A stretch of 42,709 bases of DNA from the IMG/VR virus record IMGVR_UViG_3300036900_000162, positions 1 through 42,709 of that record, one strand, 5' to 3'. A program made the position numbers and the translations under genes. Below are positions 1 through 42,709 of the stretch, piece after piece (position 1 is the first letter of the stretch; each line of letters starts with the position of its first letter). Source of the stretch: a virus. The notes under the pieces were generated by a model, which saw nothing but the letters and a program-made list of their open reading frames with translations, did not search any database and had not been told where the DNA came from.

Positions 1-127
1 GAGATATGGACGGCAATGTCGTCCATTGGTGGCAGCTTGATCGAGTCGAATACCTGCCGCCCGCTCCTCCAAAGGAATATCGGCATTGCACCGAATGCGG
101 GTTACATCAGATTCGCACGAGCGGTGC
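1..127. repeat. Terminal direct repeat, left copy
   Basis: The first 127 bases are identical to the last 127 bases of the window. A gene continues in frame across the join, so this is best read as assembly overlap of a circular (or circularly permuted) molecule, not a biological long terminal repeat. The length of 127 equals a k-mer size commonly used by short-read assemblers. Confidence 0.95.
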
Positions 128-158
128 GCCGGATTGCGAATGGTGGCCGCGCTCATGA
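1..158 (+). CDS. Small Cys-rich protein, 3' part of a gene that crosses the contig join
   Basis: This is the C-terminal part of a 61-residue protein whose start lies near the right end of the window (ATG at 42555). Read across the join, the protein has a CTECG motif followed by a later Cys (PDCEWW), which suggests a small zinc-binding fold. Position 6 has an internal ATG that could also start a 50-residue form, but it has no convincing ribosome binding site, whereas 42555 has GGAG at good spacing. The stop overlaps the next gene's start in an ATGA arrangement, as is usual in this operon. Function is unknown. Confidence 0.75.
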   Translation, partial: DMDGNVVHWWQLDRVEYLPPAPPKEYRHCTECGLHQIRTSGAPDCEWWPRS

Positions 159-730
159 TAAAACAGGACTGCATTCACGATCACTTGATGAAGCTCGGCA
201 CTCGGTGGGCGTGTAGTCTATGCGGCGAGTTGTTCCGAATGGCACCGGACGAACCGGAATCGCCTCTCTCTGGTGTTGTCTGGAAGTCAGGTTCCGCTGA
301 TGGCGAACCGTGGGCTGAAGTCGCGCTGGGGCCGATGGTAATGACCGAGGACGAGAACTTCGTGCATATCCGCCCGGCCTTCGATCCCGCTTCTATCCCC
401 GACTGCCCGCGCTGTGGGGCTCAGCACTGGCCGCAGTGTCCATCGGAGAAATCGTCTTGTCTCAAGGAGGTGATGCCCGATGCACGAAGCTCTGGAGGTT
501 CAGGAGCGAACGGAACGACTGTAGCTTCGCCCCCTTCCGCTGCCGGAGGACCAAACCGAGGTGGTAACTCGGGCAACCAGGCACCCGAGGTGTCGGGAGG
601 GGGCGGACTCACTCAGATTGAGGCCAGTCACCCGCGTTTGGAGGATGGATTGCGCGATGCTCTGAAACTCATCGCTATAGGACCCCCGCTTGAGATGCAC
701 AATAGCAAAGTCGCCTCGTGGGCCAGTTGA
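155..730 (+). CDS. Cys-rich protein with a low-complexity tail
   Basis: The product has 191 residues. The start was chosen at 155 because its ATG overlaps the previous stop (ATGA) and the first residues read as a normal small-phage-protein N-terminus. The N-terminal half has two Cys pairs (CSLCGE near residue 20; CPRCG near residue 88), suggesting one or two zinc knuckles. From about residue 105 the protein is Gly/Ser/Pro/Asn-rich and probably disordered. A strong ribosome binding site (AAGGAGGTG) lies inside the gene near 464-472, in front of an in-frame ATG at 473, so an internal start making the disordered tail alone is possible. I do not recognise the family. Confidence 0.6.
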   Translation: MIKQDCIHDHLMKLGTRWACSLCGELFRMAPDEPESPLSGVVWKSGSADGEPWAEVALGPMVMTEDENFVHIRPAFDPASIPDCPRCGAQHWPQCPSEKSSCLKEVMPDARSSGGSGANGTTVASPPSAAGGPNRGGNSGNQAPEVSGGGGLTQIEASHPRLEDGLRDALKLIAIGPPLEMHNSKVASWAS

Positions 731-882
731 TTGCGTCCAAAGCGCTTGAGCGGCATCCAGTGGAAACGCCCGATTCGCTTGGGGTCTGCGGCGACACCGT
801 CTCGCTCAACGGCGTTAAGTGGCGTTGTACGAAACCTGCGGATCATCGCTGCCACGAGAGAAGTCCGGACAAAGACGACTAA
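718..882 (+). CDS. Small zinc-finger-like protein
   Basis: A GTG start at 718 gives 54 residues and overlaps the end of the previous gene. The C-terminal half has the spacing C-x(10)-W-x-C-x(4)-DH-x(2)-CH. This resembles the short Cys/His knuckle found in many small phage proteins (a Cys, then WxC, then a P-x-x-H...H segment), so zinc binding is likely. An in-frame TAG lies just upstream, which limits the choice of start to 718 or a TTG at 727. No clear Shine-Dalgarno is visible. Function is unknown. Confidence 0.55.
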   Translation: MGQLIASKALERHPVETPDSLGVCGDTVSLNGVKWRCTKPADHRCHERSPDKDD

Positions 883-887
883 CGCAT

Positions 888-1151
888 ATGGGTATGTTCA
901 ACTGGGTAACGGTTCCCGACGAGGTGAAGTGCGTAAAGTGCGGATTTGACCTCGGCGGTACTCGGGGCGGATGGCAGACGAAGGACTGCAGACAGGAGTT
1001 GTCGTGCGAGATGGTCTCCTATATCGACTGTAGCGAGTTCTACGCCCCATGCCCGAAGTGCAAGCACTGGAACGAGTACAGGCGTACTCGCGCGAATTCG
1101 CTAGCCGATTTCGAGATAGCACCGGTGAGTCGATCAGCAGGTACACCATGA
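888..1151 (+). CDS. Small phage zinc-ribbon-like protein (MGMF family)
   Basis: The product has 87 residues. The N-terminus MGMFNWVTVP, followed shortly by a Cys pair (CVKCG) and a WQTKDC stretch, is the hallmark of a common unnamed phage protein family that starts MG(M/L)FD.V and contains a (F/W)QTKDL-type motif. A second Cys cluster (CSEFYAPCPKCKHW) completes a probable zinc-binding module. The upstream longer frame was rejected because the MGMF start matches the family. The stop overlaps the next start (ATGA). The family's job is not known; its place is in the rightward small-protein cascade. Confidence 0.75.
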   Translation: MGMFNWVTVPDEVKCVKCGFDLGGTRGGWQTKDCRQELSCEMVSYIDCSEFYAPCPKCKHWNEYRRTRANSLADFEIAPVSRSAGTP

Positions 1152-1312
1152 TTCCCGCTCAACAGTTGGTGGCTCATTTCTTAGATCTGTATGGTCATGA
1201 GACCGCCCACTTGACACGGGATCAGCAAATGGATCTCGCGTTGCAACTCGCTCAGGAGTTCAACCGCGTGGCGGGTGAGATTCTGGCCGAACGCATGGCG
1301 GAGGGTTCATGA
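1148..1312 (+). CDS. Hypothetical small helical protein
   Basis: The product has 54 residues, with the ATG overlapping the previous stop. The sequence is mostly helix-forming (QQLVAHFLDLYGHE, then a long DLALQLAQEF segment), without Cys or membrane segments. The next gene again overlaps its stop by four bases. A longer in-frame reading from 1049 exists, but it would lie over the previous gene. I do not recognise it. Confidence 0.65.
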   Translation: MIPAQQLVAHFLDLYGHETAHLTRDQQMDLALQLAQEFNRVAGEILAERMAEGS

Positions 1313-1614
1313 ATACACCAGAGATCCAAGTCCCGCCACCGTATCTAGACCCGCAGGTTCAGCGGCCACATGCTCAGCTTTACAATGTCCTCAAGGAACT
1401 GCGTGACGAGTTCCAGGCCGACAACCTGCCTGTCGAGGAAGCCTTGGCAATCCTGGCGTTGGAACTGATTAGCGTGGAGTTCGCCGCCCGCTACCGGCCT
1501 GAACATCTACGCAGGAAACTCGCTGCGATTCCACGGGCGAAAGAGCGGCTAATGGAGCGTCGCAAGCAAGAAATGGCCGAGAGACGCTCGGATAGCGGAA
1601 CAGGTGAACTATGA
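1309..1614 (+). CDS. Hypothetical protein
   Basis: The product has 101 residues, starting with ATG inside the preceding stop. After a proline-rich N-terminus it is strongly helical, and the C-terminus is charged, ending in SGTGEL. The 13-bp sequence that encodes SGT(G) recurs exactly at the end of the next gene (1593-1605 and 1784-1796), a curious local duplication. No family is recognised. Confidence 0.65.
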   Translation: MNTPEIQVPPPYLDPQVQRPHAQLYNVLKELRDEFQADNLPVEEALAILALELISVEFAARYRPEHLRRKLAAIPRAKERLMERRKQEMAERRSDSGTGEL

Positions 1615-1799
1615 TGATGCTCTACACTGACGGCTCAATGGAAGTCTGGCCAGAGTGGGTTAGTACTGTTCCTCAGAACCAATGGAACAACGACCAAATC
1701 CAGTGGATGGTCGATCATCAAACGAAGGTTCTACGGCTCCAGCGGGAGGCCGCGCAGAGAATCGGCGGTGATCAGGGCCAGCCTAGCGGAACAGGTTGA
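1611..1799 (+). CDS. Hypothetical Trp-rich small protein, last gene of the rightward operon
   Basis: The product has 62 residues and begins MMMLYTDGSMEVWPEW. It contains four tryptophans in the first 40 residues and then an amphipathic helix. It is the last plus-strand gene before the convergent lysis operon; its TGA abuts the TAG of the holin gene with no spacer, so no intergenic terminator separates the two operons. Function is unknown. Confidence 0.6.
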   Translation: MMMLYTDGSMEVWPEWVSTVPQNQWNNDQIQWMVDHQTKVLRLQREAAQRIGGDQGQPSGTG

Positions 1800-2318
1800 C
1801 TAGGGCTGCTTCGCAATCTCGGTGAGCGCCTTCGTTTTGTCGTCCGAGCCGCGGCTGGATCCGAAGTAGTACCCCATGATGAGAATCCACACCGTCCCCA
1901 AGCTGCCGACCATCGAGTAAATCGTGGCGCGGTTCTCAGCCGGGATCGGAATGAAGTTTAGCGCCGTCAGTGCTCCGAAGAATCCTGCGGTGACCCCGTA
2001 GGCCAGAATGTGTGGGGTCGAATCCTTGACTGCGATCTCACGAGCTCGGGCGTTCGCGGTGTCATCAAAGGCCAGCTTCTCCTGATCGATTCCCAGCTGC
2101 GCCATATGCGCTTGAAAGTCGTTATCCGCCTGTTTCAGCTTCAGGAGGATGTCCGGGTCGGTCGAGGTGATCGCCGCTTCCATGGCCTTAGGATCGCTCG
2201 TACCGAGGGCCTTGGAGAGCAAGCTCCCGGCGAGCCCTCCGAAAGGTCCGCCGATCGCGGTGCCGAGCAGCGGGGCGACAGTCGCGAGGACTGATTTAGC
2301 GGTTTGACCAAAGTTCAT
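1800..2318 (-). CDS. Holin of the 3TM / gene-transfer-agent type
   Basis: The product has 172 residues. The N-terminus (residues about 12-38) is a Gly/Ala-rich hydrophobic segment with GTAIGGPFGGLAGSLL, typical of the family described as holins of three transmembrane segments for gene-transfer-agent release. A charged helical middle follows, then two clear membrane segments near residues 118-140 and 144-165. Its expected role is to form lesions in the inner membrane so that the endolysin can reach the wall. The start at 2318 overlaps the endolysin stop (ATGA); a longer reading upstream would run through the endolysin gene. It is the last gene of the leftward block and ends with TAG. Confidence 0.82.
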   Translation of the reverse strand: MNFGQTAKSVLATVAPLLGTAIGGPFGGLAGSLLSKALGTSDPKAMEAAITSTDPDILLKLKQADNDFQAHMAQLGIDQEKLAFDDTANARAREIAVKDSTPHILAYGVTAGFFGALTALNFIPIPAENRATIYSMVGSLGTVWILIMGYYFGSSRGSDDKTKALTEIAKQP

Positions 2319-2725
2319 GAAGGAACTCCCGTCAGCAGGATCTTCGAAAGGCGGTCGTAGCGTTCGGCGAGCTCCGGATTGGTCACGTGGCATTCGGAAG
2401 CCGCAGTTACCCAGGCTTGCCGCCCCAGCGCTTCGATCATCTTGGGAAATGCGAGTAGCCCATGGAGCCCATCGTTGAAGGCGATATCGAGGCACACGGA
2501 CTGCCGAATCTCGTCCAGCTCCGCGTACCACGCATAGCCGGCGAGCGTCTCGTGAAGCTCCTCGAGCTGCGCGGCGAGCAATGCCGCAGCGGCACGCTGA
2601 CTGATGCCGGAGTCGATATTCCAGCCATAGCCCACCGTCCAGTGCCCCTCCGTATCCCGGTAGGCATGGGCACGAAAGCCCTCTTCCGTCCGTAATCGCG
2701 GGAAGGCTGCGTCAATGGCACTCAT
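2315..2725 (-). CDS. Endolysin, T4-lysozyme-like muramidase (GH24)
   Basis: The product has 136 residues. The N-terminal EEGFRAHAYRDTEGHWTVGYG block matches the active-site region of T4-type lysozymes, giving probable catalytic residues Glu15, Asp24 and Thr30. It should cleave the MurNAc-GlcNAc bond in peptidoglycan. There is no signal sequence, so it needs the adjacent holin for export. The ATG at 2725 was preferred over a GTG/ATG further upstream because it overlaps the preceding stop (ATGA) and has an AAGGAA ribosome binding site. Confidence 0.9.
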   Translation of the reverse strand: MSAIDAAFPRLRTEEGFRAHAYRDTEGHWTVGYGWNIDSGISQRAAAALLAAQLEELHETLAGYAWYAELDEIRQSVCLDIAFNDGLHGLLAFPKMIEALGRQAWVTAASECHVTNPELAERYDRLSKILLTGVPS

Positions 2726-2832
2726 CGTTTGCGTTCCTTCAACTTCTGCTTGCGACACTCGTTAACGCGCGCGAACCATTCCGCGACCTCGCGGGGACTC
2801 AGCGGACGGCTGTAGGGAAGCGGGGATTTCAC
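2722..2832 (-). CDS. Very small basic protein of the lysis cluster
   Basis: The product has 36 residues, with a GTG start overlapping the upstream stop (GTGA). It is Pro/Arg/Lys-rich with the core SPREVAEWFARV and a strongly basic C-terminus. It has no signal peptide or membrane segment, so it is not an obvious spanin. Tight overlap on both sides supports translation. Function is unknown. Confidence 0.5.
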   Translation of the reverse strand: MKSPLPYSRPLSPREVAEWFARVNECRKQKLKERKR

Positions 2833-3074
2833 GCGTGCGGCGGGGTCAATGGCGTTGGCAATGCGTTCTTGCCCGCGAGATAAATCAGGAGTGCCAACAG
2901 CGCCACGCCCAGGAGCCACGCGAGCCGTTTCAGTACTGACTGTCCGACTTCGGCGTAAACCTGTACCAACGCATGCTTGGCGGCCTTCTTGGCGATGTAA
3001 TCGATTTCCTCCTCCGTAAGGCGGATGCCTCGGACATCGTAAGTCCCGCTATCATCATCTAGCTCGGGCTTCAT
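2829..3074 (-). CDS. Single-pass membrane protein of the lysis cluster
   Basis: The product has 81 residues. A charged cytoplasmic N-terminal half with RLTEEEIDYIAKKAAKHA leads into one membrane segment (LAWLLGVALLALLIYLAG, about residues 51-68) and a short Pro/Thr tail. Proteins of this shape, next to holin and endolysin genes, are common in podovirus genomes and may be accessory holins, antiholins or inner-membrane spanin-like partners; the sequence alone does not decide. The next gene overlaps it by four bases. Confidence 0.7.
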   Translation of the reverse strand: MKPELDDDSGTYDVRGIRLTEEEIDYIAKKAAKHALVQVYAEVGQSVLKRLAWLLGVALLALLIYLAGKNALPTPLTPPHA

Positions 3075-3109
3075 CGTGCTATGCTTGAGTAAACGACAGG
3101 AAAGGGACC

Positions 3110-3208
3110 ATGATTACAGTCTTTATCGTCGGATTCATCGTGGGGGCTGTTAGCATGTGGAGCCTGATGCGTTGGGCTCACGAGCGCGAACAAATGCCAA
3201 GGGATTGA
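3110..3208 (+). CDS. 32-residue membrane peptide, reversed within the late operon
   Basis: The ATG at 3110 follows a good ribosome binding site (GGAAAGGG). The peptide has an N-terminal hydrophobic segment (ITVFIVGFIVGAVSMWSLM) and a charged end (RWAHEREQMPRD). It sits in the gap between the lysis membrane-protein gene and the tailspike gene, on the opposite strand to both, and ends two bases before the tailspike stop. It may be an independently expressed moron or a lysis modulator. A possible -10 (TATGCT at 3080) lacks a good -35. Confidence 0.5.
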   Translation: MITVFIVGFIVGAVSMWSLMRWAHEREQMPRD

Positions 3209-3210
3209 TC

Positions 3211-5028
3211 TCATAGCGCAAGCGATAACCCCGCGACTGAAGTGTAGTCCTGCCACAAAACGGCCACCCCGCGCATGAAAATACTAGTGGTCGCCGCGCC
3301 TGAACGTCCGATCGTCATCGACATTGTGATTACATTCGAGGCAATCGTTCCGGTGATCCCGCATGAGGTGATATCGAAAGACGCTGGGGTCTGAACGACC
3401 TTCGCTAGTACACTTCCGGAAGCCGTACCTAACGTAATCGCGGCGGTACTGAAGTCTGCATAGAACGGGAGAAACTCCTGAATACGAGCACCCCAGGAAT
3501 TCCCATTGGCAGCCGAACTGTTCAACTGTCCGTTGAACTCGAGCACCGCCCCGACTCCCTGTTGGTTGGCAATACCGGCAGCGGGAGTGACCACTTTCAC
3601 TAACGGCAATATCCCGGGGGACGCGCCTCCCGTAAGAGTGGTCACCTGCTGAGGGACCCGCAATTCATGCCGATCCTGGAAGATGTCGTATTCGTAGTCG
3701 CTCGAACGAAAGTGCACATCCGAGCAATTGGGCAGAATGTAGGCGAGTTTGGAACCAGTGAACTGGATATCGCCATTCAGGATATAGGCTTTGTCCAGGT
3801 TGGTATGGAACCAGACATCCTTGAGCGAAGTGGAAGACACGGTCGTGTTGGTCGCGACATCGGCGGCAAGGAGCTGTTTGGTTACCGACTGCGTCAAGAA
3901 CAGGCGAATTTCAGAGCCTAAAATCGCACTCGTGTCCCGTAGTCGAATACAGTTGCCAGAGACGCCCGTTCCCAATTCGACGTTATAGGTACTGCTCTGA
4001 AAGGTCCCTTGTATGTCCAGCGCTGTCGCAACGGCTTCGACAATGGCGCTAAATTTCCCTCCTACATACGCACCTTGTATTAGGTGACCCGCGCTCGCAG
4101 CCCCTCCGCTGCCGCTGATGAAACCGTCGAAGTTGAACTTCCCGACATCGGTTGTGATGAGCGCGGGCCCATTGGCCAAAGAGAACAAGGAGGCGGAAAC
4201 CAGGTTGTCCCCGCAAGAATGATCGCTCAGCAATGCGTTCACGGGCGAGGAGTACGGGAAGGGAACAGCGCTGTGAGCGGTGAATATGGTTGAAATGTCT
4301 GCTGTATAGGTGCACTGCGACGTATGCACGCTGTCTTCGCCGCCAAAGTTCCAGAACGCTACGGTCCCGTTGCCGCCATTAGCGGTCGCATCCGAGGGAA
4401 TCGTGATATAGAGACGTTCGAACTTTTGCTGAACGTTTGAGTTGTAGGCGACATTGACGCTGCTGACGCCTGTATAAATGCCGGCGCCGCATTGGCCGGA
4501 AACCCCTACAAGGTTAATGTCCCGGATCTGCAGCCCCTGAGATTGGCTGCACTCAATGATGGCCTTATTCTTCCCCGGAGATCCCTGGATCACCGTATTG
4601 AAAACACCGGCCCCCTGTAAGATCAGACCATCCCGTTGAATCACCAATCCGTTAGCCGCTTTGGTGTGACTGTCGCGGGTGTTGGTCAAGTTCAAGAAAG
4701 AAATGACGATCAGGCCGCCGGGAAGCGTGACGACTTGAGGTCTGCCCGTAGCCGCGGCCGCATCACAACACGCCTGCAGATAGACCGTGACATCATCCGT
4801 GCTCGTGCCGTTGAGAATGTTCGGGATAAAGTCGGTCGGGACGTATCGCAGCAAAAAGTAAGGCGCATAGGCATAGTTGACCGGCGTAACCCCGGCTGCG
4901 ATCTCGGCAGCCGTGCGGATGCGCGAGTCGTCATGCTGAAACGTCAAGATATTGTTGACGGTTTCAGCGATTCGGCGTTGCGCCGTCAGAATATCCGGGT
5001 GGCTTTTTGCCAGTAACGGGAGGGTCAC
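3211..5028 (-). CDS. Tailspike / tail fibre protein with beta-helix-like body
   Basis: The product has 605 residues from a GTG start preceded by GGGGAGAG. After about 75 residues of a possible virion-binding head domain, the segment STDDVTVYLQACCDAAAATG...VVTLPGG (about 77-105) matches the start of pectate-lyase-fold tailspikes, where a DD..A.Q.A.D.A...G..V.LP.G pattern begins the parallel beta-helix. The following 300 residues are rich in short beta repeats (LQIRDINLVG, GIYTGV). The C-terminal 100 residues are beta-rich and probably trimerise. No enzymatic residues can be assigned. Its expected role is receptor recognition and perhaps depolymerisation of a surface polysaccharide. It is usually the most variable phage gene. 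Confidence 0.8.
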   Translation of the reverse strand: MTLPLLAKSHPDILTAQRRIAETVNNILTFQHDDSRIRTAAEIAAGVTPVNYAYAPYFLLRYVPTDFIPNILNGTSTDDVTVYLQACCDAAAATGRPQVVTLPGGLIVISFLNLTNTRDSHTKAANGLVIQRDGLILQGAGVFNTVIQGSPGKNKAIIECSQSQGLQIRDINLVGVSGQCGAGIYTGVSSVNVAYNSNVQQKFERLYITIPSDATANGGNGTVAFWNFGGEDSVHTSQCTYTADISTIFTAHSAVPFPYSSPVNALLSDHSCGDNLVSASLFSLANGPALITTDVGKFNFDGFISGSGGAASAGHLIQGAYVGGKFSAIVEAVATALDIQGTFQSSTYNVELGTGVSGNCIRLRDTSAILGSEIRLFLTQSVTKQLLAADVATNTTVSSTSLKDVWFHTNLDKAYILNGDIQFTGSKLAYILPNCSDVHFRSSDYEYDIFQDRHELRVPQQVTTLTGGASPGILPLVKVVTPAAGIANQQGVGAVLEFNGQLNSSAANGNSWGARIQEFLPFYADFSTAAITLGTASGSVLAKVVQTPASFDITSCGITGTIASNVITMSMTIGRSGAATTSIFMRGVAVLWQDYTSVAGLSLAL

Positions 5029-5036
5029 GCTAGACT
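5007..5036 (+). promoter_or_regulatory. Candidate sigma70-type promoter for the plus-strand lipoprotein cassette
   Basis: TTGCCA at 5007-5012 and TAGACT at 5031-5036 are separated by 18 bp, about 28 bp upstream of the lipoprotein ATG. It lies over the start of the tailspike gene on the other strand. The call is by eye; the -10 matches four of six consensus bases. Confidence 0.4.
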
Positions 5037-5064
5037 CTCCCCAGAACAGGCCACGGGAGGCGTT

Positions 5065-5271
5065 ATGACAAAAATAGGGGTCGCTCTATCCTTCCTCATG
5101 CTCACCGGGTGCGTGAGCGAAAAGACCACCCTGCGCAATGAGCGCGGCCAGGTGGTGCAGTGCAACCAGTGGGGCTTCGGAGTCATCGGAGCGCCGGTTG
5201 CGATCGCTGAACACGCTGACTGCGTAAAGAAAGCGAAGGCGGCCGGGTATTCGGACGCGCCGAAGCCCTGA
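5065..5271 (+). CDS. Small lipoprotein (putative moron)
   Basis: The product has 68 residues, with an N-terminal signal peptide (MTKIGVALSFLML) ending in a lipobox LTGC, so Cys16 would be lipidated and the mature 53-residue protein anchored in the membrane. The mature part has two further Cys residues. Start support is good: GGGAGG precedes the ATG. It lies on the plus strand between two minus-strand virion genes. Similar small phage lipoproteins with a lipobox followed by E-K-T-T-L-x-N are widespread. They could be outer-membrane spanins (Rz1-like) or superinfection-exclusion/lysogenic-conversion proteins; the lack of Pro enrichment argues mildly against Rz1. Confidence 0.78.
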   Translation: MTKIGVALSFLMLTGCVSEKTTLRNERGQVVQCNQWGFGVIGAPVAIAEHADCVKKAKAAGYSDAPKP

Positions 5272-5274
5272 TAT

Positions 5275-5418
5275 ATGCCCCCGTGGCTGTGGTCACTGCT
5301 CCTGCGCCCGTTCGCGGCGATCTTGATCTTGGCGCTCATTGTTCGGCCGATTGCCCGATTCATTGTTAAGCGGGTTCCCCCCAAGTGGCGATCACGGCTG
5401 TTGCGCCGGCTGAACTAA
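5275..5418 (+). CDS. Small basic membrane protein, partner of the lipoprotein
   Basis: The product has 47 residues. There is one membrane segment (LLLRPFAAILILALIVRPIA) and then a very basic tail (VKRVPPKWRSRLLRRLN). It begins three bases after the lipoprotein stop, so the two genes form one small operon. Its 3' end overlaps the convergent virion gene by 27 bases. A lipoprotein plus a small inner-membrane protein recalls spanin pairs in outline only. Function is unknown. Confidence 0.55.
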   Translation: MPPWLWSLLLRPFAAILILALIVRPIARFIVKRVPPKWRSRLLRRLN

Positions 5419-7194
5419 CGCCCGGGTGCCCGCCAGTCCCGGCAGAGTTCCGTACTGCCCCGCACGACCGAGCGCGTTCAACGCAGTGGTGCCCATGAGG
5501 CTGGGCACATAGTTCGGCGTCGCCAGGGCCGCCTGCCCTGCGCCTGATAAGATCCCCTTACGCACGGCCCACGGGGTAACCGAGGCACCGAGCGCCCCGA
5601 GTGCGCCCAGGGGATGGCCCGCAATCAGTGCACCGAGCGCCCCGCCGCCCCCGATGGTGGCCGCGAGTTTCGATACACCCGCGCCGCTTTTTGGCACTCT
5701 TGAGGCTTCCCCGAACTGATCCGCGAATTGCGCGACCTTCTGAAACCCACCCGTCAGAGGTGCATCTTTGCGGTACTGTGAGGCCAAGCGGATCGCGTCA
5801 ATGTGGTTGCCCTTCAGGGCGCCCAACGCCGTGTAGCCTTTGGCAATCGTGGTGCGGGCGTCCTGCCACGCGTTGGCGAGATCGGGCGTGAGATTGCGTT
5901 GAATGAGATCGCCCATGGCATCCGCTGCCGCTCGTTGAGCGCGGGCGAGCTCGAGCGCTTGAGAGTCTCCGCCGAATCCGGCCTTGAAATTGGACTTGGC
6001 GCGCTCGTTCAGGAAGCGATACAGGCCGACCGCGTCCTTCGCGTCGAAGTTCGGCTGCAGCAGGGAGTCGGCGAGGTCTTTGACCTTCTGGTTCGCCTGT
6101 GCGCCGATGCCCGGCGCGGCTTTCTCCAGGTCTGCGCCCATCTGCGTGAGGTTTGCGATGGCGTCGATGTACGGCTGATCGGCCGCCATGTTGCCGGCCT
6201 TCTCAACTGTGCCGTAAATCGAGCCGGCATTCTTGATGACGCTGCGAATCGCTGGACGGGTGAGCGGCTGATTCGTGGGAAGGTTCAAATCTCCCGCCAC
6301 CAGTCGATCGCTGACGCGAGCATTGCTCGCTTCCGCCGCTTGGCGAGTGGCCGCCTTCCCCGCGATGCTTTCCGCAGCTGTGGCGAGCCCGCTGTCATTG
6401 ACCGCCGTCGGAGGCACGACGTAGCCCGCTGCACGGCTTTGCGCGAGGATTGCATCGCGCGCGCTGTTCAATGACTGCTCGGCGTTGGCCGCCGCTTGGC
6501 GAGCCGCAAGACGATTGCTAACCGCCCCCGCGACCTTGTTTCCTAGGTACTGCCCGCCCGCGCTCAATACACCGCCTAAGGCCGTATTAGTGAGCGTTTC
6601 GCCCGTGCTGGTAGAAGGCTGCAGTAGCCCCATGCCCGCCCCTAGCAGCCCCGCTCCGGTCACCGTATTGGCTCCCGGAATGGCGAGCGTGGGAAGCGTG
6701 TTCAGAATGCCGCTCGTCAGGTTCCCGAACTTCCCAGCACCGGTATTCATCAGCGGCGCATCGAGGGCCCGGGAGTTCGCCACATCCTGACGGGAGACGA
6801 GCGTTCCGAAGCCGCCCTTGTCACCGGTGATGAGCCCCGATAGAGAAGGTGCGCGATAGGTTGGAACGAACTGCCCTGCCCCGCGCAGAAGATCCATGTC
6901 GGCTTTCCCGGCACCGGCGAGAAACCGGTTCATGCCCTGTGAAAGCGGAATACCGGTATCCAAGCCGAACGGCCGCAGCGTGCCGCTGCCGGCGCTGGGG
7001 TCGATGGCCGCCTTGGCTTGCGGCGAATTGGTGGGAACCGTCTGGCCGTCGGCGGTGACATCCAAACTCCTGCCGGTGCCGTATTTCGGTGCGGACTGAG
7101 AGCGGATGTAGTCCGCGAGCTGTTTCGCGCCCGCAGTGTCCCCGGCGGCGTCTGCTTTCTGTAGCGCCGCGTAGGCTTCGGTGAGGTCAGCCAT
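5392..7194 (-). CDS. Internal virion / DNA-ejection protein, 600 residues
   Basis: The N-terminus (AYAALQKADAAGDTAGAKQLADYI) is a short helical repeat seen in several phage virion proteins. The region from about 165 to 235 is Gly/Ala-rich and hydrophobic with several LLGAGMGLL-type stretches, and a second such stretch lies near 510-545. Long helices lie between them. Large, helical, Gly/Ala-rich proteins encoded next to the tail module are typical ejection proteins of podoviruses, which leave the head and form a channel through the envelope. The start abuts the upstream stop with no gap. I infer the role from composition and place, not from a recognised domain. Confidence 0.65.
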   Translation of the reverse strand: MADLTEAYAALQKADAAGDTAGAKQLADYIRSQSAPKYGTGRSLDVTADGQTVPTNSPQAKAAIDPSAGSGTLRPFGLDTGIPLSQGMNRFLAGAGKADMDLLRGAGQFVPTYRAPSLSGLITGDKGGFGTLVSRQDVANSRALDAPLMNTGAGKFGNLTSGILNTLPTLAIPGANTVTGAGLLGAGMGLLQPSTSTGETLTNTALGGVLSAGGQYLGNKVAGAVSNRLAARQAAANAEQSLNSARDAILAQSRAAGYVVPPTAVNDSGLATAAESIAGKAATRQAAEASNARVSDRLVAGDLNLPTNQPLTRPAIRSVIKNAGSIYGTVEKAGNMAADQPYIDAIANLTQMGADLEKAAPGIGAQANQKVKDLADSLLQPNFDAKDAVGLYRFLNERAKSNFKAGFGGDSQALELARAQRAAADAMGDLIQRNLTPDLANAWQDARTTIAKGYTALGALKGNHIDAIRLASQYRKDAPLTGGFQKVAQFADQFGEASRVPKSGAGVSKLAATIGGGGALGALIAGHPLGALGALGASVTPWAVRKGILSGAGQAALATPNYVPSLMGTTALNALGRAGQYGTLPGLAGTRALVQPAQQP

Positions 7195-8904
7195 TTACTT
7201 GTACTTATCCAGCAGTGCCTGGATCGCAGGAGGATGGGGTTCCGATTGAGAAGACGCGGTGGGACCGCGCCCCACTCCCGCACCTGTAGCGGAAGCGGCT
7301 TGTAGCCCTTCGCGCGCTGCGTCTCGGCGATGCTGACCCGATTGCGTGACAACGTCCTTCAAGCCCTCATAGCCGCCCTCAGTGAATGCGGTTTGGAACT
7401 GGCTAATGGCATCCTTGAGGTTGGTTTCACCCGCGCCTGCCGCTCCGTAAGCTCCCGAAATGAGCTTTGCATACTCTCCCGCGGATTCCTTGAGCCATCC
7501 CACGAGGGCGGCACTGTCTTTGTCACCGCCGAAGCTGAAATTGTTTTTCAGACTCGTGAGAATGCTATTGATCTTCGCGGGAGCGTTGGGAAGCTTGGCC
7601 ACGAGTGGATCAAGCGAAGCGAAGTCTTTCTCCAGTTTGAGCATTGCGGTGTTGGCGGCGGCCGATTGAGTCGCGAGCTGCGCAACCGACCGTCTGGAGC
7701 CATTGAAATCGAGCTGTCCTGTGCGTAACTGCTCGGCCGCATCCTCCGGGGAAAGTCCTGGGTTGCGCTTCATGAAATTGTTCGCATAGGCCGCTTGGGC
7801 GGCCGGTGTCCGAGAGCCGGGGAACGAGATTCCAAGCCGCTGCATTTCGGAGACCAACTGCCCGCCGGGTCCATTCAACTGATCCGACGCGATCACAGCA
7901 GCATTGTTAACCCGCTTCCAATCCTCGAACGTCCCCTTGTATCCCTGATTGCGCGCGAAGTTGTACTGATCAATTTCCGAGACGCGCTGCGGCTCAAACT
8001 TGTTGGTCACGGGGTTACGCTGTCCCGGTACCCCGTTCACCGTCTCGTCCGTGAGCCGCTCAGGCGCATTGATCGCCGGCAGTTCTGCCGATGCGGCCAA
8101 GAGATTGCGGCCCGCTGCGAGCGCTTGACGCACCTTCACGGGGTCTGCGAGATCCGCCGCGGTGTAGCCGTACTGCTGCGCGCCGAGTTGCCACGCCTGC
8201 CGCGCAAGGCCATTGTTCTGCACGATGGAGGCCGGATCGGTCGACGAGCTGATGATCGGGTCCAACACAGAGAGCTGCGGACGGATGCGCATTTGAGCCT
8301 GCGCGAGCTGTTCGGCGCGGGCCTTCTGCTGGGCGACATCCGGTGTTTCGCCGAAGGCCATCAGCATGCGCTGATAGTCCTGCGCGCTCATCTGCCTCCC
8401 ATTGAACTGAATGGGCTGCGCGTAGGGGGAGGCGAGCGGCTGAGACTGCGTCTGCTGCGAGGCGGCGAATTGCGTGGGTGTGTCGTAATTGCGGATCAGG
8501 GGTGGCGCGAGTGGCGCAGTCTGGGTGCTCGCATCGCTCTGGGGCGCGGCACCGGATGCGCTCTGTTGAGCGCTGGCATCCGGAGGATTGTTGAGATCAT
8601 TTAGCGTTTTGGCCCGGAACGCCATAATCGGGAGCTGAGTCGCCATCTGCGCGATCTGCAGGCGCTTCTGCAGGTTGTTCAACTGCAACTGCTGGGCGTC
8701 CTGAGCCCCCTGCGCGAGTGCGGCGCCCGGCGCGGTGGCGCCCGAGCGATTGGCCATCAGCGAGAGCCCGAGACCGCTAGCGCCACCGTAGGGCGCCAAC
8801 TGAGCATTGAGTGCGCCCAGGAGTCCGCCTTGCGGGGTCGGTTGGGAGTTGAGCAGTCCCGCTTGCTGCAGGATCTGCGTCATGAAGTCCGGGGAAGCGC
8901 TCAT
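7195..8904 (-). CDS. Internal virion protein, 569 residues
   Basis: The product has a hydrophobic, Gln/Ala-rich N-terminal 120 residues, a long Gln-rich linker (about 105-165), then helical sequence. The segment QYNFARNQGYKGTFEDWKR (about residue 310) is a short motif recurring in structural proteins of many phages, usually seen as F..A...Gy.GTF.dwq. The C-terminal 150 residues include a possible membrane-active stretch (SGAYGAAGAGETNLKDAI). With its neighbours it probably belongs to a set of three or four ejection proteins. The start overlaps the upstream stop (ATGA). Confidence 0.62.
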   Translation of the reverse strand: MSASPDFMTQILQQAGLLNSQPTPQGGLLGALNAQLAPYGGASGLGLSLMANRSGATAPGAALAQGAQDAQQLQLNNLQKRLQIAQMATQLPIMAFRAKTLNDLNNPPDASAQQSASGAAPQSDASTQTAPLAPPLIRNYDTPTQFAASQQTQSQPLASPYAQPIQFNGRQMSAQDYQRMLMAFGETPDVAQQKARAEQLAQAQMRIRPQLSVLDPIISSSTDPASIVQNNGLARQAWQLGAQQYGYTAADLADPVKVRQALAAGRNLLAASAELPAINAPERLTDETVNGVPGQRNPVTNKFEPQRVSEIDQYNFARNQGYKGTFEDWKRVNNAAVIASDQLNGPGGQLVSEMQRLGISFPGSRTPAAQAAYANNFMKRNPGLSPEDAAEQLRTGQLDFNGSRRSVAQLATQSAAANTAMLKLEKDFASLDPLVAKLPNAPAKINSILTSLKNNFSFGGDKDSAALVGWLKESAGEYAKLISGAYGAAGAGETNLKDAISQFQTAFTEGGYEGLKDVVTQSGQHRRDAAREGLQAASATGAGVGRGPTASSQSEPHPPAIQALLDKYK

Positions 8905-9659
8905 CCCTGACCCCCTAAGAAGGCCCCCGCGAGGCCGCCGAGCAGCGAGCCCCAGCCCGAGGATCCACTATTATTGAAATAGCCGCCGACCGCGTTGCCG
9001 AGATTAGCGCCGAGGAGTCCGCCGCCTACCGCACCCGCCACGGGGTTGTAAGGCGTGGCTTGGGTCGATCCGAGGTTGCCGTTTACCCGTGCCAGATACT
9101 GATTCAGGCTCGTCTGCGGCGCCTGGATGTACTGCTGCGCAAGATTCTGGACGTTCTGACCCGCCCCATAGAGTGCGTTCTGCAATCCCAATTGTGAGTT
9201 GAGCACGGAAGGGGCGGCATAGAGCGCGGAGTTCTGAAGTCCCGCTTCCGTGTTGAAAGCATTGCCGTAGAGATTCGAGGCGAAGTCCCCGAGCGCCTGA
9301 GCGGTCTGCCCCTGATTCTGATCCACGTTGCGCCCGGCGCCGGCGAACTGGCTGTCCATGCGCTGTTGGATCTGATTGGCACCCAAGTTAAACAGGTTGT
9401 TGAGTTCGGGGTTCTGCTGGACGTTTCCCCCGAGCGTATTCGTCACATAGTTCTGCGCAGCGTTCACGGCTGGGTTGCCGTTCTGCGCCATGTCCGTGAT
9501 GTTGGAAATCGCCTGCTCTTGCTGGGGCGCGAAAGGCGCGACCAAGGTTGGCGTGTTCTGGTATTGAGAGAGCGACTGATTCAGGCCGGTCTGCTGGTAC
9601 GGGAGCTGCCAGCTCGGGGCTTGGGTGGTCACTGAAGAACTTGAGCCGTTGCCGTTCAT
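8901..9659 (-). CDS. Virion protein, Gln/Asn-rich (ejection or tail-associated)
   Basis: The product has 252 residues, with the start at the ATG overlapping the upstream stop. The region YQQTGLNQSLSQYQ...VAPFAPQQEQAISNI (about 20-55) resembles a common phage structural family with a VAPfs.q...Al motif. The body is rich in Asn/Gln helices, and the C-terminal 55 residues are Gly-rich and hydrophobic (GAVGGGLLGANLGNAVGGYF, then LLGGLAGAFLGG). Such glycine-zipper tails occur in membrane-inserting phage ejection proteins. The annotation of role is by analogy. Confidence 0.62.
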   Translation of the reverse strand: MNGNGSSSSVTTQAPSWQLPYQQTGLNQSLSQYQNTPTLVAPFAPQQEQAISNITDMAQNGNPAVNAAQNYVTNTLGGNVQQNPELNNLFNLGANQIQQRMDSQFAGAGRNVDQNQGQTAQALGDFASNLYGNAFNTEAGLQNSALYAAPSVLNSQLGLQNALYGAGQNVQNLAQQYIQAPQTSLNQYLARVNGNLGSTQATPYNPVAGAVGGGLLGANLGNAVGGYFNNSGSSGWGSLLGGLAGAFLGGQG

Positions 9660-10708
9660 GATTGCCCCGTCCGCATGCGTGGCTGCGCCGAGCCGCCCGG
9701 AATGTTCACGTTTGCCCCTATGGAGTCCCAGTACCCGTTGAGATCGCCGTACTGCTTGACCCACTGCTGCATCGCCGTTTTGGCGGGTCCCTCGGGCATT
9801 GAGGCAATCAGCATGTTGGCTTGATCGTGCGCCGAGCCGACCGGGTCATTGGCGTACATCGCGCCTTGAGCGGCGAACAAAGCCGCCGCTAATCCCGCCG
9901 ATCCCGCCGCACCCAGTCCGCTGGATCCGGAACCCGCTGCGGCATCTGTGCCGCCGTAAGTCGCCGCCGCAGCGGGCGCATCGGCGCCTGTCGCTGCTAC
10001 GTAGGGCGTGGAATCCGCCAGGGCGCCCGTGGCCGCACTTCCAATCCCCTGATCGGCAGCCGTCGAAGCCAACGTGTCGGCAACACCGGTTCCGGCTCCC
10101 GTCCCCGCGCCCAACAATCCGCCGTTGGCGGTATAGGCATTGGCTTCCTGTGCAGCCAAATCCGCGTTCGCATTCGTCGCGCCGGAGTACAGCGGACCGT
10201 CTGGCGTCGTGATCCCGGCTTGCGCGGGAGTCGACATGAGCGGCGAAACCGGGGCCGTCCCCTGTGCTACGGCAGCATCGCTGGCTTGTGCCAACGCCGC
10301 CGGGTCATTGATCGACGGACCCAGCAGCCCGTTGTAGGCGTTGTAGAGATTGCGTCCGAGGCTGATGGTCTGATTCAAATTGCTGCCCGAGTTCCCCGAG
10401 TTGGAAGGCGAGCCGCCCAGAAGTCCCAGCAATCCGGCCGCGAGTCCGAGCGAAGAACCCCCCGGAGCGGTTGCAGGCGGCACGGGCACCGACGGATACG
10501 GACCTTGAAGCGGTGATCCCGCCATGCGGTAAGCCATCTGCGCCCAGGGCCCCATCTGTAAAGTCAACGGGTTGGTCTGACTGCCGGGACTAACGGCAGT
10601 ACCGCCGAGTAGATACGGTTGTATCGACCCCGGAGCGCCGCTCATCGGTGGATTTAGTAGCCCACCTGAGGGCGTCATGCCCTGGTATTGATCCAACAGG
10701 CCGTTCAC
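9656..10708 (-). CDS. Low-complexity virion protein, 350 residues
   Basis: A GTG start (MNGLLDQYQG) overlaps the upstream stop. The first 100 residues are rich in Gly/Pro/Ser and hydrophobics, including a GLAAGLLGLLGG stretch. The middle is an Ala/Thr/Gly-rich repeat-like segment (about 160-285). The C-terminal 55 residues look folded (DQANMLIASMPEGPAKTAMQQW). The composition matches the other internal virion proteins in the cluster. No enzymatic motif is visible. Confidence 0.6.
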   Translation of the reverse strand: MNGLLDQYQGMTPSGGLLNPPMSGAPGSIQPYLLGGTAVSPGSQTNPLTLQMGPWAQMAYRMAGSPLQGPYPSVPVPPATAPGGSSLGLAAGLLGLLGGSPSNSGNSGSNLNQTISLGRNLYNAYNGLLGPSINDPAALAQASDAAVAQGTAPVSPLMSTPAQAGITTPDGPLYSGATNANADLAAQEANAYTANGGLLGAGTGAGTGVADTLASTAADQGIGSAATGALADSTPYVAATGADAPAAAATYGGTDAAAGSGSSGLGAAGSAGLAAALFAAQGAMYANDPVGSAHDQANMLIASMPEGPAKTAMQQWVKQYGDLNGYWDSIGANVNIPGGSAQPRMRTGQS

Positions 10709-11106
10709 AGCGCAATCTCCGCCACAATACCGGTTGGCCTAAAGCGTTTGTCCCAACGCAGCCAGCCGCGACGTCCCTGCACGCGCACGCACACGCAGCC
10801 CATTGCGCGCGCCCATGTCAGGATGTCATCCAGCAAGCGACGCTTGGGCTCGTCTGGGGCTTTCCCCTGCGCCATGGTGATTACACACACGAGGCCGCGC
10901 GCCGTGCGCAGGACTTCGGTCGCGAGAACGCCGTGGACGGCGCGGTCATCCTGCAAGCCCCACACCTGAATCTGTGCGCGTTTCGCGCGCTCTTTCGCCT
11001 CGTACGCCGAGAGATCCGCGCCGCCCTTCTCGAATTTGTGAAACAGCGGGGCAAAGTCTTCCCAACACGCCTCGATTTGATCGGGCGCGACACAGAATGA
11101 GCGCAT
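10705..11106 (-). CDS. GNAT-like small virion-assembly protein
   Basis: The product has 133 residues. The order of elements (an N-terminal helix with a WEDFAPLF motif, a VWGLQDDRAVHGVLATEVL strand pair, a RGLVCVITMA strand, then a helix ending LLDDILTWARAMGCVCVRVQGRRGWLRWDKRFRP) is that of the acetyltransferase (GNAT) fold. Several podoviruses encode such a GNAT-like protein beside the tail and internal-virion genes (compare T7 gp13). The canonical acetyl-CoA loop R/Q-x-x-G-x-G/A is not evident, so an enzymatic role is doubtful. Overlaps at both ends place it in the tail operon. Confidence 0.6.
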   Translation of the reverse strand: MRSFCVAPDQIEACWEDFAPLFHKFEKGGADLSAYEAKERAKRAQIQVWGLQDDRAVHGVLATEVLRTARGLVCVITMAQGKAPDEPKRRLLDDILTWARAMGCVCVRVQGRRGWLRWDKRFRPTGIVAEIAL

Positions 11107-12525
11107 CTAGAACGCTCCCGACTCGCTGTGGAGGAATTCCCCGCCGATCGCCTGCCCGAAGCTCCCGACGATATCGGTCTCGGCGCGGTGGTAACTCGCT
11201 TCCACCAGCGCATCGGCGAAACCGCTCACACTGTTGGGTGTGAGCGCCGAGGTGAAGCTCACCGAATCGCTCTGCTTCATGCGCGAACCGATCTTGCACG
11301 TTACCGCACCGGCGCCGGTCACTTGGGGACGGAAACCCTGGACCAACGCCTTGCCGCCCGGGTTCAATTCGACTTCGCCGGTCGTAATCGTGGCGGTGCC
11401 CGGAGTGCCGGTGAACGTACCCAACTTCTTGTCCTGTCCGATGGCCTGCAGACCGTACGTCGTGAAGTAGAACGGCGTCGTGGACTGCACGAAAGGACCA
11501 ATATTGCTGTCGGATGCATGCGTGAACCGCTTCGTCTCATAATTATAGATGACGACCGGAGAGGCTCCCGCGGTCGGAAATGCCCAATAGACCAGCTTGT
11601 TGCTCCAATCGACCGCGACACGTCCCGTAGAGATGCCCTGACTCACCACATTGGAGATGAACCATCGGTTCACTTTCTCCTGCCCAATCGGCACCGCAGT
11701 CACGCCATCGGTGGCGTAAAACCCTTTGCTCGAGGCGAAGAGCACTTCGTTGCCGATCTTCACACCTGCATGGGCGTAGTCCATGCCCACACCACTTGAG
11801 AGCGTGTCGAACTGGAAGACCGTCGAGCCACCGACATACGTCACGCGCGTAATCGCGTTTTGCTGCGTAATGATGCCCCACTGATCCCCGCCGAAAATGC
11901 CGGTGACCCCTCCAAGCTCGAGGTGCAGAGTCTGTTGGCCCGACTGCTGCGCGATCGCGGTTGCGGATCCCGGAGTAGGCCAGGAAGTCGGCTGGCCGAT
12001 CCCGCTCCATTGCACGACGTTCGGCGTACCCGCAATGTTGCCGCCGACCAGAAACTGACCGATCACTCCCAGATATAGCGCATTCGGTGAACCTGAAATT
12101 GCTGCGAAGTTCACACCGGCTCCGACAGTCTGTTGATACAGGCCGCCCGAGCTCACCGAGGCAATGACGAGCGTGTTGTATTGAACGAGGTCGTAAATCT
12201 GAGCCGAGAGCGCCGGGGAGTAGTCTGTCCACGCGCCCGCTGTGGCCGGCGACTGATAGAGGTGGCCATCAAAGGTCCCGGCGTAGACGTAGGGCACCGT
12301 CCCCGTGCTCGGAATGGCGAGGAGCGCCACGATGTAGTAAAACTGCCCCGTCGTGGTCAATGCCGCCCCGGCGGTGGCGAGCGGCGCATACGGTTGATAG
12401 CCGTTCTGCGTGGTTCCGATCGGTAGGACGTTTAGCGCTTCGATGACGCCCGGATTATCGAGATCGTTCTGGTCTGGAAGCCATTCGCCGAACTTGAGTT
12501 TTCCGGCCGGAGGCTCAGAAGCCAT
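11107..12525 (-). CDS. Tail hub / DNA-stabilisation beta-propeller (P22 gp10-like)
   Basis: The product has 472 residues. The N-terminus (KLKFGEWLPDQNDLDNPGVIEALNVLP) is characteristic of podovirus tail proteins that describe P22 gp10-type packaged-DNA stabilisation factors. It is followed by repeated beta-blade units (VYAGTFDGHLYQ, LVIASVSSGGLYQQ, GVTGIFGGDQWGIITQQ, VLFASSKGFYATDG). These proteins form the tail tube extension below the portal-adaptor ring and close the channel after packaging. Its place just downstream of the adaptor gene fits. It ends with TAG. Confidence 0.75.
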   Translation of the reverse strand: MASEPPAGKLKFGEWLPDQNDLDNPGVIEALNVLPIGTTQNGYQPYAPLATAGAALTTTGQFYYIVALLAIPSTGTVPYVYAGTFDGHLYQSPATAGAWTDYSPALSAQIYDLVQYNTLVIASVSSGGLYQQTVGAGVNFAAISGSPNALYLGVIGQFLVGGNIAGTPNVVQWSGIGQPTSWPTPGSATAIAQQSGQQTLHLELGGVTGIFGGDQWGIITQQNAITRVTYVGGSTVFQFDTLSSGVGMDYAHAGVKIGNEVLFASSKGFYATDGVTAVPIGQEKVNRWFISNVVSQGISTGRVAVDWSNKLVYWAFPTAGASPVVIYNYETKRFTHASDSNIGPFVQSTTPFYFTTYGLQAIGQDKKLGTFTGTPGTATITTGEVELNPGGKALVQGFRPQVTGAGAVTCKIGSRMKQSDSVSFTSALTPNSVSGFADALVEASYHRAETDIVGSFGQAIGGEFLHSESGAF

Positions 12526-13400
12526 TACCAGTCCGTCCCGGTGTCCGAATCAATGACCATTTCGCCACCGGCAAAGCGCCGCGCCTTGTCCGCGAGCAGG
12601 AACTTGCCGAGCTTGTCCTGATAGATTCCGCCCCACAGGCTCACCATGCCGGGGTCTTTCACGAACTGACCGGCCTCGAGCAGCGTTGCAGCCAACAACG
12701 CGTTCGGGATGGTGTTGGAGATCCAATTGGTCGCAACGGAGCCCGAGAGCACGGAAGCACTCGCGTAATAGCTGCCGTTCACCGTGAACGCACTGTTCGG
12801 GAAGGGTCCGAAAATGAAGACATCCCCGCCGACCGTGATCGTTTCGGAACTGACGGTCTGCGAGTTGTTCACCGTGTACGTGCCGGTGCCGCCCGTACCG
12901 GTTCCCGGCGCCGTGATGATCGTATTGGCCGTGATGCCGGTCCCGCTGATCGGCGCGCCCACGGTGACGGTCCCCGAGGTCACCGCACTCACGGTGAACG
13001 TGGTTCCGGAAATGCTGCCCGTGACACTCGCAGCAGTCGTATTATCACGTGCGAAGTACTGGGGGACGCCCTGCGCCTGCCGCACGGGATAGACGTTGTA
13101 AATCCAGCCGGCCTCCTTCTCGATCATGTCGAAGGAGCCCGAGGAATTCACGACCGAGAAATGGCGCGCCTGCAGGTAGTCGGACGGAACGGCGATGACG
13201 CCCGTGGTCGCATCGATCACTAGGCTAAACGTCGACTCCATCGCCTTGACACCCAAGCCGTCATTCAACGCGAAAATGTCGTTGATGATTCGCTCGTGCG
13301 CGGAGGAGATGAAATAGTCGACGGAGGTCGCCAAATCCGAGCGGTGCGTGAAATCCGTAACCGCCGTCGACAGCGTCGTGTAGTTCGTGACTGAAGGCAT
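12525..13400 (-). CDS. Head-tail adaptor (P22 gp4-like) with an inserted beta domain
   Basis: The product has 291 residues. The two ends ([42 protein letters not shown]...YQDKL) match the alpha-helical adaptor or tail-accessory fold that docks under the portal. Between about residues 122 and 190 lies a Gly/Thr/Ser-rich beta segment ([20 protein letters not shown]) that is normally found as a repeat in phage surface proteins and not in adaptors. This looks like a domain insertion that may decorate the tail. The stop overlaps the next start by one base. Confidence 0.75.
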
Positions 13401-13403
13401 CGC

Positions 13404-13730
13404 TTACTTCTTGAGTAACTTTCGGCCGCCGCCCTTCCACAGTCGCGAATCATCCACACAGCGGAACTTCGCATAATCGCGGCCGGTGAACTCCCGCCAT
13501 AGCTCGGGGTTGAAGTAGTCCATGCCACGCTGCCGGGCGACTTCCATCGCCACGACAGGGTCAATGGAGAGGATCTTGCGCATGTCCTTTTTCGCCGCCG
13601 CGAAGCGCCCGTTCTCGCGGTGCGCCTTGGCGTAGTCCGCGCAGTGATCGACGAGGCCCTGAGCGTCCCCGGAATAGCGAATGATCCCGCGGCCGTCTGC
13701 GTCTTCGTGATAGGTCATGCGATAAGTCAC
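13404..13730 (-). CDS. Conserved podovirus virion-cluster protein
   Basis: The product has 108 residues. I chose a GTG start at 13730 because it overlaps the preceding stop (GTGA) and has GGGAG seven bases upstream; ATG codons at 13754 and 13718 are alternatives. The sequence contains a long basic helix (ENGRFAAAKKDMRKILSIDP) and a C-terminal basic tail (WKGGGRKLLKK). No Cys or membrane segment is present. The place between adaptor and tail genes suggests a small connector or assembly factor, but I do not recognise the family. Confidence 0.62.
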   Translation of the reverse strand: MTYRMTYHEDADGRGIIRYSGDAQGLVDHCADYAKAHRENGRFAAAKKDMRKILSIDPVVAMEVARQRGMDYFNPELWREFTGRDYAKFRCVDDSRLWKGGGRKLLKK

Positions 13731-13867
13731 CGGAAATCTCCCAAGTAGATCCACAGGAACAGCGAGAGCGCGAAAAGCTCATCGCCCAACCCCATGCCAA
13801 AGGGCGCGGGGAAAATCGTCGGCTGTGCGGGCGTGTTTGCGGGACTCGCCGCAAAACCCATGTTCAT
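13727..13867 (-). CDS. Small membrane protein within the tail cluster
   Basis: The product has 46 residues: a Pro/Ala-rich N-terminus, then GMGLGDELFALSLFLWIYLG, a probable single membrane segment. It starts 15 bases after the stop of the kelch-like gene and its stop overlaps the next GTG start. An ATG two codons later is an alternative start. Tight packing supports it being a gene. Function is unknown. Confidence 0.5.
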   Translation of the reverse strand: MNMGFAASPANTPAQPTIFPAPFGMGLGDELFALSLFLWIYLGDFR

Positions 13868-13881
13868 GACCCACGCGAGCA

Positions 13882-15066
13882 CTATCCGGCTCCCAGCAAC
13901 GGAAGCATCGAAGGGCCTCCCCCCGTCACGCCCGCCGAATCGCTCGGCCGATAGAAGTAAATGGAGTCCTCGGTGCGATTCATGAGCAGGTAGCCGCGGA
14001 TCGCCGTCCCCGGGACGTAGGCCCAGCGGCCATAAGTGCCCGTGCTCGTCCCGGTCTCTGGAGAAAACGAAGCATTTGTCCCGGCCTGTCCAGTCGGCGT
14101 GCTCCCGGTGCCCGGCGTGAAGTTGGTCCATGTCCACGCATTGCCGCCTTGGTATGGCAAGGTGGCGGGCGGTGCGAGCTTGAATATTTTCTTGCCGCCA
14201 CCGTTCCAGAAGAAAAAAGCGTCATCGACCGCGTCGTAGATGACCGATCCATCGCCGGTCGGCGCGGTCCCCGTCGTGGTCGGCGCGTAGTAATCATTCG
14301 CCGTCCCACTGCGGGCATCGTAGAAATTGAGAACACCCGCGGCATATACAGCCCAGATGCTGCGGCTGGTATCGAATGCACTCGCCGGATTGGTCGACCA
14401 GCCCGGCGACTTGAAAATGTCTGCTGTAAAGGCATTGCTCGCAACGTCGTAGAACTGCACCGCGTTCGCGGCGTCCTGGTGGCTCCATATGACGTTGCGC
14501 ACCGAGTCATACACGGAGGTATCAGCGACATCGCTGTTGGCCACTACTCCTGTATTGACTTTCTTAGTCCACGGGTTGTTGACGTTCGGATTCGATACCG
14601 TGAAGTCGAAGACGTGCGTCTCGATGACGCCGGCCGCGTCAGTCGCGCGAAACAAGCCACCCGTGCAGAATAGCCAGCCCTTGGGGGAGGGCAGGTAAAC
14701 GAAGCACGAATACGTATGCCGCGAGACCGGGTGACCGCTCGCATCCTGGTCCACGTTGGTAATTGCCGGCGACGTTGTATCGCGTAGCCGATGCCATGCC
14801 GGTGAACTCGATTCCAAGGGTCCATAGGCATAAACACTGTTCAGCGTCGAATCAGTGTGACCACCCCCGAAAAGACACAGGAATGTGCCACTCGTAAACG
14901 TCGTCCCGATATAGACGCCGTCCGTATTGAGACACGCGCCGCCCCAAGCGGCGACAATGGCGTTAACCCCGCTCTCATCAACACCTGATCCCGTAAGCAC
15001 TGAACTCGGCAGCGTCCCCCAGGTCCCGGCAGTGATTCCGGTGAACCAACTCGGTGAAGCCGGCAT
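13882..15066 (-). CDS. Kelch-like beta-propeller virion protein (putative receptor-binding or tail appendage)
   Basis: The product has 394 residues. It shows repeated blades with Gly-Gly doublets and aromatic positions (LCLFGGGHTDSTLNSVYAY near residue 65, GWLFCTGGLF, VIWSHQDAANAVQFYDV, IWAVYAAGVLNFYDA, AFFFWNGGGKKIFKL), as in kelch/galactose-oxidase propellers. Propellers are common in tail-associated adhesins. It contains several Cys, unusual for a virion exterior. No catalytic residues can be proposed. The gene lies between a beta-rich head protein and the adaptor module and ends with TAG. Confidence 0.65.
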   Translation of the reverse strand: MPASPSWFTGITAGTWGTLPSSVLTGSGVDESGVNAIVAAWGGACLNTDGVYIGTTFTSGTFLCLFGGGHTDSTLNSVYAYGPLESSSPAWHRLRDTTSPAITNVDQDASGHPVSRHTYSCFVYLPSPKGWLFCTGGLFRATDAAGVIETHVFDFTVSNPNVNNPWTKKVNTGVVANSDVADTSVYDSVRNVIWSHQDAANAVQFYDVASNAFTADIFKSPGWSTNPASAFDTSRSIWAVYAAGVLNFYDARSGTANDYYAPTTTGTAPTGDGSVIYDAVDDAFFFWNGGGKKIFKLAPPATLPYQGGNAWTWTNFTPGTGSTPTGQAGTNASFSPETGTSTGTYGRWAYVPGTAIRGYLLMNRTEDSIYFYRPSDSAGVTGGGPSMLPLLGAG

Positions 15067-15069
15067 GCG

Positions 15070-16197
15070 CTACTTCCAGAGCACCACGCCGTGAACGTCA
15101 TCGGCCGCCGTGGCGGTCGTGTCCGCGTCCGTTACCGCGCCCGTGATGGCATAAGCAATGCCGGTTCCGAAGGGGATACCGCTAGAGAACTCCACGTTGG
15201 CGCCGCCCGAGGCGGGAATGATGATTGTGAAGGCTGGCGTATCCGTGCCGACCGTAGGGGCAGAGGCTTTGTTATAGAACTTGAAGAACTTCGCGGACGA
15301 CGTGTTGTTGTAGAGCGCGTAACCGAGTACGACGCCGGCAGAGGCTTTGAGGCTCGTGGCATTGGTGCTCGCCGCGGCCTTCACACGGCTCTGCGTGCTC
15401 CCCGGTGAAGTGCCGGGAACATTCGTCGTGAGCCACGGCGTGGTATTCGCCGTATTGCCCGGCTGGACGGTCCACGTTCCAGACTGGACTGCATTGACCG
15501 AAAACGCCGTGTTATCGCTGGAAATCGTGACACGTAGCGATCCCGTGCCCGTGGTGCCATTGCCCATGAGCGGCGTGACGCCGTTGATCTGGGCGATGTT
15601 GGTCGAGGCGTTCGCGGGCGGGCTGGTCGTGACCGTACCGGAGACCGGCTGCGTAACCGCTGACCCATCGACCTTGATCGCGGTGGCATTGGCACTGGTC
15701 GCACCGATGTCGACACGCAGCGCACCGGATGTAGTGAGCGAGAGGGGGTCGGTTTGCGCGGTGGTGTAGGTCGGCGCTGCGGTTGTGACGGCGCCTTGGA
15801 CCAGCGGGCCCTTCTGCCCACTCGTGGTCGAGGCTTGCGCGACCAAAAGGCCATTGACACTCGTATCGAGCGCCACGCCGTTCAGCGTGCCTAAATTCAC
15901 CGACCACGTCCCGGACTGCGAGACCGGTTGGGCGTTCGTGAGGCTCGGCTGGTCGGTCGCAATGACGACGCGGAGCGTGCCGGCGTCCTTAACCCCGCTG
16001 TTGACGGAGGCCGCAGTGCCGGAGATCTGCGCCAGATTCGCCGGCATCGGATTGCTCGCCGAAACCGTCGTGGGCGCAACGCCCGCCGCGGAGATCGATA
16101 GCTTGACAATCTGATAGTCGACGTTCGGCGTACCCGTGACGGTATCGGTACCCAGCGTCGCGCCGCCCGAGCCAGCATTCAGAAGAACGTTGCTCAC
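15070..16197 (-). CDS. Beta-rich virion decoration protein with internal repeats
   Basis: The product has 375 residues from a GTG start overlapping the previous stop. It carries repeated units of the type VSQSGTWSVN and VQSGTWTVQPGNTANTTPWL with spaced LRV(V/T)I(A/S)(T/S)D(N/Q) strands (LRVVIATDQPS and LRVTISSDNTA). This composition (Ser/Thr/Gly/Ala/Val, almost no charged residues) is typical of phage head-surface or fibre-like decoration proteins. The C-terminal 130 residues form a separate beta domain (GYALYNNTSSAKFFKFYNKA...). No enzymatic function is suggested. Confidence 0.65.
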   Translation of the reverse strand: MSNVLLNAGSGGATLGTDTVTGTPNVDYQIVKLSISAAGVAPTTVSASNPMPANLAQISGTAASVNSGVKDAGTLRVVIATDQPSLTNAQPVSQSGTWSVNLGTLNGVALDTSVNGLLVAQASTTSGQKGPLVQGAVTTAAPTYTTAQTDPLSLTTSGALRVDIGATSANATAIKVDGSAVTQPVSGTVTTSPPANASTNIAQINGVTPLMGNGTTGTGSLRVTISSDNTAFSVNAVQSGTWTVQPGNTANTTPWLTTNVPGTSPGSTQSRVKAAASTNATSLKASAGVVLGYALYNNTSSAKFFKFYNKASAPTVGTDTPAFTIIIPASGGANVEFSSGIPFGTGIAYAITGAVTDADTTATAADDVHGVVLWK

Positions 16198-16454
16198 TTC
16201 GGAGCCTCAGTGTTCTTGACGTGCTTGCACTTCAGTAACCGACCGTCTTCGAATTCGACCGTGTAGCCGTCGTGCTCGTGGTGATGGATCCAGCCCACCC
16301 CGTGTTCGGTCGACACCCACGAGCGGTGCGCGTGGTGGGGCGTGCCGTGGCGGGTCTGGCCTTTGCCCGCGAGCGGCATATGAACGTGAGGACGGGTGAC
16401 GGTGCAGATATGCCGGCGCACGAATGGCCAGCGCGGGAGCAGTTCGATCAGCAT
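16194..16454 (-). CDS. His-rich small protein of the head cluster
   Basis: The product has 86 residues with 13 His, including HHAHRSW and GVGWIHHHEHDGYTVEFEDG, then a C-terminal KCKHVKN. The YTVEFEDGR...K segment is strand-forming. Metal binding is plausible. Its stop overlaps the next GTG and its start abuts the preceding TAG, so it is firmly within the operon. Function is unknown. Confidence 0.6.
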   Translation of the reverse strand: MLIELLPRWPFVRRHICTVTRPHVHMPLAGKGQTRHGTPHHAHRSWVSTEHGVGWIHHHEHDGYTVEFEDGRLLKCKHVKNTEAPK

Positions 16455-16754
16455 CTAATGACTAAGCTCCTGCAGGTACATAAAGCCGCCCGCCGCGTCC
16501 TGAATGTTCGCCACGACATCCCCGGGCGAGATCCCGAGCACGATCGGCGGCCACGCGGCTTTCACGAGGAGATCGGTCGCGACGGCGGTCGCGGAGGTGT
16601 TAGCAATGCGGATGTGACAGTCGGACGTGACTGACAGAAGGATCGCGTGCGTGTCGGCGCCGATCGCGGTGGAGGAATTCGACGCGGCTCCGATCGTCAC
16701 CTTCTGCGCCGTGCCCGGTCGGAGCCTCCACGGCGATACCGGCATCCAGCCCAT
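16455..16754 (-). CDS. Small beta protein, paralogue of the next upstream gene
   Basis: The product has 99 residues. It aligns over most of its length with the 100-residue product encoded immediately upstream: both have a G-x-x-T-x-A-(I/V)-x-L-S-V core, a CxxRI strand, a PGD-x-V turn, and end in M-x-(L/D)-EL-(S/T)-H. The pair arose by tandem duplication. Small all-beta proteins next to the capsid gene are good candidates for head decoration or stabilisation proteins. The start overlaps its paralogue's stop by one base. Confidence 0.65.
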   Translation of the reverse strand: MGWMPVSPWRLRPGTAQKVTIGAASNSSTAIGADTHAILLSVTSDCHIRIANTSATAVATDLLVKAAWPPIVLGISPGDVVANIQDAAGGFMYLQELSH

Positions 16755-17056
16755 TAGTGCGTCAACTCATCCATATAGAGCGTGCCGGCCGCCAGTCCAA
16801 AGGCGTTGACCTTGTCGCCGGGCCCGCAAGCGAAAATCGCGCCAATGTCGGTCGTCTTGATCAACGCGCCTTGGCTTGCCGTCGCGGCCGTGCCGGCGTG
16901 GGTGATGCGGACGAGACAATTGCCGGTGAGAACCGATAGCCGTACCGCATAGGTCTGCGAACCCACCGCCGCAGAGGTCACATTGCCGGCGTTGGGAACC
17001 GTCAATACCTGCGTGGCTCCATCGATGAGCCGGACCGGTGCTTCCGGTGCTGCCAT
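16754..17056 (-). CDS. Small beta protein, tandem paralogue (head decoration candidate)
   Basis: The product has 100 residues, homologous by eye to the gene that follows it (shared LSV, CLVRI, PGDKV, YMDELTH features). It is the first gene after the capsid gene and its terminator, so its transcription depends on read-through of, or a promoter beyond, that terminator. No known domain is recognised. Confidence 0.65.
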   Translation of the reverse strand: MAAPEAPVRLIDGATQVLTVPNAGNVTSAAVGSQTYAVRLSVLTGNCLVRITHAGTAATASQGALIKTTDIGAIFACGPGDKVNAFGLAAGTLYMDELTH

Positions 17057-17068
17057 AACATGAACTCC

Positions 17069-17103
17069 AAAAAAAGACGGGCCAGCCTTTCAGCCAGCCC
17101 GTC
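17069..17103 (-). terminator. Rho-independent terminator after the capsid gene
   Basis: On the minus strand the 7-bp stem GACGGGC/GCCCGTC, extended inward by further pairs with a TGAAAG loop, is followed by seven T. It lies 22 bases past the capsid stop. It would make a separate abundant capsid transcript end here, with partial read-through supplying the smaller head and tail genes. Confidence 0.85.
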
Positions 17104-17124
17104 AAACGGCCACAGAGGAAAAAC

Positions 17125-18129
17125 TCAGCCGGTGGTATCGAAGATCCCGCCCAGCGCCCGCTCGTTGCGGACCTCGAGGCAGTACTCCACAATCAACATC
17201 TTGCGATCCGAGTCGCCAGTCTTCGACAATGGCACTGTCGCAAACGGACGCAGGTACGCCACCCCGATGTACTCGGGATTCGCCGCAAAGATGTCCTTCG
17301 AGCGCGCCTGAAAGATATCCGGCACGATCTTGATCGGGCCGAAGTCACTCTCATACACGTCGATTGCGGTCGCGAAGCGCTTGTCCGTGATCTGGTTGAA
17401 GCGCGTACCGGCGGGACCGGTGAACGCCGAAATGTTCTGCTTGTTCGCGGGCGAGCAGACCAGATACTCGATCGTCTCGGCGCTGTTCTTGTAGACGTTC
17501 AGCGCGAGCGTGCGCAGATTCGATTCCGTCACCGCGGAGGTGGTGGAATTGTCCGTGCGCGCCGTCGAGCCGTTGCCGAAGTTGATGGAGTTGCCGGCTG
17601 CCGTGACACCGGTCGGATCGGCACCGGCAGGCGAACCGCCCGTCTGCTTCACGGTGTTGACCGTGATCCAGGCCGGAAGCCCTGCCGAAACACGAGCGGT
17701 ACCGGCGGCGCCGGCATTCTGCGCGGCGTTGTTGGTGAGACCGAACTCCATGTCACGCTTCAGGGCCTTGGAAGCCTTCAGCAACTGGTAGCCCATGCTG
17801 CCGAACTTGCCGACCGTGTTGACGGCCTGCTCGGTGCCGGAAATCTGCACGACCTTGCGGCTGATCTGGGTGTAATTCCCCAGCCGGCCCGCGGAATAGA
17901 GCTGATCTGCGGCGGCGTCGTCACCGTCCAGCTGGCTATTGGAAGCCTGGGCGGGAATGACGTCCACGGTCCACTCGTGGAAAGTGTTGGTGGCGCGCGC
18001 CTTCTTGGCCATGTTGAGGACTGGCGTGCGATAGGGATCTACGTTGTAGATCTGCTTGGCGAGATCCTCGCGGATCTGCTTGGTGCCGTTGGTGGCGTAC
18101 TCGGTGTACGTGTTTGTCGGGACGGACAT
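17125..18129 (-). CDS. Major capsid protein (SU10 / DUF5309 type)
   Basis: The product has 334 residues. The start (NTYTEYATNGTKQIREDLAK, then IYNVDPYRTPVLNMAKKARA and a TFHEWTVD segment) is the signature of the SU10-type major head protein family (DUF5309), an HK97-fold capsid. Length and position between scaffold and decoration genes agree. A GGAGC ribosome binding site precedes the ATG, and a strong terminator follows the gene, as expected for the most abundant virion protein. Confidence 0.9.
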   Translation of the reverse strand: MSVPTNTYTEYATNGTKQIREDLAKQIYNVDPYRTPVLNMAKKARATNTFHEWTVDVIPAQASNSQLDGDDAAADQLYSAGRLGNYTQISRKVVQISGTEQAVNTVGKFGSMGYQLLKASKALKRDMEFGLTNNAAQNAGAAGTARVSAGLPAWITVNTVKQTGGSPAGADPTGVTAAGNSINFGNGSTARTDNSTTSAVTESNLRTLALNVYKNSAETIEYLVCSPANKQNISAFTGPAGTRFNQITDKRFATAIDVYESDFGPIKIVPDIFQARSKDIFAANPEYIGVAYLRPFATVPLSKTGDSDRKMLIVEYCLEVRNERALGGIFDTTG

Positions 18130-18144
18130 TGAAAAGCTCCAGGA

Positions 18145-19251
18145 TTATACGAACTGCTCGAAGACAGCCGCGCCCGCTTCATCGTCGCGGAAGCCGCTCT
18201 TTTCCCAGCGTTCGTTCAACTGTTGACGGGCGACCTGATTGGGGTCGCGGACTTGTCGGGCGCCGGGTTTCGCCATCTGTGGCGCGGTTCGCACCCGATT
18301 GACCGTGGCTGGAGCCTTCGCTTGGAGCGCGGCCCACCGCGCCGCCATGTCCAGAATCCGGACATAGCGGTGGTCAGTGATGCCGTTGAGCTCGGCTGGG
18401 GTAAAGCCGACTTTGACTGCGGTCTCGCGCATCGCCTGTTGGGCGCTGGCGAGTTTGGTTTGATCGCGATACTCGGGTATCGCAGCCAGTAGCTTGTTCA
18501 GCTCCTGCGGGAGGGCTTGCAGACGGGCCTGTTCGGCCTTCTGGGCGTCCTGCTGGCGCTGAGCCTGCAACTGGGTCAGATGCTGCTGAATCGCGCCGTG
18601 CCGCGCCTGGTAGCGCTGCCACAAAAGCGCGGCTTGGCCAGGATTCTCAGCCTCCAACTGCTGCCAGTTGATGGCCTGGAACTCCTGCAAAATCTGCTGC
18701 TCGGCGAACTTGAGCAAGGCTTCGGCGCCCTGCTTCTGCTGCTCGATCGCCGCTTTCTGCTGCGCCTGCTCGGCCTGGAACGCATTGCGCTCCGTGGCGA
18801 GCTCGTTCATGCGGTTGTACGCGGCAGAGGAGAGCTGGTAGGACTTCTGCAGCTCCGCGAGCGGAACGGCGCGCTCCTGCCCGTCAACCTTCACGGTGAC
18901 CGGCAGTTGCATGAAACTCTCGGCTTCGAGCTTCGCCTCTTTCAGATACTCATCGAGGGAGGTGTACTGCTTTTCCTCGGCCTCAGATGCCTGCTGCGGC
19001 TCGTCCTTCGGCTCGGGCTGCGCCTCCTGCTCGGGACCCTTCTTGGGCTCCTCTTTCGGTTCCTTCGCTTCCGGTGCGCGCTTCTCTTCCTGCTGCTGCG
19101 CGCTCCACGGCTCTTCCTCGCCCGGCTGGCGATACTGCGGCGCTACATCGTTCAATAAGCCCTGGTCGACGAGTGACTGGAAAGCGGCTTCAGACCCGGG
19201 CTCGAAATCGAGGCCCGAGGATTGAACGCCCGCTTGGGTAGTTGCATCCAC
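18145..19251 (-). CDS. Scaffolding protein
   Basis: The product has 368 residues from a GTG start with GGAG eight bases upstream. A highly charged Glu/Lys/Pro-rich segment (about residues 45-95) is followed by a long Gln/Ala/Glu coiled-coil region (about 140-255) and a basic C-terminus that would contact the capsid shell. This composition and its position immediately upstream of the major capsid gene are those of tailed-phage scaffolds. The antisense strand carries a long open Leu-rich frame that is only a mirror of the coiled coil. Confidence 0.8.
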   Translation of the reverse strand: MDATTQAGVQSSGLDFEPGSEAAFQSLVDQGLLNDVAPQYRQPGEEEPWSAQQQEEKRAPEAKEPKEEPKKGPEQEAQPEPKDEPQQASEAEEKQYTSLDEYLKEAKLEAESFMQLPVTVKVDGQERAVPLAELQKSYQLSSAAYNRMNELATERNAFQAEQAQQKAAIEQQKQGAEALLKFAEQQILQEFQAINWQQLEAENPGQAALLWQRYQARHGAIQQHLTQLQAQRQQDAQKAEQARLQALPQELNKLLAAIPEYRDQTKLASAQQAMRETAVKVGFTPAELNGITDHRYVRILDMAARWAALQAKAPATVNRVRTAPQMAKPGARQVRDPNQVARQQLNERWEKSGFRDDEAGAAVFEQFV

Positions 19252-19316
19252 GGTTGTTTCTCCAACATCCGTGGCCGGAAAACGTCAGCGCCAGTACATA
19301 GCCGGCGCCGATCGAT

Positions 19317-19913
19317 TTATGAAGTGCGCGAAATCAAAGCCCAGACGTCGACCGACCCCCCGGTGGCGGCATTGAGGTTGCCCACCGTCGATGTGGCGGT
19401 GGCCGTGATTGCCACGATGTTGGCGCTCGACTCCTGGCCGACCGTCGTTGACAGCTGAAAGGCGGTATCCGCGACAGCTTGGTGAACGTCGAAGGCCGCG
19501 GCGTATTTCGTATGGTTGCCCGAAATACCGACCGAGACCGTATAGCTGGCAATCGTGCCCCCACCGAACAAGGTGGAATGCTTGATACGAATGGCATGGA
19601 CCACACCTGCCGCCGGCAGGTTGAACAGCGTAATGGTGTTCGCGAGTCCCGCCGTCGAGAATGCCGCGAAGCCAACAGTGAACTTCACCCATATCGGGAT
19701 GGCCAGTTCCAGCAGCGGAAAGCTCGTCTGGGCCAGGAGTGCGGCCAGTGCCGCCTTGGCGGCCGTGGGATTGCGCAGCCCGGGATAGGGATTGGCCACA
19801 CCGGCGTTGACAGTCCAACTGGCCTGCAGATAGGCCAGAATATCGCCGAGGTCGTCCTCTTTGATCAAAGCAATGCCGCCGCCGGCGGGGGCGGTCAACG
19901 TGACGTCTGACAT
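19317..19913 (-). CDS. Head/virion decoration protein
   Basis: The product has 198 residues. The block TLFNLPAAGVVHAIRIKHSTLFGGGTIASYTVSVG (split here over about residues 95-130: key features are LPAAGVVHAIRIKHS and the SYTVSVG strand), then KYAAAFDVHQAV, belongs to a family common in head modules of phages, often beside scaffold and capsid genes. It is beta-rich without enzymatic motifs. I infer a surface decoration role. Confidence 0.65.
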   Translation of the reverse strand: MSDVTLTAPAGGGIALIKEDDLGDILAYLQASWTVNAGVANPYPGLRNPTAAKAALAALLAQTSFPLLELAIPIWVKFTVGFAAFSTAGLANTITLFNLPAAGVVHAIRIKHSTLFGGGTIASYTVSVGISGNHTKYAAAFDVHQAVADTAFQLSTTVGQESSANIVAITATATSTVGNLNAATGGSVDVWALISRTS

Positions 19914-19923
19914 GAGAGTCCTC

Positions 19924-20244
19924 TTAGTTCCTGAACTGTCCCGACAGCACGCGCTCGAGCAACGTCTTCTCGCGCGTCTCGCGCTGAGTAATCACGTCCT
20001 GAGCGAACTTGCCGGTATCGGCGACTTGTTGGATGTAGTCACGCAACTGCACCCAGAGCTGCTCGACAATGATCAGCTTGGTGTGCATGTCGGTTTCACG
20101 GATCGGGACGCGCTGGCGCTGGGCAGCCAAGCCTTCCTCGATCCGCACGCACGCTTCCTTGAAAATCTCGTTATCCAGGATCTGCTGCGCACCACGGGCG
20201 CGCTCGACTTCCTGCTCGGGCGTGTGGACGGGAAAGGTGATCAT
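19924..20244 (-). CDS. Small helical protein between portal and scaffold genes
   Basis: The product has 106 residues, almost entirely helical and charged (EQEVERARGAQQILDNEIFK...LRDYIQQVADTGKFA). The start overlaps the portal stop (ATGA). Proteins like this are found at the same position in many podovirus head modules; a role in head assembly is inferred from position only. Confidence 0.65.
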   Translation of the reverse strand: MITFPVHTPEQEVERARGAQQILDNEIFKEACVRIEEGLAAQRQRVPIRETDMHTKLIIVEQLWVQLRDYIQQVADTGKFAQDVITQRETREKTLLERVLSGQFRN

Positions 20245-22466
20245 CGGCCCTCCAGTGACTGCACGTCCTGTCGCAGGACCGCACCGGCATTTACACCGGG
20301 ATCCTGTTTCAACTGGCTACTGACGATCTGCGCCAAGATCTTCGCGAGCTGAATGAAGGTCTGCGATTGCTGCTCCGAAATCGCCTGCTGCCGGTCAGCA
20401 TGCCCCTGCATCGCCTCGTGCGCCATCTGCGCGTCCGTCTGATTCTGCTGAATCTGCGCATCACGAGTTTGGTGCGCCATTTCCGCTTGCAACCGCAGGA
20501 CTTCGCGCTGCGTCTCGGCGTTCTCTTTCTGCATGGCCGTTTGCCCCTGAATCTGGGCGGCGGCAATGCGCGGATCCGGGGGCGCCTGCTGACGCTGGGC
20601 CTGCGCTTGCTGGTACTCCCGCGAATTGGGATCCATCGCGAACTGCTCGGGATGTTCGTAGCCCAAGAGCGCGACGCCCAGCTTGAACGAGTTGTACGCT
20701 TGCTGGGGCCCGATCAGGCCCATCTGCGCAATCTTCTCCTGCATCGTGGTCAGCATGGCGAGATTCGCTCGAGCCTCTTCCCGGTTGCCCGATCCCAAGC
20801 CCACGTTCGCACTCACGCGCGTGCGCTTGCGCCACTGCGTGGGGTTTTCCTTCGTCCACTGTGAGCCCATCTGGAAGGCCATCGGCTCGTCTTGGTGACG
20901 AATGAGTAGCGCGTGGATCTTTAAGAAAACATCCTTCAGCCCTTCCGCAAGCAAGCGCGCAATCATTTCGATCTTGAGAGAGGCCGCGGACATCGCGGCT
21001 AACTGGCCGCCCTTGGTGACATCCTGCAGGGCGTCGGCATCCACCCCCATCGTATGTTCACCGACCCCCGTGCGCATCGTGCGCCAGGTGTCCACGTACT
21101 GCATGAACGGCACGGCCTGGTCCATGACGTTATTCGGCTGCGTCAGCGGCATGAGTACGTTCTGTGGGGGCCCGTTGGTGCGCACCACCCCATTTGCGCG
21201 CCACGTCATGAGGTCCGTCAGGTTGCAGTTCTTCCAGTCCACGCCGATGCGGCCGGCGATCGACAGCCGCAAACCGTCCAGCGCCTTTCGCGCCAACTCC
21301 GACTTGATGAGCTGGATGTCCTTCAGTTCATCGTGGAGCGAAATCCCGGTGTGCCGGTGCGGCATGCGCTTGGGGACACCCGAGGAAATCGGGCACTCCT
21401 CAATGATCTCGTTCTCGGCGATCTTGTCGCCGACGATGAGCACCTGACGCCGTTCTGCAATCCCGTCCCCGTCGAAATCGCACTGAATCGTGACGGAGCG
21501 GAACTGCACCTTCTGCGAAGCGAACTCCGCGGGGTCGTTGATCTGCAACTGGTCCACGACTTGGTCGCGAGCCAATGCATCGAGTTCCATCCAATTCGGC
21601 CGCCCAGGCTGCGCTTGATTCACGATGTCCGCGTCAATGCCTTCCTTGATCAATTCAGAGCGCGTACGCTCGGTGATCTGCGAGACGTAGGGCGATAGAT
21701 CCAGGTTCGTCCCGCGCGTGCCGGCGGCGATCCTAAGCTCTTCCGGGGGCACACACTCCACGTGTACGCGCTTGCGCTTGCCGCTGATCCGGAGGCGAAC
21801 GTCAAAACATTGCACCGTCTGGGCGGGCTGATTCGAGCCCAGCGGCGGGGCGACTTCGCAGGGGTACTCGCGTTGACCGATGATCTCGACCTTTTCCTCA
21901 CCGCCTCTGTCCGCGACCAGTTGGGTGAGGCCCATTTCGTCCAGGCCGGTATAACTCTCCTCCCGGACCGAGTCTTCCTCCACGACACGCGCCCGGATGT
22001 AGCCGTTGCGCAGCAGCAAGGCGTCCGTGACGTAGTCGTGGATGATCATGGGCCCGTCGTTCAGGCGCATGAAGACGTGATTGACGGCCTCAGTCTCCTG
22101 CTGGGCCCGCGCGACGTCGTCGGGCCCTTCGGGATCGAACACGCACGGCGCCCGCGGTGACAGGAAGATCCGCATCAGTTGCGGCTTGATCCATTCAACC
22201 GTGTCCCGTAGCTCCGGGATCACTACCGCGGATGAATTCTCAGTTTCGTTCCCAAACGGCCGCGCGAAGTAGGTATTGAGCGCGTCATAGCGGTCGATCT
22301 CCAGCGTGGTCAGCGTGGAGGTCGTCGTAGGCGACAGCGATCCGATCGTGGCACCTGAAGCGGCCTCTGAGCCCAACGAGCCGCGTTCGTACTCTCCAAT
22401 GAGTTGGAGCAGCTCCTCGTCCGTCATCGGCTTGGGAACGTTCTTTTGGGAGACGGCTTCGGTCAC
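20241..22466 (-). CDS. Portal protein (P22-like, 741 residues)
   Basis: A GTG start precedes MTEAVSQKN. The body follows the podovirus portal pattern: an N-terminal EIDRYDALNTYFARPFGNE and SAVVIPELRDTVEWIKPQLMRIF segment, a wing with NDGPMIIHDYVTDALLLRNGYI, a long crown region, and a C-terminal Gln/Ala-rich coiled-coil barrel (about 620-735). The length equals P22-type portals (about 725). It forms the dodecameric DNA channel at the vertex, to which terminase and then the adaptor bind. The stop overlaps the next gene. Confidence 0.92.
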   Translation of the reverse strand: MTEAVSQKNVPKPMTDEELLQLIGEYERGSLGSEAASGATIGSLSPTTTSTLTTLEIDRYDALNTYFARPFGNETENSSAVVIPELRDTVEWIKPQLMRIFLSPRAPCVFDPEGPDDVARAQQETEAVNHVFMRLNDGPMIIHDYVTDALLLRNGYIRARVVEEDSVREESYTGLDEMGLTQLVADRGGEEKVEIIGQREYPCEVAPPLGSNQPAQTVQCFDVRLRISGKRKRVHVECVPPEELRIAAGTRGTNLDLSPYVSQITERTRSELIKEGIDADIVNQAQPGRPNWMELDALARDQVVDQLQINDPAEFASQKVQFRSVTIQCDFDGDGIAERRQVLIVGDKIAENEIIEECPISSGVPKRMPHRHTGISLHDELKDIQLIKSELARKALDGLRLSIAGRIGVDWKNCNLTDLMTWRANGVVRTNGPPQNVLMPLTQPNNVMDQAVPFMQYVDTWRTMRTGVGEHTMGVDADALQDVTKGGQLAAMSAASLKIEMIARLLAEGLKDVFLKIHALLIRHQDEPMAFQMGSQWTKENPTQWRKRTRVSANVGLGSGNREEARANLAMLTTMQEKIAQMGLIGPQQAYNSFKLGVALLGYEHPEQFAMDPNSREYQQAQAQRQQAPPDPRIAAAQIQGQTAMQKENAETQREVLRLQAEMAHQTRDAQIQQNQTDAQMAHEAMQGHADRQQAISEQQSQTFIQLAKILAQIVSSQLKQDPGVNAGAVLRQDVQSLEGR

Positions 22467-22469
22467 GAT

Positions 22470-22703
22470 TCAGTGCCGCTCCACGTATGGCGGCCCAAGT
22501 GCTCTACCGGCGATCTGGCCGCATGACAGCCGTTCCGCGAGACCGCCGCTGATTCCAAGGTGTGCGGCACCCGCGCAAACCGTCAGAATCTCTTTCAACG
22601 CTGCACGGAGCTGGTCTCGCTCCGCTTGTAGCTTGTCGATTTCGTCGGCGTAGTAGACCTTCGTGTGCGGATGGCGGCAGTTGCAGTACCAAAACGCACT
22701 CAC
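22470..22703 (-). CDS. Small Cys/His protein with a coiled coil
   Basis: The product has 77 residues from a GTG start overlapping the previous stop (GTGA). The first 15 residues have FWYCNCRHPHTK, followed by a coiled coil (ADEIDKLQAERDQLRAALKEIL). The IDKLQAERDQLRAALKEI segment is frequent in small phage proteins. Function is unknown. Confidence 0.6.
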   Translation of the reverse strand: MSAFWYCNCRHPHTKVYYADEIDKLQAERDQLRAALKEILTVCAGAAHLGISGGLAERLSCGQIAGRALGPPYVERH

Positions 22704-22918
22704 AACACGGCCTCACGCACGTACGGCAGCGGCGCATTGATCCCGAGCGAGCCCTTGGCGTAGCGCCAGTACTCCTTGCCTATCGGGCACAGGAACACTT
22801 TCCCCTCCACATCACCGGTCACGCGGATCAGTCCCCTGTGGTTGACGCAAATCGCGGTCGTCGCGGCCTGCACTTCGCTGGCTTGGATCGGCGGACGCGC
22901 GAGATTGGAGAGCTTCAT
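22700..22918 (-). CDS. Hypothetical protein
   Basis: The product has 72 residues beginning MKLSNLARPPIQASEVQ. The start at 22918 was chosen from the ATGA overlap with the preceding stop. The middle is strand-rich (AICVNHRGLIRVTGDVEGKVFLCPIGKEYWRY), with a Cys near each end of this block and an FLCPIG motif; it may be a small zinc or OB-like domain. It is not recognised. Confidence 0.6.
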   Translation of the reverse strand: MKLSNLARPPIQASEVQAATTAICVNHRGLIRVTGDVEGKVFLCPIGKEYWRYAKGSLGINAPLPYVREAVL

Positions 22919-23253
22919 GCATCCACCCAGGTCATCCACCAGCGGCCCCGAGTCGTATGCGGCGAATAGGGACCCATGAAGTACACGCTGCGCTGCGCCC
23001 AGCGGTAGAAATGCTGGCCGTGAAGCGTCGGCACGCGGTGAGGATCTAGAATGTAGTCCCAGCTCGGGAGGCGCACGAAAAAGTACCTGTGCATAGGCTC
23101 TTTCGAACGCCACTTCAGCACGTTGCCCCACGCAATCCACCGCGCGGGCATGCTGTCGCCTTCAAAGCGATCAATGTCGCGCGAGTAGTACCACCGCTCG
23201 GCAAGATCAACCAGCAGACACACGAAACACCCCAAGGGTGCGAGCCACTTCAT
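22915..23253 (-). CDS. Membrane-anchored hypothetical protein
   Basis: The product has 112 residues. The N-terminal MKWLAPLGCFVCLLVDLAERWYYSRD gives one membrane segment followed by an aromatic, basic domain rich in Trp/Tyr/Arg (RYFFVRLPSWDYILDP, HFYRWAQRSVYFMGPY). Start by ATGA overlap with the oxygenase gene. Its place between oxygenase and portal genes is unusual for a membrane protein. Function is unknown. Confidence 0.6.
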   Translation of the reverse strand: MKWLAPLGCFVCLLVDLAERWYYSRDIDRFEGDSMPARWIAWGNVLKWRSKEPMHRYFFVRLPSWDYILDPHRVPTLHGQHFYRWAQRSVYFMGPYSPHTTRGRWWMTWVDA

Positions 23254-23783
23254 TTGAACGCCGGCCCGTGAGTCCACACGACCAACGCCCGCCGTGTTCC
23301 ACGTGAAACCGGCGTCACCTGATGCAGTATCCAACTCGGGAAGGCCAGCACGCGCCCTTGCTCGCGCGGAAACTGCAGCACTTCCGACCCGTTGTTGATC
23401 TGGAATTCCCCACCGTCGTACTCATCGGGCTGCGATAACTGGATGGTCAGCGACAGCTTGCGGGGCGCGACGGTGTTCTCGCCCTTGTCCATGTGCCAGC
23501 CGTACCAGCCCCCTTCGCGATAGACCGTGTACTGGAAACTTTCAGCGAAGCCCGACAGATCAAACCCGAAGAACGTTCGGTTGATGTGCCCAACGGCTTC
23601 CTCTAGCTTGTCCGCCAGCCAGCCTTCCGGATTCAGCCACGCCACGGTGCAGTTGCGGTGCGAGCCCGGCGCGTTCTCAACCGATCCCCGGGATGCGCTC
23701 GCGCCCTCGCCCATCAGGCGAATCGCCGCGATCTCCTCGGGCGTGAACACGTTCAGAAACGAGGCCACGACGTTCTCGGTCAT
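23250..23783 (-). CDS. 2-oxoglutarate/Fe(II)-dependent oxygenase (prolyl-hydroxylase-like)
   Basis: The product has 177 residues. The HxD motif is in YGWHMDKG (His97, Asp99); the distal His is probably His154 in SWILHQVTPVSRGTRR, with Arg164 or Arg165 for the 2-oxoglutarate carboxylate. The segment YDGGEF and the ending RALVVWTHGP fit PKHD-type hydroxylases. The expected reaction is hydroxylation of a protein or small-molecule substrate using O2 and 2-oxoglutarate. It lies between terminase and portal with four-base overlaps on both sides, so it is made with virion proteins. A virion or host protein target is possible, but the substrate is unknown. Confidence 0.85.
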   Translation of the reverse strand: MTENVVASFLNVFTPEEIAAIRLMGEGASASRGSVENAPGSHRNCTVAWLNPEGWLADKLEEAVGHINRTFFGFDLSGFAESFQYTVYREGGWYGWHMDKGENTVAPRKLSLTIQLSQPDEYDGGEFQINNGSEVLQFPREQGRVLAFPSWILHQVTPVSRGTRRALVVWTHGPAFK

Positions 23784-25045
23784 ATGTGGCTCGCGCGTCC
23801 GTAGTCGAGGTCGGGCAACTTCATCCCCTCGTCGTCGTCCATGAACGGCGCCGCCTGGGCGGCATAGCGCACCATGTCGGCGCCGTGAGAGTGAATGTCG
23901 TGAAACGGCTGCGCGGGTTCGTTCGTGGTCTTGGGGATCATCCGGCGATAGCGTCTTAAGTGCTCCAGCAAGCCCTCGGTCCGGCTGCGATCCATCGCCA
24001 TCGTCTTCATGGCCATGCGCGTGTCGCGTATCCCCTGCTCCACGTCGCGTCGCTCGAGCACGCTCACATTCCACCCGAGGCCCTCCAGAATCTGCCGATC
24101 GGTCTTGCCGGTCTGCGGATTGCCCTTGTCGCCGTCGTGCGGCAGGAACACCCGCCCATACGCGTAGGGCTTCTCCCGGAAGCGCGCCGAGTACCAATCC
24201 CATGTGCGGTGATCATCTTCGAGATAGTCGATCAGCCGTAGCTGCGACAGGTGCCGCTGCCAGAAGCCAATCGACATGCGATCGTTCCAGCCGATGTCCA
24301 CCACGATGTGCACGCGGTGATACGGGTCATACGGCAGCTCGCAGACCCGGCGCTCGGCATGCATCGCCGCGACCTCAGCCGCGTAGATCGCACCCGATAC
24401 CGTCGAGCGGGTCTTACCTTCCCAGATATTGAGATAGTCCTCGGTTGGCAACGTGCGCTCGGCGTGCGCGCGCTCCTGCTCCAGGACCGAGGTGAACCAC
24501 GGGTTATCCCGCCAGTTGAGCTCGACGCTCCAGGTATCCGGTGGTGGCGTCGCAATGAAGCGCTTCCACGTCGGATCCGTATCGAGTTCCGGGTTGAATG
24601 TCACCCAGATCTCGGAGTTCTCCTTGCGGATCGTGGGAATGAGGATCGTCCAGCTGCGGTCACTCACGACCTGGGCTTCCTCGATCCACACGATGTCGAA
24701 GCCCTCAAAGGACTTGATCGACTCCGCGGTGAGATCCGACAGCCCGGCGAAAGCGAAATAGCTTCCCGCACCCCCGGTGATCGCGACTTGCTGGGCGAGG
24801 TACTCACCCGAGAGTCGCAATCTCACCATCTGGTCGACCAGCAGCTTATGCACCGAGTCACGAATCGAGCGCTGGGTTTCCCGAGCGCACAGGATTCGTA
24901 ATGGCGCCTGCGTGCCCTTGATCAGCAGCGCTCGCGCCACGCTCCAACTCTTGGCCGACCCGCGTCCGCCGCGGATCACCTTGTAGCGGTGCGGATCGAA
25001 CAGCCCGGGCAGCAGTTTCTCGGGAAACTCAGCCCTGACGTCCAT
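23780..25045 (-). CDS. Terminase large subunit
   Basis: The product has 421 residues. The ATPase domain has Walker A GGRGSAKS (26-33) and Walker B IVWIEE (118-123). The RNase-H-like nuclease domain begins near VHIVVDIGWND (Asp250 probable metal ligand), with a late acidic/His motif HSHGADMVRY near 400. It packages DNA into the procapsid through the portal. The sequence is closest in outline to the Terminase_3 group. The gene overlaps the small upstream gene by 17 bases. Confidence 0.94.
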   Translation of the reverse strand: MDVRAEFPEKLLPGLFDPHRYKVIRGGRGSAKSWSVARALLIKGTQAPLRILCARETQRSIRDSVHKLLVDQMVRLRLSGEYLAQQVAITGGAGSYFAFAGLSDLTAESIKSFEGFDIVWIEEAQVVSDRSWTILIPTIRKENSEIWVTFNPELDTDPTWKRFIATPPPDTWSVELNWRDNPWFTSVLEQERAHAERTLPTEDYLNIWEGKTRSTVSGAIYAAEVAAMHAERRVCELPYDPYHRVHIVVDIGWNDRMSIGFWQRHLSQLRLIDYLEDDHRTWDWYSARFREKPYAYGRVFLPHDGDKGNPQTGKTDRQILEGLGWNVSVLERRDVEQGIRDTRMAMKTMAMDRSRTEGLLEHLRRYRRMIPKTTNEPAQPFHDIHSHGADMVRYAAQAAPFMDDDEGMKLPDLDYGRASHI

Positions 25046-25322
25046 GCGCGGCCCGAATGCCCTCCACGATCACCCGCAGCGGCCCTGAGTCCTCCTCGTT
25101 ACCGAGCAACGTCGTCTGAGCGGGCTTGCCCTCCAGGCGGTTGCCCAGCTCCTGCAGGGCCGACAGATCCCCTTGGTCGCACAGCGTGAGAAGCTTCTCG
25201 GCCAACTCGTCGATCGCCAGAATCCGCTCGTCTGCGGGCTTACGACGCTCCAAGGCGCGTTCAATCGCAGCCGTCCAGACTTTGGCCTTTGCCGCGTTGC
25301 GGTTGCCTACGGGCGCGGCCAT
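25029..25322 (-). CDS. Probable terminase small subunit
   Basis: The product has 97 residues and begins MAAPVGNRNAAKAKVW, a basic N-terminal arm, followed by helices (AIERALERR, ERILAIDELAEKLLTLCDQGDLSALQELGNRLEGKP). The LAIDELAEKLL...GDLSALQELGnRLeGKP pattern occurs in small proteins encoded just before TerL in many phages and often called small terminase. DNA binding is inferred from the arm and the position. No classical helix-turn-helix is evident. Confidence 0.6.
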   Translation of the reverse strand: MAAPVGNRNAAKAKVWTAAIERALERRKPADERILAIDELAEKLLTLCDQGDLSALQELGNRLEGKPAQTTLLGNEEDSGPLRVIVEGIRAAHGRQG

Positions 25323-25382
25323 TGACTCAATCCAAACATATGTATTGCCTCGCCCGAATCGGGTGGAAGCGGTGAAAGGAAA

Positions 25383-25571
25383 TCAGTCCTCGCCGAGCTT
25401 CAGGAACTCTGCGTGCGACTGAGGATGACGTTCCGTCTTGCGCTTGCCGCGGGAGCGGTCCGCGACCGACTTAGCAATGGCGACAGCCTGCCGCTCAGGC
25501 TTGCCGGCTGCGCGCTCGGTGCGGATGTTCTGAGAGATCGCCTACCGAGAGGCAGACTTAATGAGCGGCAT
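25383..25571 (-). pseudogene. Conserved small phage gene interrupted by one amber codon
   Basis: A 62-codon frame begins with ATG at 25571, in a TGATG overlap with the preceding gene, and reads MPLIKSASR, then TAG (25544-25542), then AISQNIRTERAAGKPERQ...VAIAKSVADRSRG to a TGA. The sequence on both sides of the TAG matches a widespread small phage family that starts MPL(I/V)K..S...I..NI.TE..AGKP.KQAVAIA. Family members usually have Gln or Lys at the interrupted position, each one base from TAG. There is no start codon soon after the stop, so without suppression only a nine-residue peptide is made. TAG is a genuine stop elsewhere in this genome. Confidence 0.8.
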
Positions 25572-25828
25572 CAATAGCCGTTAATCTTGGACTTGCCGCG
25601 GCTCACGCTCTGGTCGTAGCGATCGCCGTGATCCATCTTCGCGAACTGCTCGTGGGTCTGCGGGTACTTGTGCCCGAAGTTCTCGGCGAACGTGGCTTCC
25701 TTGCGCAGTGCGGGAGACGGGGAGCGCTTGGCCGCTTCGATCTTCGCTTCGGGAATCCGCTCACCTTGGGGAATCCCCAACTTTTTGTGCAACAGGCCAC
25801 GGTGAGACGGTTTGATCATCGAGGACAT
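25571..25828 (-). CDS. Conserved small phage protein (SHRGLLHK family)
   Basis: The product has 85 residues. The motif KPSHRGLLHKKLGIPQGERIP followed by A..S..PALRKEA.FA.NF is that of a very common short protein found near terminase or head genes. The ATG at 25828 has a TGGAG upstream; an in-frame ATG three codons later fits the family start as well. The C-terminus is basic and His-rich. Function is unknown; translation is coupled to the amber-interrupted gene downstream. Confidence 0.75.
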   Translation of the reverse strand: MSSMIKPSHRGLLHKKLGIPQGERIPEAKIEAAKRSPSPALRKEATFAENFGHKYPQTHEQFAKMDHGDRYDQSVSRGKSKINGY

Positions 25829-25977
25829 AGGCGTTCTCCAGTCAAAGGGCCGCGCTCGCCGACCTGAAGCCAGAATATGGCAGGTAGCGTGTGTCGGGGC
25901 GCGGTGGAGGGGAAACGGGAGGCCATCTAACAGGCTCTCACGCTAGGCTATCCGTATATGAGCATTTGAAACCGTTA

Positions 25978-26256
25978 TCAAACATTTCGCCTCCAGCCGA
26001 CGTTCCACACCATAGACGTGTAGGGAGGTATGACGAGTTGGGTATCAGCCCAATGGAGGACTTGCGGACGACTGCCGGGGTTGTAGGCCTGCACGCAGGA
26101 GAGAAGTAAATCGAAGGGCGCTGGCGGCTCTATATAGTCGCGCCACGTCCATCCTCCCCGGGGCGGCAAGAAGATCTTGCGACCCAGCGGATTCTCCACG
26201 AGCGCCGCGGCAATCGGCACCCCTGCGAGTAGGCCAAAGAATTTGCGCCGGTTCAT
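25978..26256 (-). CDS. Small protein with a twin-arginine-type signal
   Basis: The product has 92 residues. The N-terminus MNRRKFFGLLAGVPIAAALV has the RRxFFG core of a Tat signal, followed by a hydrophobic stretch and a mature region (GWTWRDYIEPPAPFDLLLSC, LVIPPYTSMVWNVGW). Export through the Tat system is suggested, though a plain membrane anchor is possible. The start overlaps the antiterminator stop (ATGA). It is the last gene before a 150-bp gap preceding the packaging genes. Confidence 0.65.
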   Translation of the reverse strand: MNRRKFFGLLAGVPIAAALVENPLGRKIFLPPRGGWTWRDYIEPPAPFDLLLSCVQAYNPGSRPQVLHWADTQLVIPPYTSMVWNVGWRRNV

Positions 26257-26660
26257 ACGATCGCTCCCAGAAATCCGCTGATCCGCCACCGCGCCCGCCG
26301 CAGCACATTCTGAAACTGCCGCACGCGCATCGAATTGCGCCGCGCCATGACTTCCACGGGCTCCCACTGCAGGTAATAGGTCTCGATCACGCGCCGGTCG
26401 ATCACGCCCAAATGCGCCACCGCCCGATCGGTCACTGCAACATCATCGGGCATCGCAATCGGCGGCTTGCTCTGCGCGGCGCCGACCAATTCCTCCCCGT
26501 CGATCAGCCGGCCGAGCAGCGTACGCTCGGGCCAGCCGCTGACGCCTTTTTCCTTGGCCCACCGGCCCCAGGATTCGAGCCGGGCGTGGACGGCTTTCGT
26601 CTCCGGGTCCATGTGATTGATACGTCGAGCATCGGGCGTGATAGCCATAACTGCGTTCAA
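26253..26660 (-). CDS. Antitermination protein Q-like late regulator
   Basis: The product has 135 residues from a TTG start that overlaps the preceding stop (TTGA) with AGGGGG upstream; ATG codons at 26648 and 26612 are alternatives. The motifs LESWGRWAKEKGVSGWPE, DDVAVTDRAVAHL, VIETYYLQWE and a C-terminal helix-turn-helix (PVEVMARRNSMRVRQFQNVLRRAR) match the Phage_antitermQ family. It would modify RNA polymerase at a late promoter and allow read-through into packaging, head, tail and lysis genes, which lie directly downstream on the same strand. The expected late promoter would be in the 25829-25977 gap, but I cannot identify it with confidence. Confidence 0.78.
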   Translation of the reverse strand: MNAVMAITPDARRINHMDPETKAVHARLESWGRWAKEKGVSGWPERTLLGRLIDGEELVGAAQSKPPIAMPDDVAVTDRAVAHLGVIDRRVIETYYLQWEPVEVMARRNSMRVRQFQNVLRRARWRISGFLGAIV

Positions 26661-26836
26661 TAAAGCCCCCTATGTTTCCTCGTTTCTCGTTCCAGCGGCA
26701 GGCCGCGCTCCAATCGCTTGCGCACATCATCGGGCCGTCGACCGAATGCCGCCCCGAGCGCGGTGTACGAGGCGTACCGCGTACCCCGGTAGATCACTGG
26801 TTGGCCAAAGCCCGGAATGCGCGGCAGCGGTTTCAC
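26657..26836 (-). CDS. Small putative DNA-binding protein
   Basis: The product has 59 residues. A GTG start at 26836 overlaps the upstream stop (GTGA). The segment VIYRGTRYASYTALGAAFGRRPDDVRKRLERGLPLE resembles the short DNA-binding module of phage and homing-endonuclease accessory proteins, where Y.G..Y.S...aA...g.....v..Rl..G.p recurs. Its position next to the Q-like gene suggests a regulatory role. Confidence in the role is low. Confidence 0.6.
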   Translation of the reverse strand: MKPLPRIPGFGQPVIYRGTRYASYTALGAAFGRRPDDVRKRLERGLPLERETRKHRGLY

Positions 26837-27024
26837 AGGCACGCCTTCAGCAGAAGCACCACGAGCACCAATGTCGAGACGCCCATTGTCCACAGCTTCC
26901 AACGCGGGATCCGCTTTGCCTGCGCGATGCCGGGCCCGAAAATCTTCTGAGATTCCGCGAGCAGCTCGTCTTTCGTCTTCAGCGCGAGCCGCTCGGCGGC
27001 TTGCTTCACTTCGGATTCGTTCAT
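26833..27024 (-). CDS. Small C-tail-anchored membrane protein
   Basis: The product has 63 residues: a charged helical N-terminal part (NESEVKQAAERLALKTKDELLAE), a linker, then a C-terminal membrane segment (LWTMGVSTLVLVVLLLKACL). It is flanked by four-base overlaps on both sides. Function is unknown. Confidence 0.65.
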   Translation of the reverse strand: MNESEVKQAAERLALKTKDELLAESQKIFGPGIAQAKRIPRWKLWTMGVSTLVLVVLLLKACL

Positions 27025-27293
27025 GTCACAGCTCCTACAGCTCTAAGTGCTTCCATCGGCGTGCGCACGATGGGCGTGTGCGTCGTGGCGATGAAGTTCG
27101 CCTGTGCCTGCTGAGTCTTGCGGACTTTCGAGCGCCCAGTTTTCACTTCGAGGAGATACCACTGGTCCCGAAAGCGCACGAGCAGATCCACGGGGTAATC
27201 AAGCGGCCAGACCTGCGCACCCACCCTTTCCAGCGCATCCACAATTGGCTGCTCGGCCGTATCCCGTTTAGTGGCGTAGCGATTCAAGCTCAC
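27021..27293 (-). CDS. PD-(D/E)XK-type nuclease (VRR-NUC-like)
   Basis: The product has 90 residues from a GTG start in a GTGA overlap. The core is VDLLVRFRDQWYLLEVKTG: Asp36, then Glu49-x-Lys51, the metal-binding triad of the PD-(D/E)XK fold. The later TQQAQANFI is the helix that follows in VRR-NUC and Holliday-junction-resolvase-like domains. It probably processes replication or recombination intermediates, which fits its position downstream of the helicase and primase genes. Confidence 0.75.
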   Translation of the reverse strand: MSLNRYATKRDTAEQPIVDALERVGAQVWPLDYPVDLLVRFRDQWYLLEVKTGRSKVRKTQQAQANFIATTHTPIVRTPMEALRAVGAVT

Positions 27294-27454
27294 GGTAGCT
27301 CCCGGCCTTCCTGCGGCACGGGCTTGCCGACCTCCACCGTCTGAGTCTTCAGCCAGATCAGCCGCGCGCCGAATTTCGCGCGCAGCCGGTCAGCCAGCGA
27401 GAGCAACGCCGGGTCGCATTCCATCAATACCCCCCGAATCTCATCAGCCGTCAC
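27290..27454 (-). CDS. Hypothetical small protein
   Basis: The product has 54 residues from a GTG at 27454 preceded by a GGGGG ribosome-binding-like run; a TTG at 27472 would add six residues. The sequence has helices (ADRLRAKFGARLIW) and ends RELP. Its stop overlaps the nuclease start. No family is recognised. Confidence 0.5.
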   Translation of the reverse strand: MTADEIRGVLMECDPALLSLADRLRAKFGARLIWLKTQTVEVGKPVPQEGRELP

Positions 27455-27486
27455 AACAACCCCCGAGAGCAATCCCTGGGAGGCAG

Positions 27487-27607
27487 AACCCCCCCTCCCC
27501 CCGCTGGCGCGGAAAGTCGGGAAGGCAACCCCGCTGGCTTTGTTTAGCCTCGCCCAGCGGCTTGCGCCCCCAGCGAGTGTTAGCTTCCTGTTCCGGACCA
27601 GCTAACA
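27487..27607. repeat. G/C-run tract, direct repeats and inverted repeat downstream of the primase-like gene
   Basis: This non-coding stretch contains a C-rich run (G-rich on the minus strand, 27489-27502), two copies of CCCCGCTGGC 30 bp apart (27499-27508, 27529-27538), and a perfect 8-bp inverted repeat TGTTAGCT / AGCTAACA (27578-27585, 27600-27607). On the minus strand the G runs could form a quadruplex. It may be an origin, a recombination site or a transcript-processing site; nothing decides between these. Confidence 0.4.
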
Positions 27608-27656
27608 GGCCCTTGTGAACCGAGCGAAACTGTGTAACTATCTGATTCGACTTGAT

Positions 27657-28544
27657 TCAGACGTTCATAGAACGCCCCGATGGTTCACTACCACGGGGCG
27701 TTTTTACTTCCGCGAACGCTTCGCGCATGCGCTCCACCACGGCATACAGTCCCATTGCTTGGTGGAGATCGTTGAAATCGGTTCCGACTTCATAGGGCAT
27801 CGTCCACTTCAAGTCCGTGCGCTTCGCCGCATCCTCTCCCGTCCCTGACATATCGTTGTCAGCACACACCACCGCGTGCGGAAAGTGACGTGCGACCGTC
27901 ACGAGATTCATCGCGCTAAAACACACCACGACGCAGCGTTTGCCGGCGAGCCTGGCCAGTGCGGCATCGAGCGTCAATCCCGTCGCATAGCCCTCGCAGA
28001 GCACCGTGCGCGACCCAGGAAGGCCCAAGCAGTACACCGCGCCCTTCGTGCGACTCCCGGGCAGAAACCGTTTTCCACCGTCGACATCGATTTCCTGCAC
28101 GCCGAGCAAATCCCGATACGACTCGACATCGCGCATCGGCACGAGGAGCTTCTCGTCCTTCACCAGGGCCACGGCTTCTGGGAAGCCCTTACGGGCGAGA
28201 TAGGGATGATGCGAGGGAATCGCGGAGGCCAGCGCGCGAGAAGCCACTAGCGCCGCCGCCTCCTGCCGTTTGCGTTGGTCCCGTGCGAACTGCTGTTCGC
28301 GACGCCGCGCTTCCTCGAGGAGCTGACGGGAGCGCGCGGTATCGACGTGCTGATCGTCGTGCCAGACCGCGGACAAACTAGCCGACCAGTCACCGTAGAT
28401 CGCCAGCGTCGGACTGATGAGACGACACCAGCCGGCGCGATTCGAGGGGCCCTTGCCGATGCCCGGGAAGCGCATCCAGCGGCCCTCCACGAGCCTTGCA
28501 GGAGGCGTGAGACCGGCAGCGCGCAATGTCTCGGCGAGCGTCAT
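27657..28544 (-). CDS. Toprim-domain primase-like protein
   Basis: The product has 295 residues. The Toprim motifs are clear: CEGYATGL (Glu184) and ADNDMSG (Asp229, Asp231). The middle domain has RFLPGSRTKGAVYCLG, typical of P4/plasmid-type primases just before Toprim. The usual N-terminal zinc ribbon is missing (no CxxC/CxxH), so this could be a Toprim partner of the helicase and not an autonomous primase. The start overlaps the helicase stop. A plus-strand terminator hairpin lies inside its last codons. Confidence 0.8.
   Translation of the reverse strand: MTLAETLRAAGLTPPARLVEGRWMRFPGIGKGPSNRAGWCRLISPTLAIYGDWSASLSAVWHDDQHVDTARSRQLLEEARRREQQFARDQRKRQEAAALVASRALASAIPSHHPYLARKGFPEAVALVKDEKLLVPMRDVESYRDLLGVQEIDVDGGKRFLPGSRTKGAVYCLGLPGSRTVLCEGYATGLTLDAALARLAGKRCVVVCFSAMNLVTVARHFPHAVVCADNDMSGTGEDAAKRTDLKWTMPYEVGTDFNDLHQAMGLYAVVERMREAFAEVKTPRGSEPSGRSMNV
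27672..27705 (+). terminator. Rho-independent terminator on the plus strand, antisense to the primase end
   Basis: An 8-bp stem ACGCCCCG/CGGGGCGT with a 14-base loop is followed by TTTTT. No plus-strand gene ends here. A weak promoter (TTGTGA, 16 bp, TAACTA near 27613-27640) lies just upstream, so a short RNA of about 55-65 nt is possible. On the minus strand the hairpin lacks a T tract. Confidence 0.6.
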
Positions 28545-30073
28545 CGTGCGTCGAGCCCCTCTGAGCGGCGCCGGTGGAACTTGATTCGAAGCTGTTTCAG
28601 CTTGCTGACGGTTCCGGGATTCACGGCCACAATCGGCGCGTGATCAAACCTGGGGAACGCCCGCGGCACTTCCTCCCCGGTGATCTCCTTGAACTTGTGC
28701 CAGCACCATCCGGCCTTTTTCTCGCTCTTGAGATTGCCTTTCGCGTAGGTGCACAGCTGCGCCCACAGGTTCTCCGCATCGGGGGCAATGACTTTCTTGC
28801 CGATGCGGATCTCGCGCATTTCGCCAGCGCTCTCATCGACGATGGCCTGCGTGACCTTTTCGTACCCACATGCCAGACAGCGCCGATAGAACGGCTTGTG
28901 CTGACATTGCGGGCAACCACTAGCGACGAAGTCCTCGGGCTCGGGTCGCACTGCGGCGTCGAGTTTCTCGGCTGTATCCAGCGTCTTGAAGCCGTTGAAG
29001 TAGATGTCGACGAAATCGGCATAGAAGCGCCGAATGTTGCCGCTGTGATCCAACAGGATGCAGTCGGTCTTCCCCGTGTCGACCGAGGATCGCAGCCCGC
29101 GGCCCCACATCTGAATGGCCGTCGACAGCGATTTCCGCAGCGGCCTGGCATCGATCACGCAGCCGATGTCCTGCACATCGAAGCCCTTGGCGAGTGCTTC
29201 CACACTGACCAGGATCCGGATCCGCGAATCGGGTTTGATGAATTCCCGCAGGAGCTGCTCGCGCTCGAGCGGTCGCGTGTCGTTGGTGTACGCCTCAGCC
29301 CCAATCCCAGCTTCGTTGAAGCGCTGCACGAGGCTCGTGCAGTAGGCAATGTCCGCGCCGAAGGCAATCGTTTTGCGGCCCTCGCCGTGCTGGATCCATT
29401 CCGACACGACATCGCCAATAATCTGCATTTCCCGCTCTGAAGCGGCTTTCGGGGTCCACTCCCCGCCTGTGGTCTTCGCGCCCTCCATGTCGGGCCTGAT
29501 GCACGTGAGAATGCGCAACGGAACCAGCACGCCGATGCGCGTGAGCTCGTCCATCGTCGCGGCATTCACCATCGACTGAAACGAGTTGCCGAGCCCTTTT
29601 GAGCAGGGAGTTGCCGTGAGGCCCACGACGGCCGCCTTGGTCGACTTCAGATGCTCTACCCACGCGGAGTGTTGAGTATGGGCCTCGTCAATAATGATGA
29701 CGTCCGCATCGGGCCAATAGCCGCGCTTCTGGATGGTCTGAATGGAGGCGATCTGAAAGGGCATGCTGTTATCGCGGCGCTTGTGATTGGCCTGCACAAC
29801 GGCGTGGTTCGTCAGTCCGTATTCATCGGCCCGCGCAGAGGTTTGATTGATTAGCGCCGTGCGATCGCACACGAACAACGCCCGCCGACCCTTGGCGAGC
29901 GCCTCATTGACGACCCGCAACCCGAGGTAGGTTTTTCCGGCTCCCGTGGGAGCCACGAGCAACTGACGCCGATGACCGGCCCGAATCCCGTCCCGCAGCT
30001 TCTCGTGTGCGACCGTCTGAAATTCCCGCGGAATCGGGAAATGTGCGTCGTTGGTGAAGGGAAGCAGACTCAT
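28541..30073 (-). CDS. SF2 (DEAD/DEAH-type) replicative helicase with a zinc finger
   Basis: The product has 510 residues. Motifs: Q-motif region, Walker A APTGAGKT (41-48), DEAH (129-132), TAT (153-155), and motif VI QMWGRGLR (321-328). After the two RecA-like domains comes a CPQC...CLAC cluster (Cys387, 390, 399, 402), then a C-terminal basic domain. Similar helicases are encoded next to Toprim proteins in many podoviruses, where the pair substitutes for a fused primase-helicase. The next gene overlaps its stop. Confidence 0.88.
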   Translation of the reverse strand: MSLLPFTNDAHFPIPREFQTVAHEKLRDGIRAGHRRQLLVAPTGAGKTYLGLRVVNEALAKGRRALFVCDRTALINQTSARADEYGLTNHAVVQANHKRRDNSMPFQIASIQTIQKRGYWPDADVIIIDEAHTQHSAWVEHLKSTKAAVVGLTATPCSKGLGNSFQSMVNAATMDELTRIGVLVPLRILTCIRPDMEGAKTTGGEWTPKAASEREMQIIGDVVSEWIQHGEGRKTIAFGADIAYCTSLVQRFNEAGIGAEAYTNDTRPLEREQLLREFIKPDSRIRILVSVEALAKGFDVQDIGCVIDARPLRKSLSTAIQMWGRGLRSSVDTGKTDCILLDHSGNIRRFYADFVDIYFNGFKTLDTAEKLDAAVRPEPEDFVASGCPQCQHKPFYRRCLACGYEKVTQAIVDESAGEMREIRIGKKVIAPDAENLWAQLCTYAKGNLKSEKKAGWCWHKFKEITGEEVPRAFPRFDHAPIVAVNPGTVSKLKQLRIKFHRRRSEGLDAR

Positions 30074-30921
30074 GCGGCGCGGTGCTTCAGTTGCTGGATT
30101 TCACGCAGCAAGCGCTCGTTTTCCTTGATGAGCCGTTCGTTCTTGTTCTGCTCCCGACCTAACAGCCGTGTCATTTCGGCCTTGCCGTTCATGAAGCCGT
30201 CGCGCGAAATCTTGAGACTTGCGATCTCGGCGGCTTGGCGCTTGATTTCAGCATGCGCAGCAGCCAGTTTGTCGTCGGCCTCCATAACCTTCGCGATGCT
30301 GGCCGCGTACTCGCGCTCGATCGCTTCGTCCTCCGAGGCCAACTCCTCGTCGGTCGGCATTTCCGGAGCGTCTTCGCGAGGCGTGGTGGCGGCTGCGAGT
30401 TGCTCAGACTTCGGCAGATTTACTACCGCAGCAGCACGTGACGGCGCGACTTCCCCGGCGTCCATTGCATCGTTGAGCGCCTTGGAACCTTTCTCCTGAA
30501 CTTTCTTCGCGGAGCGTACGGAGCGCTCACTCACATTGAAGGTTTCCGCCGCCTGCGCTTGAGTCAAACCGGCAAATTTGCCGGTTTGCTGACCCTGCCT
30601 AAGAGACGAAATCTTTGCAGCCGCTGACGCGCGCTGCCCTTCGGACAAATGACGACGCGCAATGTTGGCCGATATAACAAGAGCCAAAGCCGCAGCATCG
30701 TCGCCCTTGAACGTGCGGTAAGTGGGTTTGACCCGTGCGCGCTGACACGCGAGGTAGCGGTTACGGCCGTCAAGGATCTGTCCATCGTACAGCCAGATTT
30801 TCTCGCGCAGGCCGTACGTCTTGATATCCTCGGCGAGTTCGGCCAGTTCCGCCTCAAGGAGCAGCGGAAACACCTCGGAGTACGGGTGAAACCTCATGAT
30901 CGCCCGACCCGCAGCGGCCAT
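30070..30921 (-). CDS. ParB/Srx-fold nuclease-like protein with coiled coil
   Basis: The product has 283 residues. The N-terminal domain has DGQILDGRNRYLACQRA, the ParB/sulfiredoxin signature, followed by a helix-turn-helix (TQAQAAETFNVSERSVRSAKK). The C-terminal third is a coiled coil (about 195-280). In phages such proteins act in replication initiation, partition or transcription control. It heads the replication gene set. The first ATG, with GGTGA close upstream, was kept; an ATG at 30897 is an alternative. Confidence 0.8.
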   Translation of the reverse strand: MAAAGRAIMRFHPYSEVFPLLLEAELAELAEDIKTYGLREKIWLYDGQILDGRNRYLACQRARVKPTYRTFKGDDAAALALVISANIARRHLSEGQRASAAAKISSLRQGQQTGKFAGLTQAQAAETFNVSERSVRSAKKVQEKGSKALNDAMDAGEVAPSRAAAVVNLPKSEQLAAATTPREDAPEMPTDEELASEDEAIEREYAASIAKVMEADDKLAAAHAEIKRQAAEIASLKISRDGFMNGKAEMTRLLGREQNKNERLIKENERLLREIQQLKHRAA

Positions 30922-30967
30922 CCGTCACCGATCAGAGCAACAAAGCCTCTCCACGAGCCGGGCGAAC

Positions 30968-31114
30968 TCATCGGCTGACGCTCAGGTAGACGGAGCCCCA
31001 GAATACGAAGTTTGTCAGGAGCAGCGTGACGAGCAGCCAACCTAGACCTGGGCGGCGATGTATCGGCGCATCACCTACCTGGCACTGTGACCAGTGCGGA
31101 ATATACTGTTTCAT
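30968..31114 (-). CDS. Small membrane protein in the early leftward operon
   Basis: The product has 48 residues, beginning MKQYIPHWSQCQVGD, with one membrane segment (LGWLLVTLLLTNFVFWGSVYL). It lies between the Cro-like terminator and the ParB-like gene. The ribosome binding site is weak (GGGG about 10 bases upstream). Function is unknown; such early membrane peptides can act in superinfection exclusion. Confidence 0.5.
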   Translation of the reverse strand: MKQYIPHWSQCQVGDAPIHRRPGLGWLLVTLLLTNFVFWGSVYLSVSR

Positions 31115-31245
31115 GTAGACCAACCCCGAGTTATGTCGCAGGACTGTATGTGTTAGGTCAAACGCCCCAACACTTTGTTAACCCTTAGACTTTCTGCTTT
31201 GGTTCTTACGTCAAATCTGGCCGGAATAATTCAAACCGTCAGCTA

Positions 31246-31270
31246 CAAAAAAGCCTGCGCATGGCAGGCT
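31246..31270 (-). terminator. Rho-independent terminator directly after the Cro-like gene
   Basis: On the minus strand AGCCTGC-CATGC-GCAGGCT is followed by a run of T. It lies 12 bases past the Cro-like stop and would halt the leftward early transcript unless antitermination occurs, leaving the replication genes dependent on read-through or a second promoter in 31115-31245. Confidence 0.85.
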
Positions 31271-31281
31271 GTACCTAACAC

Positions 31282-31479
31282 TTAACTGTGGCGGTCCGTC
31301 TTGCGAAGCGGCAGACGATCCGCCTTAAAACGACCCTTGCTCAGCACTTCGATCTGATAGCCCCGTGGCTCGGGAATCTCCCCTTTCCACTGCGAGATCG
31401 CCTGCGAGGTCACCCCGAGACGGCGGGCCAAGGCGGTGATGCCGCCGAAGTGTTCGATGACTTCTTGAAAGCTGTGCAT
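31282..31479 (-). CDS. Cro/YdaS-like regulator
   Basis: The product has 65 residues. A helix-turn-helix occupies about residues 12-34 (GGITALARRLGVTSQAISQWKGEIP), with the IP-x-x-R-x-x-x-IE ending typical of YdaS/Cro-like proteins. It is divergent from the CI-like gene across the operator region and should repress the repressor gene or its own promoter. The ATG lies only six bases after the predicted -10, so the transcript may be leaderless. Confidence 0.85.
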   Translation of the reverse strand: MHSFQEVIEHFGGITALARRLGVTSQAISQWKGEIPEPRGYQIEVLSKGRFKADRLPLRKTDRHS

Positions 31480-31485
31480 GAGCCA

Positions 31486-31514
31486 AGGGTAAATGCACTT
31501 ACGGGTTTGCGCAA
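31486..31514 (-). promoter_or_regulatory. Leftward early promoter (Cro-like gene)
   Basis: On the minus strand TTGCGC (31514-31509), a 17-bp spacer and TACCCT (31491-31486). The same design (TTGCGT, 17 bp, TACGCT) is found at the rightward promoter, with 'CCGTAAGTGC' at the same place in both spacers. Two operators cover its -35 and -10 regions. Confidence 0.7.
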
Positions 31515-31561
31515 GTCCTCTTACTCACACCTATTTACCGGGAACGGTAAGCTCTCTTACA
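31488..31561. promoter_or_regulatory. Left operator set O1-O3 in the repressor/Cro-like intergenic region
   Basis: Three 6-4-6 palindromic sites: GGTAAA-N4-CTTACG (31488-31503), CGCAAG-N4-CTTACT (31510-31525) and GGTAAG-N4-CTTACA (31546-31561). O1 and O2 are 22 bp apart, the same spacing as at the right promoter. O3 overlaps the repressor start codon and suggests autoregulation. A separate perfect 6-4-6 palindrome TTACCG-GGAA-CGGTAA lies at 31535-31550. Confidence 0.7.
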
Positions 31562-32019
31562 TGGCACAGGGCAAAAAACGTGAACTGGATCCCCGCGCAC
31601 TGGAACGGGGCGGTGCGATTATCGACGCCAGAAAGCGACACCAGCCGCCGCTCTCACAGGAGGATCTCGCCAAGGAACTCGGCGTAGACCGTGTGGCTGT
31701 CTCTCACTGGGAGCGTGGCAAGGTCGGGGAAATAGAGCGTCGTCACCGATTGGGCTTATGTAGACTCCTCGGCTTCGAAGAATGGGAGTTGCTGCTCGAC
31801 CAGGAAGGCGCCGAGAAGGAGTTTGAAATGCCCCTGAGTCGTGAGGCGAAGTCGATTGCATACGAATGGGATGACCTCCCTGAATCGGTCCGGACCTACC
31901 TGAAAGGCCGGATCGCGGAAGCCAAGCGGATCCTGAAGTCCGACCCGGAGTACGCCAAACACGTCTTCCCCGAACTCTCCCACGACTCCTTGCCGAAGCT
32001 CCCGCGCCCCAAGAAATAA
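31561..32019 (+). CDS. CI-like lysogeny repressor (XRE family)
   Basis: The product has 152 residues. A helix-turn-helix lies at about 31-52 (LSQEDLAKELGVDRVAVSHW), followed by a helical C-terminal half (REAKSIAYEWDDLPESVRTYLKGRIAEAKRIL). There is no S24 peptidase domain (no Ser-Lys dyad region), so induction by RecA-stimulated self-cleavage is unlikely; an antirepressor or protein degradation is more probable. The ATG has no Shine-Dalgarno and lies in operator O3, so leaderless translation, as for lambda CI, is possible. A longer reading upstream would run over the Cro-like gene. Confidence 0.85.
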   Translation: MAQGKKRELDPRALERGGAIIDARKRHQPPLSQEDLAKELGVDRVAVSHWERGKVGEIERRHRLGLCRLLGFEEWELLLDQEGAEKEFEMPLSREAKSIAYEWDDLPESVRTYLKGRIAEAKRILKSDPEYAKHVFPELSHDSLPKLPRPKK

Positions 32020-32033
32020 CCGCTAAATCGCAA

Positions 32034-32063
32034 GGTGAACTGATTGGCAGTTCATCTTTTTTT
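32034..32063 (+). terminator. Rho-independent terminator after the repressor gene
   Basis: A 9-bp stem GGTGAACTG/CAGTTCATC (one G-T pair) with loop ATTGG is followed by seven T. It begins 15 bases after the repressor stop and insulates the repressor transcript from the rightward operon. Confidence 0.9.
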
Positions 32064-32073
32064 CGTTCCGAGT

Positions 32074-32113
32074 CGTAAGTGCGCTTGCGTTTTGCCGTAA
32101 GTGCGATTACGCT
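32074..32113 (+). promoter_or_regulatory. Rightward promoter with paired operators O4 and O5
   Basis: The -35 is TTGCGT (32085-32090), the spacer 17 bp, and the -10 TACGCT (32108-32113). Operators CGTAAG-N4-CTTGCG (32074-32089) and CGTAAG-N4-ATTACG (32096-32111) overlap the -35 and -10 and are spaced 22 bp, so they lie on one DNA face. The leader before the GTG of the next gene has GGGAGCG. Confidence 0.75.
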
Positions 32114-32148
32114 CTCTCCCATCGTCCATACGGACAACGGGAGCGAAC

Positions 32149-32379
32149 GTGAACGCAGTCCTTGAGCCGATTACCACGCGGGTCATTGAAGCCCCGCGGT
32201 ACCTGAACGCTCACGTCAATGACTTTCGGCGCTGGTATGTATCGAACGAACCTCTGTTGAGCCGGTACTGGGATGAATTGGGCCGAGCCTCCCCCGATGG
32301 AGACGCCTCTGACTTCTTCATGTTCGTGGTCGTGCAGCACGAGCGCGAACTCGAAGCTTCGCAGGGCGCGCCGGTATGA
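32149..32379 (+). CDS. First gene of the rightward operon, hypothetical
   Basis: The product has 76 residues from a GTG with GGGAG upstream. The sequence (NAHVNDFRRWYVSNEPLLSRYWDELG, then DASDFFMFVVVQHERELE) is aromatic and acidic without a recognised motif. Being first after a repressed promoter, it could be an early regulator such as an antirepressor. The next gene overlaps its stop (ATGA). Confidence 0.65.
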   Translation: MNAVLEPITTRVIEAPRYLNAHVNDFRRWYVSNEPLLSRYWDELGRASPDGDASDFFMFVVVQHERELEASQGAPV

Positions 32380-32816
32380 AGCTCTGGACAAAACCCGGAA
32401 CGTCATTGCGCGAGCGTATTCAGCGCATGTCGGAACCGAATGCTACCGGCTGTTGGATCTGGAAGGCTGCCGTGATGGGCAAAGGCTACGGAAAGCTCTC
32501 GCTCAACGGGAAGCTTATTGGCGCGCACCGCGCCTCATATATCGCCTTCAAGGGCGAGATTCCGGCCGCAGCAGTGATCGACCATTTGTGCCGAGTCACG
32601 TCCTGCGTCAACCCTGAGCACCTTGAAGCGGTAACTGTTCAACAGAACACGCTTCGCGGAAACGCTCCCTGCGCGGTTCTGCATGGCGCAGAGCAGTGCC
32701 GATATGGACACCCGTACGACGCGGCCAATACCTATATCCGACCGGACGGTTACCGTCATTGCCGCGCCTGCGGTCGTCGCAACGCACGCAAGTATCAGGC
32801 GCAGGAGGCCGTATGA
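32376..32816 (+). CDS. HNH endonuclease
   Basis: The product has 146 residues. The HNH motif is AHRASYIAFKG...VIDHLCRVTSCVNPEHLEAV, with probable active-site His70 and metal ligands around Asn79 and His82; Cys72/Cys77 and a later CRYGH...CRACGRRN zinc knuckle stabilise it. Its N-terminal CWIWKAAVMGKGYGKLSLNGK is the usual strand lead of HNH_3 homing-type enzymes. It may be a selfish mobile nuclease or act in host DNA degradation. Confidence 0.85.
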   Translation: MKLWTKPGTSLRERIQRMSEPNATGCWIWKAAVMGKGYGKLSLNGKLIGAHRASYIAFKGEIPAAAVIDHLCRVTSCVNPEHLEAVTVQQNTLRGNAPCAVLHGAEQCRYGHPYDAANTYIRPDGYRHCRACGRRNARKYQAQEAV

Positions 32817-32998
32817 ACGACATCGCCCCTGATCTGAAAGCCGCGCTGTTCCAAGCCAACGATATCTATCAGCGAGGGTACGAGGAAGGCCGTCTTGTCG
32901 GCTACCGCGAGGGCTTTGCGGAAGCCACACGGCGCGCCAGCGAGTTGGTTGACAAAACACTCGGCCCGCTCGTGGAAGCGCCCAAGGAGCGCAAGTGA
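32813..32998 (+). CDS. Small helical protein
   Basis: The product has 61 residues and starts in an ATGA overlap. The core ALFQANDIYQRGYEEGRLVGYREGFAEATRRA is an amphipathic helix with repeated YxxGxxxG spacing. No domain is recognised. The next gene overlaps its stop. Confidence 0.65.
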   Translation: MNDIAPDLKAALFQANDIYQRGYEEGRLVGYREGFAEATRRASELVDKTLGPLVEAPKERK

Positions 32999-33153
32999 GC
33001 TTCTCCGCTGTCGCCTTCTGGGCGTGCTTGATCGGCGGTCCCAGCGCGATCTGGTACGGCACGCGCCGCAAGGTCAATCGCCGTCGTCGCGATGTGCTGC
33101 CCGCGCCGAGTGCGCGCTGCAGTCGCACGGATGACATCGGGAGTTGGTCGTGA
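32995..33153 (+). CDS. Small membrane protein
   Basis: The product has 52 residues from a GTG in a GTGA overlap. An N-terminal hydrophobic segment (FSAVAFWACLIGGPSAIWYG) is followed by a very basic stretch (TRRKVNRRRRDVL), predicting a single membrane segment with a cytoplasmic tail. Function is unknown. Confidence 0.55.
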   Translation: MSFSAVAFWACLIGGPSAIWYGTRRKVNRRRRDVLPAPSARCSRTDDIGSWS

Positions 33154-33338
33154 GGACGTGGTCACAGATCCGAGAGAGTCGAAAGAAGGCCCGGCAGCGG
33201 TGCGACCGAGTGCCCTCCCCCGCTGTGCCGCTGCCGGTGCCTTCGCGACACGCTTCCAACTGTTTGTGCGCGGCCTGCATGACCGCAGGACAGCACTACG
33301 CGGATTACCTGAAGGCGAAGGCGCTGCAGGAGTTGTGA
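33150..33338 (+). CDS. Small Arg/Cys-rich protein
   Basis: The product has 62 residues from a GTG overlapping the previous stop. The N-terminus is basic (IRESRKKARQRCDR), and the C-terminal half has a CLCAACM cluster that could bind a metal with the preceding His. The stop overlaps the next ATG (TGATG). Not recognised. Confidence 0.55.
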   Translation: MRTWSQIRESRKKARQRCDRVPSPAVPLPVPSRHASNCLCAACMTAGQHYADYLKAKALQEL

Positions 33339-33505
33339 TGGACGCCTTCGCACAACAGCAACAGGAAGACGCCGAGCGCATCGAGCGCGAGCTGTGGGAC
33401 CGACACGTCATGGACATCGCCGAGCTGCATCGGCTGATGGCTGAAATGCAGATCCCGCACGCGGTGCCCGAGAGATTGCAACAGATTCTGAAAAAGGCAG
33501 GCTGA
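33338..33505 (+). CDS. Small acidic helical protein
   Basis: The product has 55 residues: a Gln/Glu-rich N-terminal helix (FAQQQQEDAERIERELWD) and a second helix (IAELHRLMAEMQIP). No motif. It lies immediately before the OB-fold-like gene in the same operon. Confidence 0.6.
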   Translation: MDAFAQQQQEDAERIERELWDRHVMDIAELHRLMAEMQIPHAVPERLQQILKKAG

Positions 33506-33506
33506 C

Positions 33507-33989
33507 ATGTTTGGAACCGTACAGGGCCGGGAGTTTTCCAAAAAAGGCTCCCTCAAGCTCAAAATCGAGGGTAAATGGATGTTCGTCGGCCGCTGCAATG
33601 CAGACGGTATCGACAATGGCGCGTATGTCGAGTACGAGACCAACACCTTTGGGGATCGCGGCAACCTCATCGGATTGCAGAGCATTCGCGTCGTGCCGCG
33701 CCCGCAGCAATCTTCCGCTCCTCAGTCTAACGGCCATGCGGCCCCGCCGAGCAACGGTGGAATCGAGTTATCGCCCTTGGACGATTCCGGCATGCGCTTC
33801 GTCTCCAACGTCGTGGGAAGCGCTATAGCGGCCGGAACGCTCAAGGATGCTGTCGAGGTCGAGAAGTGGACGATGGCTGCTCTCGGGGCCTTTCGTGCGC
33901 TCATGGGCCGGCAACTGCGTGAGCCCGGAGAGGATGACGAGGATCCGAACGAATCCGAAAACCCAGCTCCCAAAGGGGCCAACTGGTGA
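33507..33989 (+). CDS. OB-fold / SSB-like protein
   Basis: The product has 160 residues. The N-terminal 65 residues (MFGTVQGREFSKKGSLKLKIEGKWMF, then an AYVEYETNTFGDRG segment) read as a five-strand OB-fold-like barrel. A Pro/Asn/Gly linker and a helix follow, and the C-terminus is acidic (EPGEDDEDPNESE). An OB domain with an acidic tail recalls single-stranded-DNA-binding proteins. Its position near nuclease genes fits a replication/recombination role. The family is not identified with certainty. Confidence 0.55.
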   Translation: MFGTVQGREFSKKGSLKLKIEGKWMFVGRCNADGIDNGAYVEYETNTFGDRGNLIGLQSIRVVPRPQQSSAPQSNGHAAPPSNGGIELSPLDDSGMRFVSNVVGSAIAAGTLKDAVEVEKWTMAALGAFRALMGRQLREPGEDDEDPNESENPAPKGANW

Positions 33990-34327
33990 GTCTCACGGAT
34001 CGCCTCAACGAAGATCGCGTCGAGCGGGCGCTCGCACTCCTTGCGGAAACCGACTTGGAGGTAGCCGAATGGAAAGGCGCAGTCCTACGAACCGAGCACA
34101 TGGCGAAGGTGGCCGAAGCGGTAGCTTACAAAAGCTTCGGGTCGGAGGGCTCGGTCGAGGATCGCAAGCAACAGACCAAGTTGGCGCCAGAAGTGCAGAA
34201 GGCATGGGAGGAACACTTCCTGGCCGTGGTGAAGCACGAGGGACTGAAGGCCCGACGCGAGCGGGAGTTCATCGTGATCGACTTGTTTCGGACGATCGAA
34301 GCTTCGAGGCGCAAAGGGAACGTATGA
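33986..34327 (+). CDS. Helical protein next to the OB-fold gene
   Basis: The product has 113 residues from a GTG in a GTGA overlap. It is helical and charged throughout (DRVERALALLAETDLEVAEWKGAVL, ...VQKAWEEHFLAVVKHEGLKARRER). No catalytic motif is visible. Translational coupling with the OB-fold protein suggests a shared DNA-transaction role. Confidence 0.6.
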   Translation: MSLTDRLNEDRVERALALLAETDLEVAEWKGAVLRTEHMAKVAEAVAYKSFGSEGSVEDRKQQTKLAPEVQKAWEEHFLAVVKHEGLKARREREFIVIDLFRTIEASRRKGNV

Positions 34328-34437
34328 ACCATGCGCGGTACATGCGGCAATGGCGCAAGACCCATCCGCGGCCCTCGCGCGCAGGCTTACGGTACACCCG
34401 CGTGTTTGTCGAGTTGGCACGGAAGGCGTGGCGATGA
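34324..34437 (+). CDS. Short basic protein
   Basis: The product has 37 residues (MNHARYMRQWRKTHP start), very basic, and overlaps both neighbours by four bases. Such a short Arg/Lys-rich peptide could bind nucleic acid. Nothing else can be said. Confidence 0.5.
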   Translation: MNHARYMRQWRKTHPRPSRAGLRYTRVFVELARKAWR

Positions 34438-34790
34438 GTACGAAGGAAGAAATCCAGCGCATGGATCGCATCATGCAGCTTGGATGCGTGGCCTGTGCGC
34501 ATCTGGGAATCGTGATGATCGCTCAGGAGTGCCATCACATCCTCTACGGCAATACCCGGATGGGCGATCTCTACACGATCCCGTTATGCCGCGGACACCA
34601 TCAGGGCGACTGGAATGACGAGCAGAAGCAGATCATCCCGCCGCAGTACCGCGTGGGGATCTCGAGCGGCCGCAAAGCCTTCACGCGCCAGTACCCGACC
34701 GAGCGCGAACTGTGGGAAATCGTGCAGAAGCGTCTGAAGCTGCCCACGACCTGGCCCGTGCCGAAGCTCGTTCCAAGGCGGATCGCATGA
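34434..34790 (+). CDS. Ref-like HNH nuclease (recombination enhancement function family)
   Basis: The product has 118 residues. The pattern C18-x2-C21, then ECHHILYGN (Cys33, His34, His35), RMGD, TIPLC (Cys52) and HH (55-56) is that of the phage P1 Ref family, a RecA-dependent HNH endonuclease that cuts at displacement loops. It lies in the recombination part of the rightward operon. The start at 34434 overlaps the preceding stop (ATGA); the upstream in-frame ATG was rejected. Confidence 0.82.
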   Translation: MSTKEEIQRMDRIMQLGCVACAHLGIVMIAQECHHILYGNTRMGDLYTIPLCRGHHQGDWNDEQKQIIPPQYRVGISSGRKAFTRQYPTERELWEIVQKRLKLPTTWPVPKLVPRRIA

Positions 34791-34945
34791 TCCTGCGTCG
34801 CCTAACCATCGCGCTCTATCTCCTGCTCGTAGCCTATCTCACGGGATTCTTCTGGCATTGGTACACGCACCGCCCCTGCGCGGATGTGAACGGCAAGCCC
34901 GCGATACTGAACGGCGAGAAGGGATGCCTGGAGGAGCGCAAATGA
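34787..34945 (+). CDS. Small membrane protein
   Basis: The product has 52 residues with an N-terminal membrane segment (TIALYLLLVAYLTGFFWHW) and a short polar tail with two Cys (HRPCADVNG, EKGCLEE). The start overlaps the Ref-like stop. It could be exported and disulphide-bonded. Function is unknown. Confidence 0.6.
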   Translation: MILRRLTIALYLLLVAYLTGFFWHWYTHRPCADVNGKPAILNGEKGCLEERK

Positions 34946-35160
34946 GCCTGTGGTTGACGCCCTCGGAACTCGTGGAGCTGACCGGCAAGAAACAGCGCCG
35001 CAAGCAAATCGAGGTTCTGACGAAGCTGCGCCCGGCTGTTAGGTTCCGCGTGCGGCCCGAAGACAGCTTTCCGTTGGTCGATCGCGATCAGTTCACGGGG
35101 GGCTTGACAGAGAAGTCGCGGCGGCGCGAGCCTAACTGGACCTCCGCTACGAGGAACTAG
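34942..35160 (+). CDS. DUF4224-type protein adjacent to integrase (excisionase candidate)
   Basis: The product has 72 residues. The N-terminus (WLTPSELVELTGKKQRRKQIEVLTKL) matches the DUF4224 pattern LT..El.eLTG.k....Qi..L. These proteins are regularly encoded directly before integrases and have a winged-helix-like outline, so a recombination-directionality factor is a reasonable inference. One base separates its TAG from the integrase ATG. No functional proof exists in the sequence. Confidence 0.72.
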   Translation: MSLWLTPSELVELTGKKQRRKQIEVLTKLRPAVRFRVRPEDSFPLVDRDQFTGGLTEKSRRREPNWTSATRN

Positions 35161-35161
35161 C

Positions 35162-36142
35162 ATGGCTCGGCCGCGCACGACAAACGCATATCTACCAAAA
35201 TACGTCACCGTTATCCACGGGGCGTATTGGTATAGACCACCGGACGCGAAATCCGTTCGTATCGCCGCGGAAGGCGACCTGGCCGGATTGTACAAGTTCA
35301 TGGCGAAGCTGACGGCCCCCGAAGGGCCGATCACTCGCATGTCCGAAGTCTTCGACCGCTATATCCGCGAAGTCGTGCCCACCCTCGCAGAGCGTACGCA
35401 AAAGGATTACCTGCGGCATCTGTCGATCCTGCGGGCTTGGTGCGGTCACATGCATCCGGATGAACTCGAACCCAAAGACATTGGCAAGTTCCTGGATGTC
35501 GAGAAGGGCAAGATCCAGCGCAATCGCCAAGTTGCCGTTCTATCAGCGGTGTACGCCAAAGCCGTGGGCCGCTGGTACGTCGCTCAGAAGAACCCCTGTC
35601 GGGACGTAGAGCGCAATCCCACGCATCGCCGCACGCGTTATGTGACGGACGAGGAATATCTGGCGGTCTACACGCTTGCTTCCGAACGAACGCGGCTCAT
35701 GATGGATCTGGCGCTGATTACTGGCCAGCGGCAAGGCGATCTCATCGCACTCAAGTGGGAAGCCGTCACGGATTCAGGTATTCGACTCCAGCAGGGCAAG
35801 ACCGGCAAGAAGCTCATCATCACGAAGTCTGAAGTGCTGGAAGCCGTCCTGGAGCGTGCGAAGGCCCTGAAGCCCGATCTGCCGCGAGAGTACGTCGTGC
35901 GCACCCGCAAGGGGCGCCCGTACACCTCTGAGGGATTCCGGGCGGTCTGGCAGCGCACCATGAATCAGGCGCTGCGCAAGAAGGTCATTCAGGAACGCTT
36001 CACATTCCATGATCTGCGGGCCAAGTCGGTGAGCGATTCCGAGACGCTCGAGCAGGCATTCGAGCGGGCCGGTCATACCTCAATGAGCATGACTCGTGGG
36101 GTATATGACCGCAATTTCCGCAAGGTGACTCCTCTCAAATAG
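35162..36142 (+). CDS. int: Tyrosine-recombinase integrase
   Basis: The product has 326 residues: an N-terminal arm-binding region, a core-binding SAM-like domain (about 60-145), and a catalytic domain with Arg190 (TGQRQGD), a probable Lys213-217 in the QGKTGKK hairpin, His283-x-x-Arg286 (FHDLR), His305 (AGHTS) and nucleophile Tyr315 (GVYDR). It catalyses attP-attB recombination at a tRNA-Lys gene. It is transcribed with the rightward operon and ends just before attP; the stop is TAG. Confidence 0.95.
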   Translation: MARPRTTNAYLPKYVTVIHGAYWYRPPDAKSVRIAAEGDLAGLYKFMAKLTAPEGPITRMSEVFDRYIREVVPTLAERTQKDYLRHLSILRAWCGHMHPDELEPKDIGKFLDVEKGKIQRNRQVAVLSAVYAKAVGRWYVAQKNPCRDVERNPTHRRTRYVTDEEYLAVYTLASERTRLMMDLALITGQRQGDLIALKWEAVTDSGIRLQQGKTGKKLIITKSEVLEAVLERAKALKPDLPREYVVRTRKGRPYTSEGFRAVWQRTMNQALRKKVIQERFTFHDLRAKSVSDSETLEQAFERAGHTSMSMTRGVYDRNFRKVTPLK

Positions 36143-36253
36143 GAAACACCTCGTGGAATTTCGCAATAGAACTCAGATGAGAAACACCTCGCAAAGCCTT
36201 AGCGGCATTGGTGGGGTGAGAGGGAATCGAACCCTCGACCAGCGGATTAAAAG
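36143..36253 (-). other. attP: attP: tRNA-Lys(UUU) 3' half with candidate arm sites
   Basis: The minus strand 36253-36209 reads as the anticodon loop CTTTTAA, 3' anticodon stem, variable loop, T-arm (GAGGG-TTCGATT-CCCTC), acceptor 3' strand TCACCCC and ACCA end of a tRNA-Lys(UUU). The bases preceding the loop do not complete an anticodon stem, so this is a 3' half and not a gene. Integration would restore the host tRNA with this copy. Two direct repeats GAAACACCTCG (36143-36153, 36181-36191) flank the core on the int side and may be arm-type integrase sites. Confidence 0.85.
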
Positions 36254-36329
36254 CCAGCGTCTCGAAGTAGCTGATTATGCTGTGTTTTTCGGAATTCGGC
36301 GCAATCCGAGTGTTGCCTACTTTGCTCAT

Positions 36330-36354
36330 TCTCTGAGCAACTCAGAGAGGTTTT
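36330..36354 (+). terminator. Terminator-like hairpin past attP
   Basis: TCTCTGAG-CAA-CTCAGAGA (36330-36348 with one more pair outside) is a perfect inverted repeat followed by GG and TTTT. It would end int read-through on the plus strand. It may also be an integrase-related site. Confidence 0.55.
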
Positions 36355-36370
36355 CTGCAGTTTCCGGGGT

Positions 36371-36665
36371 GGGTTTTGCAACCCTCTCGGCGTCAAGACG
36401 CACGTTAGTTAGGACCCGGCCGGATCGTCTAGAAACCGGGGATGGCGGTGAGAGTACCGCTGCCACGTCCTTGCCCAGGATCGACTGGGATTCCAAGTGT
36501 CCCGAGACCGCTTACCCGGCCGGGAATAACCGAGAGCTATGTACACCCGCGGCGCAAGCCGAGTGCATGCCTTTGCATGCCGGGCGGCGGCTGGTCACCG
36601 ATAAAAGACACTCTCGGCTAAAGCAGGTAAGCCCTTAGAGCGCGGAGCCCGCCGGAAGGGCGGGC
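36371..36665 (+). ncRNA. Candidate structured RNA between attP and the clamp-like gene
   Basis: No gene occupies 36355-36782. The tract holds a dense series of hairpins: GGGTT-TTGC-AACCC (36371-36384), GCGT-CAAG-ACGC (36390-36401), CCCGG/CCGGG (36415-36440), GCGGT/ACCGC (36445-36460), CCCAG/CTGGG (36474-36489), a long-range CCGAGAG/CTCTCGG pair (36530-36536, 36611-36617) enclosing CGGC-GCAA-GCCG with a GNRA loop (36550-36561) and GCATGC-CTTT-GCATGC (36565-36580), and GCCCGCC/GGCGGGC (36647-36665). The 10-mer ACCCGGCCGG recurs 100 bp apart (36414, 36514). It is not a tRNA, RNase P, tmRNA or group II pattern that I know. Strand is assumed from the flanking genes. Confidence 0.45.
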
Positions 36666-36782
36666 GGGGTAGCGGAAGCGGAGATCCAACTTGGACATAC
36701 CACCGGACGAGACAGCGAGTCGAGTTAGAGCACTGCGGATGGACGAACCTGTCGTACATATGCAACAAAAGGTAAGTAACCG

Positions 36783-37463
36783 ATGAGCGATTCACGAGAC
36801 ATGCTCAGCGTCCCAGCGCAGGACCTCAAGGCCGTGCTGCCGTTCCGTGCCGATCAGGATGTCAGGTATTACCTGAACGGCGTGCTCGTGAAGCCCTGCG
36901 AAGGCGGCGGCTGCCTGCTGGTTGCGACCGATGGTCATACGCTCGCGGTCTACCGAAGCGAGGAAGCGTGGACCGACAAGGCCCGCATCCTGAAGATCAA
37001 CGAGGACATGGAGAAGGCGCTACGGAAGGCTACGACGCTTCACAGCGCGCGCCGGGTAGCTGTGGCCGATGAAAAGGCTCGGGTCGTGTTCCACGATGAG
37101 CGCCAGGAACTCCACATTCAGCCGGGCGACGCCTTCGTCGATTACGACGGCGACAAGTACCCGGACTTCTACAAGGTCATCCCACCCGTCGAGCACCTAA
37201 AGCCGGGCACCCTCTCGTCACTGAATGCCGAGTATCTCGGCTGGCTAGAAAGCGCCTGCCACGGGGCGCGTTGGATTGACGTGCGGTTCTGGCATGACGG
37301 CCGGAAACCGGAGGAAGGTGTGACTGTAGCCCGGTTCGGACCGATGCCCGGTCTCGTCGTCCTCATCATGGCGATGAGGAGCAAGCACGAGTTTACGTGG
37401 CCCGATTGGATGCCGCGCGAGCCGCAAGCCACAGAACCTGCGCCTGAGGAGTCAGCAGCATGA
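36783..37463 (+). CDS. Two-domain beta sliding-clamp-like protein
   Basis: The product has 226 residues. Residues 24-35 (DQDVRYYLNGVL), 47-56 (VATDGHTLAV), 126-135 (YPDFYKVIPP), the NAEYLGWLESAC helix (149-159) and the late MAMR (196-199) line up in order with domains II and III of E. coli DnaN (DVRYYLNG, VATDGHRLAV, FPDYRRVLP, VSYVLDVLNAL, MPMR). Domain I is absent and there is no space for it upstream. It probably binds DNA or clamp-binding motifs of polymerase and other factors, or alters the host clamp. The ATG has AAAAGGT upstream. An acidic/Pro tail ends the protein. Confidence 0.8.
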   Translation: MSDSRDMLSVPAQDLKAVLPFRADQDVRYYLNGVLVKPCEGGGCLLVATDGHTLAVYRSEEAWTDKARILKINEDMEKALRKATTLHSARRVAVADEKARVVFHDERQELHIQPGDAFVDYDGDKYPDFYKVIPPVEHLKPGTLSSLNAEYLGWLESACHGARWIDVRFWHDGRKPEEGVTVARFGPMPGLVVLIMAMRSKHEFTWPDWMPREPQATEPAPEESAA

Positions 37464-37771
37464 GCGAAAACAATTCGCAACAATCGTGCGTCAACACCAC
37501 TGATCCGCACGCACATGACCTCTGCGTCTGCGGCCACGAACGCCAACTGCACGGGCGCAACCCTGACGGCACGCTCGGGCTCTGCATCCGTGATGAATGG
37601 TGTCTGTGCCCCGGGTACCACCCGAACGCAGACTTCGCCATAACTCGGTGCCCCCAATGCTGCGACGAGTGCAGCGAGGATGATCCGTGCGGTTACTGCG
37701 ACAACACGGGGCGTGTAACCGTGACGCAGGCCGATGACTACAGGCCGCCTCGACCGGAGGAGTTACTGTGA
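37460..37771 (+). CDS. Cys-rich zinc-binding protein
   Basis: The product has 103 residues with 13 Cys. Features: CVCGHERQLH then CIRDEWCLCPGYHP, a short zinc module found in many phage and bacterial proteins (CxCGh...H...G.C....C.C..f.p), and a second cluster CPQCCDEC...CGYCDNTG like a DnaJ-type zinc knuckle. It overlaps the clamp-like stop (ATGA). It may mediate protein-protein or nucleic-acid contacts. Confidence 0.75.
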   Translation: MSENNSQQSCVNTTDPHAHDLCVCGHERQLHGRNPDGTLGLCIRDEWCLCPGYHPNADFAITRCPQCCDECSEDDPCGYCDNTGRVTVTQADDYRPPRPEELL

Positions 37772-38025
37772 GCGACGCGCGGACAGAGGTGGCATCCCTA
37801 ATTACTGAGACGCCATCGGGGAAGCGAATCCCCTCGACGAACCTCCTACGTCTCTGGGGAACTGATCCAGAACAAGATCAGTGTTGGGGCCTGTGCGATC
37901 TGGCGGACGAAATAGACCGATTGCGAGCAGAGCTGGCCGAAGCGTGCCGTGTACGGGATGAGTGGTGCGCGACCTATGTCGAGCAACGTGATGGCGGTGT
38001 TGTCGAGCAGGAGACGGAACAATGA
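37768..38025 (+). CDS. Hypothetical protein with coiled coil
   Basis: The product has 85 residues from a GTG in a GTGA overlap. The N-terminal half has GKRIPSTNLLRLWG, followed by a CWGLCDLADEIDRLRAELAEA coiled-coil region. Not recognised. Confidence 0.62.
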   Translation: MSDARTEVASLITETPSGKRIPSTNLLRLWGTDPEQDQCWGLCDLADEIDRLRAELAEACRVRDEWCATYVEQRDGGVVEQETEQ

Positions 38026-38288
38026 AACAGGACGTACGCCGCCATCGCAATTATGACCGCCGTCATTGGCTGCAGCGGGCGGCAGAACTGCTAGAGGAGA
38101 GCGCCGACGAACTCAAGCGCTCACACACGATAGGCGACGAGTGGGATCCGAGTGAATCGGAGGTATTGGACAGCTATCGCGAATACGTCGAGGCCGCGCT
38201 GGTCGTGCGGGAAGTACTGCGATCCGAGAGCACGCCTGACCCGTTGGGCGAGGCTCTGAATTCTGGTGACGGGAGCTATCGGCCATGA
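38022..38288 (+). CDS. Hypothetical helical protein
   Basis: The product has 88 residues: a basic N-terminus (QDVRRHRNYDRRHW) and acidic helices (AAELLEESADELKR, YREYVEAALVVREVLRSE). No Cys and no membrane segment. Four-base overlaps on both sides. Function is unknown. Confidence 0.62.
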   Translation: MKQDVRRHRNYDRRHWLQRAAELLEESADELKRSHTIGDEWDPSESEVLDSYREYVEAALVVREVLRSESTPDPLGEALNSGDGSYRP

Positions 38289-38530
38289 GCGAGCACCTGT
38301 CATCGAATCTTGTGTTCAAGTCGGCGCAGGAGTGCATCGCTGATCTGGAGCGCCGCGTCAGCCACCGGCCCATGAGTTTCCAAGGCCGTAAGGGCGCGGG
38401 GCGTCAGGTGCAGTGCCAACGCTGCTTCCGGTGGAAGTACTCGGACGAGCGCTGCAATCTGTTCGACACGGTGAAGGTGCCAGGCCCGAGCGAGCCGCCG
38501 AATCCGCCCGGCCACAAGGAGTACGGCTGA
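38285..38530 (+). CDS. Small protein with a single Cys pair
   Basis: The product has 81 residues. The centre has RQVQCQRCFRWKYSDERCNLF, a probable zinc or nucleic-acid-binding knuckle with three Cys, and the C-terminus is Pro-rich. Stop and next start share a base (TGATG). Not recognised. Confidence 0.62.
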   Translation: MSEHLSSNLVFKSAQECIADLERRVSHRPMSFQGRKGAGRQVQCQRCFRWKYSDERCNLFDTVKVPGPSEPPNPPGHKEYG

Positions 38531-38904
38531 TGAACGACCGGACCGGGCATCTGATGGTATGCGAACACGGCCAGTCGCTTGTCGACCCGTCGTGCAGTCA
38601 GTGCGGACTTGAGGGGAAGAGAGAGCTTCGCGCAGCACCCGCACCGCTGTCCAAGGAACAGCGCTGCAACTGGGTCGAGGATTCAGACGGCGCGTGGGCC
38701 ACAGCCTGCGGTCATATGTTCGAGCTGAATGAGGGAGCGCCCGAGGGTAACGGGATGAAGTTCTGCTGCTACTGCGGAAAGCAACTCGCGTCCTTTGGCT
38801 ACAAGGAACCGGAGGATGACGAACCGGATCTATGCGAGCACGCCGTGCCCATCGAAGACTATTGCGCGAGCTGCGAGTATGAAGAGGAAGGGGGTGAGTG
38901 GTGA
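38530..38904 (+). CDS. Multi-zinc-knuckle protein
   Basis: The product has 124 residues with three Cys modules: CEHGQSLVDPSCSQCG near the start, a W-x-T-x-CGH-x-F...FCCYCGK ribbon in the middle (a recurrent phage motif in small-protein operons), and CEHAVPIEDYCASCEYEE at the end; the first and last modules look like internal duplicates. The ATG at 38530 follows from the TGATG overlap. A binding or adaptor role is likely; no enzyme motif. Confidence 0.7.
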   Translation: MNDRTGHLMVCEHGQSLVDPSCSQCGLEGKRELRAAPAPLSKEQRCNWVEDSDGAWATACGHMFELNEGAPEGNGMKFCCYCGKQLASFGYKEPEDDEPDLCEHAVPIEDYCASCEYEEEGGEW

Positions 38905-39308
38905 GCGACATGTCCTCAAATGATGTGCTCGACCTTCTCCGAGAGGTCAGCACGCTGGATTGTTTCTATACGGGCTCATCCTGCCAGCCTGATTGTCAGT
39001 GCCTCTCTGCGAGAGCTGGGAGAGCGGTCACCATGCCCGCTGACGAGACGTCTGGTCGCGAGGCCGATGCTCTCGACGCCGCGAAGTGGCGAGCGCTCCG
39101 TAACTGCGCCCGAATGACTGCCATCGGAAGCGCTGGCCTCGGGCCGGAGAAGGCTGCCGACGACTACGCCCACGTAACGCTTAACTTCTGGACGGGAGGG
39201 AAGTACGCCAGTCCCGGCGAGCCCTTCGCGCGTGAGTGGTTAGATCGCTTTGTCGAGAAAGCGCTGCGTGCGATACCACCGTTGAAAGCCGGAGAGCGTA
39301 CACCGTGA
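38901..39308 (+). CDS. Hypothetical protein
   Basis: The product has 135 residues from a GTG in a GTGA overlap. After an acidic N-terminus with DCFYTGSSCQPDCQC, it has a domain with DALDAAKWRALRNCARM and DYAHVTLNFWTGG, a combination that appears in other phage proteins as 'D..rWRal...', of unknown role. The C-terminus is helical. Confidence 0.65.
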   Translation: MSDMSSNDVLDLLREVSTLDCFYTGSSCQPDCQCLSARAGRAVTMPADETSGREADALDAAKWRALRNCARMTAIGSAGLGPEKAADDYAHVTLNFWTGGKYASPGEPFAREWLDRFVEKALRAIPPLKAGERTP

Positions 39309-39517
39309 ATCTTGAAGTCACACCCGAGCTGGTGAAACTGAAGGTAGGTCGTTGGCGCACAGGATGGAAACGGGACGTGCGCGAGGGCATGCACTTGCGC
39401 GCATGGAAACACTTCATCGGACGCCCTACGCTTCCGTGCGGCTGTTGGCGTATCTGGGTCGGCCGCGTGTTCTTCGGTCGAAGATGCAAACATCCGAGCG
39501 AGTCCGATGCGCGCTAA
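39305..39517 (+). CDS. Small Trp/Arg-rich protein
   Basis: The product has 70 residues from a GTG overlapping the previous stop. It is basic with several Trp (VGRWRTGWKRDVREGMHLRAWKHF) and a late CGCW...RRCKHP Cys set. It overlaps the next gene by 11 bases. Not recognised. Confidence 0.58.
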   Translation: MNLEVTPELVKLKVGRWRTGWKRDVREGMHLRAWKHFIGRPTLPCGCWRIWVGRVFFGRRCKHPSESDAR

Positions 39518-39773
39518 ATTCAGCATGGGAGATTATGCGGTCGCGGTGAAGCCGCCTGAGAAGAAGGATATGCACGGCATGGACCGTCGCCAGGTCGTCA
39601 TCATCGCTGCGTTGCGCAGACATCGATTCGAGGATGGGACTGTCGGGCCTGCCTATGAGGTTGGATCGGGAGGGCGCGGCTTCTTCTACGCAAAGCCGGA
39701 ATGGCTTCGACCGCAGGTCCCGCACGGCTGGGCCGGCATACCACCGATTTCCATAGGAGCGCGTACACCGTGA
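39507..39773 (+). CDS. Hypothetical beta-rich protein
   Basis: The product has 88 residues, starting MRAKFSMGDYAVAVKPP. The pattern F..GD.a.a......D.RqvviIaa..rhrfEDG..G.aYeVg....g..fyakP.WLRP reads like a small SH3-like barrel. An internal ATG (MGDYAV) is an alternative start. Function is unknown. Confidence 0.62.
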   Translation: MRAKFSMGDYAVAVKPPEKKDMHGMDRRQVVIIAALRRHRFEDGTVGPAYEVGSGGRGFFYAKPEWLRPQVPHGWAGIPPISIGARTP

Positions 39774-39892
39774 AGTTCCTGCGCGAATACTGGGAAGCCA
39801 CGGCTGGCGTCTGGATAGTCATCCTAGCCGCGCCATTCGTCTTTGCGGCCTTGTCTTGGTGCGCACGTCACCATTGGTTCGATCTGAGGTGA
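39770..39892 (+). CDS. 40-residue membrane peptide before the methyltransferase
   Basis: A GTG start at 39770 has GGAG about 11 bases upstream and overlaps the previous stop. The peptide (KFLREYWEATAGVWIVILAAPFVFAAL...) has one membrane segment. Its TGA shares a base with the methyltransferase ATG (TGATG). Function is unknown. Confidence 0.55.
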   Translation: MKFLREYWEATAGVWIVILAAPFVFAALSWCARHHWFDLR

Positions 39893-40626
39893 TGCGTGTC
39901 CTCGACCTCTTTTCGGGCATCGGCGGATTCAGCCTCGGACTTGAGCGAGCTGGGATGCGTACCGTTGCCTTCTGCGAGAGCGAGCCGTACTGCCAGCAGG
40001 TCCTTCGATCCCACTGGCCAGATGTCCCTTGCCATGGAGACGTCAGAACGCTCTCCGGAGCTCCAGGAGACGCAGACCTCATTTGCGGAGGCTTCCCATG
40101 CCAAGACATCAGCCATGCTGGTACTGGCGCTGGAATTGAGGGAGAGCGATCCGGCCTGTGGGCTCAGTTCGCGCGCCTCATTGGCGAGATTCGACCCCGC
40201 TACGTCCTCGTGGAGAACGTCGCAGCGCTCCTTGACCGAGGAATGGGAGTCGTACTCGGAGACCTTTCCCGAATCGGGTATGACGCGGAGTGGTCAGTTG
40301 TATCAGCGTGCTCCGTGGGCGCTCCACATGTGCGACGACGGGTGTTCATTGTGGCCTACCCCGACAGCATCCATGGACGGCCGCGGGTTTGGGATACCGC
40401 TCCACGAGAATACCGGACGCTACAAGCTCTCGACGGTCCGCAGGGTCCACGGGCTCGTTGGCGAGCACGGCTGGCGGATCCATCCGCACTTTACGGAGGC
40501 GCTGATGGGATTCCCTACGGATCAGAGCGCAATCACGCGATCGGCAACGCCGTCGTGCCAGACATCATCGAACGAATCGGACGCGCCATAGTGCGCGCGG
40601 ATAGTGCGGACTGTCGCGAGGCTTAG
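39892..40626 (+). CDS. DNA cytosine-5 methyltransferase (Dcm-like, orphan)
   Basis: The product has 244 residues. Motif I is LDLFSGIGGFSLGL (4-17); motif IV GGFPCQDIS with catalytic Cys70; motif VI ENV (108-110); motif VIII around RRRVFIVAYP (148-157); and motif X GNAVVP (219-224). The target-recognition region between VIII and X is only about 55 residues, so specificity is probably short. No restriction enzyme is encoded nearby; it likely protects phage DNA or alters host transcription. The same DNA encodes a second conserved frame (next entry). The ATG at 39892 shares one base with the previous stop. Confidence 0.92.
   Translation: MRVLDLFSGIGGFSLGLERAGMRTVAFCESEPYCQQVLRSHWPDVPCHGDVRTLSGAPGDADLICGGFPCQDISHAGTGAGIEGERSGLWAQFARLIGEIRPRYVLVENVAALLDRGMGVVLGDLSRIGYDAEWSVVSACSVGAPHVRRRVFIVAYPDSIHGRPRVWDTAPREYRTLQALDGPQGPRARWRARLADPSALYGGADGIPYGSERNHAIGNAVVPDIIERIGRAIVRADSADCREA
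39896..40591 (+). CDS. Overprinted +1-frame gene within the methyltransferase (SPAKTS / WPTP family)
   Basis: The frame encodes up to 231 residues (GTG 39896); an ATG at 40022 gives a 189-residue form that matches where I expect the family to begin. It contains, in order, SFAEASHAKTSAM, ARFDPATSSWRTSQRSL, SETFPESGMTRSGQLYQ, CSLWPTPTASMDGRG and TEALMGFP. From memory these are the hallmarks of a common phage protein family with (S/A)SPA(K/R)TS, SWRTSQ, SGMTRSG, GLWPTP and LMGFP motifs. The AKTS block is the +1 reading of motif IV (PCQDIS) and LWPTP that of IVAYP in motif VIII. No clear ribosome binding site is visible. It could also be a non-expressed mirror kept open by methyltransferase codon bias. 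Confidence 0.55.
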   Translation: MSSTSFRASADSASDLSELGCVPLPSARASRTASRSFDPTGQMSLAMETSERSPELQETQTSFAEASHAKTSAMLVLALELRESDPACGLSSRASLARFDPATSSWRTSQRSLTEEWESYSETFPESGMTRSGQLYQRAPWALHMCDDGCSLWPTPTASMDGRGFGIPLHENTGRYKLSTVRRVHGLVGEHGWRIHPHFTEALMGFPTDQSAITRSATPSCQTSSNESDAP

Positions 40627-40632
40627 AATCAC

Positions 40633-41094
40633 ATGGATATCGAGAAAGTAAAACAGGGACTCAAGCTGCTGGATGAAGGCATGAGGCTGCTTGGGGCTGG
40701 CCCGATGGATTATTACGCGCAGCGGCTCGTTGGATGCTACGAATTCCTACTCACGCTTGCCCCGCATCAGCCTGGGGATCGGGTTCGCCTTATCGATACG
40801 CCCGTCATTACGGAACGCGAAAGCTGGGGATGGCTTGGAGGGAAGCACTTTCTAGTGAAGGGCGCTATCGCTGTAGTGCATAGCGTCGAGGCTAATTTCG
40901 ATGGGTTCTCTTACTTCCTTAAGTTTGAGGACGATTCATGGATCAACAGCTACACCAAAGAGGTCAATCCGCGACCTCCGAAAGAACGTGATATCTACGG
41001 ATTCCGTGAGAAGTGGATTGAGAAAACACCGGACAGCGCATGTCCGAACAACGGGAGCGGTAATGGAATCCACTTCTCCAATGGCGAGGCGTGA
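40633..41094 (+). CDS. Conserved hypothetical phage protein
   Basis: The product has 153 residues. An N-terminal helical part (VKQGLKLLDEGMRLLG, then AQRLVGCYEFLLT) precedes a beta segment (PGDRVRLIDTPVITERESWGWLGGKHFLVKGAIAVVHSV) and a polar tail. The GDRV.L...P.I....GW......L..G..a.v pattern is frequent in phage accessory proteins. It lies six bases after the methyltransferase stop. No function is known. Confidence 0.68.
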   Translation: MDIEKVKQGLKLLDEGMRLLGAGPMDYYAQRLVGCYEFLLTLAPHQPGDRVRLIDTPVITERESWGWLGGKHFLVKGAIAVVHSVEANFDGFSYFLKFEDDSWINSYTKEVNPRPPKERDIYGFREKWIEKTPDSACPNNGSGNGIHFSNGEA

Positions 41095-41099
41095 GGCTA

Positions 41100-41145
41100 G
41101 CGTCGGACCCTGGAGCGGTTACAGGTTCGAGTCCTGTATCTCCCC
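41100..41145 (+). other. tRNA-like T-arm remnant
   Basis: ACAGG-TTCGAGT-CCTGT (41121-41137) is a perfect T-arm with the invariant loop, followed by ATCTCCC like an acceptor strand. The preceding bases AGCGTCGGAC...GGAGCGGTT resemble the anticodon-arm side of a tRNA, but no anticodon stem or 5' acceptor strand can be paired. It is probably a tRNA fragment or decayed phage tRNA. It occupies most of the 81-base gap between two genes. Confidence 0.45.
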
Positions 41146-41175
41146 TCTACAACATCCAACCGTGTCTGGTGGCAC

Positions 41176-41577
41176 ATGAGAGATTTCAACTTCAGGCATA
41201 TCGACGATGAGCCGCTATTGAGCAAGGCAAACTGCCGCATATCAGGCAAGTTGCTGGACGAACTCAAGGCGCTGGAGCCTGGGGATGTCCTGCAAATCAC
41301 TGGCGAGGACGGACGGTTATACGCCATCGTGGCAGGACGTCGGACGCGCTCTCCCCACGTCAGCGACTCAGGAAAAGCCGTGAGTTGGTGGTGGCACATC
41401 AAGAACCAGTGGCATATCGCCCGATATATCGCCGCTCAGAATCGGCTTGAGCGCGCTTGGCGAGACAAGGAAAAGGCGTTCGAGCATATGCTGTATCACC
41501 GAGATCGGCGATTGAAGCTTCTCCACCAGAGAGACGCTCCACCACAGGGATGTTCCGAGACTGACAGTCACAGTTGA
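41176..41577 (+). CDS. Hypothetical protein
   Basis: The product has 133 residues. The first half has a strand-rich domain (CRISGKLLDELKALEPGDVLQITGEDGRLYAIVAGRR), and the second half is a long basic helix (HIARYIAAQNRLERAWRDKEKAFEHMLYHRDRR). It does not match a family I recognise. It ends within the next promoter. Confidence 0.65.
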   Translation: MRDFNFRHIDDEPLLSKANCRISGKLLDELKALEPGDVLQITGEDGRLYAIVAGRRTRSPHVSDSGKAVSWWWHIKNQWHIARYIAAQNRLERAWRDKEKAFEHMLYHRDRRLKLLHQRDAPPQGCSETDSHS

Positions 41578-41602
41578 CAAGCTATCCGTTACCGGGTAAC
41601 GT
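41574..41602 (+). promoter_or_regulatory. Strong promoter with a palindromic operator
   Basis: TTGACA (41574-41579), a 17-bp spacer and TAACGT (41597-41602). A perfect 15-bp palindrome CGTTACC-G-GGTAACG (41587-41601) covers the end of the spacer and the -10. It shares TTACCGGG with the palindrome at 31535-31550 in the lysogeny switch. It would drive the last part of the rightward operon independently. Confidence 0.7.
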
Positions 41603-41608
41603 AGCGCC

Positions 41609-41761
41609 ATGGTAGAGACAAACGCGGACCGGCAACGAAAGCTCAGGCAGGCGCTCAAGGCGCAGGGTTTACGGCGGTACGACGTGTGGGTTAAGCCCAG
41701 TGAGTGGCCGATGGTTAAACGGCTCCTAGAGCGTCTGGCGAAGCGGAGAAACAGGAAATGA
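41609..41761 (+). CDS. Small ribbon-helix-helix-like protein
   Basis: The product has 50 residues (MVETNADRQRKLRQALKAQG start). The segment GLRRYDVWVKPSEWPMVKRLLERLAKRR has the strand-helix pattern of small RHH-type regulators, where (R/Y)(D/E)VWV.p.(D/E)wp.vk.l...l recurs. As the first gene behind an operator-covered promoter it may autoregulate. Its stop overlaps the next ATG. Confidence 0.62.
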   Translation: MVETNADRQRKLRQALKAQGLRRYDVWVKPSEWPMVKRLLERLAKRRNRK

Positions 41762-41973
41762 GCGAACGGACTTATTTGGGTGACGGTCTCTACGCGTCCT
41801 TCGACGGCTTCCAACTGGAGCTACGCACGGGCGATGGCAACAATCAGGTGGTCTACGTAGATCCAGATGTCTTCGCGTCGCTGTGCCGGTTCGCTCTGAA
41901 ATGCTGGCCGAACTGTGTGCCGGAGGATCTTTTGGCCAGACGCGCTTCCAACCAATCTTCGGGTACAAAATGA
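41758..41973 (+). CDS. Conserved small phage protein (LGDGLYASFDG)
   Basis: The product has 71 residues. The motif YLGDGLYASFDGFQLELRTGDG...VYVDPDVFASLCRF is a very common short phage protein of unknown role, beta-rich in the first half and helical in the second. Overlaps at both ends (ATGA). Confidence 0.75.
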   Translation: MSERTYLGDGLYASFDGFQLELRTGDGNNQVVYVDPDVFASLCRFALKCWPNCVPEDLLARRASNQSSGTK

Positions 41974-42176
41974 AGACCAGCACACACCGCGTTATACAGC
42001 TCAGCCAGTTGGCGGAGCGCGCATGGAACAGCGCCGGGCAGTGCCGTCGTGCGGCTTGCAACGCGGCTGACGCGAACATGAAAGGCGCGGCAATCATGCT
42101 CACGCGGCGCGCTGGCCGGTTCCACAGCATTTTCCTTGCCGCCACTCGACGGCTTGTACTCGCGGATCAACCATGA
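41970..42176 (+). CDS. Small helical protein
   Basis: The product has 68 residues, starting in an ATGA overlap. It is Arg/Ala-rich and helical (VIQLSQLAERAWNSAGQCRRAACNAADANM). Two Cys in QCRRAAC. Not recognised. Confidence 0.6.
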   Translation: MKTSTHRVIQLSQLAERAWNSAGQCRRAACNAADANMKGAAIMLTRRAGRFHSIFLAATRRLVLADQP

Positions 42177-42313
42177 GCGACTATCCACCAGTACGCCCCG
42201 GCGAGACGCTCGAACAGTACCGAGTACGTATAGGCGTCTGCCCGATCTGTGCGAAGCCCCTTGTCAATTCGAAGTGCGCCAAGCACGGATCAGTAGTAAA
42301 GGTGCCCGGATGA
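42173..42313 (+). CDS. 46-residue zinc-ribbon-like protein
   Basis: MSDYPPVRPGETLEQYRVRIG is followed by CPICAKPL...SKCAKHG, a four-ligand Cys/His knuckle. It overlaps the previous stop (ATGA). Function is unknown. Confidence 0.58.
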   Translation: MSDYPPVRPGETLEQYRVRIGVCPICAKPLVNSKCAKHGSVVKVPG

Positions 42314-42331
42314 CAAAGAAGGACGTACAAC

Positions 42332-42541
42332 GTGAAGATTGAGATCTTTGGCCCGTTCAACCCAGATGGCAGCACGATGCCGCTCACGGAGTACGAGATA
42401 GAGGACGGCTGCGAACGCGTTCTTTACGCCCCGCACCAACCACTCAGTTACGGCAGAGGCCCGCTGTGGGGTTTCAAGGACGGCCGGCAGGTTTATGCCA
42501 CCGTGGTTTACCACGAAGACCGCTGCTGCATTACTGGATAA
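42332..42541 (+). CDS. Hypothetical small beta protein
   Basis: The product has 69 residues from a GTG (KIEIFGPFNPDGSTMPLTEY start). It is strand-rich with aromatic residues (PLWGFKDGRQVYATVVYHEDRCC). The ribosome binding site is weak. A ten-codon frame (42310-42342) bridges it to the previous gene and may only couple translation. Function is unknown. Confidence 0.58.
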   Translation: MKIEIFGPFNPDGSTMPLTEYEIEDGCERVLYAPHQPLSYGRGPLWGFKDGRQVYATVVYHEDRCCITG

Positions 42542-42554
42542 ACTCGGAGCGAGC

Positions 42555-42709
42555 ATGCAAGAGAGTAGGCATACATGCCCGCGAGATATGGACGGCAATG
42601 TCGTCCATTGGTGGCAGCTTGATCGAGTCGAATACCTGCCGCCCGCTCCTCCAAAGGAATATCGGCATTGCACCGAATGCGGGTTACATCAGATTCGCAC
42701 GAGCGGTGC
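42555..42709 (+). CDS. Small Cys-rich protein, 5' part of the gene that crosses the join
   Basis: An ATG at 42555 with GGAG about seven bases upstream starts MQESRHTCPRDMDGNVVHWWQ; reading through the duplicated end and on from position 128 of the window gives a 61-residue protein that stops at 158. It contains TCPRD, CTECG and DCEWW, hence probable zinc binding. That the frame stays open across the join supports circularity. Confidence 0.75.
   Translation, partial: MQESRHTCPRDMDGNVVHWWQLDRVEYLPPAPPKEYRHCTECGLHQIRTSG
42583..42709. repeat. Terminal direct repeat, right copy
   Basis: Identical to bases 1-127. See the left copy; removing one copy gives a 42,582-bp circle. Confidence 0.95.

Follow-up and report, generated by a model that had tools for sequence, protein, structure and literature searches.

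A viral DNA stretch of 42,709 bases (an IMG/VR virus record, here called the window) very probably carries a two-polypeptide cytosine-5 (m5C) DNA methyltransferase (MTase) whose two chains are read in different frames of the same locus. The predicted alpha subunit, in frame 0, would contribute the cofactor-binding and catalytic motifs I-VIII together with motif X, and the predicted beta subunit, in the +1 frame, would contribute the target-recognition domain (TRD) and motif IX, with a segment designated EXT in front of them. EXT probably helps beta to dock on alpha, beta is probably initiated 4 nt after alpha from a shared ribosome-binding site, and the two chains are expected to assemble into one enzyme which would methylate the phage DNA, most likely against host restriction.

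Arrangement of the locus and its two frames

The window carries a portal protein, an integrase and a RusA-like resolvase. The alpha ORF (39892..40626, + strand) matches PF00145 (1.2e-46), TIGR00675 (8.7e-38) and phrog_363 (4e-79), and motifs I, IV (PCQ), VI (ENV), VIII (RxR) and X (GN..VP) were identified in it. An earlier note on this DNA had credited the MTase frame with the full m5C motif set; this proved incorrect, as the conserved TRD and motif IX are absent from the alpha chain, unlike in single-chain enzymes. The match of alpha to HhaI is confined to residues 1-160, and the linker between motifs VIII and X is unconserved in the alpha frame, with many arginine, glycine, alanine and charged residues and few hydrophobic ones. 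At motif X (IGNAVVP; 40540..40560, +) the alpha frame is constrained once more; alpha contains this motif in the window, as it does in 172 of 192 complete relatives.

The beta ORF lies inside alpha in the +1 frame (39896..40591, +) and would encode 231 amino acids from a putative GTG start. A profile match to phrog_1008 (9.9e-23), a family labelled 'DNA methyltransferase', was obtained for beta, and no Pfam or NCBIfam family was matched. The strings HAKTS, SWRTSQ, SGMTRSG, LWPTP and LMGFP, singled out in the earlier note, are all present in this protein. The EXT segment (approximately residues 93-140, FDPATSSWRTSQ...FPESGMTRSG; 40172..40315, +) lies over alpha motifs V-VIII as an apparent overprint; it is followed by the TRD segment, which begins with the residues LWPTP (40349..40480, +) and over which the alpha frame drifts, and by motif IX (HPHFTEALMGFP; 40481..40516, +).

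The starts of the two ORFs are staggered (39886..39898, +). A GAGG sequence (39886-39889) is followed by the stop codon of the upstream ORF (TGA, 39890-39892), by the alpha ATG at 39892, which overlaps that stop (TGATG), and by the beta GTG at 39896, 4 nt after the alpha ATG; the spacer from GAGG is 2 nt to the former start and 6 nt to the latter. Family-wide, +1 start codons 4 nt after the alpha start were found in excess (ATG, 71 versus 32 expected; GTG, 14 versus 4). A +1 start codon occupied this position in 44 of 96 alpha ORFs with a nearby ATG, and a Shine-Dalgarno-like sequence preceded 31 of the 44. The GTG of the window is probably used as the beta start. Later candidate starts were seen in other lineages, and the lineages seem not to share one beta start.

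Coding status of the +1 frame and distribution of constraint

Relatives were collected from viral contigs and from the genomes of bacteria and archaea by searching with the +1 protein, the MTase or a +1 alignment, and register was scored with two profiles (the N-terminal half of the MTase and the +1 protein). The overlap that the earlier note had read in the window recurs widely: beta overlapped the MTase in the +1 register in 261 of 269 loci, the others being frameshifted or truncated, showing no overlap as delimited by the profiles or having no +1 protein, and no clear stand-alone beta gene was found among the 269. One candidate 'beta only' locus (L101) was rejected as it lies at a contig end, and a candidate 'same ORF' fusion (L257) was rejected as a frameshifted locus rather than a clean fusion. 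A plasmid search returned four distant matches and nothing closer.

For the window taken alone, the length over which the +1 frame is open (696 nt versus a mean of 406 nt under synonymous codon permutation, p = 0.04) is only mildly unusual and constitutes weak evidence. Across MTase codons 61-160 of 178 non-redundant loci, 5 stops were observed in the +1 frame against approximately 367 expected; because other loci had been picked by +1 similarity, the unbiased test is that on the 18 loci found by the MTase alone, where no stop was observed against 35.6 expected from codon usage. Along the gene, +1 stops in the 178 loci were not avoided in codons 1-10, were approximately halved in codons 11-60 and were almost absent from codon 61 onwards. 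No overall stop deficit was detected in the +2 frame of these 178 loci. Four distant phage m5C MTases, serving as controls, had 5-18 +1 stops each, equal to expectation, and the +1 frame was also open over its full length in relatives with a G+C content of 45-54%.

Selection on the two frames was compared in 73 independent pairs (75-97.7% identity), in which differences were classed as synonymous or nonsynonymous in each frame and divided by the available sites; the motif X variants counted for the regional rates included forms such as GNGQVP. The ratio of the beta-only to the alpha-only nonsynonymous rate, which is the safer figure because the doubly synonymous class is small, was 3.87 over alpha codons 1-60, 4.86 over codons 61-96 and 1.68 over codons 97-160, was 0.20 [0.16-0.23] in the TRD stretch and 0.36 [0.27-0.46] in the motif IX stretch, and was 3.39 [2.28-5.27] at motif X. 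The MTase frame thus dominates motifs I-VIII, the +1 frame dominates from VIII through IX, and the MTase frame dominates again at X. In the TRD stretch the alpha-nonsynonymous rate (0.465) equalled the doubly synonymous rate (0.469), and the alpha amino acids drift neutrally there. Within the close family of the window itself, identity over 58 ungapped codons was 76-91% for beta and 41-86% for alpha.

In the EXT segment, identity exceeded the codon-permutation null by z values of 31-61 per 8-residue block (alpha codons 97-136), and residues 1-92 of beta were weakly conserved above the same null. The EXT of the window scored 119.8 bits, and 100 permutations of the gene in the window gave 63.6 bits at most. 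Beta seems to be genuinely overprinted on motifs V-VIII at residues 93-140 or so.

On the strength of the stop deficit and of the constraint seen in relatives, the GTG-started +1 ORF is a real coding frame, as the earlier note had proposed. That +1 stops would not be frequent in relatives was borne out, and the excess of constraint looked for in this frame was present, both in EXT above the permutation null and in beta evolving more slowly than alpha in the TRD and motif IX. A frame left open merely by G+C content and conserved MTase motifs, and untranslated, is scarcely credible. The G+C content of 62% and the single-locus p value of the window would suit such a frame, as would ASHAK (from GFPCQ) and LMGFP (from VADGVP), which are partly forced by MTase codons, and beta-changing substitutions over alpha codons 1-96, which are as free as in an unconstrained frame; it is at odds, however, with the stop counts in the loci found by the MTase, with the open +1 frames at lower G+C, with the lack of an overall +2 deficit, with distant MTases in which the +1 frame is not open, with the better conservation of the TRD and motif IX in beta than in alpha, and with an EXT score far above the permutation maximum. 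It was rejected on codon permutation, stop counts and the hand-over between frames.

Nature and history of the beta protein

Single-chain MTases with motifs I-VIII, LPTP units, IX and X in one frame occur in Mycobacterium and Gordonia phages (pattern LPTP...EWMMGWPxGWVT (IX)...GNGVVPQQ (X)); examples are prophi104-2 gp17, ShiLan gp70 and Derg gp4. These chains match a profile of the beta TRD and motif IX (best domain E 3.6e-8; hhalign 97.7%). The hhalign match falls mostly on the LPTP units and leaves motif IX outside, so the assignment of motif IX rests on short-profile matches, on its place before X and on the single-chain examples; from its position, its pattern and the single chains, LMGFPxGW would be the counterpart of HhaI motif IX. 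In Dylan (gp7/gp6), Arturo (gp76/75) and Vash (32/33), the annotation of the same halves is a pair of overlapping methylase genes, of which the second lies in the +1 frame. These gene pairs and the single chains identify the C-terminal half of beta, at the level of sequence, as the TRD plus motif IX of the same enzyme. The predicted fold of a fused relative (L291) is M.HhaI-like end to end (pTM 0.72), residues 2-351 of the model aligning on HhaI 10-326 with a Z score of 22. AlphaFold prediction of beta alone (pLDDT 60.7, pTM 0.30) was too poor for a fold search, and no match was obtained for the beta profile against PDB sequences. Beta differed between the counted loci in its number of PTP-type units (0 to 7), a pattern resembling the gain and loss of target-recognition modules.

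EXT is not in-frame in the single-chain MTases; it persists in their +1 frame (57-82 bits versus permuted means of 16-31), where stops accumulate. These relics suggest that the overlapping state came first and that the fused chains are derived. We lean towards the view that a large and widespread clade of phage m5C MTases has its TRD half in the +1 frame, that this arrangement is ancestral to the single chains and that fusion undid the overlap. EXT was seen in the +1 frame of the single-chain loci L281, L282, L284 and L288-L306, several of which share stops at alpha codons 75, 109 and 113.

Beta is probably translated as a separate chain. The disappearance of +1 stops begins at alpha codon 61, well ahead of motif VIII; it favours an independent beta chain and argues against a frameshift at VIII as the sole route to the +1 product. 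A programmed shift from alpha into the +1 frame near VIII, giving one chain with I-VIII, TRD and IX beside the alpha chain, is considered unlikely: neither the frame being open from codon 61 nor the conservation of EXT beyond its null is needed by such a shift, and the shifted chain would be without motif X in the window, although in several actinophages the +1 continuation has motif X too, so that a single shift would give a complete enzyme, and fused single-chain relatives do exist. The earlier note had supposed the whole beta family to be born by overprinting and its product to be an accessory or anti-restriction protein. Of the first idea, the part concerning residues 93-140 or so over V-VIII stands, EXT being overprinted and not in-frame in single chains, and the extension to the whole family is not supported, given the homology of the C-terminal half to the single-chain TRD and IX. 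That homology also tells against a protein acting apart from the MTase, which is very improbable: the C-terminal half is in-frame in the single-chain MTases of actinophages, it replaces a region which drifts without constraint in alpha, and clear stand-alone copies are absent from the 269 loci.

Comparison with known methyltransferases and annotation

M.EcoHK31I and M.EaeI are two-polypeptide m5C MTases, and the small-chain gene of EcoHK31I lies within the large-chain gene in a different frame; the small chain of the window is likewise nested in another frame, the likeness being one of layout. One chain of M.EcoHK31I has motifs I-VIII and X and the other has IX, and M.AquI consists of two chains split after VIII, the small one having IX and X (PMC3404938). 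The window matches M.EcoHK31I in how its motifs are distributed: the large chain has I-VIII and X, the small one IX. It differs in that the TRD of M.EcoHK31I is predicted in the large chain, whereas the TRD segment of the window evolves as part of beta, and in that the genes of the window are those of a phage; the few neighbours scanned in the window included no recognisable restriction enzyme. M.AquI is similar in having two chains split after VIII, but its small chain holds both IX and X, whereas the X of the window remains with alpha; among the actinophage relatives, Vash and Dylan follow the AquI pattern. ShiLan gp70, prophi104-2 gp17 and Derg gp4 resemble the enzyme of the window in their related I-VIII half and in the type of their TRD/IX domain, and differ in using a single frame, EXT being left only in +1.

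The label of phrog_1008 makes no mention of a reading in another frame inside a DNA methyltransferase. No account of such an overlap in phages was found in open-licence papers, and an earlier description elsewhere is possible; PMC9957025 concerns a different methylase family. What appears to be new is how widely the arrangement extends over phages and bacterial genomes, together with the placement of the TRD in beta, the overprinted EXT, and fused relatives that retain +1 relics.

Many phage 'DNA methyltransferase' annotations probably cover half an enzyme, the overlapping layout being common and mostly annotated as a single gene; if so, recoding an annotated ORF, or placing it behind a foreign start, would give a protein without activity. 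As a natural data set on two conserved proteins that occupy one stretch of DNA, the family is unusually large; the selective load in it passes between frames, and split, rearranged and fused states are all available for comparison. Target specificity may evolve in beta while alpha tolerates the changes.

A second type of beta, with an LTWKxKxTPxxR-like segment and then LNPxHSRWLMGxPxEW, was observed in the +1 frame in Escherichia phage N15 gp58 (L368, 812-1807) and Klebsiella phage RAH2 (L369, 791-1852); that of N15 is open from roughly alpha codon 63, and a similar type is present in L086-L098. In Virus Rctr197k (L372, 1041-1721) the beta ORF of the +1 frame is deposited as Rctr197k_201, a 'conserved hypothetical protein', and the MTase frame is unannotated. 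In L097 (alpha 1983-2648), both frames are broken and swapped after motif VIII by an expanded GAGAGA run (RERERERE). No tRNA gene was found in the window with ARAGORN; a sequence at 41121-41140 (ACAGGTTCGAGTCCTGT) resembles a tRNA T-arm and may, together with the integrase at 35162-36142, be part of an attachment site.
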